Part shown: positions 1 through 64,000 of the stretch, in pieces | Position numbering within the stretch: the first letter of the stretch is position 1 | How the letters are laid out: every line of letters begins with the position of its first letter | From: Alkalibacterium sp. | Lineage (GTDB): Bacteria > Bacillota > Bacilli > Lactobacillales > Carnobacteriaceae_A | NCBI GenBank assembly: GCA_020832185.1 | Contig: JAFIFE010000025.1 | Location: 62,001 to 126,000, forward strand | Length of the DNA stretch: 64,000 bases | Direction: 5' to 3' | Notes under the pieces: model-generated | Databases searched by the model: none | Told to the model about the DNA's origin: nothing | What the model saw: only the letters and a program-made list of their open reading frames with translations | Made by a program: the position numbers and the translations under genes

Positions 1-346
1 TAATGAAAGCCACAGGTTTAGACACTACACTTGGTGACATTAAAAACGATATAGGGATAGCCAGAAACGATCCGAAAATCGTTCCCAGGAAGGCAATCGC
101 TATCGTTTCAAACAGCAGATAGGGTACGCCGCCTCCAGATGTGAAATCAAGTAAGAACTCCAGGTCTGGTGTCAGTATTCCAAGAACGATGTTTGACGCT
201 ATATCAAGCCCACGCTGACTGAACCCAGTAATATTCACGCCTAATATAGACCATACCAAAAGAGCAGTTAAAATTAGGCCGATCGTTGATAAATACAGTT
301 TACGGTTTGGTTCTTTTTCTAATTGCACTTGAATTGTTTTGTTCAT
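1..346 (-). CDS. phnE: Phosphonate/phosphite-type ABC permease, PhnE family (partial)
   Basis: This is the N-terminal part (115 codons) of an inner-membrane permease that runs off the left edge of the window. It starts MNKTIQVQLEKEP after an AGGAAGGAG ribosome binding site. One membrane segment is visible near residues 18-38, and a second begins around residue 80 (ETIAIAFLGTIFGSFLAIP), which matches the start of the PhnE transmembrane domain. It is the fourth gene of a minus-strand phnD-phnC-phnE-phnE operon and starts 16 bases after the preceding permease ends. Two PhnE-type subunits probably form a heterodimeric channel. The substrate cannot be told from this fragment. Confidence 0.85.
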   Translation of the reverse strand, partial: MNKTIQVQLEKEPNRKLYLSTIGLILTALLVWSILGVNITGFSQRGLDIASNIVLGILTPDLEFLLDFTSGGGVPYLLFETIAIAFLGTIFGSFLAIPISFLMSPSVVSKPVAFI

Positions 347-362
347 TTTTATCTGCTCCTTC

Positions 363-1190
363 CTAGGTCAATTTCATTCGGAAATATTCACTGATACGTT
401 CAATCACAAAAACAACGAGCATGAGAATAAGCAGAACCATTCCGACACTCTGGTAATCTCTCCATCCAAGTCGTTCGTCAAGTAGAAGTCCGACACCTCC
501 GGCTCCTACATATCCTAAAATAGCAGCGTAACGGATATTCCCTTCAAATGCATAAAGGGAAACCGACAGATAAGTCGGCAGGATATCTGGAATAATTGCA
601 TAACGGAATGCTTCTACTTTTGACAAACCCATAGATTCGTGTGCTTCAAACGCTCCCATGTCGACACTCTCAATATGTTCGTACATCAGCTTTCCAATAT
701 AAGACAATGTAAACAGAAATATCGCAACAGTTCCTGCCATTGTGCCCAGTCCAAAGATAAATGTGGCAATCAGAGCTGAGACTAGCGTTGGCAGTGTTCT
801 TAAAATACTTAGAGCAAGCTTGAAAAATCCATTTAAAACACGGTTTCTAATAATATTACTGGAAGATAGTAGTGCAAATGGTATCGCCAATACAGCCCCC
901 GCTATTGAACCTAATAAAGACATTTGAATCGTATCAAATAGCGGTCCCCAGATATTATCTAAAAAATTGAAATTAGGCGGGAACATATCAAGCAAGATAA
1001 CAATAAACTGATTGCCTCGCGTACGAATAACAGATAGATCTACATTCGTTACTTCCCAGGATATGACCGTAACAATCAAAACGATCAGCAGAATCAGAGG
1101 TGTTCGTGATGCACGTTTGGTTACTTCTTTTCCATTCGATAAGGTATATGTTTTGGGTTTGAAAATCTTATCATAAAACGTTTCGTTCAT
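363..1190 (-). CDS. phnE: Phosphonate/phosphite-type ABC permease, PhnE family
   Basis: This is a membrane subunit of about 275 residues from a phosphonate-type ABC importer. I chose the start MNETFYDKIF because AAGGAGGGG lies just upstream; a longer frame opens at 1253 but would overlap phnC and lacks a good site. A first membrane helix lies near residues 30-50, and about five more follow from residue 95. The EAA loop that docks on the ATPase is visible as EAHESMGLSKVEAFRYAIIP. The gene sits 13 bases after phnC and is followed by a second permease, as in phnDCEE operons. No C-P lyase genes are present, so imported phosphonate, phosphite or a related oxyanion would have to be processed by enzymes encoded elsewhere. 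Confidence 0.9.
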   Translation of the reverse strand: MNETFYDKIFKPKTYTLSNGKEVTKRASRTPLILLIVLIVTVISWEVTNVDLSVIRTRGNQFIVILLDMFPPNFNFLDNIWGPLFDTIQMSLLGSIAGAVLAIPFALLSSSNIIRNRVLNGFFKLALSILRTLPTLVSALIATFIFGLGTMAGTVAIFLFTLSYIGKLMYEHIESVDMGAFEAHESMGLSKVEAFRYAIIPDILPTYLSVSLYAFEGNIRYAAILGYVGAGGVGLLLDERLGWRDYQSVGMVLLILMLVVFVIERISEYFRMKLT

Positions 1191-1203
1191 AGTCGTCCCC
1201 TCC

Positions 1204-1983
1204 TTAAATATCTGCTTCTTCGGGATCATCCGCTTTAGGAATATTTTCAACACTGCCGTAAATCTGATTTAAGACATCTTGAGATACTTCTTCAGATTTC
1301 CCGTCATAGACGATTTCTCCCTGACGAATGCCAATGACACGGTCTGCATATTCAAGCGCCAGTTCAACGTGGTGAATATTGATCAGGATAGACATGTTTG
1401 TTTCTTTATTGATTTTTTTAAAGTCATCCATAACGACTTTAGCTGTAACCGGGTCAAGTGAGGCCACGGGTTCATCTGCCAAGATAATATCAGGATGCTG
1501 AGCGATTGTACGGGCTAACGCCACACGCTGCTGCTGGCCGCCAGACAGCTGATCCACTCGGTTATACGCTTTATCTAATATGCCCACTTTGTCTAAGGCT
1601 TCTAATGCATCGATTTTTTTCTCTTTTGGAAACAATCCCAGCAACTTTCTCCACCAGGCAAGATCAGGGACAGTAGAAATCAGTACATTATTGATCACAG
1701 AGGTACGGGTCACCAAGTTGAATGACTGGAAAATCATTCCAATTTTACGACGGAATGAACGGACTTGTTTGCCTTTTAACTTCCCGACATCCACTCCGTT
1801 GACCATCAATGTCCCTTCATTGATTTCATGCATCCGGTTGATACAACGGATCAAGGTAGACTTGCCCGCTCCAGATAAGCCGATGATCGCTACAAATTCA
1901 CCTTGATCGATCGTTAAGTTTATATCCTTTAAGGCAGTGACCCCGTTCGGATACGTTTTATTTACATCTTTAAATTCTATCAT
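1204..1983 (-). CDS. phnC: Phosphonate/phosphite ABC transporter ATP-binding protein
   Basis: This is the ATPase of the first phn-type importer, 259 residues, the usual PhnC length. It carries a Walker A motif (GLSGAGKST, about residues 36-44), a Q-loop (IFQSFN), the ABC signature LSGGQQQR, and Walker B with catalytic Glu (IILADEP). The switch His lies in INIHHVELALEYADRVIGIR, which is the typical PhnC C-terminal segment. The start MIEFKDVNKTYPNG follows AGAGAGGAA. It lies between phnD upstream (97-base gap) and two permease genes downstream, all on the minus strand, so it should be cotranscribed. It is strongly similar to the second PhnC at 5530-6294. Confidence 0.93.
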   Translation of the reverse strand: MIEFKDVNKTYPNGVTALKDINLTIDQGEFVAIIGLSGAGKSTLIRCINRMHEINEGTLMVNGVDVGKLKGKQVRSFRRKIGMIFQSFNLVTRTSVINNVLISTVPDLAWWRKLLGLFPKEKKIDALEALDKVGILDKAYNRVDQLSGGQQQRVALARTIAQHPDIILADEPVASLDPVTAKVVMDDFKKINKETNMSILINIHHVELALEYADRVIGIRQGEIVYDGKSEEVSQDVLNQIYGSVENIPKADDPEEADI

Positions 1984-2080
1984 AGTCGCCTTGTTCCTCT
2001 CTGGAAATAGTCAAAAAGAAAGCCAGGAGAGGGCGCTCCCAGCTTGTCTTTTCTATTGTCTCTTGATTATCTGTTCGTTA

Positions 2081-3154
2081 TTAGTCTGTTAAGTCACGTA
2101 AAATTTGTTGTGCTTCTCTTTCTACGTCGTAATCTTCGCTTGTTGCAGGTTCATATCCTTCGTGAGAATAGATATCAATGATTTCACGGCCTTCATCTGT
2201 TTGTGCAATATCGATGAATGCTTGCTGTAAAGCATTTTTGAAGTCATCATCCATGATGTCTGAGAATTGGCTCACACTGATTGTATCGTTATAGATACCA
2301 GGTGTCACACCAACAACATCTGTTTCTTCCCAAATATCTCCATCACGGCCATAGTCGCCTTCCCAAAGCTCAGCGTAGTCTCGGCGTGCATCTGCATAAA
2401 CAACAGCCAAGTCGATTTCTTCAGCGGCCAAACGGACAAATGATGTTGCATATGAGTCAGCTTGAACGATTTGGTTTAAGTCAGTTAATGACTGGTCAAA
2501 GTTTTCCTGTAACCAGATTGTCGGGTAAATATATCCTGCTGATGAAGATGAATTCATAACACTCCATGAAGCGGAATTAACATCCTCCCATGTCAGTTCT
2601 TCTCCACTGTTCACTTTATCTGCTAATTCTCTTCCTTTTTCAGAAGGTCCAGCAATTAAGATAGAACGGTAGTATGTTACTTGCTCATCAGTGGGTTCAG
2701 TTGGCTTGTTTTCGTTCCATTCTACTGGATCTTCAGAGTCATTGTTCAATCCGGCACGTGTTGACGTCAAGATAACTTCTGCTCCGTCATCATATAAAAC
2801 GTACGTTCCGCCTGGAAGGAATCCAACATCTAATGTGCCTGCTGACATTGCTTCTCCAACTGCTTCATAACTTGTACCAACTGAGATTTCTACTTCATTT
2901 ACATCATAACCGTGTTCAGCTAGTTCATCAATCAAAATTTGCTCTAAAGGTCCTGTTGCCACATAAATATCTTCTGGATCACGTGAAGGAACAAAACCTA
3001 CTGTCAACTCATCGATTTCGATCATGTCGCCTTCTGCTGCACCGTTATCGTCAGTACCCGTATCTTCTGTGGTGTCATCCCCATTTCCACAAGCACCTAG
3101 TACCAATACAGATGTTAACGCAATTCCTAAACCTTTAAACCATTTTTTAGACAA
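2081..3154 (-). CDS. phnD: Phosphonate/phosphite-binding lipoprotein, PhnD family
   Basis: This extracellular substrate-binding lipoprotein feeds the phnCEE transporter. I set the start at a TTG codon (3154), giving MSKKWFKGLGIALTSVLVLGACG; GGGAGGA lies 6 bases upstream, while an upstream TTG at 3169 overlaps that site. A lipobox (LGAC) ends the signal peptide, followed by a very acidic linker of about 20 residues (GDDTTEDTGTDD). The mature domain has PhnD hallmarks: TVGFVPSRDPED, a long SxGTSYEAVGEAMSAGTLDVGFLPGG-type stretch, and NSSSSAGYIYPTIWL near the oxyanion pocket. It is first in the operon. Two small palindromes sit in its leader (3179-3216). The ligand is uncertain. Confidence 0.92.
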   Translation of the reverse strand: MSKKWFKGLGIALTSVLVLGACGNGDDTTEDTGTDDNGAAEGDMIEIDELTVGFVPSRDPEDIYVATGPLEQILIDELAEHGYDVNEVEISVGTSYEAVGEAMSAGTLDVGFLPGGTYVLYDDGAEVILTSTRAGLNNDSEDPVEWNENKPTEPTDEQVTYYRSILIAGPSEKGRELADKVNSGEELTWEDVNSASWSVMNSSSSAGYIYPTIWLQENFDQSLTDLNQIVQADSYATSFVRLAAEEIDLAVVYADARRDYAELWEGDYGRDGDIWEETDVVGVTPGIYNDTISVSQFSDIMDDDFKNALQQAFIDIAQTDEGREIIDIYSHEGYEPATSEDYDVEREAQQILRDLTD

Positions 3155-3178
3155 AATAATTCCTCCCAATCCTATGTT

Positions 3179-3216
3179 GCACGTAAACGTGCTAAATATG
3201 TACGATCAACGCACAT
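3179..3216 (-). promoter_or_regulatory. Paired palindromes in the phnD leader/promoter
   Basis: Two palindromes lie just upstream of phnD. GCACGTAAACGTGC at 3179-3192 is a perfect 6+6 palindrome. ATGTACG-N5-CGCACAT at 3198-3216 is imperfect, with one mismatch per arm pair. They sit between the phnD ribosome binding site and a likely -10 (TATTAT, minus strand, near 3224). They could be operators or a leader hairpin. No TTAACA-type Pho box was seen here, so control may be independent of PhoP. Confidence 0.4.
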
Positions 3217-3478
3217 TTCGATAATAACATTCGTCAATAGAAAAGTCTATCAATTTTTTCGACTATATCTTTAGTTTTATTTGCTAAAAAACGAACAATC
3301 TAGGTATCGCACCACTCCTCGTCTGTTCTCTACTAAAAGTATACCGGCAATTCAGTGCCAGCTCCACCCTTTTTTTGTAAACATACTGTAAATGTGACTA
3401 ATCCTTTACTCTTTTATTAAAGATAATGTAAGATAGAATGATAGCTTTCATTATTACATTCAGGAGGTACACACTATT

Positions 3479-3883
3479 ATGTTAAAGGAATTTAAAACAT
3501 TCTTAATGCGGGGGAACGTCATCGAACTGGCTGTCGGAATCGTGATGGGTGCCGCTTTTACAGCGATTGTTTCTGCTTTGGTGGACAACATCATCACACC
3601 TGTCATCGCAGCGGTTACTGGAAATGCAAGTGTAGACGCCTTGTCAGTTCAGCTCGGTGCGGCTCAAATCCAGTATGGTTTATTTTTACAAGCCGTGATC
3701 GACTTCGTTCTGATCGCACTCGTCTTGTTCCTGATGATCCGGTTCATCAATACCCTTTCACGGAAGAAGGAAATGGAAGAGGAAGTGGAAGTCGAAGCCC
3801 CTACTGTTGAACACTACTTAGAAGAGATACGGGACTTACTGGCCGAACAAGCTTCTCCCTCTAGAGATCATCCAGACCACTAA
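3479..3883 (+). CDS. mscL: Large-conductance mechanosensitive channel
   Basis: MscL is the pentameric emergency valve that opens under hypo-osmotic membrane tension. The 134-residue product begins MLKEFKTFLMRGNVIELAVG, the amphipathic N-terminal helix and start of TM1. TM1 carries AVGIVMGAAFTAIVSALVDNIITP. TM2 lies around residues 70-95 (FLQAVIDFVLIALVLFLMIRFIN). The cytoplasmic tail is charged and acidic (KKEMEEEVEVEAP). An AGGAGG site precedes the ATG. It is a single plus-strand gene between two minus-strand phn clusters and ends in a bidirectional terminator. Confidence 0.95.
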   Translation: MLKEFKTFLMRGNVIELAVGIVMGAAFTAIVSALVDNIITPVIAAVTGNASVDALSVQLGAAQIQYGLFLQAVIDFVLIALVLFLMIRFINTLSRKKEMEEEVEVEAPTVEHYLEEIRDLLAEQASPSRDHPDH

Positions 3884-3922
3884 AAAAAGTTCTCATGGCT
3901 GTAATGGCCTGAGAACTTTTTT
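3882..3922. terminator. Bidirectional rho-independent terminator (mscL / second phn cluster)
   Basis: The stem AGTTCTCA...TGAGAACT has an inner GGC/GCC pairing, flanked by A7 on the left and T6 on the right. It can therefore stop both mscL and the minus-strand permease gene ending at 3921. Confidence 0.85.
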
Positions 3923-4724
3923 ATACTAGTTTCGCTCTAATTTTTCCACTGAGTTTATCTATAATAACTACAAAAAGGATGACCACTATTAAAATCACAC
4001 CTACTTCTTCCCAGTGACGCTGCTGCTGAGAAAGGATAAGTGGAACGCCAATGCCACCTGCTCCAACTAGTCCTAAAATCGTTGAAGCTCTGACATCGAT
4101 TTCAAACCTGAATAGTGAAACAGAGAGAAACTGAGGGAGGATTTGAGGCAGGATCCCATACCAGAAAGCCTGAATCCTGTTCCCTCCCGTTGCTTTGATC
4201 GCTTCGACTGGAGCTGGGTCTATGGATTCTATACTTTCAGCGTATAGCTTTCCGATCATCCCGATTGAATTGATGCTGATAGCCAACACACCCGCAAAGG
4301 AACCCGGACCGACAGCAGCCACAAAAAATACCCCAAATAGCAGTTCAGGAATTGACCGAATCGCATTCAGAATTACTTTCCCAATGTAACTGAGCTTTCC
4401 CCCGCTATTTTTAGCTGCAAAAACAGCTAAAGGTAAGGCGAATAGGGACGCAGCAACCCCTCCAGCATAGGCTATTGCTACAGTTTCCAGCATTAGCCAG
4501 CTATTTTCAGCAAACGAACGCCAGTAAACCGGTGTGACGATCGGCACGACAAATAACCGGTATAGAATAGTCAATGGGGACGATTGAGACGAAGCAATCG
4601 AGAAATCCTGTGACCACAAACTGAACGCATATAAGAGGACTAGACTCGTCACTATAAGGATGAGCGTTGCCTTCTGTTTAGTTGAACGCTGTGAGCGGAG
4701 TGAAATTTTCTTCTGATTGTTCAA
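3921..4724 (-). CDS. phnE: Phosphonate/phosphite-type ABC permease, PhnE family (second system)
   Basis: This is the last gene of the second phn cluster: a permease of 267 residues with about six membrane helices, the first near residues 17-37. The EAA loop reads VEAIKATGGNRIQAFWYGILPQ. The start is TTG, overlapping the stop of the preceding permease by 4 bases (TTGA), with AAGGAG upstream, so translation is probably coupled. With its partner at 4721-5527 it should form the channel of a second oxyanion or phosphonate importer. It ends at a shared terminator with mscL. The family is clear; the substrate is not. Confidence 0.88.
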   Translation of the reverse strand: MNNQKKISLRSQRSTKQKATLILIVTSLVLLYAFSLWSQDFSIASSQSSPLTILYRLFVVPIVTPVYWRSFAENSWLMLETVAIAYAGGVAASLFALPLAVFAAKNSGGKLSYIGKVILNAIRSIPELLFGVFFVAAVGPGSFAGVLAISINSIGMIGKLYAESIESIDPAPVEAIKATGGNRIQAFWYGILPQILPQFLSVSLFRFEIDVRASTILGLVGAGGIGVPLILSQQQRHWEEVGVILIVVILFVVIIDKLSGKIRAKLV

Positions 4725-5527
4725 ACCAAGCGACTCCTTACTGTTTGACTAATGTAATCGATCAGACTGATCATTAAAAATAAACAAAATATAATTAGCC
4801 CTAATCGGTCATAACGAAATAAACTCATCTGTCTCCTAATGAGCTGTCCAATGCCTCCAGCACCTACAAACCCTAAAACCACAGATGCTTTTAAATTGAT
4901 TTCGAGTACGTACAATATATGTGATAGGTAGATAGGTGTGATTTGGGGCAGAACCCCATACCGGATCACTTGAGGCATGTTTCCTCCCATTGCTTGAATA
5001 GCCTGAATCGGTCGTTCGTCGATCGATTCGACAGACTCGCTAGTCAGCTTGATCAAAATGGCAGCCGAATAAATCATGAGTGCCAGAATTCCGGAAACTG
5101 ATCCTAATCCCACTACCGCAACCATCAGAACAACCATAATAATGTTGGGTATCGACCGGATAATAGTAAGTAAAAACCTGATTCCACCGTATGACAATGG
5201 GTGACGGTTCAATGTGGCCGATGAAAAAAAGAGTAACGGGAAAGCCAATACTGCAGCGAGTGTTGTACTGATCAAGGCTATATTGAATGTTTCAATCAGT
5301 TGACCGAGAGCAGTAGACAAGTACCCAAAATCAGGCGGAAAAAAATCTTCTCTCAGCATTCTGAAAAAAATAGGAAACGTCGCAAGTATTCTCCCGAGCG
5401 ACGCATTCGTCTGATTGATAGCGACGTAATACAAGCCGGCGATCAGACCTATAATCACGCTCATTTTAATATAAAAAGAAGGCAGATATAGTCTGACTTT
5501 TTCAGAAGATGCTTTCTGGTTTTTCAC
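4721..5527 (-). CDS. phnE: Phosphonate/phosphite-type ABC permease, PhnE family (second system)
   Basis: A 268-residue membrane permease paired with the one at 3921-4724. It begins with a GTG codon (MKNQKASSEK) 2 bases after the phnC2 stop, and the GAGAGGAG site lies inside the end of phnC2. Helices are visible at about residues 22-42, 85-105, 130-155, 215-235 and 240-260. The EAA loop is IQAIQAMGGNMPQVIRYGVLP. It shares the C-terminal VLGFVGAGGIGQL motif found in all four permeases of this window. Tight spacing on both sides indicates one transcript phnC2-phnE-phnE. Confidence 0.9.
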   Translation of the reverse strand: MKNQKASSEKVRLYLPSFYIKMSVIIGLIAGLYYVAINQTNASLGRILATFPIFFRMLREDFFPPDFGYLSTALGQLIETFNIALISTTLAAVLAFPLLFFSSATLNRHPLSYGGIRFLLTIIRSIPNIIMVVLMVAVVGLGSVSGILALMIYSAAILIKLTSESVESIDERPIQAIQAMGGNMPQVIRYGVLPQITPIYLSHILYVLEINLKASVVLGFVGAGGIGQLIRRQMSLFRYDRLGLIIFCLFLMISLIDYISQTVRSRLV

Positions 5528-5529
5528 GA

Positions 5530-6294
5530 CTATTCTCCTCTCTTTTCTTCTTCCCGTATCGGTCTGCCGTAAATTTCTTCGAATGTTTTTTCTGTTACTT
5601 CAGCAATCGGTCCGTCAAAGACGATTTCGCCTTCGCGCATGCCAATGACGCGGTCAGCATATTCCATAGCCAGATCGATAAAGTGAAGATTGACGATAGT
5701 CGTCAATCCGTCTTCCTTGCTTACCCGCTTGAGGTCCCGCATAACCTGGTGCGATGTGGGAGGATCAAGAGACGCGACCGGTTCGTCGGCCAGAATGATT
5801 TTAGGCTGCTGAGTCAGAACACGCGCGATACTGACTCGCTGCTGCTGCCCTCCACTGAGCTGATCTGCGCGAACATAGGCTTTCTCATCGATTCCGATAC
5901 GCTTTAAGTTTTTCATCGCCAGCTGAAGATCCTCTTGCGGAAAGCGTCCAATCAGACTATTGAATGTTGAAGTATGACCGAGCCTTCCAACCATGACATT
6001 TCTGAGAACGGACATGCGCTTAACTAAGTTATAATCCTGAAAAATAATCCCGATCTGGGTTCTCAATTTTCTTAATTTAGATTCTTTTAGGTGTGAAATG
6101 ACTTGATTATCTACAATCACTTCCCCACCTGTGGGAATGACCATGCGATTGATGCATTTCATCAATGTAGACTTTCCTGCTCCAGACATGCCCACGATAA
6201 CGACAAACTCGCCTTTTTCTATAGTCAAATCAATGTTTTTAAGGGCTTCCACTCGATTAGGATAGATCAAGGAAACATTTTTAAATTCAATCAC
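5530..6294 (-). CDS. phnC: Phosphonate/phosphite ABC transporter ATP-binding protein (second system)
   Basis: ATPase of the second phn-type system. Walker A is GMSGAGKST, the signature LSGGQQQR, and Walker B IILADEP. The C-terminus EYADRVIGMREGEIVFDG parallels PhnC1. I place the start at GTG 6294 (MIEFKNVSLIYPNRV), which aligns with the start of PhnC1 and follows GAGGA. An in-frame ATG at 6336 would add 14 residues and has no clear ribosome site. The gene leads a phnC-phnE-phnE operon without its own phnD directly upstream; the candidate binding protein is at 7594-8499, beyond a plus-strand gene. Confidence 0.88.
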   Translation of the reverse strand: MIEFKNVSLIYPNRVEALKNIDLTIEKGEFVVIVGMSGAGKSTLMKCINRMVIPTGGEVIVDNQVISHLKESKLRKLRTQIGIIFQDYNLVKRMSVLRNVMVGRLGHTSTFNSLIGRFPQEDLQLAMKNLKRIGIDEKAYVRADQLSGGQQQRVSIARVLTQQPKIILADEPVASLDPPTSHQVMRDLKRVSKEDGLTTIVNLHFIDLAMEYADRVIGMREGEIVFDGPIAEVTEKTFEEIYGRPIREEEKRGE

Positions 6295-6426
6295 GCTCTG
6301 ATCCTCATTCCTTAATAGGTTCTTAGTCTGTTTCATCTTTATTCAGTATACTATTTTTTTCGCTCCATTTCGATTGTTCTCATTTTTTCAGCAGCAATGG
6401 CCCATAAAATAAAATTTTTCTCATAT

Positions 6427-6440
6427 TGTAATCGCTTGCA
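6427..6440. promoter_or_regulatory. Candidate catabolite-responsive element (cre)
   Basis: TGTAATCGCTTGCA matches the CcpA-box consensus TGWAANCGNTNWCA at 13 of 14 positions (G at the second W). It lies about 130 bases upstream of phnC2 on one side, and just upstream of the TATAAT at 6462 that would drive the plus-strand short transcript. The match is by eye. Confidence 0.45.
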
Positions 6441-6461
6441 TACTTTTGATCAAGACTATTG

Positions 6462-6607
6462 TATAATAGAAAGGTAGGGTATTATATTAAAAAGCGGCTC
6501 GCTGAGAGTCCCAAATTTTTATACTTAAACATTCTGATGGATGCTGGATGGTCACTAATGTGATTGTCTAATAAGAAAGGATGAGGCCATGTGCCTCATC
6601 CTTTTTT
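6462..6607 (+). ncRNA. Candidate short terminated transcript (sRNA or orphan leader)
   Basis: A TATAAT at 6462-6467 is followed about 110 bases later by a strong terminator. The predicted RNA of roughly 135 nt has no open frame with a ribosome site. Visible pieces include GCGGCTCGCTGAGAGTCCC near 6495, a TCAC-TAAT-GTGA mini-hairpin near 6551, and the terminal hairpin. CTGAGA followed by CTGAT recalls TPP riboswitch words, but the order and flanks do not fit. Downstream DUF554 has its own promoter. No good -35 at 17 nt was found (TTGCAT lies 20 nt away, overlapping the cre-like site). Confidence 0.35.
6576..6607 (+). terminator. Rho-independent terminator
   Basis: AAGGATGAGGC-CATGT-GCCTCATCCTT is an 11-bp perfect stem followed by T6. 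No coding gene lies upstream on this strand, so it must end a non-coding transcript starting near 6474. Confidence 0.85.
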
Positions 6608-6674
6608 CTATTCCTATTCTTTCTTTGCGATCATCCGGTTTTTTTGCCTTTTGTATTACTCGCTGACTGTTCTT

Positions 6675-6732
6675 CGCTTGAGTGCTACACATCTTGCTGC
6701 TTGTGTAGCACTCACCATTCTGCGGTCAAGCG
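6675..6732. repeat. Strong inverted repeat without T-tract
   Basis: A perfect 12-bp inverted repeat (GAGTGCTACACA at 6680-6691 and TGTGTAGCACTC at 6702-6713) lies within a second, outer repeat (CGCTTGA at 6675 and TCAAGCG at 6726). There is no T-run, so it is not a simple terminator. It sits between the terminator at 6607 and the DUF554 promoter. Confidence 0.5.
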
Positions 6733-6770
6733 AGTCATACTTAATGCCCTTTTCATCATTGAAATTTTAT

Positions 6771-6799
6771 TTGTAAGTCCGATAATTGGTCTATATAAT
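6771..6799 (+). promoter_or_regulatory. Promoter of the DUF554 gene
   Basis: TTGTAA, a 17-base spacer and TATAAT lie about 40 bases upstream of the ATG at 6839. A weak AGAGGAG-type site precedes the start. Confidence 0.6.
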
Positions 6800-6838
6800 G
6801 GGATAGAGCTAACTATTTGTGCAGAGGAGTCTTAATCT

Positions 6839-7522
6839 ATGTTTTTTGGAGTTATTATTAATGCACTGGCCATCTTTATTGGCGGAACAATTGGATTGTT
6901 TGTCAATAAAGGCATTCCTTTAAAAATTGAAAAAGCGTTAATGAAAGCATTGGCTCTCAGTGCCATCTATATCGGAATCACGGGCATGATGTCCGGTGAA
7001 AATACTATATACATTATATTGTCTTTAGTCATTGGTGCGGCAATAGGTGAGATCATTGATCTGGATAAACGGATCCATCAGATGGGTGCATCACTGGAAC
7101 ATCGCTTTCCTTCTAAAAACGGATCGGCCCCGATCTCCAAAGGCTTTGTCATGGGGAGTCTGATCATGGCTGTTGGAGCCATGTCTATTGTAGGTCCTTT
7201 GGAAAGCGGATTGACCGGAAACCACACGATCTTATTGACAAAAGCATTGATGGATGGCATTACAAGTATCATTTTGGCGTCGAGTCTTGGCGCAGGTGTC
7301 ATATTCTCAGGGGCTTTGGTTTTTCTTTACCAGGGAGCGATCACGCTTTTTGCAAGTGGACTGGATGTCATTTTGACGGACGTCATGATCAATGATATCA
7401 ACGCAGTCGGTTCGATACTTATTCTCGCATTGGGTTTGAACATTTTAGAAGTCGCCAAACTGAAAGTGATGAATTTCGTGCCTGCTATTGCGATTCCTCT
7501 ACTCTTTTTCCTGTTTTACTAA
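6839..7522 (+). CDS. DUF554 family integral membrane protein (YdfK/YqgA-like)
   Basis: A 227-residue, highly hydrophobic protein of the DUF554 family, starting MFFGVIINALAIFIGGTIGLFVNKGIP. About six or seven membrane segments are visible. Conserved family stretches include FVMGSLIMAVGAMSIVGPLESGL and a glycine-rich SSLGAGVIFSGALVFLYQGAITL. The family function is not established; transport has been suggested. The gene is on the plus strand with its own promoter and a terminator shared with phnD2. It splits the second phn system, between phnC2 (minus) and its likely binding protein (minus). Confidence 0.85.
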   Translation: MFFGVIINALAIFIGGTIGLFVNKGIPLKIEKALMKALALSAIYIGITGMMSGENTIYIILSLVIGAAIGEIIDLDKRIHQMGASLEHRFPSKNGSAPISKGFVMGSLIMAVGAMSIVGPLESGLTGNHTILLTKALMDGITSIILASSLGAGVIFSGALVFLYQGAITLFASGLDVILTDVMINDINAVGSILILALGLNILEVAKLKVMNFVPAIAIPLLFFLFY

Positions 7523-7597
7523 AAAATCTGTTAGCAAGAGCACCCAGTTGTTCCTCAACGAAAGGAACCTTGGTCTCAAACTAACAGATTTTTTTAT
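7521..7597. terminator. Bidirectional terminator (DUF554 / phnD2)
   Basis: AAAAAATCTGTTAG at the left and CTAACAGATTTTTTT at the right form a 12-bp stem. A small inner stem (GTTCC/GGAAC) lies within a 50-base loop. The A-run and T-run allow termination in both directions between the convergent genes. Confidence 0.85.
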
Positions 7598-8499
7598 TCT
7601 TCTATTAACTCTTCAAATTGACTGTATACATCGCGAACCACATCATAGTCTGATGATTGGGCTGGCGCGAATCCTTCCCAGTTATAAACATCTTCCAATA
7701 CTTCAAGCATTTCCGGATCATCGTTCATATTCAGGAAAGCCTCAGCGATTCTCTCTTTCAATTCTTCGGGTAATTCACTTCTGACAGACAATGTGGCATT
7801 TGGAATTTCTTCAGTTGTTCCGATCACTCTGATTTGTTCATAGATGTCAGGGATCTCGTCTTCCAGACGCACACGCGCATCTTCAAACGTTGTCGCGAAA
7901 TCGGCTTGTCCGTCGAGTACTGAAAGAAGGGCACTGTCATGCGCTCCTACATCGATCATAGTAAACTGATTTTCCAGATTGTCGACACCCAAGTCCATTA
8001 ACTGCTGCGCAGGGAACAAATAGCCTGACGTAGAGGTATAATCTGTAAATGCCCACACCAGTCCTTCCGCAGCAACCAGGTCATCGATCGAGTCAAATTC
8101 AGAGTCCGCTGCGACATTGTATTGTGCGACGTACGAATCCGATCCATCACGAATCGCTTTTAACAGCACTTCAACATTCGCACGCTCTTCCGCCTGAACA
8201 TAAGCGAATGGCGGTAAAAAGGCCACATCCGCATTCTGGTTACGCATGGCTTCGATCAAGCCTGTATAATCCGTCATGACTTGCCCAGTGACTGTGATAT
8301 CCAGCTGTTCTGACAGATACTCTTCGAGCGGTCTGGCAGATGCTGCCATGTTTTCAACGTCAGCTGAAGGAAAATACCCTAAAACTAGTTCGTCGATTTC
8401 CTCAACCTCATTTTCTTCAGTCTCTGTATCTGTTGCACCACATGCGCCCAGGAACAAAGCCGCACTTAAACCAATCATTAATCCTTTTATTTTTTTCAT
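7594..8499 (-). CDS. phnD: Phosphate/phosphite/phosphonate ABC transporter binding lipoprotein, PhnD family
   Basis: A 301-residue lipoprotein of the PhnD/PtxB family. The signal peptide MKKIKGLMIGLSAALFLGAC ends at a lipobox Cys (LGAC), followed by an acidic linker. The domain carries LVLGYFPSADVENMAASARPLEEYL, VTGQVMTDYTGLIEAMRNQNADVAFLPPFAY, and FTDYTSTSGYLFPAQQLMDLG, the Ser/Thr-rich oxyanion-binding loop. ADFATTFEDARVRL is also typical. It is 60 residues shorter than PhnD1. It is probably the receptor for the phnC2-phnE-phnE transporter at 3921-6294, though a DUF554 gene on the opposite strand now lies between them. A possible promoter is TTGACG-17-CAAAAT, about 55 bases upstream. Confidence 0.88.
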   Translation of the reverse strand: MKKIKGLMIGLSAALFLGACGATDTETEENEVEEIDELVLGYFPSADVENMAASARPLEEYLSEQLDITVTGQVMTDYTGLIEAMRNQNADVAFLPPFAYVQAEERANVEVLLKAIRDGSDSYVAQYNVAADSEFDSIDDLVAAEGLVWAFTDYTSTSGYLFPAQQLMDLGVDNLENQFTMIDVGAHDSALLSVLDGQADFATTFEDARVRLEDEIPDIYEQIRVIGTTEEIPNATLSVRSELPEELKERIAEAFLNMNDDPEMLEVLEDVYNWEGFAPAQSSDYDVVRDVYSQFEELIEE

Positions 8500-8725
8500 A
8501 AGTTAAATCCTTTCATCTCCATTTTCTATGCTGTTGCTCTTAGTTATTTTGCACTAGATTGTATGACCCGTCAATAGATTTGAATGAAGTTATGACAGAC
8601 AGAAGATAACAGTGTACATCCATTTTGATCACTACTTCGAGCCAAGTCTGATTTTCATTACGATTATTTGAACAACTATGACCGTTCCATGATTAAATCA
8701 TACCATGAACAGTCCACACATACAT

Positions 8726-8777
8726 AAAAAAATCTATGAGGGGGAAGGACAGCACGCCTTCTTCCCCCTCATAGATT
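8726..8777 (-). terminator. Terminator of the zinc-starvation operon
   Basis: On the minus strand, ATCTATGAGGGGGAAG pairs with CTTCCCCCTCATAGAT and is followed by T7. It is a long, nearly perfect stem immediately after rpmG. It is also A-rich on the other side, so it may work in both directions. Confidence 0.9.
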
Positions 8778-8783
8778 AATATC

Positions 8784-8933
8784 TTACTTCGTTTCTCTGA
8801 AAACGGCTTTGCGTCTCAGCTTCTGAGAATATTTTTTTAATTCCAGACGGTCTGGAGTATTGCGTGTGTTTTTGCTGGTGATATACAATCGTTCGCCTGT
8901 CTCTACACATTCCAAAGTGATGTTCTTTCTCAT
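8784..8933 (-). CDS. rpmG: 50S ribosomal protein L33, zinc-free paralogue
   Basis: A 49-residue L33 starting [20 protein letters not shown] and ending RKAVFRETK. The zinc-binding form has two CxxC pairs; here only one Cys (C9) remains, with CxxC reduced to CVET and the second pair replaced (KKYSQKL). It is therefore a zinc-independent copy that can replace zinc-L33 and spare zinc. It is the last gene of a minus-strand operon with a Zur-box-like promoter. Its ATG is one base past the stop of the upstream small gene, so translation should be coupled. A normal L33 copy would be expected elsewhere in the genome. Confidence 0.93.
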
Positions 8934-8934
8934 G

Positions 8935-9057
8935 TTACTTTATCCCCCGCTTTACTCTCTTCATTTGTTTGATGATTTTTAGCCCTCGTCGTGCCGTTTT
9001 TTTATTCGGACTTTTCATCATACGATACGCTGTTGATACATCTGTTTTTTCAGCCAT
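8935..9057 (-). CDS. Tiny basic protein, putative metal-homeostasis protein
   Basis: A 40-residue, strongly basic protein, [20 protein letters not shown] followed by [26 protein letters not shown] lies 7 bases before the ATG, and the stop is one base before rpmG. It resembles short lactobacillal proteins annotated as putative metal homeostasis protein; I recall this from family knowledge and could not check it. Its place in a zinc-starvation operon between a CobW GTPase and a zinc-free L33 supports a role in metal limitation. Lysine and arginine richness suggests RNA or ribosome contact, which is inference. Confidence 0.75.
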
Positions 9058-9106
9058 AAGTCATCTCTCCAAGTAGATTTAGTTTATATTTGTTTAAGTG
9101 ATTGTT

Positions 9107-10174
9107 CTAAATATTAAGTTCTTCCATGACCTCTTTTGTCAGGATACATTTCTCAAAAGACTGCTTCATTTCTTCAAGAGGAAGGTTTTTCCCAATAAAG
9201 ACCAGCACAGATTCACGTTCTTTTTTGCCCCAAGGTTCGCCTCGAGCTGCTTTGAAGGTCATATTCACACCCTGATAAATGATCTGATTTGAGTCCCCAT
9301 ATAAGTGAAGCACCCCTTTATACCGTAAAAGATCCATTCCGTACGTCATAACCAGCTCATTCATCCACATATCGATCAAAGTGGGATGAATCGGATCATT
9401 CGTTGTTAATGATAGGCTAACGATGCCCGAAGTATGATTAGCATGATCGTGATGATGATCATGTGAGTGACCGTCGCTATGGTCATGATGCGCGTGATGG
9501 TGATGGCCGCTATCCTTTTCTGGCTCCGATACCCGTTCCTTCTTCTGCTCATCAAACAATTGCAGTCCCAGGACATCCGTTACGTTGATGTCTTCCAGAT
9601 TTAATCTCTCGATTGCCGCAAAAGGATTGAGCTTCTCTAATTTATGTTCAAGAACGCGCAGCATCTCACTGTCGACGTCATCACTTTTTGTGATAAGCAC
9701 CTTATCTGCAAACGCAATCTGATCGATCGATTCGTCGTAATGAGCTAGCTGATACAAGCCGTTCACCGCATCCACCAGTGTGATGACCGAGTCGATCTCG
9801 TAGTGTTCCTGCAGGAAGGGAGTGCGCATAAAGGTTTGAGCGATTGGTCCCGGCTCCGCCAGGCCCGTTGTTTCAATTACGATCCGGTCAATCGGTACAT
9901 TCTGTTCTTCCCGGATGGTGAATATGGTGCGCAGCATATCAGAGAGATCTGTCCTCAAGGTACAGCAGAGGCATCCATTATTCATCTGGTAGACTTCTTC
10001 TTCCACATTCACAACCAGATTATGATCGACCCCAACATCTCCATACTCGTTGACAATCACTGCAATTTTCTCATCATAGGGACGATGCAGCAGTTCATTG
10101 ATCAGTGTCGTTTTACCAGCTCCCAAAAAGCCCGTAATAATCGTAACGGGTATTCTTTGATTCATACCTACCAT
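9107..10174 (-). CDS. CobW/ZNG1-family GTPase, putative zinc metallochaperone
   Basis: A 355-residue G3E GTPase related to B. subtilis ZagA (YciC) and ZNG1. The P-loop is GFLGAGKTT (about residues 15-23). The metal motif GCLCC (CxCC) is around residue 69, in NNGCLCCTLRTDL, and the Mg/Walker B region is IETTGLAEP. A histidine-rich linker (HHHHAHHDHSDGHSHDHHHD) around residues 225-250 could hold zinc. The C-terminal CobW domain (WMNELVMTYGMDLLRYKGVLHLYG) follows. Zinc chaperones of this type serve zinc enzymes during starvation, which fits the operon. The start is ambiguous between 10174 and the third following codon; neither has a strong site. Confidence 0.88.
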   Translation of the reverse strand: MVGMNQRIPVTIITGFLGAGKTTLINELLHRPYDEKIAVIVNEYGDVGVDHNLVVNVEEEVYQMNNGCLCCTLRTDLSDMLRTIFTIREEQNVPIDRIVIETTGLAEPGPIAQTFMRTPFLQEHYEIDSVITLVDAVNGLYQLAHYDESIDQIAFADKVLITKSDDVDSEMLRVLEHKLEKLNPFAAIERLNLEDINVTDVLGLQLFDEQKKERVSEPEKDSGHHHHAHHDHSDGHSHDHHHDHANHTSGIVSLSLTTNDPIHPTLIDMWMNELVMTYGMDLLRYKGVLHLYGDSNQIIYQGVNMTFKAARGEPWGKKERESVLVFIGKNLPLEEMKQSFEKCILTKEVMEELNI

Positions 10175-10211
10175 CTCTTTTCTTATTTTTTTCCTGAGTT
10201 ACCCATCAGAT

Positions 10212-10481
10212 TTACCAGCTTGCTTTTTTGACCCCGGGGATCTTCCCTTCATGTGCCCATTTCCTGAAATTGAGCCGGGACATGCCGAATTGACGCATAT
10301 ACCCTCTTGGTCTTCCGTCGATTCTGTCTCTGTTCTGCAAACGAGTAGGAGACGCGTCTCGAGGGAGTTTAGCCAGTGCTTCATAATCTCCCTTTTCTTT
10401 CAATTCACTACGGATAGCTGCATACTTTTCTACCGTCTCCTGCTGACGTTTTAGTTTTGCAATTTTGCTTTTCTTAGCCAT
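10212..10481 (-). CDS. rpsN: 30S ribosomal protein S14, zinc-free type
   Basis: An 89-residue S14 of the long, zinc-independent form, starting [20 protein letters not shown]. It lacks the CxxC-x12-CxxC zinc ribbon of the 61-residue form and carries [22 protein letters not shown] and the conserved end [21 protein letters not shown] precedes the ATG. In B. subtilis the equivalent copy (yhzA) is repressed by Zur. Here it sits between the ZinT-type lipoprotein and the CobW GTPase under a Zur-box-like promoter, which supports the same logic of replacing the zinc-S14 when zinc is scarce. Confidence 0.95.
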
Positions 10482-10527
10482 GATTTCCTTCTCCTTTTCA
10501 AAATGATCCGGGCACTACAGTGAGCAT

Positions 10528-11496
10528 TTAGTGAGCGAGCATGTCTCTGACTAAGTCTTCCTCAGTGTAGTCAGAAGGATAATATGTGGGCCAGTTCGTC
10601 ACTTCGTCAAGCAGTTCAGCTCTATCGTTTCCCCAGTAAAGGTGGAAATGGTCTGATTCTTTTTGGGAAATAATATGATCGCTGAATTGAATAAATGCCG
10701 GCATCTCTTCATTGTCGTCCGCACGTGCAAAGATAAAGCGTACGCCGCGGTTTCCACGTGAATAGGTGAGTACTTCATACCCATCATACTCGTACTCTGC
10801 TGTATGGTCATTGCCCTCTTCGTCGTAAAACGTAAAAGCGTCGTCTTCTATGACAATGCGCTCGACATCTGTTTCATAACCGATCGTGTAATAGTCTTTA
10901 TAGTCATCAAAATCCATGCTGTCACTGTCCGCAGCTTTGGCTTCAAACACCTCATCCAAGCCTCCTGATTCAAGGTACGGATGAACCGATTGCCAATCCC
11001 CAGACCAGTCAGTTGACCCACGGTCTTCTATTTCATCATTATAGAAAAATCCGTTATAAATCCGTCTGGTAAGCTCATCCTGTCCATGGTGATCATCTAT
11101 AGAAACAACTGCTGGATCGGATTCTGCTACAATCTCGTGGTCCTCGTCAACTAATGCCGCTTTAATATGTAGACCATCCGTTGTTGCTTCTCTAGAAAAT
11201 CGATTGGTGGTTTGGGACTGCATCCTTTCCCATTCGCTCTCCTCACTTTCACGAGTGTACCAGTGCCAGTTTTCCTCACTAACTGAACCTTCCGCTGCTG
11301 CCATTAACTCGACTTCATCTCCGCTGTGATAATGATGCGCTAAGCCTTTTATTTCTACTGCTATTTCTTCATTCGCGCTGTCTTCCAGTCCCTCATCGAC
11401 TTGAACCGCTGAGTCTGCCCCCGTTGTTTCATCACAGCCCGCCAACAGTAACCCTGAACTCAAAACTAGCGAAGCATAAAGGATTCGTTTCTTCAT
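10528..11496 (-). CDS. zinT: ZinT-domain zinc-binding lipoprotein with N-terminal Ig-like domain
   Basis: A 322-residue exported lipoprotein with lipobox LAGC at residue 20. The C-terminal 185 residues are a ZinT (YodA) domain: DWSGDWQSVHPYLESGGLDE, DYYTIGYETDVERIVIE, and HFHLYWGNDRAELL carrying the HxH zinc ligands, ending WPTYYPSDYTEEDLVRDML. The first ~110 mature residues are not the ZnuA/AdcA domain normally fused to ZinT. They resemble an Ig-like surface domain (GLAHHYHSGDEVEL, NWHWYTRES) and are followed by DDHHGQDE, giving many extra His. The protein probably captures zinc outside the cell for an AdcABC-type importer encoded elsewhere. It is the first gene of the operon, under the Zur-box-like palindrome. 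Confidence 0.9.
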   Translation of the reverse strand: MKKRILYASLVLSSGLLLAGCDETTGADSAVQVDEGLEDSANEEIAVEIKGLAHHYHSGDEVELMAAAEGSVSEENWHWYTRESEESEWERMQSQTTNRFSREATTDGLHIKAALVDEDHEIVAESDPAVVSIDDHHGQDELTRRIYNGFFYNDEIEDRGSTDWSGDWQSVHPYLESGGLDEVFEAKAADSDSMDFDDYKDYYTIGYETDVERIVIEDDAFTFYDEEGNDHTAEYEYDGYEVLTYSRGNRGVRFIFARADDNEEMPAFIQFSDHIISQKESDHFHLYWGNDRAELLDEVTNWPTYYPSDYTEEDLVRDMLAH

Positions 11497-11513
11497 AATT
11501 AGTCACCTTTTCT

Positions 11514-11533
11514 AAATCGTAATCATTACGTTT
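11514..11533 (-). promoter_or_regulatory. Zur box
   Basis: AAATCGTAATCATTACGTTT matches the Firmicute Zur consensus AAATCGTAATNATTACGATTT almost completely; the core TCGTAATNATTACG at 11517-11530 is exact. It is about 20 bases upstream of the zinT start, where a repressor would block the promoter of the whole zinT-rpsN-cobW-small ORF-rpmG operon. Confidence 0.9.
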
Positions 11534-11715
11534 TATAACATTACAGGTTAATTTATATCCTGTCAACCCTCTTAATCAGATATTTTTCAAAATAAGCGAA
11601 TCTTATGTCTCAAGCTTTGCTTGAGTTTTCAGTCTTTTTTTACTTCTCTCAGCTAGAATAACCCTAAATAAGGTATACTTAGACTAAACGACTTACTTAG
11701 GAGAGATTCATTGCT

Positions 11716-11931
11716 ATGTATTTAATTTATACCCTTTTTGCTCAGCGGTCGCCTTTGCTTATAGTTCTTTTGCTGTTGTTTGTACTTGGAACGGTTCTTC
11801 TCATCAGCGGGGTTAAACTGATTCGACAAAATAAGACCGTCGGTAAACTTCTTATAGTCCTGGGTAGTGTGCTTATTGTAGTGTTTTTCTATTTGTTCTT
11901 GTGGACTATCCTTATTGGGTTGAATGCATAA
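11716..11931 (+). CDS. Small membrane protein of unknown function
   Basis: A 71-residue protein with two predicted membrane helices, about residues 15-36 (LLIVLLLLFVLGTVLLISGV) and 44-67 (LLIVLGSVLIVVFFYLFLWT), joined by a short basic loop (KLIRQNKTVGK). The GGAGAG site lies 9 bases before the ATG, and a TATACT box is about 35 bases upstream. It is a single plus-strand gene between zinT and mvaS, ending in a bidirectional terminator. I do not recognise a family. Confidence 0.6.
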   Translation: MYLIYTLFAQRSPLLIVLLLLFVLGTVLLISGVKLIRQNKTVGKLLIVLGSVLIVVFFYLFLWTILIGLNA

Positions 11932-11944
11932 GATACCTTTAGGC

Positions 11945-11990
11945 AAAAAAATAAGGATTAGCCTCTAAACTCGGGCTGATCCTTATTTTA
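11945..11990. terminator. Bidirectional terminator (small membrane gene / mvaS)
   Basis: AAAATAAGGATTAGCC pairs with GGGCTGATCCTTATTTT around a 9-base loop. The flanks are A-rich on one side and T-rich on the other, between convergent genes. Confidence 0.9.
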
Positions 11991-11997
11991 TCTGTTA

Positions 11998-13167
11998 TTA
12001 TTTAATCGTGTATTTTCTGATATCTCCTTCAACGGCTTCCAGGTAAGCTTTTCCTATGTTTACCTGTTCGTTGTCGATCTCGATATCTGATCCATCTTTA
12101 GGAAGTGCTCTGCCTAAAATAGACTCATATTCTTCAATGGAGAGTTCACGTCGATCATCCAGAACAGATTCGTGTGACTCTTTATGCAGATGTTTTTTGT
12201 AATCTGCTTTCAAGACGCCGCTGAAAAACTCGCCTACAGCTCCAGATCCATAACTATAAAGACCCAAACGTGCCCCTTCTTTAAGTTCAGGACCCTGTTC
12301 AAGCAACGATAATAAACTCAAGTATAGTGAACCCGTATAAATATTACCGACTTGTTTATTGTAATAAATGCTGTCGTGATAAGAGTTCATCAGTCGTTTC
12401 GTTTCGCTTTCGTCTGCGCCCTCGGTAATAGCCTGAATGGCTTTTTTACCCATCTTGGTATACGGCAAGTGGAAACACATTGCTTCAAAATCGCTTAGCT
12501 CGCGGCTTGTCTGCTCTTTATATGTGCCCCAGACATCTTTTAACAGACCAAGGTACGCTTCATTCGAAAACTTCCCGTCTACAATAGGAAAATCGGAATA
12601 CAGCGGTCTCCAGAAGTCTGAAATATCTCTTGTCATAGATGCACTGTCATTATCCAAGGACAAAATACGTGGATTGGATGAAATCACCATTGCAACAGCT
12701 CCAGCACCTTGGGTCGGTTCGCCACCTGAGTTCAGGCCGTACTTCGCAATGTCTGCCCCTAAAACGAGGACTTTTTTATCGGGATTCAACGCAATATGAC
12801 CCATTGCCAGTTTGATTCCAGCGGTTGCCCCGTAACAGGCATGCTTCAGTTCCACACAGCGGGCATTTTTTTGAATACCTGTTAAATTATGCACCCATAC
12901 AGCACCGGATTTAGAATGATCCACACCAGATTCTGATCCAAATAGCACAAAATCGATGGCTTCTCTGTCTTCATCATCTAAGATAGACAGAGCCGCATTG
13001 GCAGCCAGACTAACAGAGTCATGGTACAAAGGAGCGACAGCCATTTTTTCCTGGCCAATACCAATTGTATATTTAGCCGGATCGACTCCTCTAACCTCAG
13101 CTAATTTTTCCATATCTACATAAACATTAGGGGTATAAAACCCGATTTTATCAATTCCAATATCCAA
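11998..13167 (-). CDS. mvaS: Hydroxymethylglutaryl-CoA synthase
   Basis: A 389-residue enzyme condensing acetyl-CoA and acetoacetyl-CoA to HMG-CoA, the entry to the mevalonate isoprenoid pathway used by most Lactobacillales. The catalytic Cys111 lies in ELKHACYGATAGIKLA. Glu79 lies in FGSESGVDHSKSGAVWVHNL. The His region is FHLPYTKMGKKA. The start is TTG (MDIGIDKIGFYTPN), 7 bases after GGAGGA. It is monocistronic, between two terminators; other mevalonate genes are not in this window. Confidence 0.96.
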   Translation of the reverse strand: MDIGIDKIGFYTPNVYVDMEKLAEVRGVDPAKYTIGIGQEKMAVAPLYHDSVSLAANAALSILDDEDREAIDFVLFGSESGVDHSKSGAVWVHNLTGIQKNARCVELKHACYGATAGIKLAMGHIALNPDKKVLVLGADIAKYGLNSGGEPTQGAGAVAMVISSNPRILSLDNDSASMTRDISDFWRPLYSDFPIVDGKFSNEAYLGLLKDVWGTYKEQTSRELSDFEAMCFHLPYTKMGKKAIQAITEGADESETKRLMNSYHDSIYYNKQVGNIYTGSLYLSLLSLLEQGPELKEGARLGLYSYGSGAVGEFFSGVLKADYKKHLHKESHESVLDDRRELSIEEYESILGRALPKDGSDIEIDNEQVNIGKAYLEAVEGDIRKYTIK

Positions 13168-13413
13168 TCGATTGTCCTCCTAGTCTAATTTCACAATCTT
13201 AACTCTTTTACAGTATATACGAGCTTGTTTAAAATTTATTTAAGAATCTTAATAAGAACCCTTAAGTATTTTACTCTCCACGCTCATTCTCTGAAAGAAA
13301 AGGCTAGTTCCTTCTCTTTTAACTGCTTGTCATTATACCTTACTGGCTTCACATTAGCTTTCCGAACGAACTGAACGAGCGACATTTGAGAAGAATGAGA
13401 CGTTTACACACTT

Positions 13414-13471
13414 AAAAAACCAGCACTCTGCTAGGATTGAGTCGCCTCATAAATAGCACAGTACTGGTTTT
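13414..13471 (-). terminator. Terminator of gltBD
   Basis: On the minus strand, AAAACCAG pairs with CTGGTTTTTT, and an inner TGCTA/TAGCA pairing surrounds a loop of about 20 bases. The T6 tract ends just past gltD. The 240 bases between here and mvaS show nothing but an AT-rich stretch with a possible mvaS promoter (TATACT near 13217). Confidence 0.8.
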
Positions 13472-13494
13472 CATTTGTTCTATCTGCCCACACA

Positions 13495-14991
13495 TTACAC
13501 AGCGAGGACAGTCGGCAATATGCTTTTCCCCATCAGAAAGTGGTCGACTTCATGCGCGACTTCCCGTCCTTCATTAATTGCCCAGACAATCAGACTCTGA
13601 CCACGTCTTGCATCACCAGCAGCAAAAATGCCATCTTGACTGGTTTTGAATGTACCGTACTCAGCATCAATGATCCCTCTATCCGTTTTTAAATCAAACG
13701 CTGACAGCAAGCGGTCCTCTGCCCCTTCGAACCCGATAGCCAGAAGAACAAGGTCCGCTTCCCACTCTTCACCAGAATCAGCAATTTCTTCGTAAACGAT
13801 CATACGCCGCTCGTCATCTCTGACTTTTTTAGCCCGTTCTGTATAAAGGCTCTTTATCTGCCCATCTCCAGTTCCTATAAACGCTTTAGTTTGAATCTGA
13901 TACTCCCGAATGTCCTCACCGAACAGTTCTTTGGCTTCTTCGTGTCCGTACTCTAATGTAAATACTTTAGGGTAGGCTGGCCAGGCGTTCAGCTTCTCAC
14001 GTTTAAACGGAAACTGCAGACTGCGGGCGAACTGATTGACGCTTTTAGCCCCTTGACGCAGTGCAGTGGCCACACAGTCCGCTCCTGTATCCCCACTTCC
14101 GATGACGATGACATTTTTTCCTTTGGCATTCAATTCCGGATCGGCCTCTGAATCCCCTATCGTTTCTTTAACGGATTGTGTCAGGTAATCCATCGCAAAA
14201 TGGATTCCTTTAAGGTTACGACCAGAAATAGGCAGATCGAATGGTTTCGTTGCCCCGGTACACAAGATAACAGAATCGAAGGACTCTTTTATCTCATCAG
14301 CTGAAATGTCTTTCCCAATTTCAGTATTCAAAACAAAGACAATCCCCTCTGCTTCCAGTAAATCGATTCGTCTCTGCACGACCGACTTATCCAGTTTCAT
14401 ATTGGGAATGCCGTAAGTCAGCAAGCCCCCGGCACGTTCACTGCGCTCATATACTGTAACACTATGCCCCGCCTGATTCAGCTGATCCGCTGCAGAAAGG
14501 CCAGCCGGTCCGGAACCTATGATCGCTACTCTTTTCCCCGTCTGTCTCTTGGGTATTCTAGGCTGGATCCATCCCATCTCAAAGCCTTTATCAATAATAG
14601 ACCGTTCTATGTCTTTAATAGCAACGGCTTCATCTGAAATAGCGACAGTACATGCGCCTTCACACGGTGCCGGACAGACACGTCCGGTAAATTCCGGAAA
14701 ATTATTGGTTAGCATCAACCGGTCAAGCGCCTCTTTCCACTTTCCTTTGTAGACCAGATCGTTCCACTCTGGAATAAGGTTATAGACTGGACACCCTGTC
14801 GTCGCCCCATCGATCGTTGTCCCCATCGAACAGTACGGAATCGAACAATCCATACAGCGTGCCCCTTGACGCTGTGTCTGTTCATCTGAAATACGGTCTT
14901 TGTATTCATTCCAGTCTTTCGTTCGTTCAATCGGATCCCGCTCTTGTACATACTCCCGGTCAAATTCCATAAATCCTGTTTTCTTCCCCAT
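13495..14991 (-). CDS. gltD: Glutamate synthase (NADPH) small subunit
   Basis: The 498-residue beta subunit passes electrons from NADPH to GltB. The N-terminal domain has two Cys clusters for 4Fe-4S centres: C46, C49, C54 (GARCMDCSIPYC) and C106, C110, C114 (GRVCPAPCEGACT). An FAD Rossmann motif follows (VAIIGSGPAGLSAA, about residue 153), then an NADPH motif (VIVIGSGDTGADCV). The C-terminal AAGDARRGQSLIVWAINEGR is the FAD-binding signature. The ATG follows AGAGGAG. It is 27 bases downstream of gltB in the same operon. Length and motifs match the B. subtilis subunit. Confidence 0.97.
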   Translation of the reverse strand: MGKKTGFMEFDREYVQERDPIERTKDWNEYKDRISDEQTQRQGARCMDCSIPYCSMGTTIDGATTGCPVYNLIPEWNDLVYKGKWKEALDRLMLTNNFPEFTGRVCPAPCEGACTVAISDEAVAIKDIERSIIDKGFEMGWIQPRIPKRQTGKRVAIIGSGPAGLSAADQLNQAGHSVTVYERSERAGGLLTYGIPNMKLDKSVVQRRIDLLEAEGIVFVLNTEIGKDISADEIKESFDSVILCTGATKPFDLPISGRNLKGIHFAMDYLTQSVKETIGDSEADPELNAKGKNVIVIGSGDTGADCVATALRQGAKSVNQFARSLQFPFKREKLNAWPAYPKVFTLEYGHEEAKELFGEDIREYQIQTKAFIGTGDGQIKSLYTERAKKVRDDERRMIVYEEIADSGEEWEADLVLLAIGFEGAEDRLLSAFDLKTDRGIIDAEYGTFKTSQDGIFAAGDARRGQSLIVWAINEGREVAHEVDHFLMGKSILPTVLAV

Positions 14992-15018
14992 CGTGACTCT
15001 CCTCTCCCCTTAAGTGAT

Positions 15019-18000
15019 TCAGCTCGGTACATTGACCGGCGCATCGTTCGCCCGTTCCCCTTTGTTATCTAGAAACACACTCATTTTAGCTTCTTCTTCA
15101 GTTGACCCTTCCGTCATGTATGCATCGATTTTTGCGGTGATTTCTTTGTATTCAAATGGAATGACTTTAATGAACTGCTGAATAGACGATTCCCAGTCAG
15201 ACAGCACATGTCTGGCCTGAGAGGACTGGGTATACGCCACATGCTGCTCGAGCATCTCTTTCAGTTCCTGCTGATCTTTAGGATCTGACACTGTCTCGAA
15301 GGTGACTAATTCACTGTTTGCCCGTTCTTTGAAGGCGTTGTGATCCTCGCTCCATACATAAGCGACGCCCCCTGACATTCCAGCAGCAAAGTTTTTCCCG
15401 ACATCTCCAAGAATGGCGACACGCCCGCCAGTCATATACTCACATCCGTGATCCCCTACTCCTTCTACTACCAGAGAAGCGCCACTGTTTCTCACTGCAA
15501 ATCGCTCCCCCGCCAATCCATTCAAGTAAGCTTCACCCTCTGTTGCACCATAAAAAGCAACATTTCCTGCTATAACATTTTGGCTGGGCACGAATGAAGA
15601 CGAGTCTGGTGTTCTTATAATTATTTTTCCTCCAGATAAGCCTTTGCCGACATAGTCGTTGGCATCCCCCGTTACATCGATCGTTATGCCTTTTGGAAGA
15701 AACGCCCCTACACTCTGACCGGCTGATCCTGTACAGTTCAGCATAATCGTGTCTTCAGGCAAGCCTTCTGGTCCCTTCTTGAGCGATACTTCACTTCCCA
15801 CGATGGTCCCGATGACCCTGTTCATATTGGTTACCTTCAAGTCCAGACGTACAGGTTTTCCTGTACGGATTGCTTCTTTCACTTTAGGCAAGATCGTAGT
15901 CATATCAAGCGACTCATCAATTTTATGATTCTGCCTGGTCTTATTTAATCTGATGTTTCCTTTTGGCTGATAGAGTATTCTGCTCAAGTCAAGCTGTGAC
16001 GCTTTCCAGTGATTTTTTGCCCAGTCTCCAAATTCAAGCAGATCTGTTCGTCCTATCAAGTCTTCTATCTTTGTAAAGCCTAATTCAGCCATGATTTCCC
16101 TTACTTCCTGAGCAATAAAGGTCATGAAGGTGACAACGTGTTCGGGTTTGCCCATAAATTTCTTCCTCAATTCAGGATTTTGTGTAGCAATACCCACTGG
16201 GCAGGTGTCCAGGTGACAGACCCTCATCATCACGCAGCCTAAAACGACTAATGGTGCAGTGGCAAAACCGAATTCTTCAGCCCCTATCAAAGCTGCCAGG
16301 ATCACATCACGACCCGTCAATAATTTCCCATCCGTTTCGAGCGTGACGCGTTCTCTCAAGTCATTCATCAGTAAAGTCTGGTGTGTTTCAGCGAGCCCAA
16401 GTTCCCAAGGCAGTCCTGCGTGACGGATACTTGTTTTGGGTGAAGCACCTGTCCCGCCATCGTAGCCCACTATCGATATGACATCGGCATTTCCTTTAGC
16501 TACGCCTGATGCAATGGTTCCAACTCCCGCTTTTGACGCCAGTTTTACGCTGATACGTGCTCTGCGGTTCGCATTTTTCAAATCGTGAATCAATTGGGCT
16601 AAATCTTCTATTGAATAAATATCATGGTGTGGAGGCGGAGAAATCAATCCGACCCCAGTCGTTGAGTTTCTGACGTTCGCTATCCACGGATACACTTTCT
16701 CTCCCGGAAGCTGTCCACCCTCACCAGGTTTCGCTCCCTGAGCCATCTTGATCTGCAGCTCTTCCGCATTGACCAGGTAATGACTGTTTACACCGAATCG
16801 GCCGGAAGCCACCTGCTTGATGGCGCTTCGTCTGAAGTCTCCATTGTCATCTCTTATGAATCGTTTAGGGTCTTCTCCACCTTCACCAGAATTTGACTTC
16901 CCGCCGATACGGTTCATGGCAATCGCTAAGGTTTCATGTGCTTCTGCGCTCAGGGATCCAAAGGACATTGCCCCTGTTTTAAAACGCTTGAACAAGTCTT
17001 CCACCGATTCCACCTTTTCGATCGGTACCGGCTGACGGTTTGATTTCAAGTCAAATAAGTGCCTTATGAAGCCACTATACTGCTCATTGATGGCATGAGA
17101 ATAATCCTTGTACAACCGATAGTCGTCTCGTCTGGCTGCCCACTGCAGTTTATGCATGGTCAGTGGGTTGTAAGCGTGACGTTCCCCGCCTTTTCGCCAC
17201 TGCATGTCACTGCCAGAATCAAGTGACTTGTAGAGTTCATCCTGATACCCCTGCTCGTGACGCATCTTAGCTTCCAGAGCAATGGTATTCAGATCGATCC
17301 CATCCAACTGTGAAGCTGTTCCGGTAAAGTACTCATGAATGACTGATTCACTTATCCCGATGGCTTCGAAGATCTGAGCGCCTCTGTAACTTTGAATGGT
17401 TGAGATGCCCATCTTAGACATGACCTTAACGACGCCTTCTGTTGCAGCTTGGCGGTACTTTTCCACTGTCTCTGCATAAGTGGAGTCAATCGTTCCTTTT
17501 TCCACTTCGTTTCTGATTGTTTCATATGCTAAATAAGGGTGAACCGCATCTGCTCCATAACCGATCAAGGCGGCAAAATGATGCACTTCCCTTACTTCAC
17601 CGCTTGCTGCGATCAGACTGGCTTTCGTGCGCAATCCTTTTCTTACCAGATGCTGATGGATACTGCTGACAGCCAGTAAAGTCGGTATCGCCACATTGTT
17701 TTCATCCATGTGCCGATCCGTCAGAACAATAAGAGACTGCCCCGATAGGACTGCTTCTTCAACCTCTCTCTGCAGCTTTTGAATACTATCTTTTAAATCG
17801 TCTGAGAATAGGGTATTCAATACCACAGATGTAAATCCGTCTTTGTTCAGGCGAGTCAGTTCATTAAATTGCGAGTCAGTTAGAATCGGCGTGTCCAGCC
17901 GGATGCGCTGACTTTCTTTTTTAGACGACTGTATTAAGTCCCCTTCTGCTCCTAGCCATGTGAGTGTGGACGTCACGACTTGCTCTCTGTACGCATCTAT

Positions 18001-19575
18001 CGGCGGATTCGTCACTTGGGCAAAATGCTGCTTGAAGTATAAGAACAGAGACTGCGGGCGGTCTGACATGACGGCTAAAGGAGTGTCGATTCCCATGGCG
18101 CCGATTGGGTCTTTCCCTTTTTCAATCAGGGGTTTCAAATACTTTTCAATGTCTTCTGTCGTATACCCAAAGGCTTTTTGTCTTTGGATCAACTCGTTTA
18201 TTGCTGCTGTTTCTTCTTCTGTACTGTTTTCATTTAAGTAAATCACTTCGTCTTTTAGCCACTCCCCGTACGGGGCTTGACTGACGATCTGACTTTTCAG
18301 TTCCTGATCAGGAATAATGCGGCCCTGTTCTAAATCGATCATCAGCATTTTTCCTGGACTCAAGCGCTCCTTGGATACCACGTCTTCTTCGTTGACATCA
18401 ATGACGCCTGTTTCTGATGCATAAATAATCGTGTCATCTTTCATGACGTAATAACGAGCCGGGCGCAACCCGTTTCTGTCCAGTAAAGCAGCTATTTGCT
18501 TGCCATTTGTAAAGGTGATCGAGGTTGGCCCATCCCATGGTTCCATCAGGGTGCTGTGGTAATGGTAAAAATCTCTTTTCTCCTCACTCATGTCCGGGTT
18601 ATTTTCCCAGGGTTCGGGAATCAGCATCATCGCAGAATGAGCCAGTGACCGCCCAGCCAGAGTGAAGAATTCCAGCGCATTGTCCAGTACAGCTGAATCA
18701 CTGCCGGCTTCGTCTAAAATCGGCAGAACCTTTTTCAGATCGTCCCCAAACGCTTCCGATACAAAGGTTTTCTCTCGTGCACGCATCCAGTTGATATTGC
18801 CCCGTAACGTGTTGATCTCCCCATTATGGATCAGATAGCGATTCGGGTGAGCCCGTTCCCAGTTCGGTACCGTGTTTGTACTGAACCTCGAATGGACTAG
18901 AGCAAATGCCGATGCATATTCAGTATCCTGCAAGTCCAGATAAAACTGATCCACTTGGCTTGACGTCAGCAACCCTTTATACACAATGGTCTGACTGGAA
19001 AAACTTGGGAAATAAAAAGCTTTTTCGTTGGTGTCTGCTATTTTTTCTGCCTGTTTTCTAATCACATACAATTTGCGCTCAAAAGCCAGCGTGTCAGACA
19101 CATGTTCTGAGGCCCCAATGAACACTTGTCTGATATAAGGAGCAGATTCTTGACCTTTTGACCCAATCATCCTGACATTCGTCGGGACCGTCCGCCAGCC
19201 GATCACTCGCTGCCCTTCCTTTTCGACCAGCTCTTCAATGGCTTCTTCAAACACCTGCTGCTTCGGATCATCTCTATGGAAAAAAACCATTCCTACCCCG
19301 TATTGACCGGGTTCAGGCAGTTTGAAATGCGGAAGCTCCTTTCTAAAAAAAGCATCCGGCAGTTGGGTCATGATCCCTGATCCGTCACCTGTATCCGGGT
19401 CACTTCCCTGACCTCCCCGGTGATCGAGGTGAATAAGCAGTTCCATCCCTTTTTTAACAATGCTATGGCTTTTATGCCCTTTCATGTGTGCAAATAATCC
19501 GATTCCACAATTGTCTCTTTCAAACTGCGGCGAGTAAAGGCCTTGCAGCTCGTGAACGGGATTAAATTTAGTCAT
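15019..19575 (-). CDS. gltB: Glutamate synthase large subunit
   Basis: A 1518-residue alpha subunit that makes two glutamates from glutamine and 2-oxoglutarate. A short propeptide (22 residues) precedes Cys23 in RDNCGIGLFAHMKG, the N-terminal nucleophile of the class II glutaminase domain. The central and FMN domains follow, with the loop SGEGGEDPKRF and the 3Fe-4S Cys cluster CVMMRVCHLDTCPVGIATQ at about residues 1145-1160. The C-terminal GXGXG beta-helix (GSAGQSVGAFL, GGKIIIRTP, GGVAYVWSED) is complete. The start follows GGGGGAGA. A gltC-type regulator is transcribed divergently, as in Bacillus, so gltBD is probably activated when glutamate demand is high. Confidence 0.98.
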   Translation of the reverse strand: MTKFNPVHELQGLYSPQFERDNCGIGLFAHMKGHKSHSIVKKGMELLIHLDHRGGQGSDPDTGDGSGIMTQLPDAFFRKELPHFKLPEPGQYGVGMVFFHRDDPKQQVFEEAIEELVEKEGQRVIGWRTVPTNVRMIGSKGQESAPYIRQVFIGASEHVSDTLAFERKLYVIRKQAEKIADTNEKAFYFPSFSSQTIVYKGLLTSSQVDQFYLDLQDTEYASAFALVHSRFSTNTVPNWERAHPNRYLIHNGEINTLRGNINWMRAREKTFVSEAFGDDLKKVLPILDEAGSDSAVLDNALEFFTLAGRSLAHSAMMLIPEPWENNPDMSEEKRDFYHYHSTLMEPWDGPTSITFTNGKQIAALLDRNGLRPARYYVMKDDTIIYASETGVIDVNEEDVVSKERLSPGKMLMIDLEQGRIIPDQELKSQIVSQAPYGEWLKDEVIYLNENSTEEETAAINELIQRQKAFGYTTEDIEKYLKPLIEKGKDPIGAMGIDTPLAVMSDRPQSLFLYFKQHFAQVTNPPIDAYREQVVTSTLTWLGAEGDLIQSSKKESQRIRLDTPILTDSQFNELTRLNKDGFTSVVLNTLFSDDLKDSIQKLQREVEEAVLSGQSLIVLTDRHMDENNVAIPTLLAVSSIHQHLVRKGLRTKASLIAASGEVREVHHFAALIGYGADAVHPYLAYETIRNEVEKGTIDSTYAETVEKYRQAATEGVVKVMSKMGISTIQSYRGAQIFEAIGISESVIHEYFTGTASQLDGIDLNTIALEAKMRHEQGYQDELYKSLDSGSDMQWRKGGERHAYNPLTMHKLQWAARRDDYRLYKDYSHAINEQYSGFIRHLFDLKSNRQPVPIEKVESVEDLFKRFKTGAMSFGSLSAEAHETLAIAMNRIGGKSNSGEGGEDPKRFIRDDNGDFRRSAIKQVASGRFGVNSHYLVNAEELQIKMAQGAKPGEGGQLPGEKVYPWIANVRNSTTGVGLISPPPHHDIYSIEDLAQLIHDLKNANRRARISVKLASKAGVGTIASGVAKGNADVISIVGYDGGTGASPKTSIRHAGLPWELGLAETHQTLLMNDLRERVTLETDGKLLTGRDVILAALIGAEEFGFATAPLVVLGCVMMRVCHLDTCPVGIATQNPELRKKFMGKPEHVVTFMTFIAQEVREIMAELGFTKIEDLIGRTDLLEFGDWAKNHWKASQLDLSRILYQPKGNIRLNKTRQNHKIDESLDMTTILPKVKEAIRTGKPVRLDLKVTNMNRVIGTIVGSEVSLKKGPEGLPEDTIMLNCTGSAGQSVGAFLPKGITIDVTGDANDYVGKGLSGGKIIIRTPDSSSFVPSQNVIAGNVAFYGATEGEAYLNGLAGERFAVRNSGASLVVEGVGDHGCEYMTGGRVAILGDVGKNFAAGMSGGVAYVWSEDHNAFKERANSELVTFETVSDPKDQQELKEMLEQHVAYTQSSQARHVLSDWESSIQQFIKVIPFEYKEITAKIDAYMTEGSTEEEAKMSVFLDNKGERANDAPVNVPS

Positions 19576-19720
19576 GTTTATCTCCCCCAGTTAATCAGCT
19601 TAAGGTCACTGCTTTTTAGTGTTCTTCTATTGTAATCCTTTGCATTTATGCATACAATACATATAATTGATAGATTTAATCTAATTTCGATATGATTATT
19701 TGCCGTCTGGAGGAAATAAA

Positions 19721-20605
19721 ATGGAACTGAAACAACTCATTTATTTTATAGAAGTAGCAGAAAGAGAGCATATGTCCAATGCCGCCCAGCACTTGAATGT
19801 GGCCCAATCAGCCATCAGCAGACAAATCAGCAATCTGGAAGAGGAACTGGGCGTTCAGCTGTTTGAACGTGTGGGTCGCAATATGAAACTGTTGCCCGTC
19901 GGACAGATTCTTCTGACGCACGCTAAAGATGTGATTAATCGGCTTGAACAGACGAAAAAAGAAATGGCTGATCATATTGCGCCAGAATCCGGGGTCATTA
20001 AACTAGGATTCCCGACTAGTCTGGCTACCAGTCTTCTGCCCAATCTAATCAATAGCTACAGTAAGTCGTTTCCAGCTATCCAGTTTCAACTGCGTCAAGG
20101 CTCGTATCAGTTTCTGATCGATGCTATTAAGAACCGGGAACTGAATCTTGCTTTTATCGGTCCCGTCATAGAAGATGAACCAGCCATTAGAGGAGATATT
20201 TTATTTAAAGAAAAAATGCATCTCCTTGTCTCCCGCCAGCATAAGGCAGCTCACAGAGAGTCCATTACGCTTAAGGAACTGAAGGACGAAGCCTTTATTC
20301 TGTTCCCTAAAGGCTATATTCTGGAGAAACTGGTGGTTGATGCCTGCCATAATGAAGGGTTCGCCCCACATGTCAGCACACAGGGAGAAGACATGGATGC
20401 CATCAAGGGGATGGTTGCAGCGGGGATCGGTATCACGATCCTTCCAGACAGTGCCATTACCAAATACGAAACTGACTTTTTAAAATGTGTGCCTATAAAC
20501 AGTCCGCAACTGGTGAGAAGTGTAGGAATGATCACTCCAAACACACGGCAGCTGACGCCATCGGAAAAAGGCTTCTATACCTTTGTAAAAAATCAGTTCA
20601 ACTGA
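19721..20605 (+). CDS. gltC: LysR-type regulator, GltC-like
   Basis: A 294-residue LysR-family activator, divergent from gltB and most simply the regulator of gltBD. The N-terminal winged HTH reads MELKQLIYFIEVAEREHMSN then AAQHLNVAQSAISRQISNLE. The co-inducer domain follows from residue 90 (IKLGFPTSLATSLLPNLI), with VAAGIGITILPDSAI near residue 235. I chose the ATG at 19721, 7 bases after GGAGGA; an upstream TTG overlaps that site. The 145-base intergenic region must hold both promoters. A weak hairpin (AACCC...GGGTT, 20614-20640) may end the transcript. Confidence 0.9.
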   Translation: MELKQLIYFIEVAEREHMSNAAQHLNVAQSAISRQISNLEEELGVQLFERVGRNMKLLPVGQILLTHAKDVINRLEQTKKEMADHIAPESGVIKLGFPTSLATSLLPNLINSYSKSFPAIQFQLRQGSYQFLIDAIKNRELNLAFIGPVIEDEPAIRGDILFKEKMHLLVSRQHKAAHRESITLKELKDEAFILFPKGYILEKLVVDACHNEGFAPHVSTQGEDMDAIKGMVAAGIGITILPDSAITKYETDFLKCVPINSPQLVRSVGMITPNTRQLTPSEKGFYTFVKNQFN

Positions 20606-20671
20606 TCATAAGAACCCTGCTAATTTAAGCAATGGGGTTATATATAGAAAGAAGTGCTCGAATCAGGTCGG

Positions 20672-20998
20672 AGAATGAGTCAGTTTATCTATTGAGACTA
20701 GTTCAGCCTCCTATCCTCATACGAACGCGACACAAAAGAGCTATTGTGACTAGTTGACAGTGATTTGACTGCAGAACTAGTCACTAAAACATTATTGTGA
20801 CTAGTTCATGTTAAAAAATTAAAAGAAGTGGTTCCAAAAGACGGATTGAGACTACTTCCTGCAAGAAATAGGAATGAACTACCCACTAAACGAGTTTTGT
20901 GACTAGTTCCGTGACTAATTTTTCAGGAACGAGTCTCAATCCTATTCATGTGGCTAGTTAGAGTGCATTAGAACCTGCAACTGGTCTCACTTTTGCGC
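20672..20998. repeat. Array of degenerate inverted repeats with strict 51-nt period
   Basis: Six units start at 20692, 20744, 20795, 20846, 20897 and 20948, at spacings 52, 51, 51, 51, 51. Each unit is a 13-nt left arm (consensus TTGTGACTAGTTC), a 17-nt unrelated segment (18 in unit 1), a ~15-nt right arm in inverted orientation (GAACTAGTCACAAAA, degenerate) and a ~6-nt linker. A solitary right arm (GAATGAGTCAG) precedes unit 1 at 20672. The best junction, GAACTAGTCAC-N12-GTGACTAGTTC at units 2/3, is a perfect 11-bp inverted repeat. All plus frames contain stops, so it is not coding. It lies between gltC and a bidirectional terminator. Family unknown. Confidence 0.85.
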
Positions 20999-21059
20999 GC
21001 TGACGAAAACGAACTGTAAATAGTGGTCCTTCCTCTTCTTATCTTGAGTGACCCCATAG

Positions 21060-21119
21060 AAAAATCCACTCTCTATCCTGATGACTATTCAGTCATTAAG
21101 ATAGGAAGTGGATTTTTTT
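21060..21119. terminator. Bidirectional terminator
   Basis: AAAAATCCACT pairs with AGTGGATTTTTTT, with inner CTATC/GATAG and ATGACT/AGTCAT stems. It can end the minus-strand zinc-ribbon gene and any plus-strand transcript through the repeat array. Confidence 0.85.
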
Positions 21120-21143
21120 AAAAGTCTTTGTTCTCATCAGTAG

Positions 21144-21356
21144 TTAAAATTGAAGATTACAATTGGAGCAGTAAGGGGTCTGTGTCCGCTTGACACTTTT
21201 TCCGCATGACGGACAATGAACAATGCCCTCATCCTCTTTTCCTAAGGAGGATAGGCCGTGAGCTACTGCTCTGCTGCCTATATTTAAGGATTTTGTCTTA
21301 TATTTAAACGAAAGATATAGGATAAAGTCGGTGAGTATCAGCACAGCCACAATCAT
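21144..21356 (-). CDS. Small membrane-anchored zinc-ribbon protein
   Basis: A 70-residue protein with one N-terminal membrane helix (MIVAVLILTDFILYLSF) and a C-terminal zinc ribbon with two CxxC pairs (HCPSCGKSVKR and PYCSNCNLQF). The start is the ATG at 21356, because GAGGAG lies 6 bases upstream; an ATG at 21371 would overlap that site. It lies 31 bases downstream of the MDR dehydrogenase and may share its transcript. The fold is clear but the function is not; such proteins are common, unassigned single-pass zinc-ribbon proteins in Firmicutes. Confidence 0.7.
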   Translation of the reverse strand: MIVAVLILTDFILYLSFKYKTKSLNIGSRAVAHGLSSLGKEDEGIVHCPSCGKSVKRTQTPYCSNCNLQF

Positions 21357-21386
21357 AAAGTCGCTCCTCATTGAGATAGAATCGTT

Positions 21387-22298
21387 TTATTGAAATGCAA
21401 TAATGATTTTTCCTCCTGCATGACCTGTTTCACTTAACGCGTGTGCCTCTCTAACATCCTTTTCAGTGAAGGGAACGACTTTAGTGATGACAGGTCGGAT
21501 ATCTCGTTTGCTTAACCACTCATTTAAGTGCTCCAGTGCTTCTTTGGTTGGACTCATTGAGAAATACGATGCTTCAATGCCTTGTTCGTCAGCTAGAGCT
21601 TGATCCGGCTCCTCTGCAACCGATAATAACCGTCCACCCTGACGAAGAACAGCGATACTTTTTTTCTGAATAGACCCTCCTAAGGTATCAAAGACAAGAT
21701 CCATTTCATCCAAAACGTCCTCAAACACTTCCGTTTCGTAATTGACCGGGTGATCGGCTCCTAAATGTGTGAGCATCACCTGATTTTTGCTTCCCGCTGT
21801 TGAGGCAACCCAGGCGCGTTTTAGTTTAGCCAGTTGAATCGCCAAGGATCCGACACCTCCTGACCCTGCATGGACCAGTACACGGTCCCCTTCTTTTACT
21901 TTTCCTCTAGTAATGATGGCTTCATATGCTGTCTGACCTGTGAGGGGGATGGCTGCTGCTTCTTCGTACGATACAGAGTCGTGTAATTTTACCGCTCTCT
22001 CAGGGTTGACAGACACGTACTCAGCATACGTTTTCGCCCCATTGGCCATCACTCGGTCCCCTACTTTAAACTCAGTCACATCTTCTCCGACTTCCGTGAC
22101 CATCCCTGCCACATCATTCCCGACGATCATAGGGAGTTTCCCTCCAAAGGACCCCTTACGTCTTTTTGTATCCACAGGGTTAACACTTGTCGCATGCATT
22201 TGAACAATCATTCTATTCGGTTTGAGTACAGGGTGATCCACCTCTTTCAGCTGCAGCTCCTCTACTCCACCAAATGCTTCTATGACGATGGCTTTCAT
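21387..22298 (-). CDS. Zinc-independent MDR-family NADPH:quinone oxidoreductase-like protein
   Basis: A 303-residue medium-chain dehydrogenase/reductase of the quinone oxidoreductase group. The N-terminal GroES-like domain contains VGNDVAGMVTEVGEDVTEFKVGDRVMA. The NADPH-binding motif is VHAGSGGVGSLAIQLAK (about residue 140). There are no catalytic zinc ligands (no GHE or Cys cluster), which sets it apart from alcohol dehydrogenases. It probably reduces quinones or electrophilic carbonyls. The ATG follows GAGGAGG. It is near the WrbA-like quinone reductase, but that gene is on the other strand. Confidence 0.85.
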   Translation of the reverse strand: MKAIVIEAFGGVEELQLKEVDHPVLKPNRMIVQMHATSVNPVDTKRRKGSFGGKLPMIVGNDVAGMVTEVGEDVTEFKVGDRVMANGAKTYAEYVSVNPERAVKLHDSVSYEEAAAIPLTGQTAYEAIITRGKVKEGDRVLVHAGSGGVGSLAIQLAKLKRAWVASTAGSKNQVMLTHLGADHPVNYETEVFEDVLDEMDLVFDTLGGSIQKKSIAVLRQGGRLLSVAEEPDQALADEQGIEASYFSMSPTKEALEHLNEWLSKRDIRPVITKVVPFTEKDVREAHALSETGHAGGKIIIAFQ

Positions 22299-22635
22299 CG
22301 CAACGTCCTCCTCATTTCTTTAATCTTTCATTTCCCGCATGTATTAAACGCATTTACTTACAAATAAGTTGAGAAATCATCCCGAGTCTCTTATCCTGTC
22401 CGGGCTATGTATGCCTTGTCTAATAACTAAATACCAACTGATCTTTCCTTAGAAAAAAATAAAGCACTTAACCTAGGTTCACCTTAAGAAGAATGCGACG
22501 TTCAGTTAATGTATTCTGCGCTCCTTGAGCTAATCTTATCACAGGTCTGTAAGCTCTGTCATACGCAGACACCTCATCTCTAATTAAACTCAAACTGACC
22601 GCTGGATTGAACAGGTAACCTGAAAGCAGACACTC

Positions 22636-22689
22636 GAAAAAACCCGATCGGCTTATCAAGAGACGCACTAAGAGCAGATCCGGCTTTTT
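22636..22689 (-). terminator. Terminator of the phosphoribosyltransferase gene
   Basis: On the minus strand AAAAAGCCGGATC pairs imperfectly with GATCGGGTTTTTT across a ~25-base loop, 32 bases after the stop at 22721. The rest of the 22299-22720 gap shows no supported gene or clear site. Confidence 0.55.
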
Positions 22690-22720
22690 CATTTGTATTG
22701 ACGCGTGTTCCGAGGAAGAG

Positions 22721-23356
22721 TCAGGTTTGAGTATAGTCAATGAGCAGCCTTTCGATTTCATCGTCTTCTACTTGAGGGAAAAACCTATAATACGCACCTA
22801 CTGCCCCGAGGAAATGTTTTGGGACATCGATAGCCATCACATCATCGACTATTTTCACCAGTTCCCTGTAGGTGTCTTCAGGTATCACAGGTACGGCTAT
22901 ACTGATTTCTTTCGCCTGCTGTTCCTTGACTGCTTGAATCGCGGCCTTCATGGTCAGTCCCGTTGCGATCCCGTCGTCGACTATGATAACTGATTTCCCT
23001 TGAATGGACTGATTGTCCAGCCACTTTGAGTACATCTGTCGCCTTTTGTCCATCGCTTTGCGCAAGCGGCTGACTTCTTTAGTTAACCAGTCAGAGTCCA
23101 GGTGACTCCTCTCCCTTTCGTTGAGTATAGGCTCTCCATTTTCTGGAACGGCCCCTATAGCATATTCCGAATGAAATGGGTGCCCGATTTTCTTTGACAT
23201 GATCACATCAAATGGCAGCTGGTGGTATTGAGCAATGATGAGTCCCAAAGGTATGCCGCCTCTTGGTAATGCTAAAACCAGCTGTTTTCGACTCTCATCC
23301 AACGCGATAATCTCTGCCAGTTGCGTCCCTGCATCTTCACGATCTAGAAAAATCAT
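22721..23356 (-). CDS. Phosphoribosyltransferase family protein
   Basis: A 211-residue type I PRTase-like protein. The PRPP-binding motif is VIIVDDGIATG at about residue 120. The N-terminal LALPRGGIPLGLIIAQYHQLPFDVIMSKKIGHPFHSEYAIGAV is typical of the DRTGG/ComF-like predicted PRTases found beside stress genes. The start follows CAGGAGG. The substrate base is unknown; proteins of this type are annotated only as predicted phosphoribosyltransferases. The gene is single, with a terminator downstream, and divergent from the YtxH gene. Confidence 0.88.
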   Translation of the reverse strand: MIFLDREDAGTQLAEIIALDESRKQLVLALPRGGIPLGLIIAQYHQLPFDVIMSKKIGHPFHSEYAIGAVPENGEPILNERERSHLDSDWLTKEVSRLRKAMDKRRQMYSKWLDNQSIQGKSVIIVDDGIATGLTMKAAIQAVKEQQAKEISIAVPVIPEDTYRELVKIVDDVMAIDVPKHFLGAVGAYYRFFPQVEDDEIERLLIDYTQT

Positions 23357-23594
23357 GGGTATCCCTCCTGAGAGATAAGACAGGTGAGGAGCATCGCAGC
23401 AGCCTCACTATTTACTTGTGTTCTTTAACCAGAATATAGCATACCTTATGACATAATACCTGTCAGAGCCTCCAGAAACAGACATGTTTATCAGGAGTTC
23501 CCAGTTTCGAGTGATTCTCTTTTAAAAAAAGAAGCGTTTGTTCTATAATGGAAAGAGATACTAAAATAATACAAACGTTAGGGAGGAAATTAAT

Positions 23595-23999
23595 ATGTCA
23601 TTTATAAAAGGCGCACTGATCGGGGCAGCACTTGGTTTGCTATTTGCTCCAAAAAGCGGAAAAGAAACACGTGATGATATCGCTATGAAGTTTGATGAAT
23701 CAAAAAGACAAGCAGGCGAATACGCGGACAAAGCAAAAGTAAGATCGGGTGAAATGCAGCAGACCGCTGGAGAAGCTGGCGAAAACATCAAGCTGACGAT
23801 TACAAAAACTGCACAAGAGTTACGTGATCAACTTCACCACGCTTCTGAAGAAATCAAAAAAGAAGCAATGGACTTAAAAGATGAAGCTAAAGACACAACA
23901 GCTGAAGCTGCAGAAGAAGTGTCTGCTGAAGTGGATGAAGCCACTAAAGAAGTAAATAAAGACGATCATTCATCAAAAATACCTGGTCAACCAGGGTAA
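23595..23999 (+). CDS. YtxH domain protein, general stress type
   Basis: A 134-residue protein starting MSFIKGALIGAALGLLFAPK, the YtxH signature: a short hydrophobic glycine-rich helix followed by APKSGKETRDD. The remainder is a long, charged amphipathic helix rich in Lys, Glu and Ala (DQLHHASEEIKKEAMDLKDE), likely coiled-coil, ending in a short acidic and hydrophilic tail. Such proteins are membrane-associated and induced by general stress in Bacilli. An AGGGAGG site precedes the ATG, a TATAAT box lies near 23546, and a terminator follows. Confidence 0.85.
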   Translation: MSFIKGALIGAALGLLFAPKSGKETRDDIAMKFDESKRQAGEYADKAKVRSGEMQQTAGEAGENIKLTITKTAQELRDQLHHASEEIKKEAMDLKDEAKDTTAEAAEEVSAEVDEATKEVNKDDHSSKIPGQPG

Positions 24000-24018
24000 T
24001 CTAGCCCTTCACTGACCG

Positions 24019-24050
24019 AAATAGCGCCTGTAATCAGGTGCTATTTTTTT
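24019..24050 (+). terminator. Terminator after the YtxH gene
   Basis: AATAGCGCCTG and CAGGTGCTATT form the stem, with one G-T pair, followed by T7. Confidence 0.85.
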
Positions 24051-24091
24051 GCGTACATAAGCAAATACCTAGAGAAATCTGATTTATATAG

Positions 24092-24120
24092 TTGACATTA
24101 GCTAATGGGTGAGTTACTAT
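24092..24120 (+). promoter_or_regulatory. Promoter of the WrbA-like gene
   Basis: TTGACA at 24092-24097, a 17-base spacer and TACTAT at 24115-24120. The putative operator lies just downstream, over the expected start of transcription. Confidence 0.75.
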
Positions 24121-24130
24121 TAATTTGTAA

Positions 24131-24150
24131 GTATTTCGAATTCGAGATAC
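24131..24150. promoter_or_regulatory. MhqR-like operator (quinone-responsive MarR-type palindrome)
   Basis: GTATTTCGAATTCGAGATAC is a 20-bp palindrome with one asymmetric base pair. It resembles the B. subtilis MhqR operator (core ATCTCGAATTCGAGAT) that controls quinone and azo reductases. It sits 10 bases after the -10 box and 38 bases before the flavoprotein start, an ideal repression site. No MarR-type gene is in the window. Confidence 0.7.
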
Positions 24151-24187
24151 GCTAAATCAAATAAGCATACAAAAAGGAGAATCATTT

Positions 24188-24796
24188 ATGTCTTTAAAAT
24201 TATCCATTATTTATTACAGCTCAACAGGTACTAACTTTCAGATGGCTCAGTGGGCTAAAGCTGCAGCAGAAGCAAAAGGTGCAGAAGTCCGTTTAGTAAA
24301 AGTAACTGAACTGGCACCTATGGGCGCGATCGAATCAAACCCGGCATGGAAAGCACATTATGATGCAACAAAAGATGTGCCTGAAGCAACGTCTGATGAC
24401 ATTACATGGGCAGACGCACTGCTATTCAGCGCCCCTTCACGTTTCGGTACAATGCCTGCACAATTAAAACAGTTCATCGATTCTCAAGGCGGACTGTGGG
24501 CAAGTGGCCAGACAGTCAATAAAGTTGTCAGTGCCATGACATCAGCTCAGAACCCGCACGGTGGTCAGGAAGCAACGATTCTTTCTCTTTACACTTCTAT
24601 GATGCACTGGGGAGCAATTATCGTCACACCGGGCTATTCAGATCCCGTATTATTCGGAGCAGGAGGAAATCCTTACGGAACCTCTGTTACAGTGAATGGT
24701 GAAGGCGAAATGCAAGAGGACGTTCAAGGAGCAGTTGAGCATCAAGTCAACCGCACACTGGATATTACAGCACGCGTCGTCAATGGCGCCGAATAA
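24188..24796 (+). CDS. wrbA: WrbA-like NAD(P)H:quinone oxidoreductase flavoprotein
   Basis: A 202-residue flavodoxin-fold protein of the WrbA/NQO type IV group that reduces quinones by two electrons and avoids semiquinone radicals. The FMN phosphate loop is YYSSTGTNFQMAQWAK near residues 10-25. FSAPSRFGTMPAQLKQFIDSQGGLWASG is the WrbA signature around residue 80. HGGQEATILSLYTSMMHWGAIIVTPGYSD follows the family closely. The ATG is preceded by AAAAGGAGAATC. A palindrome like the MhqR operator overlaps its promoter region, consistent with induction by quinones or catechols. A terminator follows. Confidence 0.92.
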   Translation: MSLKLSIIYYSSTGTNFQMAQWAKAAAEAKGAEVRLVKVTELAPMGAIESNPAWKAHYDATKDVPEATSDDITWADALLFSAPSRFGTMPAQLKQFIDSQGGLWASGQTVNKVVSAMTSAQNPHGGQEATILSLYTSMMHWGAIIVTPGYSDPVLFGAGGNPYGTSVTVNGEGEMQEDVQGAVEHQVNRTLDITARVVNGAE

Positions 24797-24814
24797 ATCA
24801 GATCAGTATAAAAG

Positions 24815-24845
24815 AGACAGTTGCCCGCGCAGCTGTCTTTTTTTG
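24815..24845 (+). terminator. Terminator after the WrbA-like gene
   Basis: AGACAGTTGC and GCAGCTGTCT form the stem around a tiny GC loop, followed by T7. Confidence 0.85.
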
Positions 24846-24848
24846 CAC

Positions 24849-24877
24849 AAAAAAGGTGAACCCACTAACGGTCCACC
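24849..24877 (-). terminator. Terminator after the Rgg-type regulator gene
   Basis: On the minus strand GGTGGACC pairs with GGGTTCACC and is followed by T6, a few bases past the stop at 24884. Confidence 0.75.
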
Positions 24878-24883
24878 CTGATA

Positions 24884-25738
24884 TTATTGCTGTGACAGCT
24901 CCAGTTCTTCCTGAGCCATTTTTGTAATCAGCAAATATTTCTCGTTCTGCTGGATATCAAAGATGGTCTGAGCTTTCTTGTAAGCCTCCATTGCTTCTTT
25001 AGATTGTCCCAGTTTTTCCAGGCTGAACCCTTTATAATAAAAGAAATCTCCAAGTAAGAATAATGTTTTCTTCTCAATGACGAGCTCAAGACCCTGCATG
25101 ACTTTGTCTAGACAGTCAGAGTACTTGCCCTTTCTTGACAGACAAATCGAATAGTTCAGCAGCAGCTTAGCCTTTTTCTCATGATTCATCCATTCTGCGA
25201 ATGAATCAAACCCTTTTTGATAATAAGCTTCCGCTTTAGCGTAGTCTTTTTTTCGTAAATACTGATTTCCAATACTGTCAATCACTTCAACACGGAGTTC
25301 CCCATTTTTTACCCCTGTCTCCATCTCGATCAGGTAAGCTAATGCTTTATCGTTGTCCCCGTCCCGATACGCATAGAGTAATCCCTGAATCCAGTTGAAA
25401 AAGTCCTTGTCTTCTCCAATCGTATTTTGAATGAGTTCTTCATTTGATTCAATCAGATAAGATACTGACTCATATTCTCTTCTTTCCAAATGCTGACGAA
25501 TGATTTTACACAACTGTGCTGTTTTAGAATACCGGCTCTCAATAGAGTCTTCCCCGTAGAAATAGTGGATCGACACCTCTAAGCGTTCAGCCACTTTTTC
25601 CATCAACTCTCGGCTCGGTCTGACTTTCTTTTTTTCAATACGACTGATCATTGCCTGCGTGCAGATGCCGTCTGCAAGATCAGCTTGTGTCATCTTTATT
25701 TCTTTTCTCCTAGTTTTAATCTTCTCCCCTAATTTCAT
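24884..25738 (-). CDS. Rgg/PlcR-type HTH regulator with TPR domain
   Basis: A 284-residue RRNPP-like regulator. An N-terminal XRE helix-turn-helix (MKLGEKIKTRRKEIKMTQAD, then GICTQAMISRIEKKK) spans about residues 1-60. An alpha-helical tetratricopeptide-type region follows, with clear repeats such as YAKAEAYYQKGFDSF, CLDKVMQGLELVIEKK and AMEAYKKAQTIFD. Members of this group often sense secreted peptides, but no obvious short peptide precursor gene lies next to it. The AGAGGAAAAC site precedes the ATG, and an AT-rich promoter region with TATAAT lies upstream. Its targets cannot be told from the sequence. Confidence 0.85.
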   Translation of the reverse strand: MKLGEKIKTRRKEIKMTQADLADGICTQAMISRIEKKKVRPSRELMEKVAERLEVSIHYFYGEDSIESRYSKTAQLCKIIRQHLERREYESVSYLIESNEELIQNTIGEDKDFFNWIQGLLYAYRDGDNDKALAYLIEMETGVKNGELRVEVIDSIGNQYLRKKDYAKAEAYYQKGFDSFAEWMNHEKKAKLLLNYSICLSRKGKYSDCLDKVMQGLELVIEKKTLFLLGDFFYYKGFSLEKLGQSKEAMEAYKKAQTIFDIQQNEKYLLITKMAQEELELSQQ

Positions 25739-25831
25739 ACCCGTTTTCCTCTCATTATATTAACATTATAATATTAGTTATATTAAAATAGTATACACAA
25801 AATCTCATTTTTAATCCATACTTTTTCAAAC

Positions 25832-25871
25832 AAAAAATGAAAGCAGCTTGAAGTTATCTGCTTTCATTTTT
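25832..25871. terminator. Bidirectional terminator downstream of phoR
   Basis: AAAAAATGAAAGCAG pairs with CTGCTTTCATTTTT around an 11-base loop. It is positioned to end the minus-strand phoPR transcript and to insulate the Rgg gene promoter. Confidence 0.85.
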
Positions 25872-25909
25872 AGTGTGCCACTATTATACATGACTATTCA
25901 TACGTTTAC

Positions 25910-27682
25910 TCAATTGGAGATGGGCAATATAACTCTGAATATAGAGCCTTTATTCTCAACGCTTTCCACCTCGATACGTCCATTATTGTTCTCGACAATC
26001 CATTTAACAATCGAAAGACCCAGACCTGTTCCGCCCATATTTCGGCTTCTTGCGCGGTCCACTCTATAGAATCGTTCAAAAATCCGATTCAGCTGATCTT
26101 GAGGTATGCCAATACCCGTATCTTCTATAGTTATCCTCACGTCATTTTCGAGTCGTTCGATCGACAGTGAGACTTCCCCATCCTGTGGAGTATAAGACAC
26201 CGCATTAGCTAACAGGTTGATAAAAATCTGTTTTAAATGACCAGGATCGATATAAAGCTCGGCATGATCTGTATCTTCCAGGTGAACAGAAATATGCTTG
26301 GCTTCGATTTTCTGATGCAGGATTTGAATGACTTCTTTCGCCACTTCTTTTACCCTGACTTTCTCCCTCACGTCACTTACCTGTCTTTGTTCGAGTTTAG
26401 ATAGGTGTAGAATATCGTTGACCATCGCATCCAGTCTGCTTGATTCTTTATAAATGATTTCAAGGAACTCTACAAGCACCTCTTCATCTTTCAGCGCCCC
26501 ATCCAGAAGTGTTTCACTGAATCCCTTGACTGCTGTAATAGGTGTCCGTAACTCATGAGACACATTCGCGACGAAGTCAGACCTTACTTTTTCCAGTCGC
26601 CTTATTTCAGTTATATCATAAATCAAAACAATGTAATTGATGGTTTCCAGTGATTCACTGATAATCGGCACTACGTTGACATCCACTATTTTTTCTGTCG
26701 GATAAACCAGCTGGATTTCTTTATTTTGAATGGTCTGCGTTTTCATCGCTTTTTCAATCAATGCAATCAATTCAGAGCTGTGAAGCCCTTCATAAAAAGC
26801 TTTCCCCACTTTACTGTACAACTCTGCTCCCAGTACATTTTTCATCGCAGGATTGATCATAGTGATCGACTTGTCATTCTCGACGACCAGAACACCAATA
26901 ACGAGATGATTGATCAGCTCTTTCAGCTTCAATTCATTTTCTTTGATTTCGTTCATCTGATTATTCAAATTAATGGCTAAATTGTTGATCGACTGTCCCA
27001 GGTCATCGACCTCTTTATAAGAAGAGGCATAGTACCGCACATTATAGTCCTGATAAGATAAGACGTCCGCAATCGTTTTGATATTGTTTAACGGAGTCGT
27101 GAGCTTATTCGTCCAGTACTGTGTGAAGACCAGCGCGACGGTGATTGCCACAACAATAAATATCAGCAATGCCTGAATCAGTTGATCCGTCATCCCTGAC
27201 ATATCTTCAATATTTTTTGAAAGTCTCAGGTAACCGATAAGCGTCTCGTCATCGTTGACTATAGAGGTTGCCACATAGTACAAGGTGTCCCCTGTACTCT
27301 CACTGGTGCGACTGAAACGACCGATGGCCTCACCCTCATTGACCTGTTGAATTTCGGGGCGGTCAAAATGATTCTCTATCGTATCAAGAGGTGCGTGTGT
27401 GTCATACAGCACCTCTCCATCACTATCCATCAGAGTGATCCTTTCCTCGACGACATCCGCCGTGGCTTCCAGTTGTGTGCTGATTTGCTCCACCGTCTCC
27501 TGCGTGAAATCATCAGTATTCAACTGACTTTCAAGTGTCCTGAGCTGAACGCTTAAATCATTCCCCTGCTGAGTGACAGCCTGCCTTTCGATAATAGATG
27601 ACGCCATGTAGATAAAAAGAATAGAGAAGATAATCAGTATGATGGTCAGAAAACCTAAAATCCTTACACGCAGCTGTTTCAT
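25910..27682 (-). CDS. phoR: Sensor histidine kinase PhoR
   Basis: A 590-residue membrane kinase of the PhoR/WalK architecture. TM1 is at residues 8-30 (ILGFLTIILIIFSILFIYMA), followed by an extracytoplasmic domain to about 165 and TM2 (ALLIFIVVAITVALVFTQYW). HAMP follows (LTTPLNNIKTIADVLSYQDY), then a PAS domain (about 250-340), HisKA with phospho-His in ANVSHELRTPITAVKG, and HATPase with N, G1 and G2 boxes (LLANAVSYTP, DTGIGIP, GTGLGLSIVK). It overlaps phoP by 4 bases (ATGA) and so is cotranscribed. Adjacent divergent pst genes and a Pho box identify it as the phosphate sensor. Confidence 0.93.
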   Translation of the reverse strand: MKQLRVRILGFLTIILIIFSILFIYMASSIIERQAVTQQGNDLSVQLRTLESQLNTDDFTQETVEQISTQLEATADVVEERITLMDSDGEVLYDTHAPLDTIENHFDRPEIQQVNEGEAIGRFSRTSESTGDTLYYVATSIVNDDETLIGYLRLSKNIEDMSGMTDQLIQALLIFIVVAITVALVFTQYWTNKLTTPLNNIKTIADVLSYQDYNVRYYASSYKEVDDLGQSINNLAINLNNQMNEIKENELKLKELINHLVIGVLVVENDKSITMINPAMKNVLGAELYSKVGKAFYEGLHSSELIALIEKAMKTQTIQNKEIQLVYPTEKIVDVNVVPIISESLETINYIVLIYDITEIRRLEKVRSDFVANVSHELRTPITAVKGFSETLLDGALKDEEVLVEFLEIIYKESSRLDAMVNDILHLSKLEQRQVSDVREKVRVKEVAKEVIQILHQKIEAKHISVHLEDTDHAELYIDPGHLKQIFINLLANAVSYTPQDGEVSLSIERLENDVRITIEDTGIGIPQDQLNRIFERFYRVDRARSRNMGGTGLGLSIVKWIVENNNGRIEVESVENKGSIFRVILPISN

Positions 27683-28386
27683 TTGGGGACCTCAAATTTA
27701 TAGCCGAATCCCCTAGCCGTTTTAATGTAAACAGGGATTTTAGGATTATCTTCAATTTTTTCCCTCAGATGGCTGATATGGACATCTACGATTCGAGTTT
27801 CTCCAGAATAATCATAATCCCAGACAGCCAGCAACAGCTGCTCTCTACTTAGTATTCTATTCTTATGCTTAGCTAAATACAGCAGCAGCTCAAATTCCTT
27901 TGGAGTAAAATCGATCAACTTCCCTTTCACATACACTTCATATTTTTCGGGGTAGATTTTCAGTTCATTTAAACTGATTTCTTCTTCCACTAGGTCTATG
28001 GGCGCTTCTTTTACTTCCGGTTTATTTAAACGCCTCAGTACAGCTCTTATCCTGGCAATCACTTCTCTTGGGCTGAATGGCTTTGTGATATAGTCATCCG
28101 CCCCAATTTCAAGTCCGACGATTTTATCGATTTCAGAGTCTTTCGCTGTCAGCATGATGATCGGCGTATCATTTTTTTCCTGTCTTAATTCTCTGCAGAT
28201 TTCCATCCCGTCTTTCCCAGGCAGCATCAAGTCTAACAGAATAATCGTATATTCTCCGGATAATGCCCGTTCCAGTCCTTCAATTCCATCTGTAACGACA
28301 TCTACTTCATACCCTTCCTTCACAAGGTTATATTGAAGTAACTTCCCAATAGACAGCTCATCTTCTACAACTAATACTTTTTTCAT
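27679..28386 (-). CDS. phoP: Phosphate regulon response regulator PhoP/PhoB
   Basis: An OmpR-family regulator of about 235 residues. The receiver domain has an acidic pocket (VVEDE) and the phospho-acceptor Asp in IILLDLMLPGKDG. The switch Thr and Lys are in IIMLTAKDSE and DDYITKPFSPRE. The C-terminal winged helix includes LIDFTPKEFELLLYLAKHKNRILSREQLLLAVWDYDY and TVDVHISHLR-type recognition sequence. The start is the ATG at 28386 after GGAGAG; an ATG at 28398 overlaps that site. A promoter TTGAAC-17-TAAACT lies upstream on the minus strand. It should bind the Pho box of the divergent pst operon. Confidence 0.94.
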   Translation of the reverse strand: MKKVLVVEDELSIGKLLQYNLVKEGYEVDVVTDGIEGLERALSGEYTIILLDLMLPGKDGMEICRELRQEKNDTPIIMLTAKDSEIDKIVGLEIGADDYITKPFSPREVIARIRAVLRRLNKPEVKEAPIDLVEEEISLNELKIYPEKYEVYVKGKLIDFTPKEFELLLYLAKHKNRILSREQLLLAVWDYDYSGETRIVDVHISHLREKIEDNPKIPVYIKTARGFGYKFEVPK

Positions 28387-28594
28387 AAAACTCTCCATTC
28401 AATCGTTCTTTATTTAGTGACCCTTAAGGACTATCTTCTGTCTGATACTGATAGTTTAATCCAAACAGTCGGCTTGTTCAATCTCAAGCCCCCAAGACAT
28501 TAATCCTCTCTGTTTCTTCTTTATATCAGCAGATACCACGCTGTATTCTCATCATAAGTTAAAGCTCATCCATTTTGTATCATTATTTTTAAAC

Positions 28595-28622
28595 TTTACA
28601 TACTCTTTACAATTAATTTTCA
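28595..28622 (+). promoter_or_regulatory. Pho box upstream of pstS
   Basis: Three hexamers, TTTACA (28595), TTTACA (28606) and TTTTCA (28617), repeat at exactly 11 nt. This is the spacing of PhoP boxes (TTAACA-like, N5) in Bacilli. A TAGTAT or TATAAG -10 element is at about 28643-28651, and pstS starts at 28696. The divergent phoP promoter lies on the other side of the 309-base gap. Confidence 0.8.
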
Positions 28623-28695
28623 CCTTCTTAATCATAGCAGTTTAGTATAAGGGTGTAGACAGGAAAGATAAACTTATAAAAAAGAGGGATATGAT

Positions 28696-29652
28696 ATGAA
28701 AATGAATCGACCAGTTAAATATGGGACTGTTTTGAGTATGACTTTGTTACTAGCAGCATGTGGGAACGAAACAGCTGACGGAGGAACGGCAGAAGGTGGA
28801 TCAAGCGACGTATCTGGTTCTGTTCAAGTTGACGGCTCTTCGACTGTTTTCCCTATCATGGAAGCTGTAGCTGAAGAATTTTCGATGACCTATCCAGACA
28901 TCCAGGCAACCATTGGTGTATCAGGTACAGGTGGCGGAATGGAAAAATTCATCGCAGGTGAAACCGATATTTCTAACGCCTCTCGTCCAATGAAAGAGGA
29001 AGAAGCTGACTTACTGGAAGAAGCAGGCATTGAATACACCGAATTCCAATTGGCTTTAGACGGGTTATCTGTTGTTGTTAATCCAGAAAATGACTGGGTA
29101 GATTACTTGACTCTCGAAGAACTCAAAATGATCTGGCTTGATGACAGTGACGTTGACACGTGGGCAGATGTAAGAGAAGGCTGGCCGGATGAAGAAATCC
29201 TGTTATTCAGCCCTGGTACTGACTCAGGAACGTACGATTACTTTGACGAAATCATCCTAGATGGCGAGCAGATCGATCGAGAAGCTACTTTATCTGAAGA
29301 CGACAACGTCCTTGTACAAGGAACTGCAGGATCGAGAAATGCTCTTGCCTACTTCGGTTATGCATACTATGCAGAAAATCAGGACACTGTAAAAATCGTG
29401 CCGATTGAAAACAGCGCTGGCGAAGCCGTTACTCCGGATGATGTAACCGTTCAGGATGGCTCATATGAACCTCTATCCCGACCATTGTTCTTCTACCTTA
29501 AAAACGAGTCGGCTGCAGAAAATGACGCGGTTTACGAATTCGCAAAATACACGATTGAAATGTCAGGTGATATGGCTACTGAAGTCGGATATGTTGCTTT
29601 AGATGATGCCATTTACGAAGAAAACTTAGAATTATTAGAAGCACTAAGATAA
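28696..29652 (+). CDS. pstS: Phosphate-binding lipoprotein PstS
   Basis: A 318-residue phosphate receptor. The signal peptide ends at a lipobox (LLAAC, Cys ~22), followed by a Gly/Ser/acidic linker. Phosphate-contacting motifs are [45 protein letters not shown], and [14 protein letters not shown] with [17 protein letters not shown]. The site GAGGGATATGAT precedes the ATG. It is the first gene of pstS-pstC-pstA-pstB-phoU, behind a Pho box. A hairpin with T6 follows the gene, so receptor mRNA may exceed transporter mRNA. Confidence 0.96.
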
Positions 29653-29678
29653 TACGGATAACATGTTAGCTAATTTAG

Positions 29679-29714
29679 AAATGTCCTTCGGTAGACTATC
29701 GTTGGACATTTTTT
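29679..29714 (+). terminator. Partial terminator between pstS and pstC
   Basis: AATGTCC pairs with GGACATT (7 bp) around a 16-base loop, followed by T6, in the 77-base pstS-pstC gap. It is weak enough for read-through and would raise pstS relative to pstCAB. Confidence 0.65.
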
Positions 29715-29729
29715 CTAGGAGTGAAAACT

Positions 29730-30659
29730 TTGCAACCTTCAATACGTGATCTCATCAAAAAAAATAAATCAAAAAGCTCGTCAGTAAACATAACAGAACG
29801 GGTCATGCCCATCATTCTGCTGCTCATGGCCTCTTTTTCTATCCTTGTCACCATTGCCATAGTGTTTACTTTGCTGAGAGAAACCATCATGTTCTTTACT
29901 GTCGTGCCGATTTGGGACTTCCTGACAGGAACTGAATGGTTTCCTTTCTTTGGTAATGATCCAAGTTATGGCATCTGGCCTCTCGTATCCGGAACCTTTA
30001 CCATCGCTGCGATAGCGATGATTGTCGCTGTTCCACTGGGACTCAGTTCCGCTATTTATTTGAGTGAATACGCAAGTGAGAAAAAACGAAAAATCATCAA
30101 ACCTATTTTAGAAGTACTGGCCGGTGTGCCAACTGTTGTTTACGGCCTGTTTGCCTTGACGTTTGTAACGCCTCTTCTACAGGTCTTCATTCCGAGTCTA
30201 CCGATTTTCAATGCGTTGAGTCCGGGAATCGTTGTAGGGATCATGATTATTCCTCAAGTCACTTCATTGTCACAGGAAGCGATGAACGCTGTCCCTCAAG
30301 CAATGCGTGACGGTGCCCTGGCTCTTGGGGCAACCCGACTCGAAGTGGCTTTGAAAATCGTCATACCCGGATCATTCAGTGGTATTGTGTCCTCCCTTGT
30401 TTTAGCGCTCTCGCGCGCTATTGGAGAAACTATGATCGTAGCGACTGCAGCGGGATCGACACCACGACTTGGTTTTAATCCAACCGAGTCCATCCAGACC
30501 ATGACCGCTTATATTGTACAGGTCAGCATGGGCGATGCGACATTTGGATCGACAATCTACTATAGTATCTATGCTGTCGGAATGATGCTGTTCTTATTTA
30601 CCCTGTTGATGAACATTATAGCCAGTTACTTTGCCCGTAAATACAGGGAGGTATATTAA
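29730..30659 (+). CDS. pstC: Phosphate ABC transporter permease PstC
   Basis: A permease of about 309 residues with six membrane helices. The first is near residues 25-50 (VMPIILLLMASFSILVTIAIVF). A periplasmic loop carries DFLTGTEWFPFFGNDPSYGIWPLV, the PstC signature. The EAA loop is RDGALALGATRLEVALKIVIPGSF. I place the start at TTG 29730 (MQPSIRDLIKK), 7 bases after AGGAG; a GTG at 29721 overlaps that site. Its stop overlaps the pstA start by one base (TAATG), so the two are coupled. Confidence 0.94.
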   Translation: MQPSIRDLIKKNKSKSSSVNITERVMPIILLLMASFSILVTIAIVFTLLRETIMFFTVVPIWDFLTGTEWFPFFGNDPSYGIWPLVSGTFTIAAIAMIVAVPLGLSSAIYLSEYASEKKRKIIKPILEVLAGVPTVVYGLFALTFVTPLLQVFIPSLPIFNALSPGIVVGIMIIPQVTSLSQEAMNAVPQAMRDGALALGATRLEVALKIVIPGSFSGIVSSLVLALSRAIGETMIVATAAGSTPRLGFNPTESIQTMTAYIVQVSMGDATFGSTIYYSIYAVGMMLFLFTLLMNIIASYFARKYREVY

Positions 30660-31537
30660 TGAATGAAAAACGCATAGTTATTGATGACAAAAAAATAAAC
30701 CGTCGACGCATGTACAATAAAACTGGACAAGTACTATTCTTCCTTTCAACTGTTTTTGGAATGATCGTTCTTGCCACGTTACTCGTTCGTATTTTCACTC
30801 AGGGATTTGATTATCTGAATTGGGATTTCTTAACGAGTTATGCGTCCAGACGACCCGAAGACGCTGGTATTAAAGCCGCAATCGCCGGAACCGTATGGGT
30901 CATGGGCATAACAATTCCTGTCTCACTCGTTCTTGGAGTAGGCACCGCACTTTATCTGGAAGAATACGCAGCTAAAAACAAGTTTACCCACTTTATTGAG
31001 CTGAACTTATCCAATCTAGCAGGCGTCCCTTCTATTGTATTCGGACTCCTGGGGTTGACCGTTTTTGTCCGTACGTTCGCAATGGGAAGAAGTATTTTAG
31101 CTGGAGGCTTGACCATGTCCTTGCTTATTCTGCCTATTATCGTAGTCGCTTCAAAGGAATCGATTCGTTCGATCCCTCAGGAACAGTATGAAGCAGCCTA
31201 TGCCATGGGTGCGACTAAATGGCAGATTATTAAAACGGTCGTCCTTCCTGCTGCCACACCCGGCATCCTAACGGGTGCGATCTTGTCACTCTCACGTGCA
31301 GTTGGTGAAACAGCTTCCCTTCTGATGATTGGGGCAATGGCATTTATTGCCTATCTCCCTGACTCTATCTTTTCGAGTTTTACCGTCCTGCCCATTCAGA
31401 TATTTAACTGGGCAGGAAGACCGCAAGCGGCTTTTCAATCTGTCGCTGCAGCGGGAAGTATTGTCCTGCTGGTCATATTGATCGCAATGAATTCTGTTGC
31501 CATCATTATTCGAAATAAATACACTAAACGCTACTAA
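30659..31537 (+). CDS. pstA: Phosphate ABC transporter permease PstA
   Basis: A 292-residue partner of PstC. The N-terminal helix spans about residues 24-44 ([19 protein letters not shown]). [29 protein letters not shown] is the typical PstA loop before TM2. The EAA loop is [22 protein letters not shown]. The [20 protein letters not shown] segment carries the conserved charged residues (R, E) of the phosphate path. The start is coupled to pstC (one-base overlap) with AGGGAGG upstream. The end is 14 bases before pstB. Confidence 0.95.
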
Positions 31538-31551
31538 TTATGGAGGTCACT

Positions 31552-32325
31552 ATGGAAACTAAAGAATTGACAAAGTCAGTCTACTCAGTCACTGACTTCA
31601 ACTTATGGTACGGTCAGACTCATGCGTTAAAAAATATTTCTCTTGATATACCTCATAAACAAGTTACAGCCATTATCGGTCCATCAGGCTGCGGGAAATC
31701 AACGTTCATCAAGACCCTTAACCGGATGGTCGAATTGGTTCCTTCCGTAAGAATGGAAGGCTCTATTAAATATCAGGATAGAGATATCTTCGGTGCGGGT
31801 TCAAATGTTGAGTCTCTGCGCACCGAGGTTGGAATGGTTTTTCAGAAACCGAATCCTTTTCCTAAATCGATATATGATAACATCGCCTATGGCCCTCGCA
31901 TTCATGGGGTCAAAGATAAAACGATATTAAACGAAGTGGTAGAGAAAAGTTTGAAAGGAGCGGCTCTCTGGGAAGAAGTCAAAGACCGTTTGAATGAAAA
32001 TGCTTTTGGTCTTTCCGGTGGTCAGCAGCAGCGCTTGTGTATTGCCCGCGCCCTTGCGGTAGAACCAGATGTTATCTTGATGGATGAGCCGACCTCTGCT
32101 TTAGATCCGTTATCTACCGCTAAAGTCGAAGACCTTATCCAGGAGCTGAAGCAAAATTACAGCATCATCATCGTGACACATAATATGCAGCAGGCTGCCC
32201 GCATTTCAGATAAGACAGCGTTCTTCTTAAACGGAGAAGTCATTGAATTTGATGCCACTGAAAAAATGTATTCTAATCCACAGGATAAACGAACAGATGA
32301 CTATATTTCTGGTAAATTCGGCTAA
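31552..32325 (+). CDS. pstB: Phosphate ABC transporter ATP-binding protein PstB
   Basis: An ATPase of about 257 residues. Walker A is GPSGCGKST, the signature [16 protein letters not shown], Walker [14 protein letters not shown], and the switch His is in [15 protein letters not shown]. The start is the second ATG (31552, [13 protein letters not shown]), because GGAGG lies in front of it and overlaps the first ATG at 31540. [33 protein letters not shown] is the usual PstB C-terminus. The 3' gap of 89 bases to phoU contains a Pho-box-like repeat. Confidence 0.97.
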
Positions 32326-32365
32326 ACTGAAACGAATTGGCTTTATCCTGCGTTCATTCACACTG

Positions 32366-32393
32366 TAAACAGACTGTTAACACACATTAATTA
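32366..32393 (+). promoter_or_regulatory. Pho-box-like repeat before phoU
   Basis: TAAACA (32366), TTAACA (32377) and TAATTA (32388) repeat at 11 nt, as in the pstS Pho box. No convincing -10 box follows before the phoU start at 32415, so the role is uncertain. Confidence 0.35.
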
Positions 32394-32414
32394 GAAAACT
32401 CCGAGGTGAATAAG

Positions 32415-33098
32415 TTGAGAAAAGTATTCGAAGAAGAATTGAAAAATCTGCATTTCCAGTTTTCACAGATGGGTCTGATGGTTTCAGAGTCCATATATAA
32501 ATCCGTTAAAGCTTTTACCACTCACGATAAAGACCTGGCACAAAGTATTATTTTAAACGACCCACAAATAAATGAACTGCAAGTTAAGGTGGAAACAAAA
32601 TCGATCGAACTGATTGCTCTCCAGCAGCCAGTGTCCAGTGACTTGAGACGCATCATCACTGTCATGAAAGCCTGCGCTGATTTGGAGCGAATGGGTGACC
32701 ATGCTGTCAACATTGCAAAAGCCACTATTCGTGTAAAAGGAAACAAGCGCATTGATTTAATCGAACAGGATTTAGCTGACATGGCCGACAAGGTCAAACA
32801 ACTGGTCGAAGAAGTATTGACCGCTTATGTTGAACTGGATGTCTCATCTGCAGAAGAGATTGCTTCTAAAGATGACGTAATCGATGGCATGGCTTATAAG
32901 ATACACAAGGACACCTTAAATGAGATGAAAAAAGACCCCGACCTTGTATTAGGTGCCACAAACTATATTCTTGTCGCTGGGAATCTGGAACGTATCAGTG
33001 ACTATGTAACCAATATCTGCGAGTGGATCGTCTACCTGAAAACAGGCACGATCACTGAACTGAATACACACAATACCCTGGACGATCCCGGTATTTAA
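32415..33098 (+). CDS. phoU: Phosphate signalling accessory protein PhoU
   Basis: A 227-residue, all-helical PhoU that links the Pst transporter to PhoR and dampens the phosphate-starvation response. It is made of two similar three-helix halves with metal-binding motifs: the first has MKACADLERMGDHAVNIAKA, the second VAGNLERISDYVTNICEW. The start is probably TTG at 32415 (MRKVFEEELKNLH), 5 bases after GAGGTGA; a GTG at 32406 is part of that site. It is the last gene of the pst operon, before a strong bidirectional terminator. Confidence 0.94.
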   Translation: MRKVFEEELKNLHFQFSQMGLMVSESIYKSVKAFTTHDKDLAQSIILNDPQINELQVKVETKSIELIALQQPVSSDLRRIITVMKACADLERMGDHAVNIAKATIRVKGNKRIDLIEQDLADMADKVKQLVEEVLTAYVELDVSSAEEIASKDDVIDGMAYKIHKDTLNEMKKDPDLVLGATNYILVAGNLERISDYVTNICEWIVYLKTGTITELNTHNTLDDPGI

Positions 33099-33109
33099 CT
33101 CGCACACAT

Positions 33110-33170
33110 AAAAACCTGCTTTCTTTATGTATAGCACTTCAGCTATTACATAAAGGAAGCAGGTTTTTTA
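33110..33170. terminator. Bidirectional terminator (phoU / mscS)
   Basis: A long, nearly perfect stem (AAACCTGCTT...AAGCAGGTTT, with CTTTATGTA/TACATAAAG and ATAGC/GCTAT parts) is flanked by A-run and T-run between convergent phoU and mscS. Confidence 0.9.
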
Positions 33171-33187
33171 ATCTGTGACTGTGCAGA

Positions 33188-34255
33188 TCAGGTCGATTTC
33201 ATGTGCACATCTCGCTGCGGAAACGGAATTTCAATATGATGTTCTTCAAATTTCTGGAATATTTTAAAGCGTAAATCACTTGGAATTCTAAATTCACGCT
33301 CTTCTGACTGTGTATCGATCCAGAACCAGACTGAAAAATCTAATGACGATTCTCCAAACTCTTCAAAGAACACCCGTGGTTCAGGGTCCTTTAAAATATT
33401 AGTCCATTTTTCTTCCCCTAATTCAATAACTGATTCTTTCAACAGCTTTTTAACTAGCATCACATCACTTCCATATGACACCCCTACATCAACAGCCAAT
33501 CTTAAACGCGTATCGGCATAGGACCGGTTCACAAATTTCTCTTCAAGGAAATAGGAATTGGGAATGATCATTCGTTCATGTACACGTGTTCGAACTATCG
33601 TTGCCCTAAGTTTTATTTCTTCCACGTCTGCAATCGTTCCATCGATAATGATGCGGTCACCCACTTTGATTGGTCTTTCAAATAAAATGATCAGACCTGA
33701 AATGAAATTCGACATCACGTTCTGAAGCCCAAACCCGATCCCTACACCTAAAACACTCGCAAAGACTGTAAAGCTCGTCAAATCAAATCCAATAGAGGAT
33801 ATGGCAATCAGTATGGCAATCGTAATGATCAGATAGTGAAAGAAGGTGTTCATAGACGCTTGTATGCCTCTATCCAAGCCGTACTTGTCGTATACAGTTG
33901 GTAAGATATAAGACCGTATGGCATTGGATATCTTTACCGCTAAAATAAGTGAAAAGACTACAGTCAAAATAAGGAAGACCGTAATATCCGTATCTCCGAA
34001 TATGAACAGTGTCCGGTAAATGAATGAAGTCTGCGAAAAATACGTAAAGAAGTAGATAACAATAGCAAAGAGTGTCAGCCAGTTGACTAACGTTTCAAGA
34101 AACAGACGCGTGCGTTCATTTTTGACCACACGTTCCAAAGCCTTATGAAAACCAAAACGTAAAGCGAGTATCAGGACTAAGCCGACGATGGCTCCCAGCC
34201 AAAATCTGACATCCAATGTATAGATAGTATCGATTCCATTAATAAGTGTGTCCAT
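33188..34255 (-). CDS. mscS: Small-conductance mechanosensitive channel, MscS family
   Basis: A 355-residue MscS-like channel. Four membrane segments lie in the first ~190 residues, and the pore-lining helix is VFASVLGVGIGFGLQNVMSNFISGLIILFERPIKVGDRI, with the family's glycine/alanine spacing. The beta domain follows (VEEIKLRATIVRTRVHERMIIPNS), then the cytoplasmic vestibule. It is one helix longer than E. coli MscS. It acts as an osmotic release valve and may also pass glycine betaine or glutamate. It is single, ends at the phoU terminator, and has an upstream gap with no clear site. Confidence 0.92.
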   Translation of the reverse strand: MDTLINGIDTIYTLDVRFWLGAIVGLVLILALRFGFHKALERVVKNERTRLFLETLVNWLTLFAIVIYFFTYFSQTSFIYRTLFIFGDTDITVFLILTVVFSLILAVKISNAIRSYILPTVYDKYGLDRGIQASMNTFFHYLIITIAILIAISSIGFDLTSFTVFASVLGVGIGFGLQNVMSNFISGLIILFERPIKVGDRIIIDGTIADVEEIKLRATIVRTRVHERMIIPNSYFLEEKFVNRSYADTRLRLAVDVGVSYGSDVMLVKKLLKESVIELGEEKWTNILKDPEPRVFFEEFGESSLDFSVWFWIDTQSEEREFRIPSDLRFKIFQKFEEHHIEIPFPQRDVHMKST

Positions 34256-34436
34256 ATAAAATCCTTCCTCAATTGAGTGGTTGCCTTTAGTTTACCAAAA
34301 TCCTTAAAATTAAACGACTATTCCAGCACACCCGATCTTTTTAAATCTATAAATCCCGGGTAGTGACTCTTGCACTTATTATCTTTAAATGATATAAACG
34401 ACCTAACTTTTAAAAACTGACAAAAGAAGGGTGCCT

Positions 34437-34679
34437 ATGAGTATAGACGAATTGACTGATAACCAAGCTTTTACTTACAAGATAAGAAAAGGCAACAAGG
34501 TTTTCATTTATTACTATGGCAAGCAGATAATGATTTTGACGCAACAGCGAGCCCTGCAGTTGATTGAGGATTTGGAATATGCTGACGCTGAAGAAGAACA
34601 ATATCTGCTGGCTAGAATCACGGGGAATTTCAAGCGCGGGAATGAACGGGAATCAAAACTTAAAGATAAATACTCGTAA
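34437..34679 (+). CDS. Small conserved-looking protein of unknown function
   Basis: An 80-residue acidic/basic mixed protein, MSIDELTDNQAFTYKIRKGN, then KVFIYYYGKQIMILTQQRAL. A basic N-terminal beta-rich half is followed by an acidic helix (QLIEDLEYADAEEEQYLLARITGNF) and a charged tail (KRGNERESKLKDKYS). The start is the ATG at 34437, 6 bases after AAGAAGG; a GTG two codons upstream overlaps the spacer. It is a single gene ending at a terminator, convergent with mnmG. I do not recognise the family; the tight ribosome site supports a real gene. Confidence 0.65.
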   Translation: MSIDELTDNQAFTYKIRKGNKVFIYYYGKQIMILTQQRALQLIEDLEYADAEEEQYLLARITGNFKRGNERESKLKDKYS

Positions 34680-34714
34680 CCACTCGAAAGACAGATTTTT
34701 TCACTATTTTATAC

Positions 34715-34749
34715 AAAAAAGAATCCCTTTTTTACAGGATTCTTTTTTG
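34715..34749. terminator. Bidirectional terminator (34.4-kb gene / mnmG)
   Basis: AAAAAAGAATCC pairs with GGATTCTTTTTT around a T-rich loop, between convergent genes. Confidence 0.85.
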
Positions 34750-34765
34750 TACTATGACCGTTATT

Positions 34766-36661
34766 TTAAGACGCATCCACTTTTTGAACGTGTCCTTGTT
34801 CGACGTAAACCATCAGTATCGAGATATCTGCCGGGTTGACGCCACTGATACGGCTTGCCTGAGCAATCGTTTCAGGTTGGATTTTAGTCAGTTTTTCTCT
34901 GGCTTCAGTCGCAATTCCATTGATTGCATGATAATCAATGCCCTCAGGAATACGTTTATTTTCCATTCGTTTCACTTTATCCGCTTTACGAATCGCTTTA
35001 TTGATATACCCTTCATACTGAATGAAGATTTCCACTTGTTCTTTCACTGCTTTCGGTAAAGGCTCTTCCGTCGGCGCAAAGGCTAGAATATCTTCGTACT
35101 TGACGTAAGGGCGTCTGAGGAAGTCATAAACCAGCATACCATCTTTCAGTTGCGGTTCATCTTTTCCTTCCAGATACTCTTTCACATCACTCGGTTTCAA
35201 ACGAATCTGTTTCAGACGTTCCAGTTCATTTTCAACTAACTCTTTTTTCAGCATAAAGGCATCGTAACGTTCTTTAGACAACAGTCCGATGTCGTAGCCT
35301 TTTTCAGCCAGTCTGAAATCTGCATTGTCATGGCGCAAGAGTAAACGGTATTCTGCACGTGACGTCAGCAAACGGTAGGGTTCATTGGTTCCTTTAGTGA
35401 CCAGGTCATCGATCATCACACCGATATACGCTTGGTTACGCTTAGGAACAAACGGCTCTTCGCCTTTGATTAAGCGCGCCGCATTGATTCCGGCAATCAA
35501 TCCCTGACCGCCCGCTTCTTCATAACCTGACGTTCCATTCATTTGACCGGCTGTGAATAATCCACCGATCAGTTTCGTTTCAAGAGACGGGCGCAACTGA
35601 TACGGTTTGACGACATCATACTCGATCGCATAACCTGTACGCATCATCTGAGCGTTCTCCAGTCCTTCAACCGAACGGACAACCGCCAGCTGCACATCTT
35701 CCGGTAAAGAAGAGGAGAGGCCTTGGACATAAATCTCATCGGTATCTGCGCCTTCTGGTTCTAAAAATAACTGGTGACGCGGTTTGTCGCTGAAACGGAC
35801 CACTTTATCTTCGATCGATGGACAGTAACGAGCGCCTACCCCTTCGACGATTCCTGTAAACATAGGTGCACGGTGCAGATTTTCACGAATAATGTCGTGT
35901 GAAATATTGCTCGTATACGTCAGCCAGCAGGATACCTGCTCTTCCAGATAGTCTTCATCCAGTGATTCAAAGCTGAAGTGATTTGGCTCCAGATCTCCAG
36001 GCTGTTCTTCTGTGACCGAATAGTCGATCGATCCTTTGTGGATTCTTGGAGGCGTTCCAGTTTTGAAACGGTCCAGATCAAACCCAAGGGCGATCAGGTT
36101 TTCTGACAGTTTGATCGAGGCCTGCGTATTATTCGGACCAGAAGAATATTTCAGTTCCCCGATGATGATTTGTCCTCTTGAAGAGGTTCCAGCTGTTAAA
36201 ATGACCGCTTCTGAACGGTAAATGGCACCAGTATTGGTTTTTACCCCTTTGACCTGGTTATCTTCAACGACCAGTTCTTCAACGATTCCCTGCTTCAAAT
36301 CCAGATCAGGTGTCTGTTCGATGGTCTTTTTCATTTCAGTTGAGTATAAATGTTTATCTGCCTGAGCACGCAAGGCTCTTACAGCAGGTCCTTTGGCCGT
36401 ATTTAACATACGCATTTGAATGTACGTTTTATCAATGTTGCGGCCCATTTCTCCGCCTAAGGCATCGATTTCTCTCACGACGATTCCTTTAGCAGGTCCG
36501 CCGATCGACGGGTTACACGGCATATGGGCAACCATATCCAGGTTGATCGTAATCAACAGCGTTTTAGCTCCCATTCGAGCAGAGGCTAATGCCGCTTCGG
36601 ATCCAGCATGTCCCGCTCCAACAACAACAACATCATAATTTCCAGCTTCATACGTTTGCAT
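34766..36661 (-). CDS. mnmG: tRNA uridine-5-carboxymethylaminomethyl modification enzyme MnmG (GidA)
   Basis: An FAD-dependent subunit of about 631 residues that, with MnmE, makes cmnm5U34 in tRNAs. The FAD motif is [23 protein letters not shown] (residue ~10). The GidA signatures [19 protein letters not shown], with [22 protein letters not shown], and the C-terminal GLIAGINAA and [19 protein letters not shown] are intact. The start is [10 protein letters not shown] at 36661, after AGGAAGGA; a longer frame opens at 36688 but overlaps that site. It lies 43 bases after mnmE in one operon. The full set of conserved segments indicates a working enzyme. Confidence 0.97.
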
Positions 36662-36704
36662 GGATTCATTCCTTCCTAGTGTGATCATTTGGTTTCAAGT
36701 GGGT

Positions 36705-38093
36705 TTATTTTCCTAAACAAAATTGACTGAAGAGTTGTGTAATGAGTTCGTCTTGAACACTGTCTCCTGTGATTTCTCCAAGCAGGTCCCATGCGCGAGT
36801 CATATCGATCTGAACAAGGTCAACAGGCATGCCCGTTTCAATTCCTTCAATCACTTCATCAAATGCATCGATCGTCTCGTGCAGCAAAGCGATATGCCTG
36901 ATATTTGAGACGTACGTCGCGTCTTTCTCGCCCGTGTTTCCAGCGAAAAACAAGTCTGCGATCTTTCCTTCCAGTTCAGTCAGTCCTTCCTGGGTGACAA
37001 TGGACGTGTGAACAATGTGCTTCGGATCGACCAGTGTCCTCAACTCGTTTAAGTCAAGATGATTATTCAGATCTATTTTATTTAAAATAACAATACGGTG
37101 GTGCTGGTCCGTTGCCTCAATCAGCAACTTGTCTTCCGGCGTCAACGCTTCGTTCTGATTGAATACCAGCAGGACCAGATCAGCATCGCCCAGCGCTTTA
37201 CGGCTTCTTTCGACTCCGATGCGTTCAACGATGTCTTCTGTTTCACGAATACCGGCTGTATCGATCAGACGCAGCGGCACACCCTTGACACTGATGTATT
37301 CTTCTATCACGTCACGCGTCGTCCCCGCCACTTCTGTCACGATCGCTTTTTCTTCTTTCAGCAGCATATTCAGCAAACTTGATTTGCCTACGTTTGGACG
37401 ACCAATAATCGCTGTCGCCAAGCCTTCGCGTAAAATTTTCCCTTGACTGGCGGTCTCTAAAAGAGCTTCGACTTGAGCTTTAACGTGTACTGCTTTTTCA
37501 ACCAGTAGTTTAGATGTCATTTCTTCAACATCGTCGTATTCAGGGTAATCGATATTCACTTCGACCTGAGCCAGTGTGTTCAATATATCTGATCTTAAGT
37601 TTCTAATCAGACGGGACAGGTTTCCATCAAGTTGAGTCACGGCCATGTGCATCGCTTTATCAGTCTTCGCACGAATAACATCCATTACGGCTTCGGCCTG
37701 AGACAAATCGATTCGGCCATTTAAAAAGGCGCGTTTAGTGAATTCACCCGGCTCAGCTAAGCGTGCTCCATTGTTCAGCACCGTTTCCAGTACCTTATTC
37801 ACTGACACAATGCCGCCATGCGTATTGATTTCAACCACATCTTCACGCGTATACGTTTTTGGTGCTCGCATGATTGACACCATGACTTCATCGATTTGTT
37901 CGTCTGTTTTCGGATTCACCACATGCCCATAATGCAGCGTATGTGATTTCTGATTTTTTAACTGTTTAGAGCCTAACTGATAGACACGGTCTGCAATGTC
38001 TAACGCTTCGTCTCCGCTGATACGGACAATGCCGATCCCGCCTTCTCCAGGTGGGGTAGAAATCGCCGCAATCGTATCAAATTCTATTGCCAT
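36705..38093 (-). CDS. mnmE: tRNA modification GTPase MnmE (TrmE)
   Basis: A 462-residue GTPase partner of MnmG. The N-terminal tetrahydrofolate-binding domain starts [23 protein letters not shown]. The helical domain carries the G-domain insert with the P-loop [13 protein letters not shown]3 DTAGIRET, and G4 NKID. The essential C-terminal FCLGK motif is present (SQFCLGK). The GGGGG-rich site AGGGGGTTACTAAAAA precedes the ATG. The long leader (38094-38475) holds a promoter, a terminator-like hairpin and a MITE-like element, an unusual arrangement for this gene. Confidence 0.97.
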
Positions 38094-38127
38094 TTTTTAG
38101 TAACCCCCTGTTTTTATAAATAAGAAA

Positions 38128-38289
38128 AGCGGAACAAGCTCGTTTGGACTTTCTCGAAAAATAGGAAATTCACCCCGAATTGCTGTGACTCTAGCATTTT
38201 AATGCGTAGAGTCAGAGTATGCGTTAGCAGAGCATACTGCGCAATGGGTAAATTTATCTTTTTTCGAGCGAAGTCAAGCTTGGATCGCT
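38128..38289. mobile_element. Non-coding MITE-like palindromic element with 5-bp duplication
   Basis: A 162-bp element with imperfect terminal inverted repeats of about 45 bp: the left starts AGCGGAACAAGCTCG and the right, reversed, AGCGATCCAAGCTTG. The two share AGCG, CAAGCT, GACTT, CTCGAAAA, AAATT and ACCC blocks. Two internal hairpins (GACTCTaGCATT/AATGCgTAGAGTC and AGTATGC/GCATACT) would make a three-way or cloverleaf fold. The same 5-mer AGAAA flanks both ends (38123-38127 and 38290-38294), as in a target-site duplication. No coding frame lies inside. Family unknown. Confidence 0.7.
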
Positions 38290-38335
38290 AGAAAGTATTG
38301 AATAATGCTGAACACTAATAGATATTTTAAACAAC

Positions 38336-38440
38336 AAAAAAAGTGCCCGGTCCACTCCAATTTAGCATACACTGCTGCCCTGGGCGGAAAAGCACTTTCA
38401 CTACTTTACCTTAACTACTTTTATCTATTTGTTTCGACAC
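38336..38440 (-). ncRNA. Candidate short leader RNA/attenuator upstream of mnmE
   Basis: A strong minus-strand promoter (38446-38474) would start a transcript near 38439 that meets a terminator-like hairpin (AAAGTGC...GCACTTT then T7, 38336-38398) after roughly 100 nt. The loop holds an AGCA-GTGTA-TGCT mini-hairpin and a GTGGACCGGGC segment that recalls T-box words but is incomplete. It could be a free small RNA, or an attenuator for mnmE-mnmG. No known family was recognised. Confidence 0.5.
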
Positions 38441-38445
38441 GTTAA

Positions 38446-38474
38446 ATCATATAAGGTATGACGCCATTTGTCAA
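38446..38474 (-). promoter_or_regulatory. Strong minus-strand promoter upstream of mnmE
   Basis: On the minus strand TTGACA, a 17-base spacer and TATGAT form a near-consensus vegetative promoter. It lies about 350 bases upstream of mnmE. Confidence 0.8.
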
Positions 38475-38570
38475 CTTTTTTACTTATTTTTAATTAGTGT
38501 TTGTGACTTTTTTATTACATTCTTATTGAGATGAGTCGATTGTCTATCAGTTCAGCGTCCAATGGAAACT

Positions 38571-38614
38571 AAAACGCCTGTCAGAAAGGTCACGAAGACT
38601 TTTCCGGCAGACGC
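38571..38614 (-). terminator. Terminator of the glp operon
   Basis: On the minus strand GCGTCTGCCGGAAAAGTC pairs imperfectly with GACCTTTCTGACAGGCG and is followed by TTTTAGTTT, directly after glpF. Confidence 0.65.
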
Positions 38615-38639
38615 ACTTTATTTCATTGAATTGTTTAAA

Positions 38640-39356
38640 TTAGACGATGACCAGGTACAACATTGCCGCAACGACGGCTCCGATCATTGGAGCAACAATG
38701 GGAATCCAAGAGTATTCCCATTTGGAGTCGCCTTTATTCGCAATCGGCAGTAACTGGTGTGCAATACGAGGACCTAAATCACGGGCAGGGTTGATCGCAT
38801 ACCCTGTCGATCCACCTAATGACAGACCAATCGAAAGAATCAGTACCCCAACAACCAGCGGATTCAATCCTTCAGTAAAGACATTTTGTCCAAATGCTAG
38901 GAGAGCGAATACTAGGACAAACGTCCCAATCACTTCTGACAAAATATTAGACACGTTGTCTCGAATTCCTGCACTAGTAGCAAAGGTTCCCAGAATAGCG
39001 TCTTGATCAGTCGTTTCTTTGTAGTGAGCTAGGTAAGTCAACCAAACCAATACAGCTCCCACGATCCCCCCAGCTACCTGAGCAAGTATGAATGGAATAA
39101 CCATTGCCCATTCTAGATCCCCAATGATAGCAAACCCGAGGGTCACAGCGGGGTTCAGGTGAGCAGGTCCCATAAATCCTGCAATGTAGACGGCTAGCGT
39201 CACACCAGCACCCCATCCCATTGTGATAGCCACCCATCCTGCTCCTTCAGCTTTACTTTTTGTCAAGCTGACTGCAGCTACTACACCATTACCTAGTAAA
39301 ATCAGAAACATCGTGCCTAAAAATTCACTAAACAGCGTTAACGTATTTCCTGTCAT
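38640..39356 (-). CDS. glpF: Glycerol uptake facilitator GlpF
   Basis: A 238-residue aquaglyceroporin with six membrane helices and two re-entrant NPA loops: HLNPAVTLGFA (about residue 65) and INPARDLGPR (about 185). The Arg of the second loop and an Asp after it (NPARD) mark the glycerol-selective subgroup. The start follows glpO directly (stop TAA, then ATG), with GGAGACG as site. As the third gene of glpK-glpO-glpF it brings glycerol in for GlpK. A terminator follows. Confidence 0.95.
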   Translation of the reverse strand: MTGNTLTLFSEFLGTMFLILLGNGVVAAVSLTKSKAEGAGWVAITMGWGAGVTLAVYIAGFMGPAHLNPAVTLGFAIIGDLEWAMVIPFILAQVAGGIVGAVLVWLTYLAHYKETTDQDAILGTFATSAGIRDNVSNILSEVIGTFVLVFALLAFGQNVFTEGLNPLVVGVLILSIGLSLGGSTGYAINPARDLGPRIAHQLLPIANKGDSKWEYSWIPIVAPMIGAVVAAMLYLVIV

Positions 39357-41192
39357 TTAATTCACGTCTCCCTTTAATGTGTTTAAATCTGATTCAGCAA
39401 TTGCTTTTTCCAATTCTGTTGTATAGTGCATTCTTTCTTGATCTGACCAGTCATGATAGCGAGCCATTTCGGAAATGACTGGTTCTATGATGCTGTCCAG
39501 AGTGTCGCGCATAAAGAGCATATGATTCGTCCGGCGAATCAGGAAATCACTGGGTGTCAACGCCATCTCTTCACGCATGGCGTAGTGCAGACTGATCGTG
39601 TCTGCCAGAGTCAGTCCATCTATCTGATCGACTTCCTCTAGTAAAGCATACACTTCGGGTGTGTTTGATCCATATAAATGTGCCAGGTAAACAGCTTCAG
39701 ATTCACTTAAGCCTTTCTCCATTCCGGACTGGGCTAAGGCTTCCGTTTCTTCGTCTACCTTTTGCGGATCGATGTCCCCACCGGAAACGGGATACGAGGT
39801 AGAATCAATCAGGTCAAATGACTGATCGAAGTCTCTTTCCAGTATCTCAATAACTGCTTTGACAGCGCCCAGAGCCATTTTACGGTAGTCGGTAATCTTC
39901 CCACCGGCCACTGTAATCAGACCATCTGCGTCAATTTCAAGTGAACTTCCACGAGAAAGGGTCGACGGATTCGTTTCTGTTTCTGAATTCGTGCTCTCGA
40001 TACGTTTCAATACATCAGCTACTTCATAGCGTTCCACTTTTCCCTGCTGGTATTGGTCAACGATGGACAGAACCGCTTCAAAACTGTCGTCCGTAATCTG
40101 TTTGCCACTTTGACCGTTGTAATCAGACCCACCGTTCGTTGCAATCAGCGGACGTAGACCGGCCCAGCTCGATTCAATATCATCAAGCGTAATATGAGCT
40201 GATGGGTAACGGGCATTAACAATGTCCAGCAAGTAGTCCACATCATCCTGCTCGACTGTTGGATTTGCCAGGTCCCCGGTATAGTCGGTGTCGGTCGTTC
40301 CAAAGTAGGTTTTTTCTTCACGCGGAATCACAAAGACCATTCTGCCATCTTGTTTGCCTGTATCGAAATAAGTAGGCTGCGGGACGAACAGTTTTTTGTT
40401 GTCTACAACCAGATGGACCCCTTTTGTCGGACGCATTTGAGGAATGGATTCGATTTTGTCATCCATCTGACGAATCGTATCCGACCATGGACCCGTTGTG
40501 TTCATCACGGTGCGCGCTTTAACAGCAAAGGTTTCACCAGTCAGTAAGTCTTCTACTTCAGCTCCAGACGCTCTCCCATTTTCGTCATGCAGGATCTTCA
40601 CAACTTTCATGCGACTCACCATATGTCCACCGTCTTCAGCTGCACGTTTGATGTTTTCGATGACTAAACGGGCATCGTTGTTCCGGTAATCCAAGTAAAC
40701 TCCTGCACCCAACAGTCCTTCACTATTCAACTGAGGGACACGTTCCAGCACTTCTTCTTTTGTCAGTGTGTAGTTTGCGTATTTTGTCCCTGTGACACTA
40801 GCTAACTGATCGTACAGATCCATCGCCACTTTGAGAGAAAATAGCGAGAATGTCGCATTCGGTTCATCATATACCGGTAGAATCATAGGATCCGCTTTCG
40901 GAATATGCGGTGCAATGCCCTGTACCACTGCGCGTTCCTGCACCGTATCTGCTACCACTTCAACATCAAAGTTTTTTAAATAACGCAGACCCCCGTGTAC
41001 AAGTTTAGTAGAGCGGGAAGACGTTCCTTCTGCAAAATCCTGCATTTCTACTAAACCGGTTTTTAGACCAGATGCACTGGCCTGCAAAGCAGACCCAGCA
41101 CCTGTGATCCCTCCACCAATAATCAGGACGTCTAATGTTTCATTTTTTAGAGCTTCTATATCTTGTCTTCTTCTTTCTAATGAGAAAACCAT
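39357..41192 (-). CDS. glpO: Alpha-glycerophosphate oxidase
   Basis: A 611-residue FAD enzyme oxidising glycerol-3-phosphate to dihydroxyacetone phosphate. The Rossmann motif is VLIIGGGITGAGSALQA (residue ~22). STKLVHGGLRYLKNFDVEVV and the C-terminal domain are typical of the GlpD/GlpO family. At 611 residues it matches lactic acid bacterial GlpO (about 608) rather than Bacillus GlpD (555); the insert after residue 360 (IVDQYQQGKVERYEVADVLKR) is the GlpO-type insertion. It would pass electrons to oxygen and make hydrogen peroxide. It is the middle gene of glpKOF, 25 bases after glpK. Confidence 0.92.
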   Translation of the reverse strand: MVFSLERRRQDIEALKNETLDVLIIGGGITGAGSALQASASGLKTGLVEMQDFAEGTSSRSTKLVHGGLRYLKNFDVEVVADTVQERAVVQGIAPHIPKADPMILPVYDEPNATFSLFSLKVAMDLYDQLASVTGTKYANYTLTKEEVLERVPQLNSEGLLGAGVYLDYRNNDARLVIENIKRAAEDGGHMVSRMKVVKILHDENGRASGAEVEDLLTGETFAVKARTVMNTTGPWSDTIRQMDDKIESIPQMRPTKGVHLVVDNKKLFVPQPTYFDTGKQDGRMVFVIPREEKTYFGTTDTDYTGDLANPTVEQDDVDYLLDIVNARYPSAHITLDDIESSWAGLRPLIATNGGSDYNGQSGKQITDDSFEAVLSIVDQYQQGKVERYEVADVLKRIESTNSETETNPSTLSRGSSLEIDADGLITVAGGKITDYRKMALGAVKAVIEILERDFDQSFDLIDSTSYPVSGGDIDPQKVDEETEALAQSGMEKGLSESEAVYLAHLYGSNTPEVYALLEEVDQIDGLTLADTISLHYAMREEMALTPSDFLIRRTNHMLFMRDTLDSIIEPVISEMARYHDWSDQERMHYTTELEKAIAESDLNTLKGDVN

Positions 41193-41216
41193 ACTCTTTT
41201 CCTCCTAGTTTACTTC

Positions 41217-42725
<1,509 letters not shown>

Positions 42726-42740
42726 CTATTCCTCCTAATG

Positions 42741-42794
42741 TGTAACCGGTTTTTGCAACCGATTTCTTTACTTTTTTATTGTAACCGTTTTTCA
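42741..42794 (-). promoter_or_regulatory. Cluster of cre-like words in the glpK leader
   Basis: TGTAACCGGTTTTTG (42741), TGCAACCGATTTC (42754) and TGTAACCGTTTTTCA (42780) are three related words within 54 bases. Read on the minus strand, the last is TGAAAAACGGTTACA, one inserted A away from an exact cre (TGWAANCGNTNWCA). They lie 20-75 bases upstream of glpK and could bind CcpA or another repressor. Confidence 0.4.
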
Positions 42795-42904
42795 TCATCA
42801 AAAAATGTCAGCTTTTTTTGATTTCTGCAAATTTTTGGGAGTTTTTTTTCAGTTGCTCAATTCTTTTCTATAAAATGTACGGACGGTATCCTTTATTTTC
42901 CACC

Positions 42905-42944
42905 AAAAAAAGAACAAGCGACAGGACTACACTGTGCTTGTTCT
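42905..42944 (-). terminator. Terminator of the Mga-type regulator gene
   Basis: On the minus strand AGAACAAGC(ACAG) pairs with (CTGT)CGCTTGTTCT and is followed by T7, beginning at the stop codon of the regulator gene. Confidence 0.85.
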
Positions 42945-44412
42945 AAGTATGCAACTCTTGAATGACTCTTTGAATAGACGCCATATCAAACGATGACAAA
43001 ATTTCAGAAAGAATATAGACTCTGGCATCTTCATAATGATTTTCCTCGACGGGTTTGTCATTTGTCAGGATCAAGTCATACTCTTTACTCGGCTGATAGC
43101 GTTCAACTTGAATCCCGTTAATGGGACGCATCTTGAGTATAAGGAGTTCACTAAGTGTCTCTTTATACAGTTCATCCATTTTCAAATCGATTCCGATCTG
43201 TATAACGTTAGCCATCTTAAACGAAATCAGTGTCAGTAAGCTGATATACTTCAGCAGCTCCATCTTAAGCAGGCTATTGTTTTCTACTTCTATACTCATA
43301 AATTTATCTGTACTGATTGTCAGTAGTGTACGGGCAAAGGGGACTAAACTCTTTCCGACCAGTTGTTTTTCCCTGGCAATCATTTCTTCGTACTCATAAA
43401 TTTCAATATCCCCATGGAAAAAATACAGCCTTGTATGGATATGCGTCAGATGATAATACATATCACGTTCCAGCATGTAAGGTGGCCTACGAAACTTGAA
43501 ATGTATAATAATGGTTTCTACTATATACGTGTCCAGTGATGCGATTGGTGCATGTCGGTCGCGGATCAACGTGTATTCATGAAAATCATCTTCAGTTAAT
43601 ATAGGAAAAGCGAGTAGAAAGGCAAAGTGCAGCATTGCTTCTTCTTCGTCCACTTCAATCGAATAGCGACTATAGTAACGCAGGACCATGACCTGTACTT
43701 TATGATACAAAGGGTCTTTTACATAGGGTTGCATCTGTTTTCGCAAGTGCTTGTATTTCTTATCTTTATTCGTGACCCGAGACTTGCTGATAATCAGCCA
43801 GATAGTTAGACGCTGCCTGTTTTCGGGCACAATCGTTACCTGCAGAAAGTTTTCTAAAGAGTGCACTGCTTGAGTAATCTGATTGTCCGAACGTGAGGTG
43901 ATCAGTGTTGTTTTATCTTCTATATAATAGTAAAACTGGAAATAAAAATACCGTATCTGTAATTCTTCTCCCTGCAGTTGTCCATTTCGAATTTTAAGGC
44001 TGAACTCTTTGAGATGGCTGTTTAATTCTTTGATTTTTCGAAACAAAGACGATTCACTGATGGCGAGTTTCTGCGTCAATTTAGTGATCGAGAATTCCTT
44101 ATGTTTAAACAGGTAATTAATGATTTCTATTTTTACAGACTGATTCAAATACAGCCTGTAGATATGCTGCAGTGACTGCTCGTCACTCATCTTAAGTTCA
44201 ATGGTCTGTCCATCATAAAGGACCTGGATCTGTTTATCAAAAACAGTCATTCGCGAAGAAATGGACTCCAGATCATTTTCGAGCGACGCTTTTGAGATGC
44301 TTAAATGCTCTAACATTTTTGTATAAGAAAGGATCCCGTTGTTCAACACGAGCTGCTTGAAAATCGTGATTTCTCTGACCTCATTCTTCTCAAGGAAGTG
44401 TTCAACTTTCAT
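42943..44412 (-). CDS. Mga-family transcriptional regulator
   Basis: A 489-residue regulator of the Mga/AtxA type. The N-terminus holds two helix-turn-helix regions: ILSYTKMLEHLSISKASLENDL (about 30-50) and FSITKLTQKLAISESSLFRKIKELN (about 110-135), as in HTH_Mga. A long, mostly helical region with PRD-like organisation follows, and the C-terminal part (YDLILTNDKPVEE) looks like an EIIB-like fold. Such proteins are often controlled by PTS phosphorylation. Its first 11 bases overlap the end of the flavoprotein gene, so the two are one transcript. It may regulate glp or the flavoprotein. Confidence 0.8.
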   Translation of the reverse strand: MKVEHFLEKNEVREITIFKQLVLNNGILSYTKMLEHLSISKASLENDLESISSRMTVFDKQIQVLYDGQTIELKMSDEQSLQHIYRLYLNQSVKIEIINYLFKHKEFSITKLTQKLAISESSLFRKIKELNSHLKEFSLKIRNGQLQGEELQIRYFYFQFYYYIEDKTTLITSRSDNQITQAVHSLENFLQVTIVPENRQRLTIWLIISKSRVTNKDKKYKHLRKQMQPYVKDPLYHKVQVMVLRYYSRYSIEVDEEEAMLHFAFLLAFPILTEDDFHEYTLIRDRHAPIASLDTYIVETIIIHFKFRRPPYMLERDMYYHLTHIHTRLYFFHGDIEIYEYEEMIAREKQLVGKSLVPFARTLLTISTDKFMSIEVENNSLLKMELLKYISLLTLISFKMANVIQIGIDLKMDELYKETLSELLILKMRPINGIQVERYQPSKEYDLILTNDKPVEENHYEDARVYILSEILSSFDMASIQRVIQELHT

Positions 44413-45736
44413 CTTCGTCAGCTCTTTCTGCCATCCAGGAAACCAGGTTGGTTGCTGAAACCATCTGTGTGTATAAAGGATGGAAAAAGTAATCTGCCTG
44501 CTTTAAATCTTCCAGCGTCTGTTTCGTTTGGATAGCCAGTGCCAGTGTGTTGATTTTCTCTAATATATTGGACGTTGATAGCAGCTGCGCACCCAGCAGT
44601 TCATGTGTGCTGGCATCATAGACCCATTTCAGTGTCATCGTGTCCGACTGTGGAAGACTGGTCAGTCGGACCTCCTGCCGGCACGTTTTGACGGTCCGGT
44701 TCGTAAATAAGCTTTCCCCTTCGGTCAAACCGGTGCTGGCAATGTAGTAGCCAAACACATGCGTCCCGATTGTACGGGAAGACCCGTTAAAAGGGACTGC
44801 AGGCTTGATTAAATTGGCGGCTGCTACAATACCTGTGCGTACAGCATTATTAATCAGCGGAATATAGACCATTTCTTCTCCCGGCCCGGATAGTTGAATA
44901 CAATCTCCGACTGCGAAAACGTCCTCTGCAGACGTTCTTAAGTAGCGGTCAACAGCGATGGTCTGATCCATATGCAGGTCGATCTGTTCGTCCAGAAAGT
45001 GAAGATTGGGCCTGACATTGACACCCATGATAACAGCGTCACTTGCAACAGACTCTTCCCCAAGGTGAACGCTTATTTTATGGTCCGCTTCAGCCTCAAT
45101 AGAAGAAACGGTCTGGCGTAATTTTAGATCGATGCCATTGTCGGTCATTTTCTGCTCGATCGGCTGGATCATATCTTCATCCAGGTATTTGAATAACACA
45201 TAGTCCATACTTTCGATCAACGTCACTTGTTTTTGTTGTCTGATCAATAAATCAGCAGCTTCTACTCCAACCTGACCGCCACCAATGATTGTAATATGCC
45301 GGCTCTCCTGTACTTTAGCTAAAGCTGCTTGAGCTTCATCGTAGCGCTTATATTTTAGAACGCGTTCATGCTCACTTCCATCGATTTTTTCAGATAGCTG
45401 CCTTGACCCTGCAGCAATAATCAATTTATCATAGGCAATCAATTCTTCCTTCTCCAAATAATCATAGGTAATGATTTTTTGAGTCGTATTGATTTTTTCA
45501 ACCGTAGCGCTTAGATAATACTGAATTTCATGCCTATCCAGCTGTTCCTTTGTAATAAATCGGGCATCATCTAACGCATTTATCTTGTTATCCCAATATA
45601 AATGCAGGCCATTCGGAATGTATCCTAGAGTCGCTTGCTTTTCCAGTAAGATAATGTCGGCATCTTTATGTAGTTTCCGCACTTCCAAAGCAGCGGCTAC
45701 CCCAGCAAAAGACGCGCCTATAATGACTACTTTCAT
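44402..45736 (-). CDS. NADH oxidase/peroxidase-family flavoprotein lacking the active-site Cys
   Basis: A 444-residue FAD/NAD-dependent pyridine nucleotide disulphide oxidoreductase of the Nox/Npx group. FAD motif MKVVIIGASFAGVAAALE, NADH motif IIGGGQVGVEAADLL (about residue 150), and FAD site DVFAVGDCIQL (about 275). Two key residues of NADH peroxidase are replaced: the family His10 is Phe (GASFAG) and the redox Cys42 is Asn (LGYIPNGLHLYW in place of FLSCGM). It should not work as a Cys-sulfenate enzyme. Perhaps it is a flavin-only NADH oxidase making peroxide, or a redox sensor. Cotranscribed with the Mga-type regulator. Confidence 0.82.
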   Translation of the reverse strand: MKVVIIGASFAGVAAALEVRKLHKDADIILLEKQATLGYIPNGLHLYWDNKINALDDARFITKEQLDRHEIQYYLSATVEKINTTQKIITYDYLEKEELIAYDKLIIAAGSRQLSEKIDGSEHERVLKYKRYDEAQAALAKVQESRHITIIGGGQVGVEAADLLIRQQKQVTLIESMDYVLFKYLDEDMIQPIEQKMTDNGIDLKLRQTVSSIEAEADHKISVHLGEESVASDAVIMGVNVRPNLHFLDEQIDLHMDQTIAVDRYLRTSAEDVFAVGDCIQLSGPGEEMVYIPLINNAVRTGIVAAANLIKPAVPFNGSSRTIGTHVFGYYIASTGLTEGESLFTNRTVKTCRQEVRLTSLPQSDTMTLKWVYDASTHELLGAQLLSTSNILEKINTLALAIQTKQTLEDLKQADYFFHPLYTQMVSATNLVSWMAERADEDES

Positions 45737-46087
45737 TCTGATACTCCTCGTTGATCGATTTTAAGTTAGTATAACATAGCGGAAAGTGGTTTTAGCATTG
45801 ATTTTGAATCTTAATCGAAATACACTTGGGGAGCAACTTATTATTTTTAACTGATAGATTGGACAGAGATGGCTATACGTTAGAAAAAATCAGTTGTTCA
45901 TAATCCGTGCCTCACCCTTCAAAAAAATTGATACATAAATAGAATCTTTATTCCACAAAAGCAAGTATCTTGAGACGCAAATGACAGCCTAAGGGTAAAC
46001 TTATGGATGATTATTGATAAAAGTGTATTATACTATGGGTGTGATTATAAATTTCTAATTTTAAACTAGTTTAAGGGAAGGATCGAT

Positions 46088-46759
46088 ATGACAACAATTA
46101 TTATTGTAGAGGACACTTTGACTATAAGAGAAGAACTCAAAACCTTTCTAGCTAAATATGGCTATGAGGTACTTGCTCCGACTACTTTTGACACTATTCC
46201 TGAATATGCTGATAAGCATAATGCCGATTTAATCCTTCTCGATATAAATTTACCTGTATTTGACGGGTATTATATATGTAAAGAAATCAGAAAAACATCA
46301 ACCGTTCCCATAATCATAGTGACAAGCAGAGATACGGAGATGGATGAGCTGATGAGCTTGAATACAGGAGCGGATGCCTTTATTACGAAACCGTATAACA
46401 CTCAGATCCTTTTAGCACACATTGAAGCTATAATAAAAAGAACAAAAGGAACAAGTACCCCTCAAGATACACTGACATATAATGAGTTAACCCTAAATTT
46501 ATCAAATGGCTCTGTTAGCTATAGAGGAAACACAACAGGAGTAACGAAAAACGAACTAAAAATACTCTCATGCCTTATTAAGAACAAAGGCACTATAGTA
46601 TCCAGGGATGAGCTGATGGAGTTCTTGTGGACATCCTATCTTTTTGTGGATGATAATAATTTATCAGTAAACATGACACGATTGAGAAAGAAACTCGATG
46701 AATTAGGAATGGAAAAACACATTGAAACCAAACGAAGTCTAGGGTATATACTGCCATGA
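46088..46759 (+). CDS. bceR: Response regulator, BceR-like (OmpR family)
   Basis: A 223-residue response regulator. Receiver: acidic pocket IIIVEDT, phospho-Asp in LILLDINLPVFDGY, and switch TSRDTEMDELMSLNTGADAFITKPYN. Winged helix with GVTKNELKILSCLIKNKGTIVSRDELMEFLW and the recognition helix NLSVNMTRLRKKLDELG. It overlaps the kinase by 4 bases. Together with the kinase lacking an extracellular domain and the MacB-like BceB permease, this is a peptide-antibiotic sensing and detoxification module of the BceRS-BceAB type. The preceding 350-base gap has a TATACT box near 46028 and nothing else I recognise. Confidence 0.9.
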   Translation: MTTIIIVEDTLTIREELKTFLAKYGYEVLAPTTFDTIPEYADKHNADLILLDINLPVFDGYYICKEIRKTSTVPIIIVTSRDTEMDELMSLNTGADAFITKPYNTQILLAHIEAIIKRTKGTSTPQDTLTYNELTLNLSNGSVSYRGNTTGVTKNELKILSCLIKNKGTIVSRDELMEFLWTSYLFVDDNNLSVNMTRLRKKLDELGMEKHIETKRSLGYILP

Positions 46760-47757
46760 CTATAATAGATTACATGAAGGAACGTTTTGTATTTTTAGCT
46801 AGTCACTTTATCCTGTTCATCATTCTATCTTTGGTCATTCTGTTGCTGAATATCAATGCGTGGGTCATAGCAGGGATCTTCTGTTTCTGGTTTATTCCTC
46901 TGCTTATGTATATGTTTACAGAGTTCATAAAAGCAAAACGGTTTTTTGATGAGCTTGAGGATGTTGTCGATCACTTGGACAGGAAGTATCTGGTTGCTGA
47001 AATGATGAAAACCCCTGAGTTTATTGAAGGCAAACTTTTATTTGACGTCTTGAAAAGAGCAAATAAAGACATGCATGAACACGTTAACCTCTATAGAGAT
47101 AGGCAAAGTGGGCACAGAGAATATATTGAAACCTGGGTCCACGAAATCAAGACACCTATCGCATCAACAAGGCTTATTATCGATAACAATGAAAGTAAAG
47201 TGACCAAGAATATAGAATACGAAATGAAAAAAGTAGAGAGTTTTATAGAACAGATATTATTTTATTCTAAAAGCAATGATGCGTATAAAGACTACATCGT
47301 AAAGGAGCTCTCTTTAAAGCCCATCGTGCACACGGTCATTAAGAATAATTCTAGAGATTTCATAAACAAGAAAATTGCTGTTCACATAGGGAATATAGAA
47401 TCTAATGTTTATAGCGACGGGAAATGGCTTGAATTCATTATTAATCAGATAATAGGAAACGCCGTTAAATACTGCACCCCACAAGAAGGATTAATAAAAA
47501 TTGACTCCACTGTCAATGCTAATAATGTCGTCTTATCTATCGAAGATAACGGGATCGGAATTGCAGATTACGACTTAAGCAGAGTTTTTGAAAAAGGCTT
47601 TACTGGAGAAAACGGAAGAATAGTTGGTCAGTCTACTGGAATAGGACTCTATTTATGTAAGGAACTCTGTGAGAAACTGGGATTGGGACTGAATATAGAC
47701 TCTGAAAAAGGAGAAGGAACCAAAGTCAGTATTATATTTCCAATAGGAAAAGTATGA
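46756..47757 (+). CDS. bceS: Intramembrane-sensing histidine kinase, BceS-like
   Basis: A 333-residue kinase with only two membrane helices (about residues 12-32 and 33-54) and almost no outer loop, the mark of intramembrane-sensing kinases that read their ABC transporter's flux. DHp: ETWVHEIKTPIASTRLII with phospho-His. HATPase: N-box NQIIGNAVKYCTP, G1 EDNGIGI, F-box FEKGFTGENGR, and G2 GQSTGIGLYLCKEL. The gene follows bceR with a 4-base overlap, and a strong terminator separates it from bceAB. Confidence 0.9.
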   Translation: MTIIDYMKERFVFLASHFILFIILSLVILLLNINAWVIAGIFCFWFIPLLMYMFTEFIKAKRFFDELEDVVDHLDRKYLVAEMMKTPEFIEGKLLFDVLKRANKDMHEHVNLYRDRQSGHREYIETWVHEIKTPIASTRLIIDNNESKVTKNIEYEMKKVESFIEQILFYSKSNDAYKDYIVKELSLKPIVHTVIKNNSRDFINKKIAVHIGNIESNVYSDGKWLEFIINQIIGNAVKYCTPQEGLIKIDSTVNANNVVLSIEDNGIGIADYDLSRVFEKGFTGENGRIVGQSTGIGLYLCKELCEKLGLGLNIDSEKGEGTKVSIIFPIGKV

Positions 47758-47823
47758 TGCCCGTTCCTTGCTTTTAAAAGCAGTACACTTTAGAGCCATC
47801 CCCCATGTCAGCTTGATTATATT

Positions 47824-47872
47824 AGGATTCATTACTTCTGTGAGCCACAGGCGTAATGAATCCTTCGTTTTT
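47824..47872 (+). terminator. Terminator after bceS
   Basis: AGGATTCATTAC pairs with GTAATGAATCCT (12 bp) with an inner CTGTG-AGC-CACAG stem, followed by TCGTTTTT. It separates bceRS from bceAB, which must have its own promoter. Confidence 0.8.
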
Positions 47873-47939
47873 ACATATGGGTTAAGTGACAAAAATGAAA
47901 GAGTACTGAAAGGAAAACCAATAGGTAGTCCTGGATCTA

Positions 47940-47963
47940 ATCTATACAATACGAAGTATAGAT
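47940..47963 (+). promoter_or_regulatory. Perfect inverted repeat in the bceA leader
   Basis: ATCTATAC-N8-GTATAGAT lies 35 bases upstream of bceA and contains a possible -10 (TACAAT). It may be an operator or a leader hairpin. BceR sites known in B. subtilis lie upstream of the -35; this one does not fit that position. Confidence 0.4.
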
Positions 47964-47997
47964 AAGCATACCATCATTACTAAACGGAGGAGACATT

Positions 47998-48765
47998 ATG
48001 GAAAGCATCCTAAACGTATCTAAAATCGAGAAATACTATGGAAATAAAGGAAATATAACTAAGGCAATCGATAATATTAGTTTTAAAGTAAATAAGGGGG
48101 AGTTCGTTGGAATAATGGGGCCGTCTGGTAGTGGAAAAACCACTTTGCTTAACTGTATTTCGACAATAGATCAGGTGACGACTGGACATATCATTATAAA
48201 TGACAAGGATATTACTGACCTCAAATCAAAGCCTTTAGAAGAGTTCAGGAGAGATGAGCTAGGGTTTATATTTCAGGATTTTAATCTATTGGATACCCTG
48301 ACCGGTTTTGAGAATATAGCCCTCGCTTTAACCATACAAATGAGAAAACCAAACGAGATAGACGAGTTGATCAAAAGTGTCGCAGCCACGCTTGATATTA
48401 GTGATGTACTAACTAAATACCCTTACCAGATGTCTGGTGGACAAAAGCAGAGGGTTGCATCAGCTAGGGCAATAGTAACGAATCCTTCGTTAGTCCTTGC
48501 AGATGAACCGACTGGCGCATTGGATTCTAAATCCTCTAGATTGCTCCTGGAATCTTTTGAGCAATTAAATCATGAACAGAAAGCAACCATACTCATGGTC
48601 ACACATGATGCATTTACAGCATGCTATGCGCAGCGAATTATAGTAATAAAGGATGGAAAAATATTTAACGAATTAATTAGAGGAAACAGTTCAAGAAAAG
48701 AATTCTTCAATAAAATCATTGAAGTCGTCGCACTTCTTGGAGGAGATATGACCAATGATATTTAA
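47998..48765 (+). CDS. bceA: Bacitracin/peptide-export ABC ATPase, BceA-like
   Basis: A 255-residue MacB/BceA-type ATPase. Walker [14 protein letters not shown]-loop [18 protein letters not shown] (typical of the family), signature [15 protein letters not shown], Walker [15 protein letters not shown], switch His [10 protein letters not shown]. An ACGGAGGAG site precedes the ATG. It overlaps bceB by 11 bases. It powers BceB to pull peptide antibiotics (bacitracin, nisin or defensins) away from lipid targets, the substrate here being unknown. Confidence 0.93.
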
Positions 48766-50779
48766 AATGGCCGTAAATAATGTTAAAAAAAGTTTTAAAG
48801 ACTATACCATTTATTTTTTAACATTGACCTTCTCAGTCTGTATTTTCTATAGTTTCAATTCAATTCATGCACAAAGCGCAGTGCTTGAGGTTGGAAACAG
48901 TTCTATAAGTTATATGCAGACGCTGACTAATCTGATTTCTATAGCCTCAGTATTTATCTCTGTCATTTTAACCGGACTGATTGTGTATGCAAACAATTTT
49001 ATTATAAAGAGGAGAACTAAAGAATTAGGAATATATATGACATTAGGTATGGGAAAAAGAAAAATGTCAAAAATATTTATATACGAAACTCTCATTATAG
49101 GCGGGTTATCTCTAGGAGTAGGCCTTGTCTTAGGCATTATTGCATCACAAGTATTATCAGTCATGACAGCTAATCTGTTTGCCCTTAATATGACACGTTT
49201 TAAATTCGTACTATCGATTGATGCCATCATTAAGACGATCGTATACTTTGGGATAGCTTTTGTTATCGTCATGGGATTAAATCAGGTCATCATTTCCAAA
49301 TACAAACTGATAGACATGTTGAATGCATCAAAGAAAAATGAAGATACAAAAGTCAAAAACCCTGTAATTTCAGTTAGTTTGTTTTTGGTATCCGTTGTTC
49401 TGATAGGACTGTCTTACAACTTAGTCTTAGACGTTGGCTTGTCTACGAGAGAACCCCTATTTTTACTGTCTGTCGTTCTCGGAATACTAGGAACAGGCCT
49501 TTGTTTTTACAGTTTAGCCGGATTCCTTATCCTGATGATACAAAAAACTAAAAAAGTGTATCTGAAAAACTTAAATATATTCACACTAAGACAAGTGAAC
49601 AATAAAATTAACACAAATTTTATGTCTATATCTATCATATGCTTAATGTTGTTTGTAACTATAGTGTCTCTATTTACAATGTTCAGCTACAAAGCAAATC
49701 TAGATGAGTCAATAAAAGGTAATACGAGCTTTGATGCCTCCGCAGTGCTGTATACCAGCCAAACAAATGAAGAAGGAGATTCTATTGAAGAGGCTTTAGA
49801 TCAGCTGGATTTCAGTTTCAATGACTCCGAAGAGTACTTGTTTTTTAACGAATATGCACTTGATCTTCAAGTAGCTGATATAGTAAGCCCGTATATTGAT
49901 GCAAGTAACGTGCATGAGTTGGAAAATAGAGCTGACGATAGAAACATCAAAGTATTTACGCTGACAGATTATAACGCAGCTATGCAGCTGAAGGATGAAC
50001 AGACCGTTACCTTAAGAGATAATGAACTTTTAGTCGCTACAAATTATGGAGATAAAATTGAGTCTATCAATCGATTTATGGAAAATGAAGACGCCATAAG
50101 TATTAACAATCAACCGTACACCATTAAAAACGATGATCTGATAATGGATAATATTGAAAACCAGCCCCATAATACTGACTTCTTTTATTTAGTGGTTCCC
50201 GATGATCTGAGTGAAGAACTGACACTGTCTGGAACACGAGTGAACGTAGACTTTGGGGATGACAATAGAGAGGAATCTGAAGCCAAATTTGCTGCTTTAT
50301 TTGATTGCTTTAATACTATTGGAGGAGAATTCACTCAAGAGGTAGGGTTTATTCAAGGCTTCACTAGGGAGCAGGCCACTGCCATATTATATGGGAATTC
50401 TGCTGTTATCATATTTCTGGGGTTATATGTAGGTATTGTCGTATTGATATCCAGTGCGGCCGTGCTAGGAGTCCAGCAGTTATCCGAAGCCAACACTAGT
50501 CTTAATAGATACACCACCCTGAAAAAAATTGGTGTAACAGAAAAAATGATCAATAGAACAATATTTATCCAAACGTTAATAGCTTTCATGTTTCCGTTTG
50601 TTCTGGCTGTCATCCATTCAATCATAGGTATCATCGTAACAAGTGACGCATTTGCTACTCGCAATAAAAACGTGATCGGGTCTTCATCTCTTATGATTTC
50701 AATAGTCATTGCTCTAATATATGGTGGGTATTTCTATGTCACTTATGTGGGCTATAAAAATATAGTTAAGAATAGTTGA
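48755..50779 (+). CDS. bceB: Bacitracin/peptide ABC permease, BceB-like
   Basis: A 674-residue permease, the typical BceB length. Helices near residues 20-38, 55-75, 115-140 and 150-175, a second group (205-225, 232-258, 285-308), then a large outer domain (about residues 310-540; acidic, NTSFDASAVLYTSQTNEEGD onward) and three C-terminal helices (545-575, 605-630, 645-665). This 10-helix FtsX-MacB arrangement with the large loop between TM7 and TM8 is specific to BceB. It interacts with the kinase for flux sensing. Followed by a strong terminator. Confidence 0.92.
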   Translation: MIFKMAVNNVKKSFKDYTIYFLTLTFSVCIFYSFNSIHAQSAVLEVGNSSISYMQTLTNLISIASVFISVILTGLIVYANNFIIKRRTKELGIYMTLGMGKRKMSKIFIYETLIIGGLSLGVGLVLGIIASQVLSVMTANLFALNMTRFKFVLSIDAIIKTIVYFGIAFVIVMGLNQVIISKYKLIDMLNASKKNEDTKVKNPVISVSLFLVSVVLIGLSYNLVLDVGLSTREPLFLLSVVLGILGTGLCFYSLAGFLILMIQKTKKVYLKNLNIFTLRQVNNKINTNFMSISIICLMLFVTIVSLFTMFSYKANLDESIKGNTSFDASAVLYTSQTNEEGDSIEEALDQLDFSFNDSEEYLFFNEYALDLQVADIVSPYIDASNVHELENRADDRNIKVFTLTDYNAAMQLKDEQTVTLRDNELLVATNYGDKIESINRFMENEDAISINNQPYTIKNDDLIMDNIENQPHNTDFFYLVVPDDLSEELTLSGTRVNVDFGDDNREESEAKFAALFDCFNTIGGEFTQEVGFIQGFTREQATAILYGNSAVIIFLGLYVGIVVLISSAAVLGVQQLSEANTSLNRYTTLKKIGVTEKMINRTIFIQTLIAFMFPFVLAVIHSIIGIIVTSDAFATRNKNVIGSSSLMISIVIALIYGGYFYVTYVGYKNIVKNS

Positions 50780-50938
50780 AGTCTTTGACTTCCCTGAATA
50801 GGTTATTGCACTCCCTTTTAAATAGCTCTTTTGAAACTATAATGTCGAAGAGCGCTATACGTTTAAACGTATGAAGATTAGTATTATTTAAAGCACTAGT
50901 AAATATATATGACGTAATTAACAACTTATAACGAGAAT

Positions 50939-50978
50939 AAAAACGTGTATCTAACGCTATTTTAGATACACGTTTTTA
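50939..50978 (+). terminator. Terminator after bceB
   Basis: AAAAACGTGTATCTA pairs perfectly with TAGATACACGTTTTT around a 9-base loop. The remaining 265 bases before the acetyltransferase hold only its likely promoter; no other gene is supported. Confidence 0.9.
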
Positions 50979-51243
50979 TCTAAATTAATACATTCGCCTT
51001 TCAGATTCTTAATATTTTACAATGTAAACTGCGTTGTGCCTATTTTCGTTTTAGGAAGATACTTTCTTACCTTTTCAACTAGCTATCAACAAATGAACAA
51101 CGTATCAGTTACATATAGTTAATAGAGAACATATCCTCTGTTTAAATCTTAAACAGACACTTTTTGAAAGCGATTTAAGCGTTAATATGGTACACTATTT
51201 TACAACACCACCCTGTTTAAAATAGGTAGTCGGAGGACGTTCT

Positions 51244-51684
51244 ATGCAGAAAATTTTAAAAGCACGAGACATACATATTGAAAATATCACCCAGCTCGCT
51301 CTTCTTCTCTGGCCGGGTGAAGATTACGATGCACTGGAAAGAGAAATGGTTCGTTTTCAGGAAGACAGTACGGCAGAACTGTTTATATGCGAAGAGGATA
51401 ATCAGATCGTTGGATTTGCACACGTTCAGCTTCGTTTTGATTATGTAGAGGGAACAGAAAATAGACCCGTTGGCTACTTAGAAGGCATCTATGTTAAAGA
51501 GGCTTTTAGAAATAAAGGCATTGCACGTAAACTGGTCGAAGTCTGCGAGGACTGGTCCCGTTTTATGGATGCCACTGAGTTTGCCAGCGATGTTGAACTG
51601 CATAATACATCCAGTGCCAGGTTTCATGAAAAAATGGGATTTAAAGAAGCCAATCGAATCATCTGCTACACCAAGAAGCTATAG
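51244..51684 (+). CDS. AAC(6')-like aminoglycoside N-acetyltransferase (GNAT)
   Basis: A 146-residue GNAT protein that closely follows the chromosomal AAC(6')-Ig/Ih-type acetyltransferases. The stretch RFDYVEGTENRPVGYLEGIYV matches their RFEYVNGTETSPVGFLEGIYV-type segment by memory, and VKEAFRNKGIARKLVEVCEDW gives the acetyl-CoA loop (R-x-x-G-I/V-A). TEFASDVELHNTSSARFHEKMGF is also family typical. It should acetylate aminoglycosides at the 6' amino group, perhaps with low activity. GGAGGACGTTCT is a good site. It is a single gene with no mobility genes near, so it is probably an intrinsic gene. Confidence 0.8.
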   Translation: MQKILKARDIHIENITQLALLLWPGEDYDALEREMVRFQEDSTAELFICEEDNQIVGFAHVQLRFDYVEGTENRPVGYLEGIYVKEAFRNKGIARKLVEVCEDWSRFMDATEFASDVELHNTSSARFHEKMGFKEANRIICYTKKL

Positions 51685-51902
51685 CTTATATTTATGTAAA
51701 CAACGTATAACTATGCTATTTGTTACGGAAATAAGCGTGTAACATTATTCTATTATTTCTCATTATCCAAGGGTGTAAATAGTGCATTTATACCCTTTTA
51801 GATTTATACTATAGGTAAGATAAGAAACCATCTACACTCAGATGCGCGCAGTAACCTCTATCAATCAACCGTTTTATGTGTGATAGAAAAGAGGTGAGAA
51901 AA

Positions 51903-53126
51903 ATGAGCACAAAAAAATGGCGATCTCTGGTCGCAAAAGTTGTTTGTGTATTTTTAGGGGTTCTCCTCAGTCTTTCACTTGCTATGCCAACAGCTGCAGC
52001 ACCCGCCCAAAACGTTATTAAAGGGCCGACCACTGAAAAAGTCGTTGCACTAACATTTGACGACGGGTCAGATGGAACAAATATTAATACCATTCTTCAG
52101 ATACTCTCCACTCATAATGTCAAAGCAACCTTTTTCCTGACAGGTTCCGGTGTAAACAATCATCCGCAGGCTATTCGTAACATTGCCAATCAAGGTCATC
52201 AGCTGGCCAACCATTCCTACTCTCATCCCGATTTCACTAAAATATCAGCAGCAGAAATTAGAAGTCAACTGCAGCGTACAGAAGATATTGTTCGAAATGT
52301 GACGGGTAAAACAACTAAACCGTTTTTCAGACCTCCATTTGGTGCCTATAACTCTACTGTTTTGCAACATGTAGGTGATGCTGGTTACCGTTATTCTGTT
52401 TACTGGACAATTGATACAGTCGACTGGACCGGAAATTCGTCTACTGATATAGTCAACCGTGTGATGAATAGAATCACCCCAGGTGCGATCATTCTGATGC
52501 ATACAGGCGCAGGGGCACGTGGCACACCTGCTGCTCTTCCTACTATGATCACTCGTCTGAAAGGGCTTGGTTACCGATTTGTCACAATGTCTCAATTGAT
52601 GAACGTAACACCTTCCAGCGGACAGACTTATACTGTCAGATCTGGTGATACACTATACGCCATTGCCAGACGGTTCAATGTCACTGTTCAGCAGCTTGCC
52701 AGTGCAAACAACATCTCTAATGTGAACCTGATTCGTGTGGGACAGGTACTCGTGATTCCAGGTAGCGGAGGAACCGTTACACCTCCACCTCCACCACCAT
52801 CTACGACTGTGCGTTATACAGTCAAATCTGGTGATACGCTCTATGCTATCGCTTTAAGATACAACACGACCGTTGCACGTATAGCTGCTGCCAATAACAT
52901 TACCAATACAAACCTCATCCGTGTCGGTCAAGTCCTGATTATCCCTACAAGCGGAGGAACCGTTACACCTCCTCCATCCACTACCGTAACTTATACAGTC
53001 AAATCAGGTGATACACTCTATGCTATCGCTTTAAGATACAACACAACTGTCGCACGCCTCTCATCTGTCAATAATATTTCCAACCCTAACCTCATCCGTG
53101 TCGGCCAAGTTTTGGTCATCAGATAA
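51903..53126 (+). CDS. Secreted polysaccharide deacetylase (NodB) with three LysM repeats
   Basis: A 407-residue exported protein. Signal peptide [20 protein letters not shown] then AMPTAAA-AP. NodB domain (about residues 40-240): [11 protein letters not shown] (Asp dyad), NHSYSHPDF (metal His pair), [19 protein letters not shown], and ILMHTGAG (catalytic His). Three LysM modules follow, each [17 protein letters not shown]..., separated by Thr/Pro/Gly linkers ([12 protein letters not shown]). It probably deacetylates peptidoglycan GlcNAc and protects against lysozyme. Start at the ATG of MSTKKWRS, after GAGGTGAG; a frame opens at 51876 without a site. Confidence 0.92.
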
Positions 53127-53136
53127 TCTGATACGC

Positions 53137-53239
53137 AAAAAGACCGTGTCATGTAGAGAGTATTCTGAATCCTTCCTAAAGTCCTCCAAGATGACTTTTC
53201 AAAGCTGGATTCAGTTGCTCCTGATGATGGGTCTTTTTG
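53137..53239 (+). terminator. Composite nested-stem terminator
   Basis: AAAAAGACC pairs with GGGTCTTTTT over about 100 bases. Inside lie CTGAATCC/GGATTCAG and AAAGTC/GACTTT stems, so three coaxial stems form a long rod ending in T5. It is convergent with the M50-like gene. Confidence 0.7.
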
Positions 53240-53261
53240 TAAGCAGTCAAATCAATCCGAA

Positions 53262-54377
53262 CTAAAATTCCATCGTTTCCTTCAGATGATCCAGTAGAAT
53301 ACGATTGAGTTCTTTATCCGCAAAAGCAGGTGCCTTATCCAAATACTCGGTGGCTAAAGAAAGCTGTTTTTCGGCTGCTTGCCGGTCATTATCGATAAAG
53401 TAGGCAATCACACTTTTGATACGGAAAACATCTACTTGTTTTCTTTTCAAATGTTCCTTAAACAGTCTGTTTGAAAGAATCTCATCCACTAATCCAGCAG
53501 TCGCCTTGTCTCCTGTCAGAAGACAAAAAAGATACTCACGTAAAATTTCAGATTGATAGGGCACGATGATATCACCTATCTGGCCATATAATTCACTTAA
53601 TTCCTTATAGGCTTCCTCAAACCGTTTCTGTTCAAGCAGCGCATTCATTTCTATTAATTTAGTATACACATTTAATTGTTCAGTGATCGGTTCCCGTGCA
53701 TTAATTATTTTCTCGTCATCTGCTACCTCAGAATACGTTTTGTTATAACGTACAAACTGCCCATTCCATTTCAGCTGCTGATAAAACTGATCCTGTGCAA
53801 CGGGACTCTTACTTAGCTTACTTAATACTTTTCCGTCATTGAATCCTATCGGGATGCCATTCATGATCCCAGCTGTCAGCCCAATAAATGCGAATAAAAG
53901 GAGATAGTTGCTGGGAGTAATGAAGTAAATCATCATGGCGCCTAGAGACGTCATCAGATTAGCAGCGACTCCGCCTGACAAATAGAGTCGGAAACCTCTC
54001 TTTTCACCAGATTCCGGCGGGTTCATCAGACACTGGCCCATAGTCCCGCTCATTCCAAATGTGATTGTTTTGAACCGGTGTTCTTCTCTTATGATGCCAA
54101 AACTTCCTATTCTGAATAACATAAAGGTGTATCCGGATGCGAGTCCAGCAACCAGGTGTCCCAGTTCATGAATAAGGATATGTAGATAAACATTAACGAA
54201 AGAAACCAGCATGACTACTCCAATGATTATCAGCAATGCACCAAACTCAAAACGATCAAGTTGAGCTGTGTTTTCTCTTCCAATACGAAACGCGATAATG
54301 GCTATCCCCATCATAAACAGGCTATACAGTAAAACTAATCCGCTGTTTTTTAACGTGTTCTTCGTTCGCTCTTTCAT
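53262..54377 (-). CDS. Membrane metalloprotease-like protein, M50-type
   Basis: A 371-residue membrane protein. Zinc-protease motif HELGH (HILIHELGHLVAG, about residue 68) lies within a membrane helix, and a second motif is NGIPIGFNDGKVLSKL (N-x2-P-x4-DG, the third metal ligand) after a helix at 165-180. These are site-2-protease features. Six helices in the first half, then a soluble ~190-residue C-terminal helical domain with TPR-like repeats (KRFEEAYKELSELYGQI). Unlike RseP there is no PDZ. The function may be regulated intramembrane proteolysis or peptide processing, without known partner. Confidence 0.8.
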   Translation of the reverse strand: MKERTKNTLKNSGLVLLYSLFMMGIAIIAFRIGRENTAQLDRFEFGALLIIIGVVMLVSFVNVYLHILIHELGHLVAGLASGYTFMLFRIGSFGIIREEHRFKTITFGMSGTMGQCLMNPPESGEKRGFRLYLSGGVAANLMTSLGAMMIYFITPSNYLLLFAFIGLTAGIMNGIPIGFNDGKVLSKLSKSPVAQDQFYQQLKWNGQFVRYNKTYSEVADDEKIINAREPITEQLNVYTKLIEMNALLEQKRFEEAYKELSELYGQIGDIIVPYQSEILREYLFCLLTGDKATAGLVDEILSNRLFKEHLKRKQVDVFRIKSVIAYFIDNDRQAAEKQLSLATEYLDKAPAFADKELNRILLDHLKETMEF

Positions 54378-54529
54378 TCAGCACCCCTTTTCATCTGTTA
54401 TTTCTTCTAATCCTACTCCCTTTTACTAAAGAATCAAGCATAAAAAAGAATTGAGTTGAGTTACCCTTCTGTTTCTTATAAAATTAGGTACACGAGAGAG
54501 AATGAATCATTGTAAAGGAATGGCATAAA

Positions 54530-55255
54530 ATGAGTAGATTCCAGGATATATTTTTAGAAATCGAGTCCGATATACTAAATCAGCAATACAAGGCAGGCGA
54601 ACTGCTTCCCAGTGAAAATCAGTTATCAAAAAAGTACAATGTTTCACGCGAAACAATTCGAAAAGCCCTTAGCCTCCTACTTGAAAGTGGTTACATTCAA
54701 AAGAAACAGGGCAAAGGTTCGATTGTTTTAGACGTTAAACGATTTGATTTTCCCATATCTGGACTCACAAGCTACAAAGAACTCCAGGATGCACAAAACA
54801 TGTCCAGTGAGACGATTTTGGTGAAGAACGAGAAAATGACCATCCCTGAGCACATTGCAGACTTTTTAAAAGTATCTAAAGATACAGAGGTCCATTGTGT
54901 CATACGTGCCCGAAAGGTTGATGGAGAAATCGTTATTTTAGATAAGGATTACCTGTTTACTTCCGTCATTAAAGACATGCCGGATGAAGAAGCCAGGCAC
55001 TCACTATATAACTATATTGAAAACAAGCTGGGACTGATCATCGGTTTTGCCCGAAAAGAATTCATAGCAGAGCCTGCAACGAAAGAAGACCTTGAACTGA
55101 TGACACTTCACAACGATACTCACGTCGTCGTGACTCGCAGTGAAGTCCATCTGGAAGACACTACATTGTTTCAGTACACTGAATCCCGTCACCGACTGGA
55201 CCGATTTCGCTTTGTCGAATTTGCCAGAAGACGCGGTCCGGTTTCATACGACTGA
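54530..55255 (+). CDS. treR: Trehalose operon repressor TreR (GntR family)
   Basis: A 241-residue GntR/HutC-type regulator. Winged HTH: FLEIESDILNQQYKAGELLPSENQLSKKYNVSRETIRKALSLLLESGYIQKKQGKGSIV. The UTRA effector domain follows from residue 80 (FPISGLTSYKEL, DLELMTLHNDTHVVVTRSEVHLEDTTLFQYTESRHRLDRFRF). The treP promoter carries a TreR operator, and the trehalose genes lie just downstream on the other strand, so this is TreR, responding to trehalose-6-phosphate. GTAAAGGAATGG precedes the ATG. A terminator follows. Confidence 0.9.
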   Translation: MSRFQDIFLEIESDILNQQYKAGELLPSENQLSKKYNVSRETIRKALSLLLESGYIQKKQGKGSIVLDVKRFDFPISGLTSYKELQDAQNMSSETILVKNEKMTIPEHIADFLKVSKDTEVHCVIRARKVDGEIVILDKDYLFTSVIKDMPDEEARHSLYNYIENKLGLIIGFARKEFIAEPATKEDLELMTLHNDTHVVVTRSEVHLEDTTLFQYTESRHRLDRFRFVEFARRRGPVSYD

Positions 55256-55288
55256 TTACAAACGCTTTGCGTTATATAGCGGTTAAGA

Positions 55289-55317
55289 AAAGAAGCCTTC
55301 ACAGGCTTCTTTTTTTT
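55289..55317 (+). terminator. Terminator after treR
   Basis: AAAGAAGCCT and AGGCTTCTTT form the stem around TCAC, followed by T8. Confidence 0.9.
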
Positions 55318-55337
55318 ACAAGTAGGGTTACCTTTTT

Positions 55338-55631
55338 CTATTTATATGTAATTAGCGTATGAAACCCTTCCATGTCGCCAAATAACCCTTGATTCATTAA
55401 ACTATTGAACTTAACATCTAAGATTTCATAGCCATCTTTTTGCATTAACGTTAAAATCGTATCAATCTGCATTGTGTATTTGGTTTCGCACTGAAAAGTC
55501 TGGTTAAGCCACTTGCTAAAACTATTAACCATAACCACATGCGTATACCCATCTTTTTCACTTAGTGACTCTTTCATAATAGAATAGACCGTTTCAGCCC
55601 CTGATTGCTGATTGCTGGAAAAGAAACCCAT
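55338..55631 (-). CDS. Small conserved protein of unknown function
   Basis: A 97-residue protein beginning MGFFSSNQQSGAETVYSIMK. The body alternates strands and helices (HVVMVNSFSKWLNQTFQCET, KYTMQIDTILTLMQKDGYEILDVKFNSL). AAAGGAGGTGACC is an excellent site, so it is a real gene. It resembles short uncharacterised lactic acid bacterial proteins; YEILDVKF-type strands recall DUF4177-like folds, but I am not certain. It lies between treR (convergent) and the terminator of treA. Confidence 0.7.
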   Translation of the reverse strand: MGFFSSNQQSGAETVYSIMKESLSEKDGYTHVVMVNSFSKWLNQTFQCETKYTMQIDTILTLMQKDGYEILDVKFNSLMNQGLFGDMEGFHTLITYK

Positions 55632-55726
55632 ATCCGGTCACCTCCTTTATGTACTGTTTGAGATAAATATACTATAGTCTATCAGGTAAATATAGAAGAA
55701 TATGAATCGATTCAAATCTGTTTAAA

Positions 55727-55770
55727 ATAAAAAGAGTAAAACCCTTTAAAATCAAGGTTTTACTCTCTTC
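55727..55770 (-). terminator. Terminator of treA
   Basis: On the minus strand AGAGTAAAACC pairs with GGTTTTACTCT, followed by TTTTATTTTA, just downstream of treA. Confidence 0.85.
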
Positions 55771-55796
55771 ATATTCACTGATTAACGCTCTTATTC

Positions 55797-57449
55797 TTAT
55801 TTTAAAAGAAAGGCTGCTGTCTCATAAGGGCCCATCTTGAATTCTTTTTCGAGAGTGCGTTCTGCTCTATTCCCAATCAGGTAAGCTGCATCCTTATCAA
55901 GCAAGTCATCTGGAATGGTGATAGCATCTTCTTCTGCATAAAAGTGATTTAAAACGAGCAGAGTCTCCCCTTCGTGCTCTCTTACATAAGCAAAAATACT
56001 AGGATGGTCAAGCTCTAATGCTTTATATGACCCTTCCTGAATAATTGGCATTTCCTTTCGCAGACGAATCAGTTCTTTATAGTAGGTGAAGATTTTCTTG
56101 CTGACTGTTTCGTTTTCTGTATTGATGTCCTTATAGTTGTCAGCGACGTTTAACCAAGGCGTCCCTTCACTAAAGCCGGCATTTTCTGAATCATTCCACT
56201 GCATCGGTGTGCGGGAATTATCACGTGATTTCTGCTTGATGATTTCCATCGCCTCATCGTGCGCAATGCCATCTTCTTTCATTTTCTTGTAGGCATTGTG
56301 CGTTTCGATATCGACATACTCATCTAAATCATCAAATTCAGGATTGGTCATCCCGATCTCTTCTCCCTGATAGACGAATGGGGTCCCGCGCAGTAAATGA
56401 GCCGTCTGTGCAAGCATCGTGCTTGTTTCAACTGGGTAGTTTTCCACGTCTCCAAATCGATTATTGGCACGCGGCTGATCATGATTGTTCCAGAATAGAG
56501 CGTTCCATCCGCCTTCTTCTGCCATACCTTCCTGCCATTCGTTCAATATGTTTTTCAGTTCCTGAAAATCGAAAGGGATCGTTGTCCATTTTTCGCCATC
56601 TTTATAATCAACTTTCAGGTGGTGGAAACTGAATATCATCGACAATTCATCACGATCCGGACGGGAGTACTTCACCCCATTTTCAACCGTCGTTGAGCTC
56701 ATCTCGCCAACAGTCACAATGTCTTCGTGCTGCCCGAATGTTTCTTTGTTCATCTCCTGGATATAGTCATGCACGATTGGTGTATCAGTATAGTGCGATT
56801 TTCCTACCCCATCGTCAGCATCCTTCAGTTCTTCGTCTTTCCCGATCACGTTGATGACATCAAATCGGAAGCCTTTCACGCCTTTTTCCAGCCAGAAATT
56901 AACCACTTTATACAGCTCTTTTCTGACTTCAGGGTTACGCCAGTTTAAGTCTGCCTGAGTGACATCATACAGATGCAGGTAGTACTTGTTGGTATCACCG
57001 AACTTGGACCACGCTTTGCCTCCGAATTTGGATTCCCAGTTGGTAGGTAAGCTGCCGTCTTCCTGCAGTTCTCTTAAAATATAAAAATCCTGATACTTTT
57101 TGTCGCCGGCCAGCGCTTTCTGGAACCACTCGTGATCTGTTGAGGTGTGGTTCAGGACCATATCCAGCATCAAATCGATGCCGTGCTGGTTTGCTTCTGA
57201 AACGAGTGCATCCAGATCTTCCCAGGTTCCAAACATAGGGTCGATCGACGTATAATCGGCAACGTCGTATCCATTATCGTTTTGTGGTGAGTTATAAAAA
57301 GGATTCAACCACAGCATATCCACTCCTAATTCAGCAAGATACGGCAGCTTTTCTTTTACCCCGTTCAAATCTCCTATGCCATTGCCATTTGTATCTTTAA
57401 AGGATTTTGGATACGCCTGATAAATCACTTTATCGTGAAATGTACTCAT
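55797..57449 (-). CDS. treA: Trehalose-6-phosphate hydrolase
   Basis: A 550-residue GH13 hydrolase that splits imported trehalose-6-phosphate into glucose and glucose-6-phosphate. Conserved regions: DMVLNHTSTDHEWF (region I), GFRFDVINVI with the Asp nucleophile (about residue 198), TVGEMSS with the acid Glu, and NNHDQPRANNRFG (region IV). FHDKVIYQAYPKSFKDTNGNGIGDLNGV is the family N-terminus, and MQWNDSENAGFS is typical. AGAGAGGAAGAAC precedes the ATG. The gene follows treP and precedes a terminator. Confidence 0.94.
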   Translation of the reverse strand: MSTFHDKVIYQAYPKSFKDTNGNGIGDLNGVKEKLPYLAELGVDMLWLNPFYNSPQNDNGYDVADYTSIDPMFGTWEDLDALVSEANQHGIDLMLDMVLNHTSTDHEWFQKALAGDKKYQDFYILRELQEDGSLPTNWESKFGGKAWSKFGDTNKYYLHLYDVTQADLNWRNPEVRKELYKVVNFWLEKGVKGFRFDVINVIGKDEELKDADDGVGKSHYTDTPIVHDYIQEMNKETFGQHEDIVTVGEMSSTTVENGVKYSRPDRDELSMIFSFHHLKVDYKDGEKWTTIPFDFQELKNILNEWQEGMAEEGGWNALFWNNHDQPRANNRFGDVENYPVETSTMLAQTAHLLRGTPFVYQGEEIGMTNPEFDDLDEYVDIETHNAYKKMKEDGIAHDEAMEIIKQKSRDNSRTPMQWNDSENAGFSEGTPWLNVADNYKDINTENETVSKKIFTYYKELIRLRKEMPIIQEGSYKALELDHPSIFAYVREHEGETLLVLNHFYAEEDAITIPDDLLDKDAAYLIGNRAERTLEKEFKMGPYETAAFLLK

Positions 57450-57625
57450 ACTGTTCTTCCTCTCTCTTTATTTTCTCCATAAGAAAAAGGGCATTCCATA
57501 AGATGCTATTTTTCCAGTTTGCATTGACTAGAAAACAAGTAATCTTGTGGAAGTACCCTTCCTCCATAGAGTAATCATACTTTAAGTGTATTCAATTAAG
57601 TGTCATTAGTAAATCGTTTCGCTTC

Positions 57626-59083
57626 TTAGTTTCCTAATTTTGGAACTGGTAAGTTGTCATTTTTCCATTTAGTCAAAATACCATATTTTTCAAATACAAT
57701 AACCAGTGCAATTGGTACGACGATTGCGATTGCCATAGCAATCAGGAAACCGATCCAGTATTCAGGAATAATTGACAGAATGCCTGGCAGTCCACCAACC
57801 CCGATGTTAAAGGATGCGACGTTCAATGCAACAGATGTCATACCTGCAAACGCTGATCCGATCATCCCTGCGACAAATGGGTAAACATATTTAATGTTGA
57901 TACCGAACAAGGCCGGCTCTGTTACTCCCAGATACGCTGAGATCATAGCTGGAATAGAGATTTGCTGTTCTTTCTCATTCCCGCGGTGCAGCCAGATGAT
58001 CCCCAATACTGCAGATCCTTGTGCAATATTTGATAAAGCAATCATTGGCCATAAAATCGTTTGTTCAAATTCAGCTACTAATGACAAGTCGATAGCATTT
58101 GTCATGTGATGCAGCCCTGTAATAACCAGCGGTGCGTATAGCCCACCAAACACGAAACCGAAGATCCAGTTAAATGAACCTGTCAGTCCCCACTGGACAG
58201 CTGTAGATAACCAAGCGCCCAATTGCCATCCGATTGGTCCAATAACCGCATGCGCTACAAATACTGTAGGAACTAATGCGAATAAAGGAACGAAAATCAT
58301 GGAGATAGCTTCAGGAATGAATTTCCTTAACCATTTCTCGAGATAAACGAGCAGGAACCCGGCCATCATCGCGGGGATAACTTGTGCCTGATACCCAATC
58401 ATATCCAGCTGGAAGAATCCGAAGTCCCACTGGTTCACGTCACCTGCTAAAATCTCTGTGACGCCGTAAGCATTCATCAATTGAGGTGAAACTAATGTAA
58501 TACCTAGTACAATACCTAAAATTTGTGTGGTTCCCATCTTACGGGTTACACTCCACGTGATCCCGACTGGCAGGAAGTGGAATATCGCTTCACCTGGAAG
58601 CCATAAGAACGCATTGACTCCACTCCAGAATTGAGATGTTTCAACAATAGTCTGTCCGCCTAAAAATCCAAACTCTACTGCTTCTAATACGTTTCTGAAA
58701 CCTAAAATCAAACCACCGATAATAATTGCTGGAATTAATGGAGTGAAAATCTCTGCCAATGCAGCCATTAAACGCTGAAGACTGTTCATGTTCTGCTTGC
58801 CGGCACCCTTAACTTCGTCTTTTGATACACCTTCAAGTCCTGAAACAGCTGAGAATTCATTGTAAAAATCAGCTACCCTGTTTCCGACAATAACCTGAAA
58901 CTGTCCGGCCTGAGTAAATGTACCTTTTACAGACTCGATATCTTCTATTCTTTCCTTATCTGCTGCAGAAGGGTCATCCAATACAAAACGCATGCGTGTT
59001 GCACAGTGAGTCACTGCGTTGACGTTTTCTTTACCGCCTATCGCATCAAGTAACTCTTGTGCATCTTTCTTAAAATCTGCCAC
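57626..59083 (-). CDS. treP: PTS trehalose-specific EIIBC component
   Basis: A PTS transporter of about 485 residues. EIIB domain first: NVNAVTHCATRMRFVLDDPS with the phospho-Cys near residue 25. Then EIIC (about 110-470) with ten or so helices, including LITGLHHMTNAIDLSLVAEF with the sugar-binding segment and PALFGINIKYVYPF. There is no EIIA domain, so phosphate must come from another EIIA (often the glucose one). The start is GTG 59083 (MADFKKDAQELL), after AAAGGAGG; a longer frame reaches 59119 but overlaps the TreR operator. The promoter carries TreR and cre sites. Confidence 0.94.
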   Translation of the reverse strand: MADFKKDAQELLDAIGGKENVNAVTHCATRMRFVLDDPSAADKERIEDIESVKGTFTQAGQFQVIVGNRVADFYNEFSAVSGLEGVSKDEVKGAGKQNMNSLQRLMAALAEIFTPLIPAIIIGGLILGFRNVLEAVEFGFLGGQTIVETSQFWSGVNAFLWLPGEAIFHFLPVGITWSVTRKMGTTQILGIVLGITLVSPQLMNAYGVTEILAGDVNQWDFGFFQLDMIGYQAQVIPAMMAGFLLVYLEKWLRKFIPEAISMIFVPLFALVPTVFVAHAVIGPIGWQLGAWLSTAVQWGLTGSFNWIFGFVFGGLYAPLVITGLHHMTNAIDLSLVAEFEQTILWPMIALSNIAQGSAVLGIIWLHRGNEKEQQISIPAMISAYLGVTEPALFGINIKYVYPFVAGMIGSAFAGMTSVALNVASFNIGVGGLPGILSIIPEYWIGFLIAMAIAIVVPIALVIVFEKYGILTKWKNDNLPVPKLGN

Positions 59084-59105
59084 TTTAACTTCCTCCTTTA
59101 TCTTA

Positions 59106-59121
59106 ACTTGTATATACAAGT
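59106..59121 (-). promoter_or_regulatory. TreR operator
   Basis: ACTTGTATATACAAGT is a perfect 16-bp palindrome matching the Bacillus TreR site (TTGTATATACAA). It lies between the treP -10 box and the start codon, where the bound repressor would block transcription. Confidence 0.9.
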
Positions 59122-59134
59122 TGTTTGCATTTTT

Positions 59135-59172
59135 ACTATACTGTACTCAAATATAAAATGCAAGCGTTTCAT
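59135..59172 (-). promoter_or_regulatory. treP promoter with overlapping cre-like site
   Basis: On the minus strand TTGCAT, 17 bases and TATAGT. The plus-strand word ATGCAAGCGTTTCAT (59158-59172) overlaps the -35 and matches the cre form WTGNAANCGNWNNCW at 14 of 15 positions. CcpA bound there would block polymerase. Confidence 0.7.
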
Positions 59173-59276
59173 TTAAATTATATTTTTCTCATTCATTTCT
59201 CCTTTCTCTTAGTTTACCTTCACTGTCATCGACCATTCTTACTTTATTTTACCACTGTTCAATAATAGACCTATAG

Positions 59277-59312
59277 TAAAAGCCCTTTAAACCTATGGAA
59301 GGAATAAAGGGC
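59277..59312 (-). terminator. Terminator after folC
   Basis: On the minus strand AAGCCCTTT pairs with AAAGGGCTT around a loop of ~18 bases, followed by TTTAC. T-tract is short. Confidence 0.65.
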
Positions 59313-59321
59313 TTGTTCTTG

Positions 59322-60599
59322 TCATGACCAGAATTTTTTAAAATCACCTATTAAATATAGTGAGCCAAATACGATGATGGTTTCTTTTGTGTGTGTCTCA
59401 CTTTTCAGCTCACGGATGACCGCTTCAACTGAATCAAATGCCTCGGATTTAAACCCTCTCTCTCTGATCTTGTGGGCTGTATCTTCTGCATCAAACCCTC
59501 TATAGGGATCGGGTGAGACAGTGTATACGTTTTTGGCAAGGGGTAATATTTTTTCAATCATTTCCATATAAGCTTTATCTTTCATCATTCCAACTACAAA
59601 GACCAGCTGATCTGTTGGAAAGAGCTGCGAGACATTCTCTTTAAGCATGTCTAGACCTTCCGGGTTATGTGCCCCGTCGATGATTACAGTGGGCGCATGA
59701 CTGATTTTTTCCATACGGCCGGGCCATCGGGCATGAGACAAGCCTTTTCTAATCTGATCATGTGTCACGTTATAGCCTTTATCAGTCAGCTCAAGGGCTG
59801 CCTGGACTGCCAGGGATGCATTCATAACCTGGTGCTTACCTAATAAATGAATGGTTAAATCGGTTAACTGTTTATAATCAAATCGACTCTCTCTGTCAGT
59901 GAGTTTCATATGAGAGAGATCTGATTGGTTTATTTCTATATACGTTGCCAGATTTTCAGATGCCATCGTTTGAATGACCTGGTTTATTTCCGGACTCATG
60001 ACGGGACAAATCACTGTTCCCGCTTCTTTGATGATTCCTGCTTTTTCAGAAGCAATCTCTTCCTTCGTTTCTCCTAGCAGTTTCATATGATCATACCCAA
60101 TCGAGGTAATAATAGCGACGTCAGGTGTATCGATGATATTAGTGGCATCCAGCCTGCCACCGATTCCTGCTTCTAAAATAACAAGATCACATGCTTGTTG
60201 AGCAAAATAGAGGAGCGCTGCCGCTGTGAGGATTTCAAAGGAGTAGAGACGCTCTCCTGTTTCTTCTTCCACTTCTTCGACAAGTGGTGCAACCTGTTCA
60301 GTGACTTCTATAAATGCCTCGTCACTGATGTTCTGTTTGTCGATTTGTATCCGTTCGTTGACCTTTTCAAGGTGTGGAGAAGTGAATACACCTGTTTTGA
60401 TCCCTGCTTCATACACTATAGAAGACAGAAAGGCACTCGTGGATCCTTTTCCATTCGTCCCGGCAATATGTATAAAGTTCAGCTTCTGCTGCGGATCTCC
60501 CAGCTTTTTCATTAATAATCGCATTCTAAATAGATTTTCTTTGTTCCCTGTTCCTCTATTCGTGTTGACTAAATTGATTACATCAGTCATATTCATCAT
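59322..60599 (-). CDS. folC: Folylpolyglutamate synthase / dihydrofolate synthase
   Basis: A 425-residue Mur-ligase-fold enzyme that adds glutamates to folate. P-loop HIAGTNGKGSTSAFLS (about residues 42-55), TSPHLEKVNERI, LEAGIGGRLDATNI, and the C-terminal ligase domain HARWPGRMEKI and DGAHNPEG. AAGGGG lies 6 bases before the ATG (MMNMTDVINL). The gene stands alone here; upstream is a 670-base gene-free region. Usually folC follows valS, which is absent here. Confidence 0.94.
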   Translation of the reverse strand: MMNMTDVINLVNTNRGTGNKENLFRMRLLMKKLGDPQQKLNFIHIAGTNGKGSTSAFLSSIVYEAGIKTGVFTSPHLEKVNERIQIDKQNISDEAFIEVTEQVAPLVEEVEEETGERLYSFEILTAAALLYFAQQACDLVILEAGIGGRLDATNIIDTPDVAIITSIGYDHMKLLGETKEEIASEKAGIIKEAGTVICPVMSPEINQVIQTMASENLATYIEINQSDLSHMKLTDRESRFDYKQLTDLTIHLLGKHQVMNASLAVQAALELTDKGYNVTHDQIRKGLSHARWPGRMEKISHAPTVIIDGAHNPEGLDMLKENVSQLFPTDQLVFVVGMMKDKAYMEMIEKILPLAKNVYTVSPDPYRGFDAEDTAHKIRERGFKSEAFDSVEAVIRELKSETHTKETIIVFGSLYLIGDFKKFWS

Positions 60600-61271
60600 T
60601 CATTACCCCTTACACTAATTAGTCACTTTCAAGTATACAATACTTTGCTGCCATGCATGCGATATACTGACTATTTATAGCTTCCTCATAAACTTCAGAC
60701 TATTCTGTTGCATTTCTCATTTAAATCAACTATACTTGCATTAAGAAATTCTCATCAACTGAACTTCTATCTTTACCTCATTCGTTACATCACGTAACAA
60801 ACTGTTTTAAACCCTTCTTAAACCCATTCACCCTTATCTTTTATACTCTTGATGTTTACCCACATTTTTACTTATTACCCAATTTTAATTCATCCCTGAC
60901 ACCAGACCTTTATTTTACTGTATACAACTATCATACACTCGTGTAAAAAGTCTAATCAAAATGATTTTCTGCTTGTGGGATGGGACACCTATCCCATCCC
61001 TTATCCTGATTACTTCAGCTTACCCCTCTTACAGGTTTACACTTCTAATACTTTCAACTTAAAGACAACCACTTATATTCCCATCAGCAGTGCTCCTACG
61101 TAGAGGTTTCTCATTTAACTCGCTTACCCAATCTATTTAAAAACCCGAATCCGATTTAGATTTACCGGTTTATGGCGAATGGTCGATAGCCCGATTCGCT
61201 TTGCCCTTACTTACAACATAGTGAAGAACGAGCCTGCGTTTGGGACCGCAGGCTCGTTTTATGTTCTATTA
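60600..61271. other. 670-base gene-free region with convergent promoter-like and hairpin signals
   Basis: No supported coding frame. Signals: plus-strand TTGCAT-17-TATACT (60708-60736); minus-strand TTGATT-18-TATGAT (60930-60959) heading to folC; a strong hairpin GGGATGGGA/TCCCATCCC near 60978-61004; GCGAAT/ATTCGC near 61170-61200; and a terminator at 61227-61262. The minus strand is purine-rich with several GGGT words. It could be a long folC leader, a non-coding RNA on either strand, or decayed sequence. Confidence 0.5.
61227..61262. terminator. Terminator next to jag
   Basis: AACGAGCCTGCG pairs with CGCAGGCTCGTT (12 bp; GTTTGGGAC loop). The T4 tract (TTTTATG) is on the plus strand, and the minus strand has only GTTCTTC after it. 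It therefore favours a plus-strand transcript, although it also follows the minus-strand jag gene. Confidence 0.7.
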
Positions 61272-62192
61272 TTAATATTTAAATGACTCGTCTTTAGATG
61301 GTTCAACCACTAGATAGCGGTGAGGTTCTTTCCCCTCGGAGTGTGTCTGAACGCCTTTGTGCTGATTCAGAAAGCGATGGATCTGCTTTCGTTCATGTGC
61401 AGGCATCGGTTCTAAAATAACAGGTCGTCTGGTTCTTTTTACTTTTTCAGCTGTACGAGACGCCAGTTGTTCAACTGTTCGCTGACGACGGTCACGGTAG
61501 TTTTCCGCATCGACCTTAGCAAACAGTTTATTGTCTGCCATTTGATGCAGTTGAATCTGAGCTAATGTCTGCAGACTGTTCAGTACTTTACCGTGTCGTC
61601 CAATAATTAATCCGGCATCTTCCGTATCAATAATGTATTGAACACGTCTATCTTCTCTATTGATCGAAACAGACACATCTTCCACACCCATATTAGTAGC
61701 AATGCGTTCAATATAGTCTGCTACGCTTTGAATCGCAGACTCATCTGTTTCACTGAGAACAACCTCTTTCTTTTCTGGCTTTTCTTTTAATTCCGTTTTT
61801 TCTTCAGAAACGTCTTCTGATTCTTTCGGTTCAGGTTTATCCTCAGATTTATCCGCTTCTGCGTCTTCTCTGGCCTCCAGCACCTCTTCAGGCTTTTCGG
61901 CAACAGGTTCGATAACCGGTTGTTCTGATTTGGATTCTTTCGTTGGATCAATTGTAGAAGGCTCTTTTTCACCAAGGATCAGTTCTTTAGTCACTAATTC
62001 TTCTACTGCACTTTTAGCATTTTTTCTTTTCACTACAACTACAGCATCCTTTTGGCCGAGGCCTAAGAATCCCTTTTTAGATTCTTGTGAAACTGATATC
62101 TCTGCTTCTTCTTTTTTGATGCCTAACGCCTTGAGTCCCTTATTAATTGCTTCTTCAGTAGTGGTCGCCTGAGCTGTATATTTATCTCTCAT
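61272..62192 (-). CDS. jag: RNA-binding protein Jag/KhpB (EloR)
   Basis: A 306-residue cytosolic RNA-binding protein. The N-terminal Jag domain (residues 1-52, TAQATTTEEAINKGLKALGI) is followed by an acidic, low-complexity linker (about 60-150; PKESEDVSEEKTELKEKPE). The KH-II domain has the GxxG loop in IIGRHGKVLNSLQTLA, and the R3H domain carries the R-x3-H motif (MPAHERKQIHRFL). EloR/KhpB controls cell elongation and may bind mRNAs with KhpA. Linker length is larger than usual. It follows yidC in the same operon. Confidence 0.93.
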   Translation of the reverse strand: MRDKYTAQATTTEEAINKGLKALGIKKEEAEISVSQESKKGFLGLGQKDAVVVVKRKNAKSAVEELVTKELILGEKEPSTIDPTKESKSEQPVIEPVAEKPEEVLEAREDAEADKSEDKPEPKESEDVSEEKTELKEKPEKKEVVLSETDESAIQSVADYIERIATNMGVEDVSVSINREDRRVQYIIDTEDAGLIIGRHGKVLNSLQTLAQIQLHQMADNKLFAKVDAENYRDRRQRTVEQLASRTAEKVKRTRRPVILEPMPAHERKQIHRFLNQHKGVQTHSEGKEPHRYLVVEPSKDESFKY

Positions 62193-62266
62193 TCACTCTA
62201 TCCTCCATTCACAATCTCTGTTTCTCCTTTATTTTACCAAATTCGAAACAATAAGTCAGAAGATTT

Positions 62267-63112
62267 CTATTTTTTCACGTTGCGGCGGTACTTTTGTGCT
62301 CTTCTCAATGCTCTTTTTCTTTGTCTTTCAGCTTCTGCCTGCTCTTCTTCTTTGTTCGCCCGCTCTCTTCTGATTTTGAACGGATTCTGGAACAGAAGAG
62401 TCTGAATGACTGAAAAGCCATTTGAAACGGTAAAGTATAACGCTAAAGCAGATGATAAGCGGAAAGTAATAAATACAATCATTAACGGCATAACGTACGT
62501 CATGATTTTATTGGTTTCCGTTGCTCTTCCCATACTCATCAACACGGAATGCCCTAATGTAAACAATCCGGCTAATATCGGCAAGATGAAGTAAGGATCG
62601 GGCTGACCTAAGTTGACCCACAGGAAATCCCCTGTTGCCAGAATGGGCGTTCTGTTAACTGATTGATACAGGGCAATGAATACCGGCATTTGTACCAGCA
62701 TCGGTAAACATCCCATATATGGGTTGACACCCGCATCACTATATAGACGCTGCTGTTCTTCTTTGAATTTTTCTTGCGTTTCTGCGTCTTTAGATGGGTA
62801 TTTCTCTTTCAGTTCTTCCATCTGTGGACTTAACTCGTTCATCTGTGCCATATTTTTCTGCTGAAAATGAGTAAAGGGAATCAGCAGCGCACGGATGATT
62901 ACTGTCACAACGATGATCCCTATTCCATAATTTTCACCAAATAAATTTGAAACCCAGATGATGGCACGAGCGAAATTATAAATGATGACGCCTTCCCAAA
63001 TACCAGTACTTTCTGCTGAAACGGGATCTGTCCCGCAGGCAGATAAAAATACGACTAATCCAAGCATGCTTAGTGCTAGAAGCAATCGCTTACGCTTTTT
63101 CAAAAAATTCAC
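62267..63112 (-). CDS. yidC: Membrane protein insertase YidC (SpoIIIJ-type)
   Basis: A 281-residue YidC/OxaA of the Gram-positive type. It is made as a lipoprotein (signal LALSMLGLVVFLSAC, Cys ~26), with five membrane helices. The positively charged pocket Arg lies in VVTVIIRALLIPFTHFQQKNMAQMNELSP. GVNPYMGCLPMLVQMPVFIALYQSV is the conserved TM3 region. The C-terminal tail is highly basic (KRALRRAQKYRRNVKK) for ribosome binding. The gene lies between rnpA and jag, the standard order near oriC. Confidence 0.95.
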   Translation of the reverse strand: MNFLKKRKRLLLALSMLGLVVFLSACGTDPVSAESTGIWEGVIIYNFARAIIWVSNLFGENYGIGIIVVTVIIRALLIPFTHFQQKNMAQMNELSPQMEELKEKYPSKDAETQEKFKEEQQRLYSDAGVNPYMGCLPMLVQMPVFIALYQSVNRTPILATGDFLWVNLGQPDPYFILPILAGLFTLGHSVLMSMGRATETNKIMTYVMPLMIVFITFRLSSALALYFTVSNGFSVIQTLLFQNPFKIRRERANKEEEQAEAERQRKRALRRAQKYRRNVKK

Positions 63113-63188
63113 TCATGTTCCCTCTTTTCTTATACTTTGTTTCTCATAGCTGTTTTTATGTGTCGTTTGATTTTGTGTCTGAAATAAG

Positions 63189-63533
63189 TTATTTAAGTAC
63201 TTCAGCTTTTTTTAGAACATGTGTCAGACTCTTTTTTACTTCATGAAAAGTCATCTCTCTGGTCGGCTGTCTTGCTATGACGATAAAATCGATCGCCGGT
63301 TTAATTTGGTCTTCCTGATCCATTTCAATGAGTGCATGTCTGATTTTTCGCTTGATTTCATTTCGTTTGACCGCATTGCCTATTTTCTTTCCAACAGATA
63401 AACCTACACGAAAATGAGATTGGTCTTCTTTAGGGATCGAATAGATAACGAACTGCCTGTTGGCCATCGATTGACCGTCATGAAAGACTTTTTGAAAATC
63501 TGCTTCTTTTTTGACTCGATAAGCCTTTTTCAT
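63189..63533 (-). CDS. rnpA: Ribonuclease P protein component
   Basis: A 114-residue basic protein ([20 protein letters not shown]) that supports the catalytic RNA of RNase P. The conserved RNR motif lies in [19 protein letters not shown], where the typical RNRxKRxxR is reduced at its first Arg to Lys ([10 protein letters not shown]). It is preceded by GATGGGGCAGCA. In the gene order rpmH-rnpA-yidC-jag. A hairpin with T7 in front of it (63564-63618) may lower its transcription relative to rpmH. Confidence 0.93.
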
Positions 63534-63563
63534 TGCTGCCCCATCTTTCTGTGTAAATTAAAT

Positions 63564-63618
63564 AAAAAAAGGGCAACGTGCTCTCACTATAGCTATCAGT
63601 AAGAAGCTTTCGTCGCCC
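63564..63618 (-). terminator. Partial terminator between rpmH and rnpA
   Basis: On the minus strand GGGCGACG pairs with CGTTGCCC (8 bp, one G-U pair) over a 32-base loop, followed by T7. It would reduce read-through from the strong rpmH promoter into rnpA. Confidence 0.65.
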
Positions 63619-63625
63619 AACGTCA

Positions 63626-63766
63626 TTAAGCTGAAATTCTCTTTCTTCCTTTACGACGTCTACTTTGTAATACTCTACGCCCGTTTTTAGTACTCATGCG
63701 CTTGCGGAATCCATGAACTTTTTGACGTTTACGTTTTTTTGGTTGATATGTTAATCCTTGTGCCAT
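63626..63766 (-). CDS. rpmH: 50S ribosomal protein L34
   Basis: A 46-residue L34, [20 protein letters not shown] then [26 protein letters not shown]. The standard body ([23 protein letters not shown]) is intact, with a slightly longer N-terminus than the usual 44-residue MKRTYQP form. AGGAGGTG precedes the ATG (63766); a longer frame to 63811 is not supported. It is the first gene of rpmH-rnpA-yidC-jag. The region beyond it normally holds oriC/dnaA; only 230 bases are visible and no clear DnaA box was found. Confidence 0.96.
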
Positions 63767-63856
63767 TGGCGAACACCTCCTGAATCTTTCCTTTGTCCTC
63801 TGACTTATCACTAAGCATAAATAGGTGACTGCATTAATATCTAGACAGACTATGTA

Positions 63857-63885
63857 ATTTTAGAAAACATTTGCTCATTTGTCAA
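63857..63885 (-). promoter_or_regulatory. rpmH promoter
   Basis: On the minus strand TTGACA, a 17-base spacer and TAAAAT form a near-consensus promoter about 90 bases upstream of the L34 start. The remaining sequence to the window edge is AT-rich and shows nothing else. Confidence 0.8.
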
Positions 63886-64000
63886 GTCTTTCTCTTATAT
63901 TGATTCAATTATTATCTAAAATATGCCTTAATTTACAAAAAAAACCATCGTTTCTATCTATTACAGGACAGAGTAAAAATAAAAAACTTGTTCGATAAAG

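Follow-up and report, generated by a model that had tools for sequence, protein, structure and literature searches.

The window, as we term the whole 64,000-nucleotide stretch of Alkalibacterium sp. DNA analysed here, contains an array of six units with inverted arms and a 51-base period, and this array is real and not a product of chance. It appears to represent a lineage-specific, multi-copy and movable element, built of paired inverted half-sites of 13–17 bp with a 51-bp period. The explanation that we prefer, and to which we give about an even chance of being correct, is that the element is a movable array in the chromosome, similar to a BIME, whose paired sites would be bound by a putative DNA-binding protein and which would have a role in DNA topology or insulation. 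Arrays with other motifs at the same 51-base spacing hint that these are docking sites for such a protein and not CRISPR or RNA.

The array in the window

The array, which belongs to the class termed class I below, runs from the left arm of unit 1 to the right arm of unit 6 (20692..20990, no strand assigned). These limits are supported by blastn, in which the C16 array of this genome aligns to positions 21–317 of the 327-nt query, almost the exact extent of the array itself. Unit 1 (20692..20735) consists of a left arm at 20692–20704, an 18-nt spacer and a right arm at 20723–20735, and unit 2 (20744..20786) has its arms at 20744–20756 and 20774–20786 around a 17-nt spacer. The same order of left arm, spacer and right arm is seen in unit 3 (20795..20837; arms 20795–20807 and 20825–20837), unit 4 (20846..20888; arms 20846–20858 and 20876–20888), unit 5 (20897..20939; arms 20897–20909 and 20927–20939) and unit 6 (20948..20990; arms 20948–20960 and 20978–20990). 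The starts of the units (20692, 20744, 20795, 20846, 20897 and 20948, in steps of 52, 51, 51, 51 and 51) agree on re-count with those in the initial annotation of this DNA, as do its 13-nt left arm and, apart from the 18 nt of unit 1, its 17-nt variable segment, whereas the 15-nt right arm and 6-nt linker that it gave are recounted as 13 and 8 nt, the difference being two linker bases. The palindrome of about 34 nt that it described is present, for example at 20774..20807, where a right arm, an 8-nt linker and a left arm follow each other with a right-to-left arm distance of 21. Its description of all arms as consensus-like does not extend, by eye, to either arm of unit 6 or to the right arms of units 1 and 4, which are off consensus. 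The right arm of unit 3 is a variant, GAAGTGGTTCCAA, that arrays at other loci also carry at this unit position.

A 51-nt period no better than that of shuffled sequence had been named as grounds for dismissing the array. Identity at lag 51 over 20672–20998 is 0.46. By comparison, 1000 dinucleotide shuffles give 0.26 (sd 0.03), 300 shuffles reach at most 0.38 at any lag from 20 to 119, and the best 276-nt stretch elsewhere in the window reaches 0.37. The 12 arms have a mean identity of 0.73. Among themselves the six spacers show no relationship (mean pairwise identity 0.24, against 0.26 after shuffling), as had been said of the variable segments, but this does not hold across arrays of the same subfamily: in one subfamily, a comparison of six arrays with six units each gave an identity of 0.43 for spacers at matching unit positions and 0.29 for those at other positions.

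On the left the array is pointed at by a gltC-like regulator gene on the plus strand (19700..20605; the name gltC is that of the initial annotation); five relatives have a match to it at E <= 1e-60, with 64–82% identity. To the right lies a terminator-like inverted repeat with A- and T-runs on its two sides (21057..21120, no strand assigned), which looks like the terminator of the right-hand gene and is possibly bidirectional; that neighbour is a small ORF of 75 aa on the minus strand (21144..21371), convergent with gltC. By eye, an apparent counterpart of the small ORF (L159) is found behind gltC in G006, where the array is absent, and in G003 gltC is followed by neither a counterpart nor an array.

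Distribution, motif classes and period

The genome to which the window belongs (G000, here the own genome) was searched by blastn with the array and then with a sequence-only model of 85 positions, and seven arrays were found, on contigs 5, 13, 16, 22, 25, 27 and 28, of which six have six units and one has eight according to the array finder. Outside these arrays and their edges the sole model match is a weak one (C1:365951-366007), in a search that scored 150 of 966 first-look candidates and could miss a weaker site; as this match lies inside coding sequence, an autoregulatory single site was rejected. The class-I model has matches in 11 of the 12 genomes of the genus at E <= 0.01. At E <= 1e-5, 13 genomes in a 395-genome sample of the order have matches, 11 of them from the genus and two from among five of another genus in the same family, and some genome counts rest on few matches, with G006 having only one to the class-I model at E <= 1e-5. 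G010 yielded no array in this search or in that for the further motif classes described below, its one weak match in the latter not being periodic. The initial annotation had considered that the unit might occur once only and without conservation; the seven arrays and the matches in relatives, compared between species, say otherwise, and its suggestion of a genome-wide intergenic repeat family is supported by them and by related arrays in the relatives. Taken overall, its interpretation is partly supported. A literature search yielded no paper that we recognised as describing such arrays.

Units were counted in 55 class-I arrays, all non-identical and with two units or more, and their numbers are six (21 arrays), three (10), four (9), five (6) and two (6), with seven, eight and eleven units in one array each. 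Linkers are 8 nt long in 198 of 205 cases and spacers 17 nt in 240 of 260, the array finder permitting spacers of 16–18 nt only. A check on half-site distances is free of that limit, and in 494 kb of loci chosen for their arrays successive half-sites of at least 8 bits are 30 nt apart in 217 cases, 21 in 184 and 31 in 15. The two dominant distances sum to 51, and half-sites in the same orientation stand 51 apart in 15 + 8 cases, with four or fewer cases at every other distance in the 494 kb. In a lag control on loci that overlap and were chosen for having arrays, 163 segments reach an identity of at least 0.50 at lag 51, against 12 in total at seven other lags.

The arms continue into linker and spacer, giving a 17-position half-site, T-W-T-W-G-N-R-A-C-Y-A-S-T-T-C-H-T. 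Left and right arms have the same base preferences, so that the array is nearly alike on both strands, and changes at half-site positions 0, 2 and 10 are mostly exchanges of A with T or of G with C; both properties suit recognition of the double helix. From position -1 to 15 about every second base of the half-site is conserved, which is odd for a DNA-binding site. Polarity is given to the array by its linkers, which end in AA or TT in 141 of 198 class-I cases, and these ends are non-complementary and often uniform throughout one array. No partner arm above the 99th percentile of the background lies outside the first left or last right arm in 40 of the 55 arrays, those at contig ends being testable on one side only.

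Three arm classes were distinguished: TWGNRACYASTTC, listed first, ATCTTAAGNAGTTT (class II) and TCTCTAAGCAACTC (class III). Arrays with other arms and the same period of 51 stand behind sufB of G001 and G009. Class II comprises 17 arrays in G001, G004 and G005, and class III comprises 12 arrays in G009, each of 135–136 nt and equal to three palindromes, with one half-site missed in four of the 12. Apart from multiples, the unfiltered same-orientation distances, for which some loci overlap, are 51 (56 cases) and 52 (11) in class II and 51 (28) and 52 (7) in class III; separate step counts for the two classes were taken after keeping half-sites with a partner at 51, 52 or 102. The inner distances are 30+21 in class I, 29+22 in class II and 32+19 in class III, each summing to 51. 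One class-II-related array in G020 (genus g4) has a period of mostly 52 nt, and a lag-51 signal is found in stretches of G008 (0.63) and G002 (0.52), other lags giving 0.39. Class-I matches occur in G001 and G009 too, so motif classes coexist in one genome; the mix of classes differs between species, and the own genome has no class II or class III match. The three classes aligned badly when combined for a single structural model, which was dropped. The class II loci L234, L236, L230 and L232 (G001, G004, G005 and G008) carry a short palindrome, TTTTTCGCC..GCGAAAAA, which occurs three times in G004, at intervals of about 206 nt and interleaved with units of the array.

Placement, descent and copying

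Class-I arrays are found between convergent genes in 31 of 49 cases, compared with 38 of 251 control gaps (Fisher p 2e-11), the others being 16 in tandem and 2 in divergent settings. The 49 are the 55 arrays minus six at contig edges, with orthologous loci counted apart; genes were taken as ORFs of at least 110 aa picked by length and not by a trained gene finder, and the control gaps come from the same loci. All seven arrays of the own genome lie between convergent genes. Classes II and III together, two class-I-like calls being left out, have 11 convergent, 12 tandem, 4 divergent and 3 contig-edge arrays, with no clear preference. Four arrays begin or end 7–16 nt from a stop codon and would thus be transcribed. 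In tandem settings linker polarity agrees with the orientation of the upstream gene for 12 of 14 arrays, with two more undecided, a weak and post hoc trend (Fisher p 0.02, some loci orthologous) that is not seen in convergent settings. A crude detector, in which any gap of about 700 nt or longer is scored as lacking a terminator, called one on 46 of 78 gene sides and left 32 with none before the array; its calls are therefore not used as proof against transcription.

The neighbouring proteins are varied and unrelated, so regulation of neighbours is not favoured as a role. After 16 of 94 listed neighbours, mostly orthologous repeats, had been dropped, no Pfam family was found in more than two of the 78 remaining, among 25 of 112 families listed, and a neighbour gene recurring beside arrays was accordingly rejected. 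In G004, G005 and G008 the sufB array is accompanied by a module (L095 4500-8300, L103 1084-4757 and L120 4261-7635) of regulator-like, small membrane-like and secreted-like ORFs (by eye). A duplicate of the sufB 3' end marks the boundary of this module, which looks like an island placed at that end; G003 has a partial sufB copy too. At L095 2604-2885 a 93-aa hydrophobic ORF, which we presume to resemble a circular bacteriocin, adjoins ABC-transporter-like ORFs.

Arms are more alike than spacers in all 14 array pairs compared at their best unit offset (13 from flank-sharing loci and one within the own genome). At the sufB locus, L088 and L095 have 116/130 identical arm positions and 38/85 identical spacer positions, and L086 and L092 have 116/130 and 45/68, with a common flanking protein 94–95% identical in these two pairs. 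Arms at different unit positions are already 0.74 identical through their common consensus, so four of the 14 pairs (arms 0.68–0.76) are not clearly above that level and there reflect the common consensus and not unit-by-unit descent. A class-I array stands directly behind sufB in 5 of 12 genomes, and the best pair keeps its arm variants at each unit position, which suggests retention. Behind guaA the array is present in the own genome only, one of ten genomes with readable downstream DNA (346 nt in G002 and 1500 in the others, an eleventh being cut at a contig end). A half-site scan of about 1500 nt found no array behind gltC in G003, G004, G006 and G007, and G011 has one about 690 nt downstream of gltC, apparently flipped. 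As the gltC and guaA loci of most relatives are without an array, no given array is essential.

Of the matches examined, the one closest to the window array is the C16 array, the likeness extending from end to end (arms 132/156, spacers 56/103), which points to whole-array copying. More generally, six-unit arrays at different loci of one genome are alike over their full length, with similarity stopping near the outer arms. We infer the way in which arrays are copied, and those of six units seem, from their sequences, to be copied as wholes. The earlier proposal of selection or copying of the whole unit is borne out by this full-length likeness and by the better preservation of arms than of spacers. 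A 51-bp unit has also been duplicated in place together with its spacer in L007 and L023, spacers are duplicated with units in L031, L033 and L041 as well, and L007, L023, L031 and L033 have near-homogeneous units and spacers, so tandem duplication of the 51-bp unit does occur. Two arrays 1.1 kb apart in G002 (L104 4440-5728) have partly duplicated sequence in and around them.

The four near-homogeneous arrays are what neutral tandem duplication (VNTR), palindromic by chance, would produce, but other arrays keep the arm consensus and the 51 period with unrelated spacers, and one arm consensus is common to different loci and species, making this a very improbable account of the family. Acquired spacers, as in a CRISPR or CRISPR-like array, are brought to mind by palindromic repeats with unrelated spacers inside one array, and the label CRISPR-like that had been given to the array is apt for its look only. 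Units are duplicated together with their spacers at the five loci just named, spacers are partly common at the same unit position between loci, and the arms of the window array, at 0.73, fall short of the near-identical repeats of CRISPR. The window array has no match in phage and plasmid collections, nor the unit pattern in viral contigs, and the initial annotation noted no cas-like gene in the vicinity; we give this reading practically no credence.

A serious rival, albeit one that we consider rather unlikely, is a selfish, non-autonomous mobile repeat without host function, in which the arms would be recognition sites for a transposase or recombinase, conserved as only recognised copies spread, and either the array or its units would be copied. 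Such a repeat would suit the presence and absence of arrays between species at guaA and gltC, the whole-length likeness that ends near the outer arms, and the differing mix of motif classes, somewhat as REP classes follow their RAYT in the part of PMC2817692 drawn on here. The array behind sufB, with its position-kept arm variants, suggests retention instead, and the lack of any Pfam family occurring in more than two of the 78 neighbours, among the 25 of 112 families listed, also speaks against a selfish repeat. The transposase family Y1_Tnp (PF01797), the only one known to be associated with REPs and searched for in 27 genomes of the family, points the same way: it has no match in G000 nor, overall, in 9 of the 13 class-I genomes, the four with matches being G002, G003, G005 and G009, and its matches are most numerous (7) in G010, where no array was found.

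RNA, DNA and known repeat families

A chain of RNA hairpins was another possibility raised in the initial annotation; such hairpins would lie in 3' untranslated regions and influence mRNA stability or termination. The consensus is palindromic, and when the window array was folded as both RNA strands and one DNA strand, both strands scored better than their shuffles (z -5.7 and -5.0), which is to be expected of any inverted repeat. The position of some arrays directly after a stop codon, the 32 of 78 gene sides without a terminator before the array in the crude test, the polarity trend in tandem settings and the paired variation of class II palindromes are also in keeping with hairpins. Yet these would leave covariation, of which class I shows none: pairing is 0.712 observed and 0.712 expected across the linker (177 distinct pairs) and 0.702 observed against 0.710 expected across the spacer (239 distinct pairs), and facing arms, with 3.7–3.9 mismatches per 13 positions, reach no higher pairing frequency than shuffled ones do. 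When the window array is folded, the best predicted structure is something other than a chain of local hairpins, and there is no Rfam match at gathering score for the window or five array loci. For class I the claim is thus not supported, and we regard RNA hairpins as improbable in general. In class II, facing palindrome arms match at the most variable position in 66% of 32 pairs, against 29% expected (z 4.7), compared with 32% of 50 pairs against 28% expected for arms across the spacer; position 7 covaries across the spacer (z 5.0), a signal carried by 2 of the 50 pairs. The match within the palindrome could be explained by a homodimer that prefers matched half-sites, by hairpins or by palindrome-correcting mutation. 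Class III pairing gives no signal (0.825 against 0.817).

We infer that a multi-site binding array is the best remaining mechanism, and that the array most likely acts as double-stranded DNA. The fixed helical phase, the symmetric half-sites, the A/T and G/C exchanges and the conservation of the arms fit a protein on double-stranded DNA, while the linker polarity is unexpected for a plain symmetric site and counts against this explanation, as do the arrays in tandem and divergent settings, the lack of a clear placement preference in classes II and III, the four arrays that would be transcribed and the class II covariation at position 7. Each palindrome of about 34 bp would bind a dimer of the putative sequence-specific protein, the fixed period would put adjacent dimers at a fixed helical phase, and the phased dimers would assemble into a single nucleoprotein array behind genes, with a preference for gaps in which transcription units converge. 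For the BIMEs of Escherichia coli a role in local DNA topology or insulation has been proposed, and by analogy the arrays may have such a role and not one in the regulation of their neighbours. REP/BIME elements (E. coli BIME-2, Stenotrophomonas) are favoured 3' of genes, and BIME-2 binds DNA gyrase. By position and form, the BIME would be the nearest functional model.

As set out in the part of PMC2817692 used here, REP/BIME elements are extragenic palindromes of alternating orientation and regular spacing, with dispersed copies and a motif that varies by species. The present arrays are likewise extragenic palindromes with alternating orientation and regular spacing, present in dispersed copies and with motifs that vary by species. 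They differ in having a 51-bp period common to three motif classes, in their number (seven arrays, against over 100 repeats), in their lineage (Lactobacillales), in having neither GTAG nor CGTC as a fixed tag of the half-site logo (GTAG is present in some arm variants only), and in the missing Y1_Tnp matches described above. Membership of a RAYT-mobilised REP/BIME family was rejected on the absence of Y1_Tnp from the own genome and of a fixed tag. The STAR elements of Staphylococcus, in the portion of PMC3532100 considered here, are intergenic 14-bp motifs with locus-specific spacers, repeats of about 50 nt, 1–7 motifs per locus and unknown function, made up of GC-rich direct repeats, T[GAT]TGTTG[GT]GGCCC[CA], with 40–44-bp spacers. 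Judged by that portion, the arrays resemble STAR in being intergenic and in having locus-specific spacers of near-constant length, and differ from its direct repeats in half-sites that alternate in orientation, another consensus and a near-fixed period. False-CRISPR or STAR-like repeats, in the section of PMC5294841 relied on here, have, like the present arrays, a repeat-spacer look without diverse acquired spacers; that class is defined negatively, whereas the present arrays have a common architecture and motif classes. By the tests run, the window array is not a STAR element, a CRISPR or an Rfam RNA.

Recombinase core sites such as loxP and FRT consist of two inverted 13-bp arms around 8 bp, 34 bp in total. 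This 13-8-13 geometry, the sole basis of the comparison, is found here too, but in tandem arrays with 17-bp spacers and variable 8-bp centres, and classes II and III depart from it. MatP/matS, parS and Noc are cases of dispersed chromosomal sites for an organising protein, and those are single short sites, unlike the 51-bp-phased arrays described here.

Palindromic intergenic repeats are usually known by their motif. Three motifs with one 51-bp period separate the thing recognised, the changing motif, from the thing built, the phased array. We tentatively suggest, as a possibility still short of probable, a dedicated chromosome-organising system in which the specificity of the protein would have changed at least twice within one family while the 51-bp phasing stayed fixed. 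The classes TWGNRACYASTTC, ATCTTAAGNAGTTT and TCTCTAAGCAACTC are each found in many arrays, some of them coexisting, and it is conceivable that the phasing is demanded by a higher-order assembly. The arm classes would offer natural specificity differences for fishing out the putative binding protein, and the arrays may provide a handle on the old question of the role of REP/BIME- and STAR-like repeats in bacteria without RAYT transposases.
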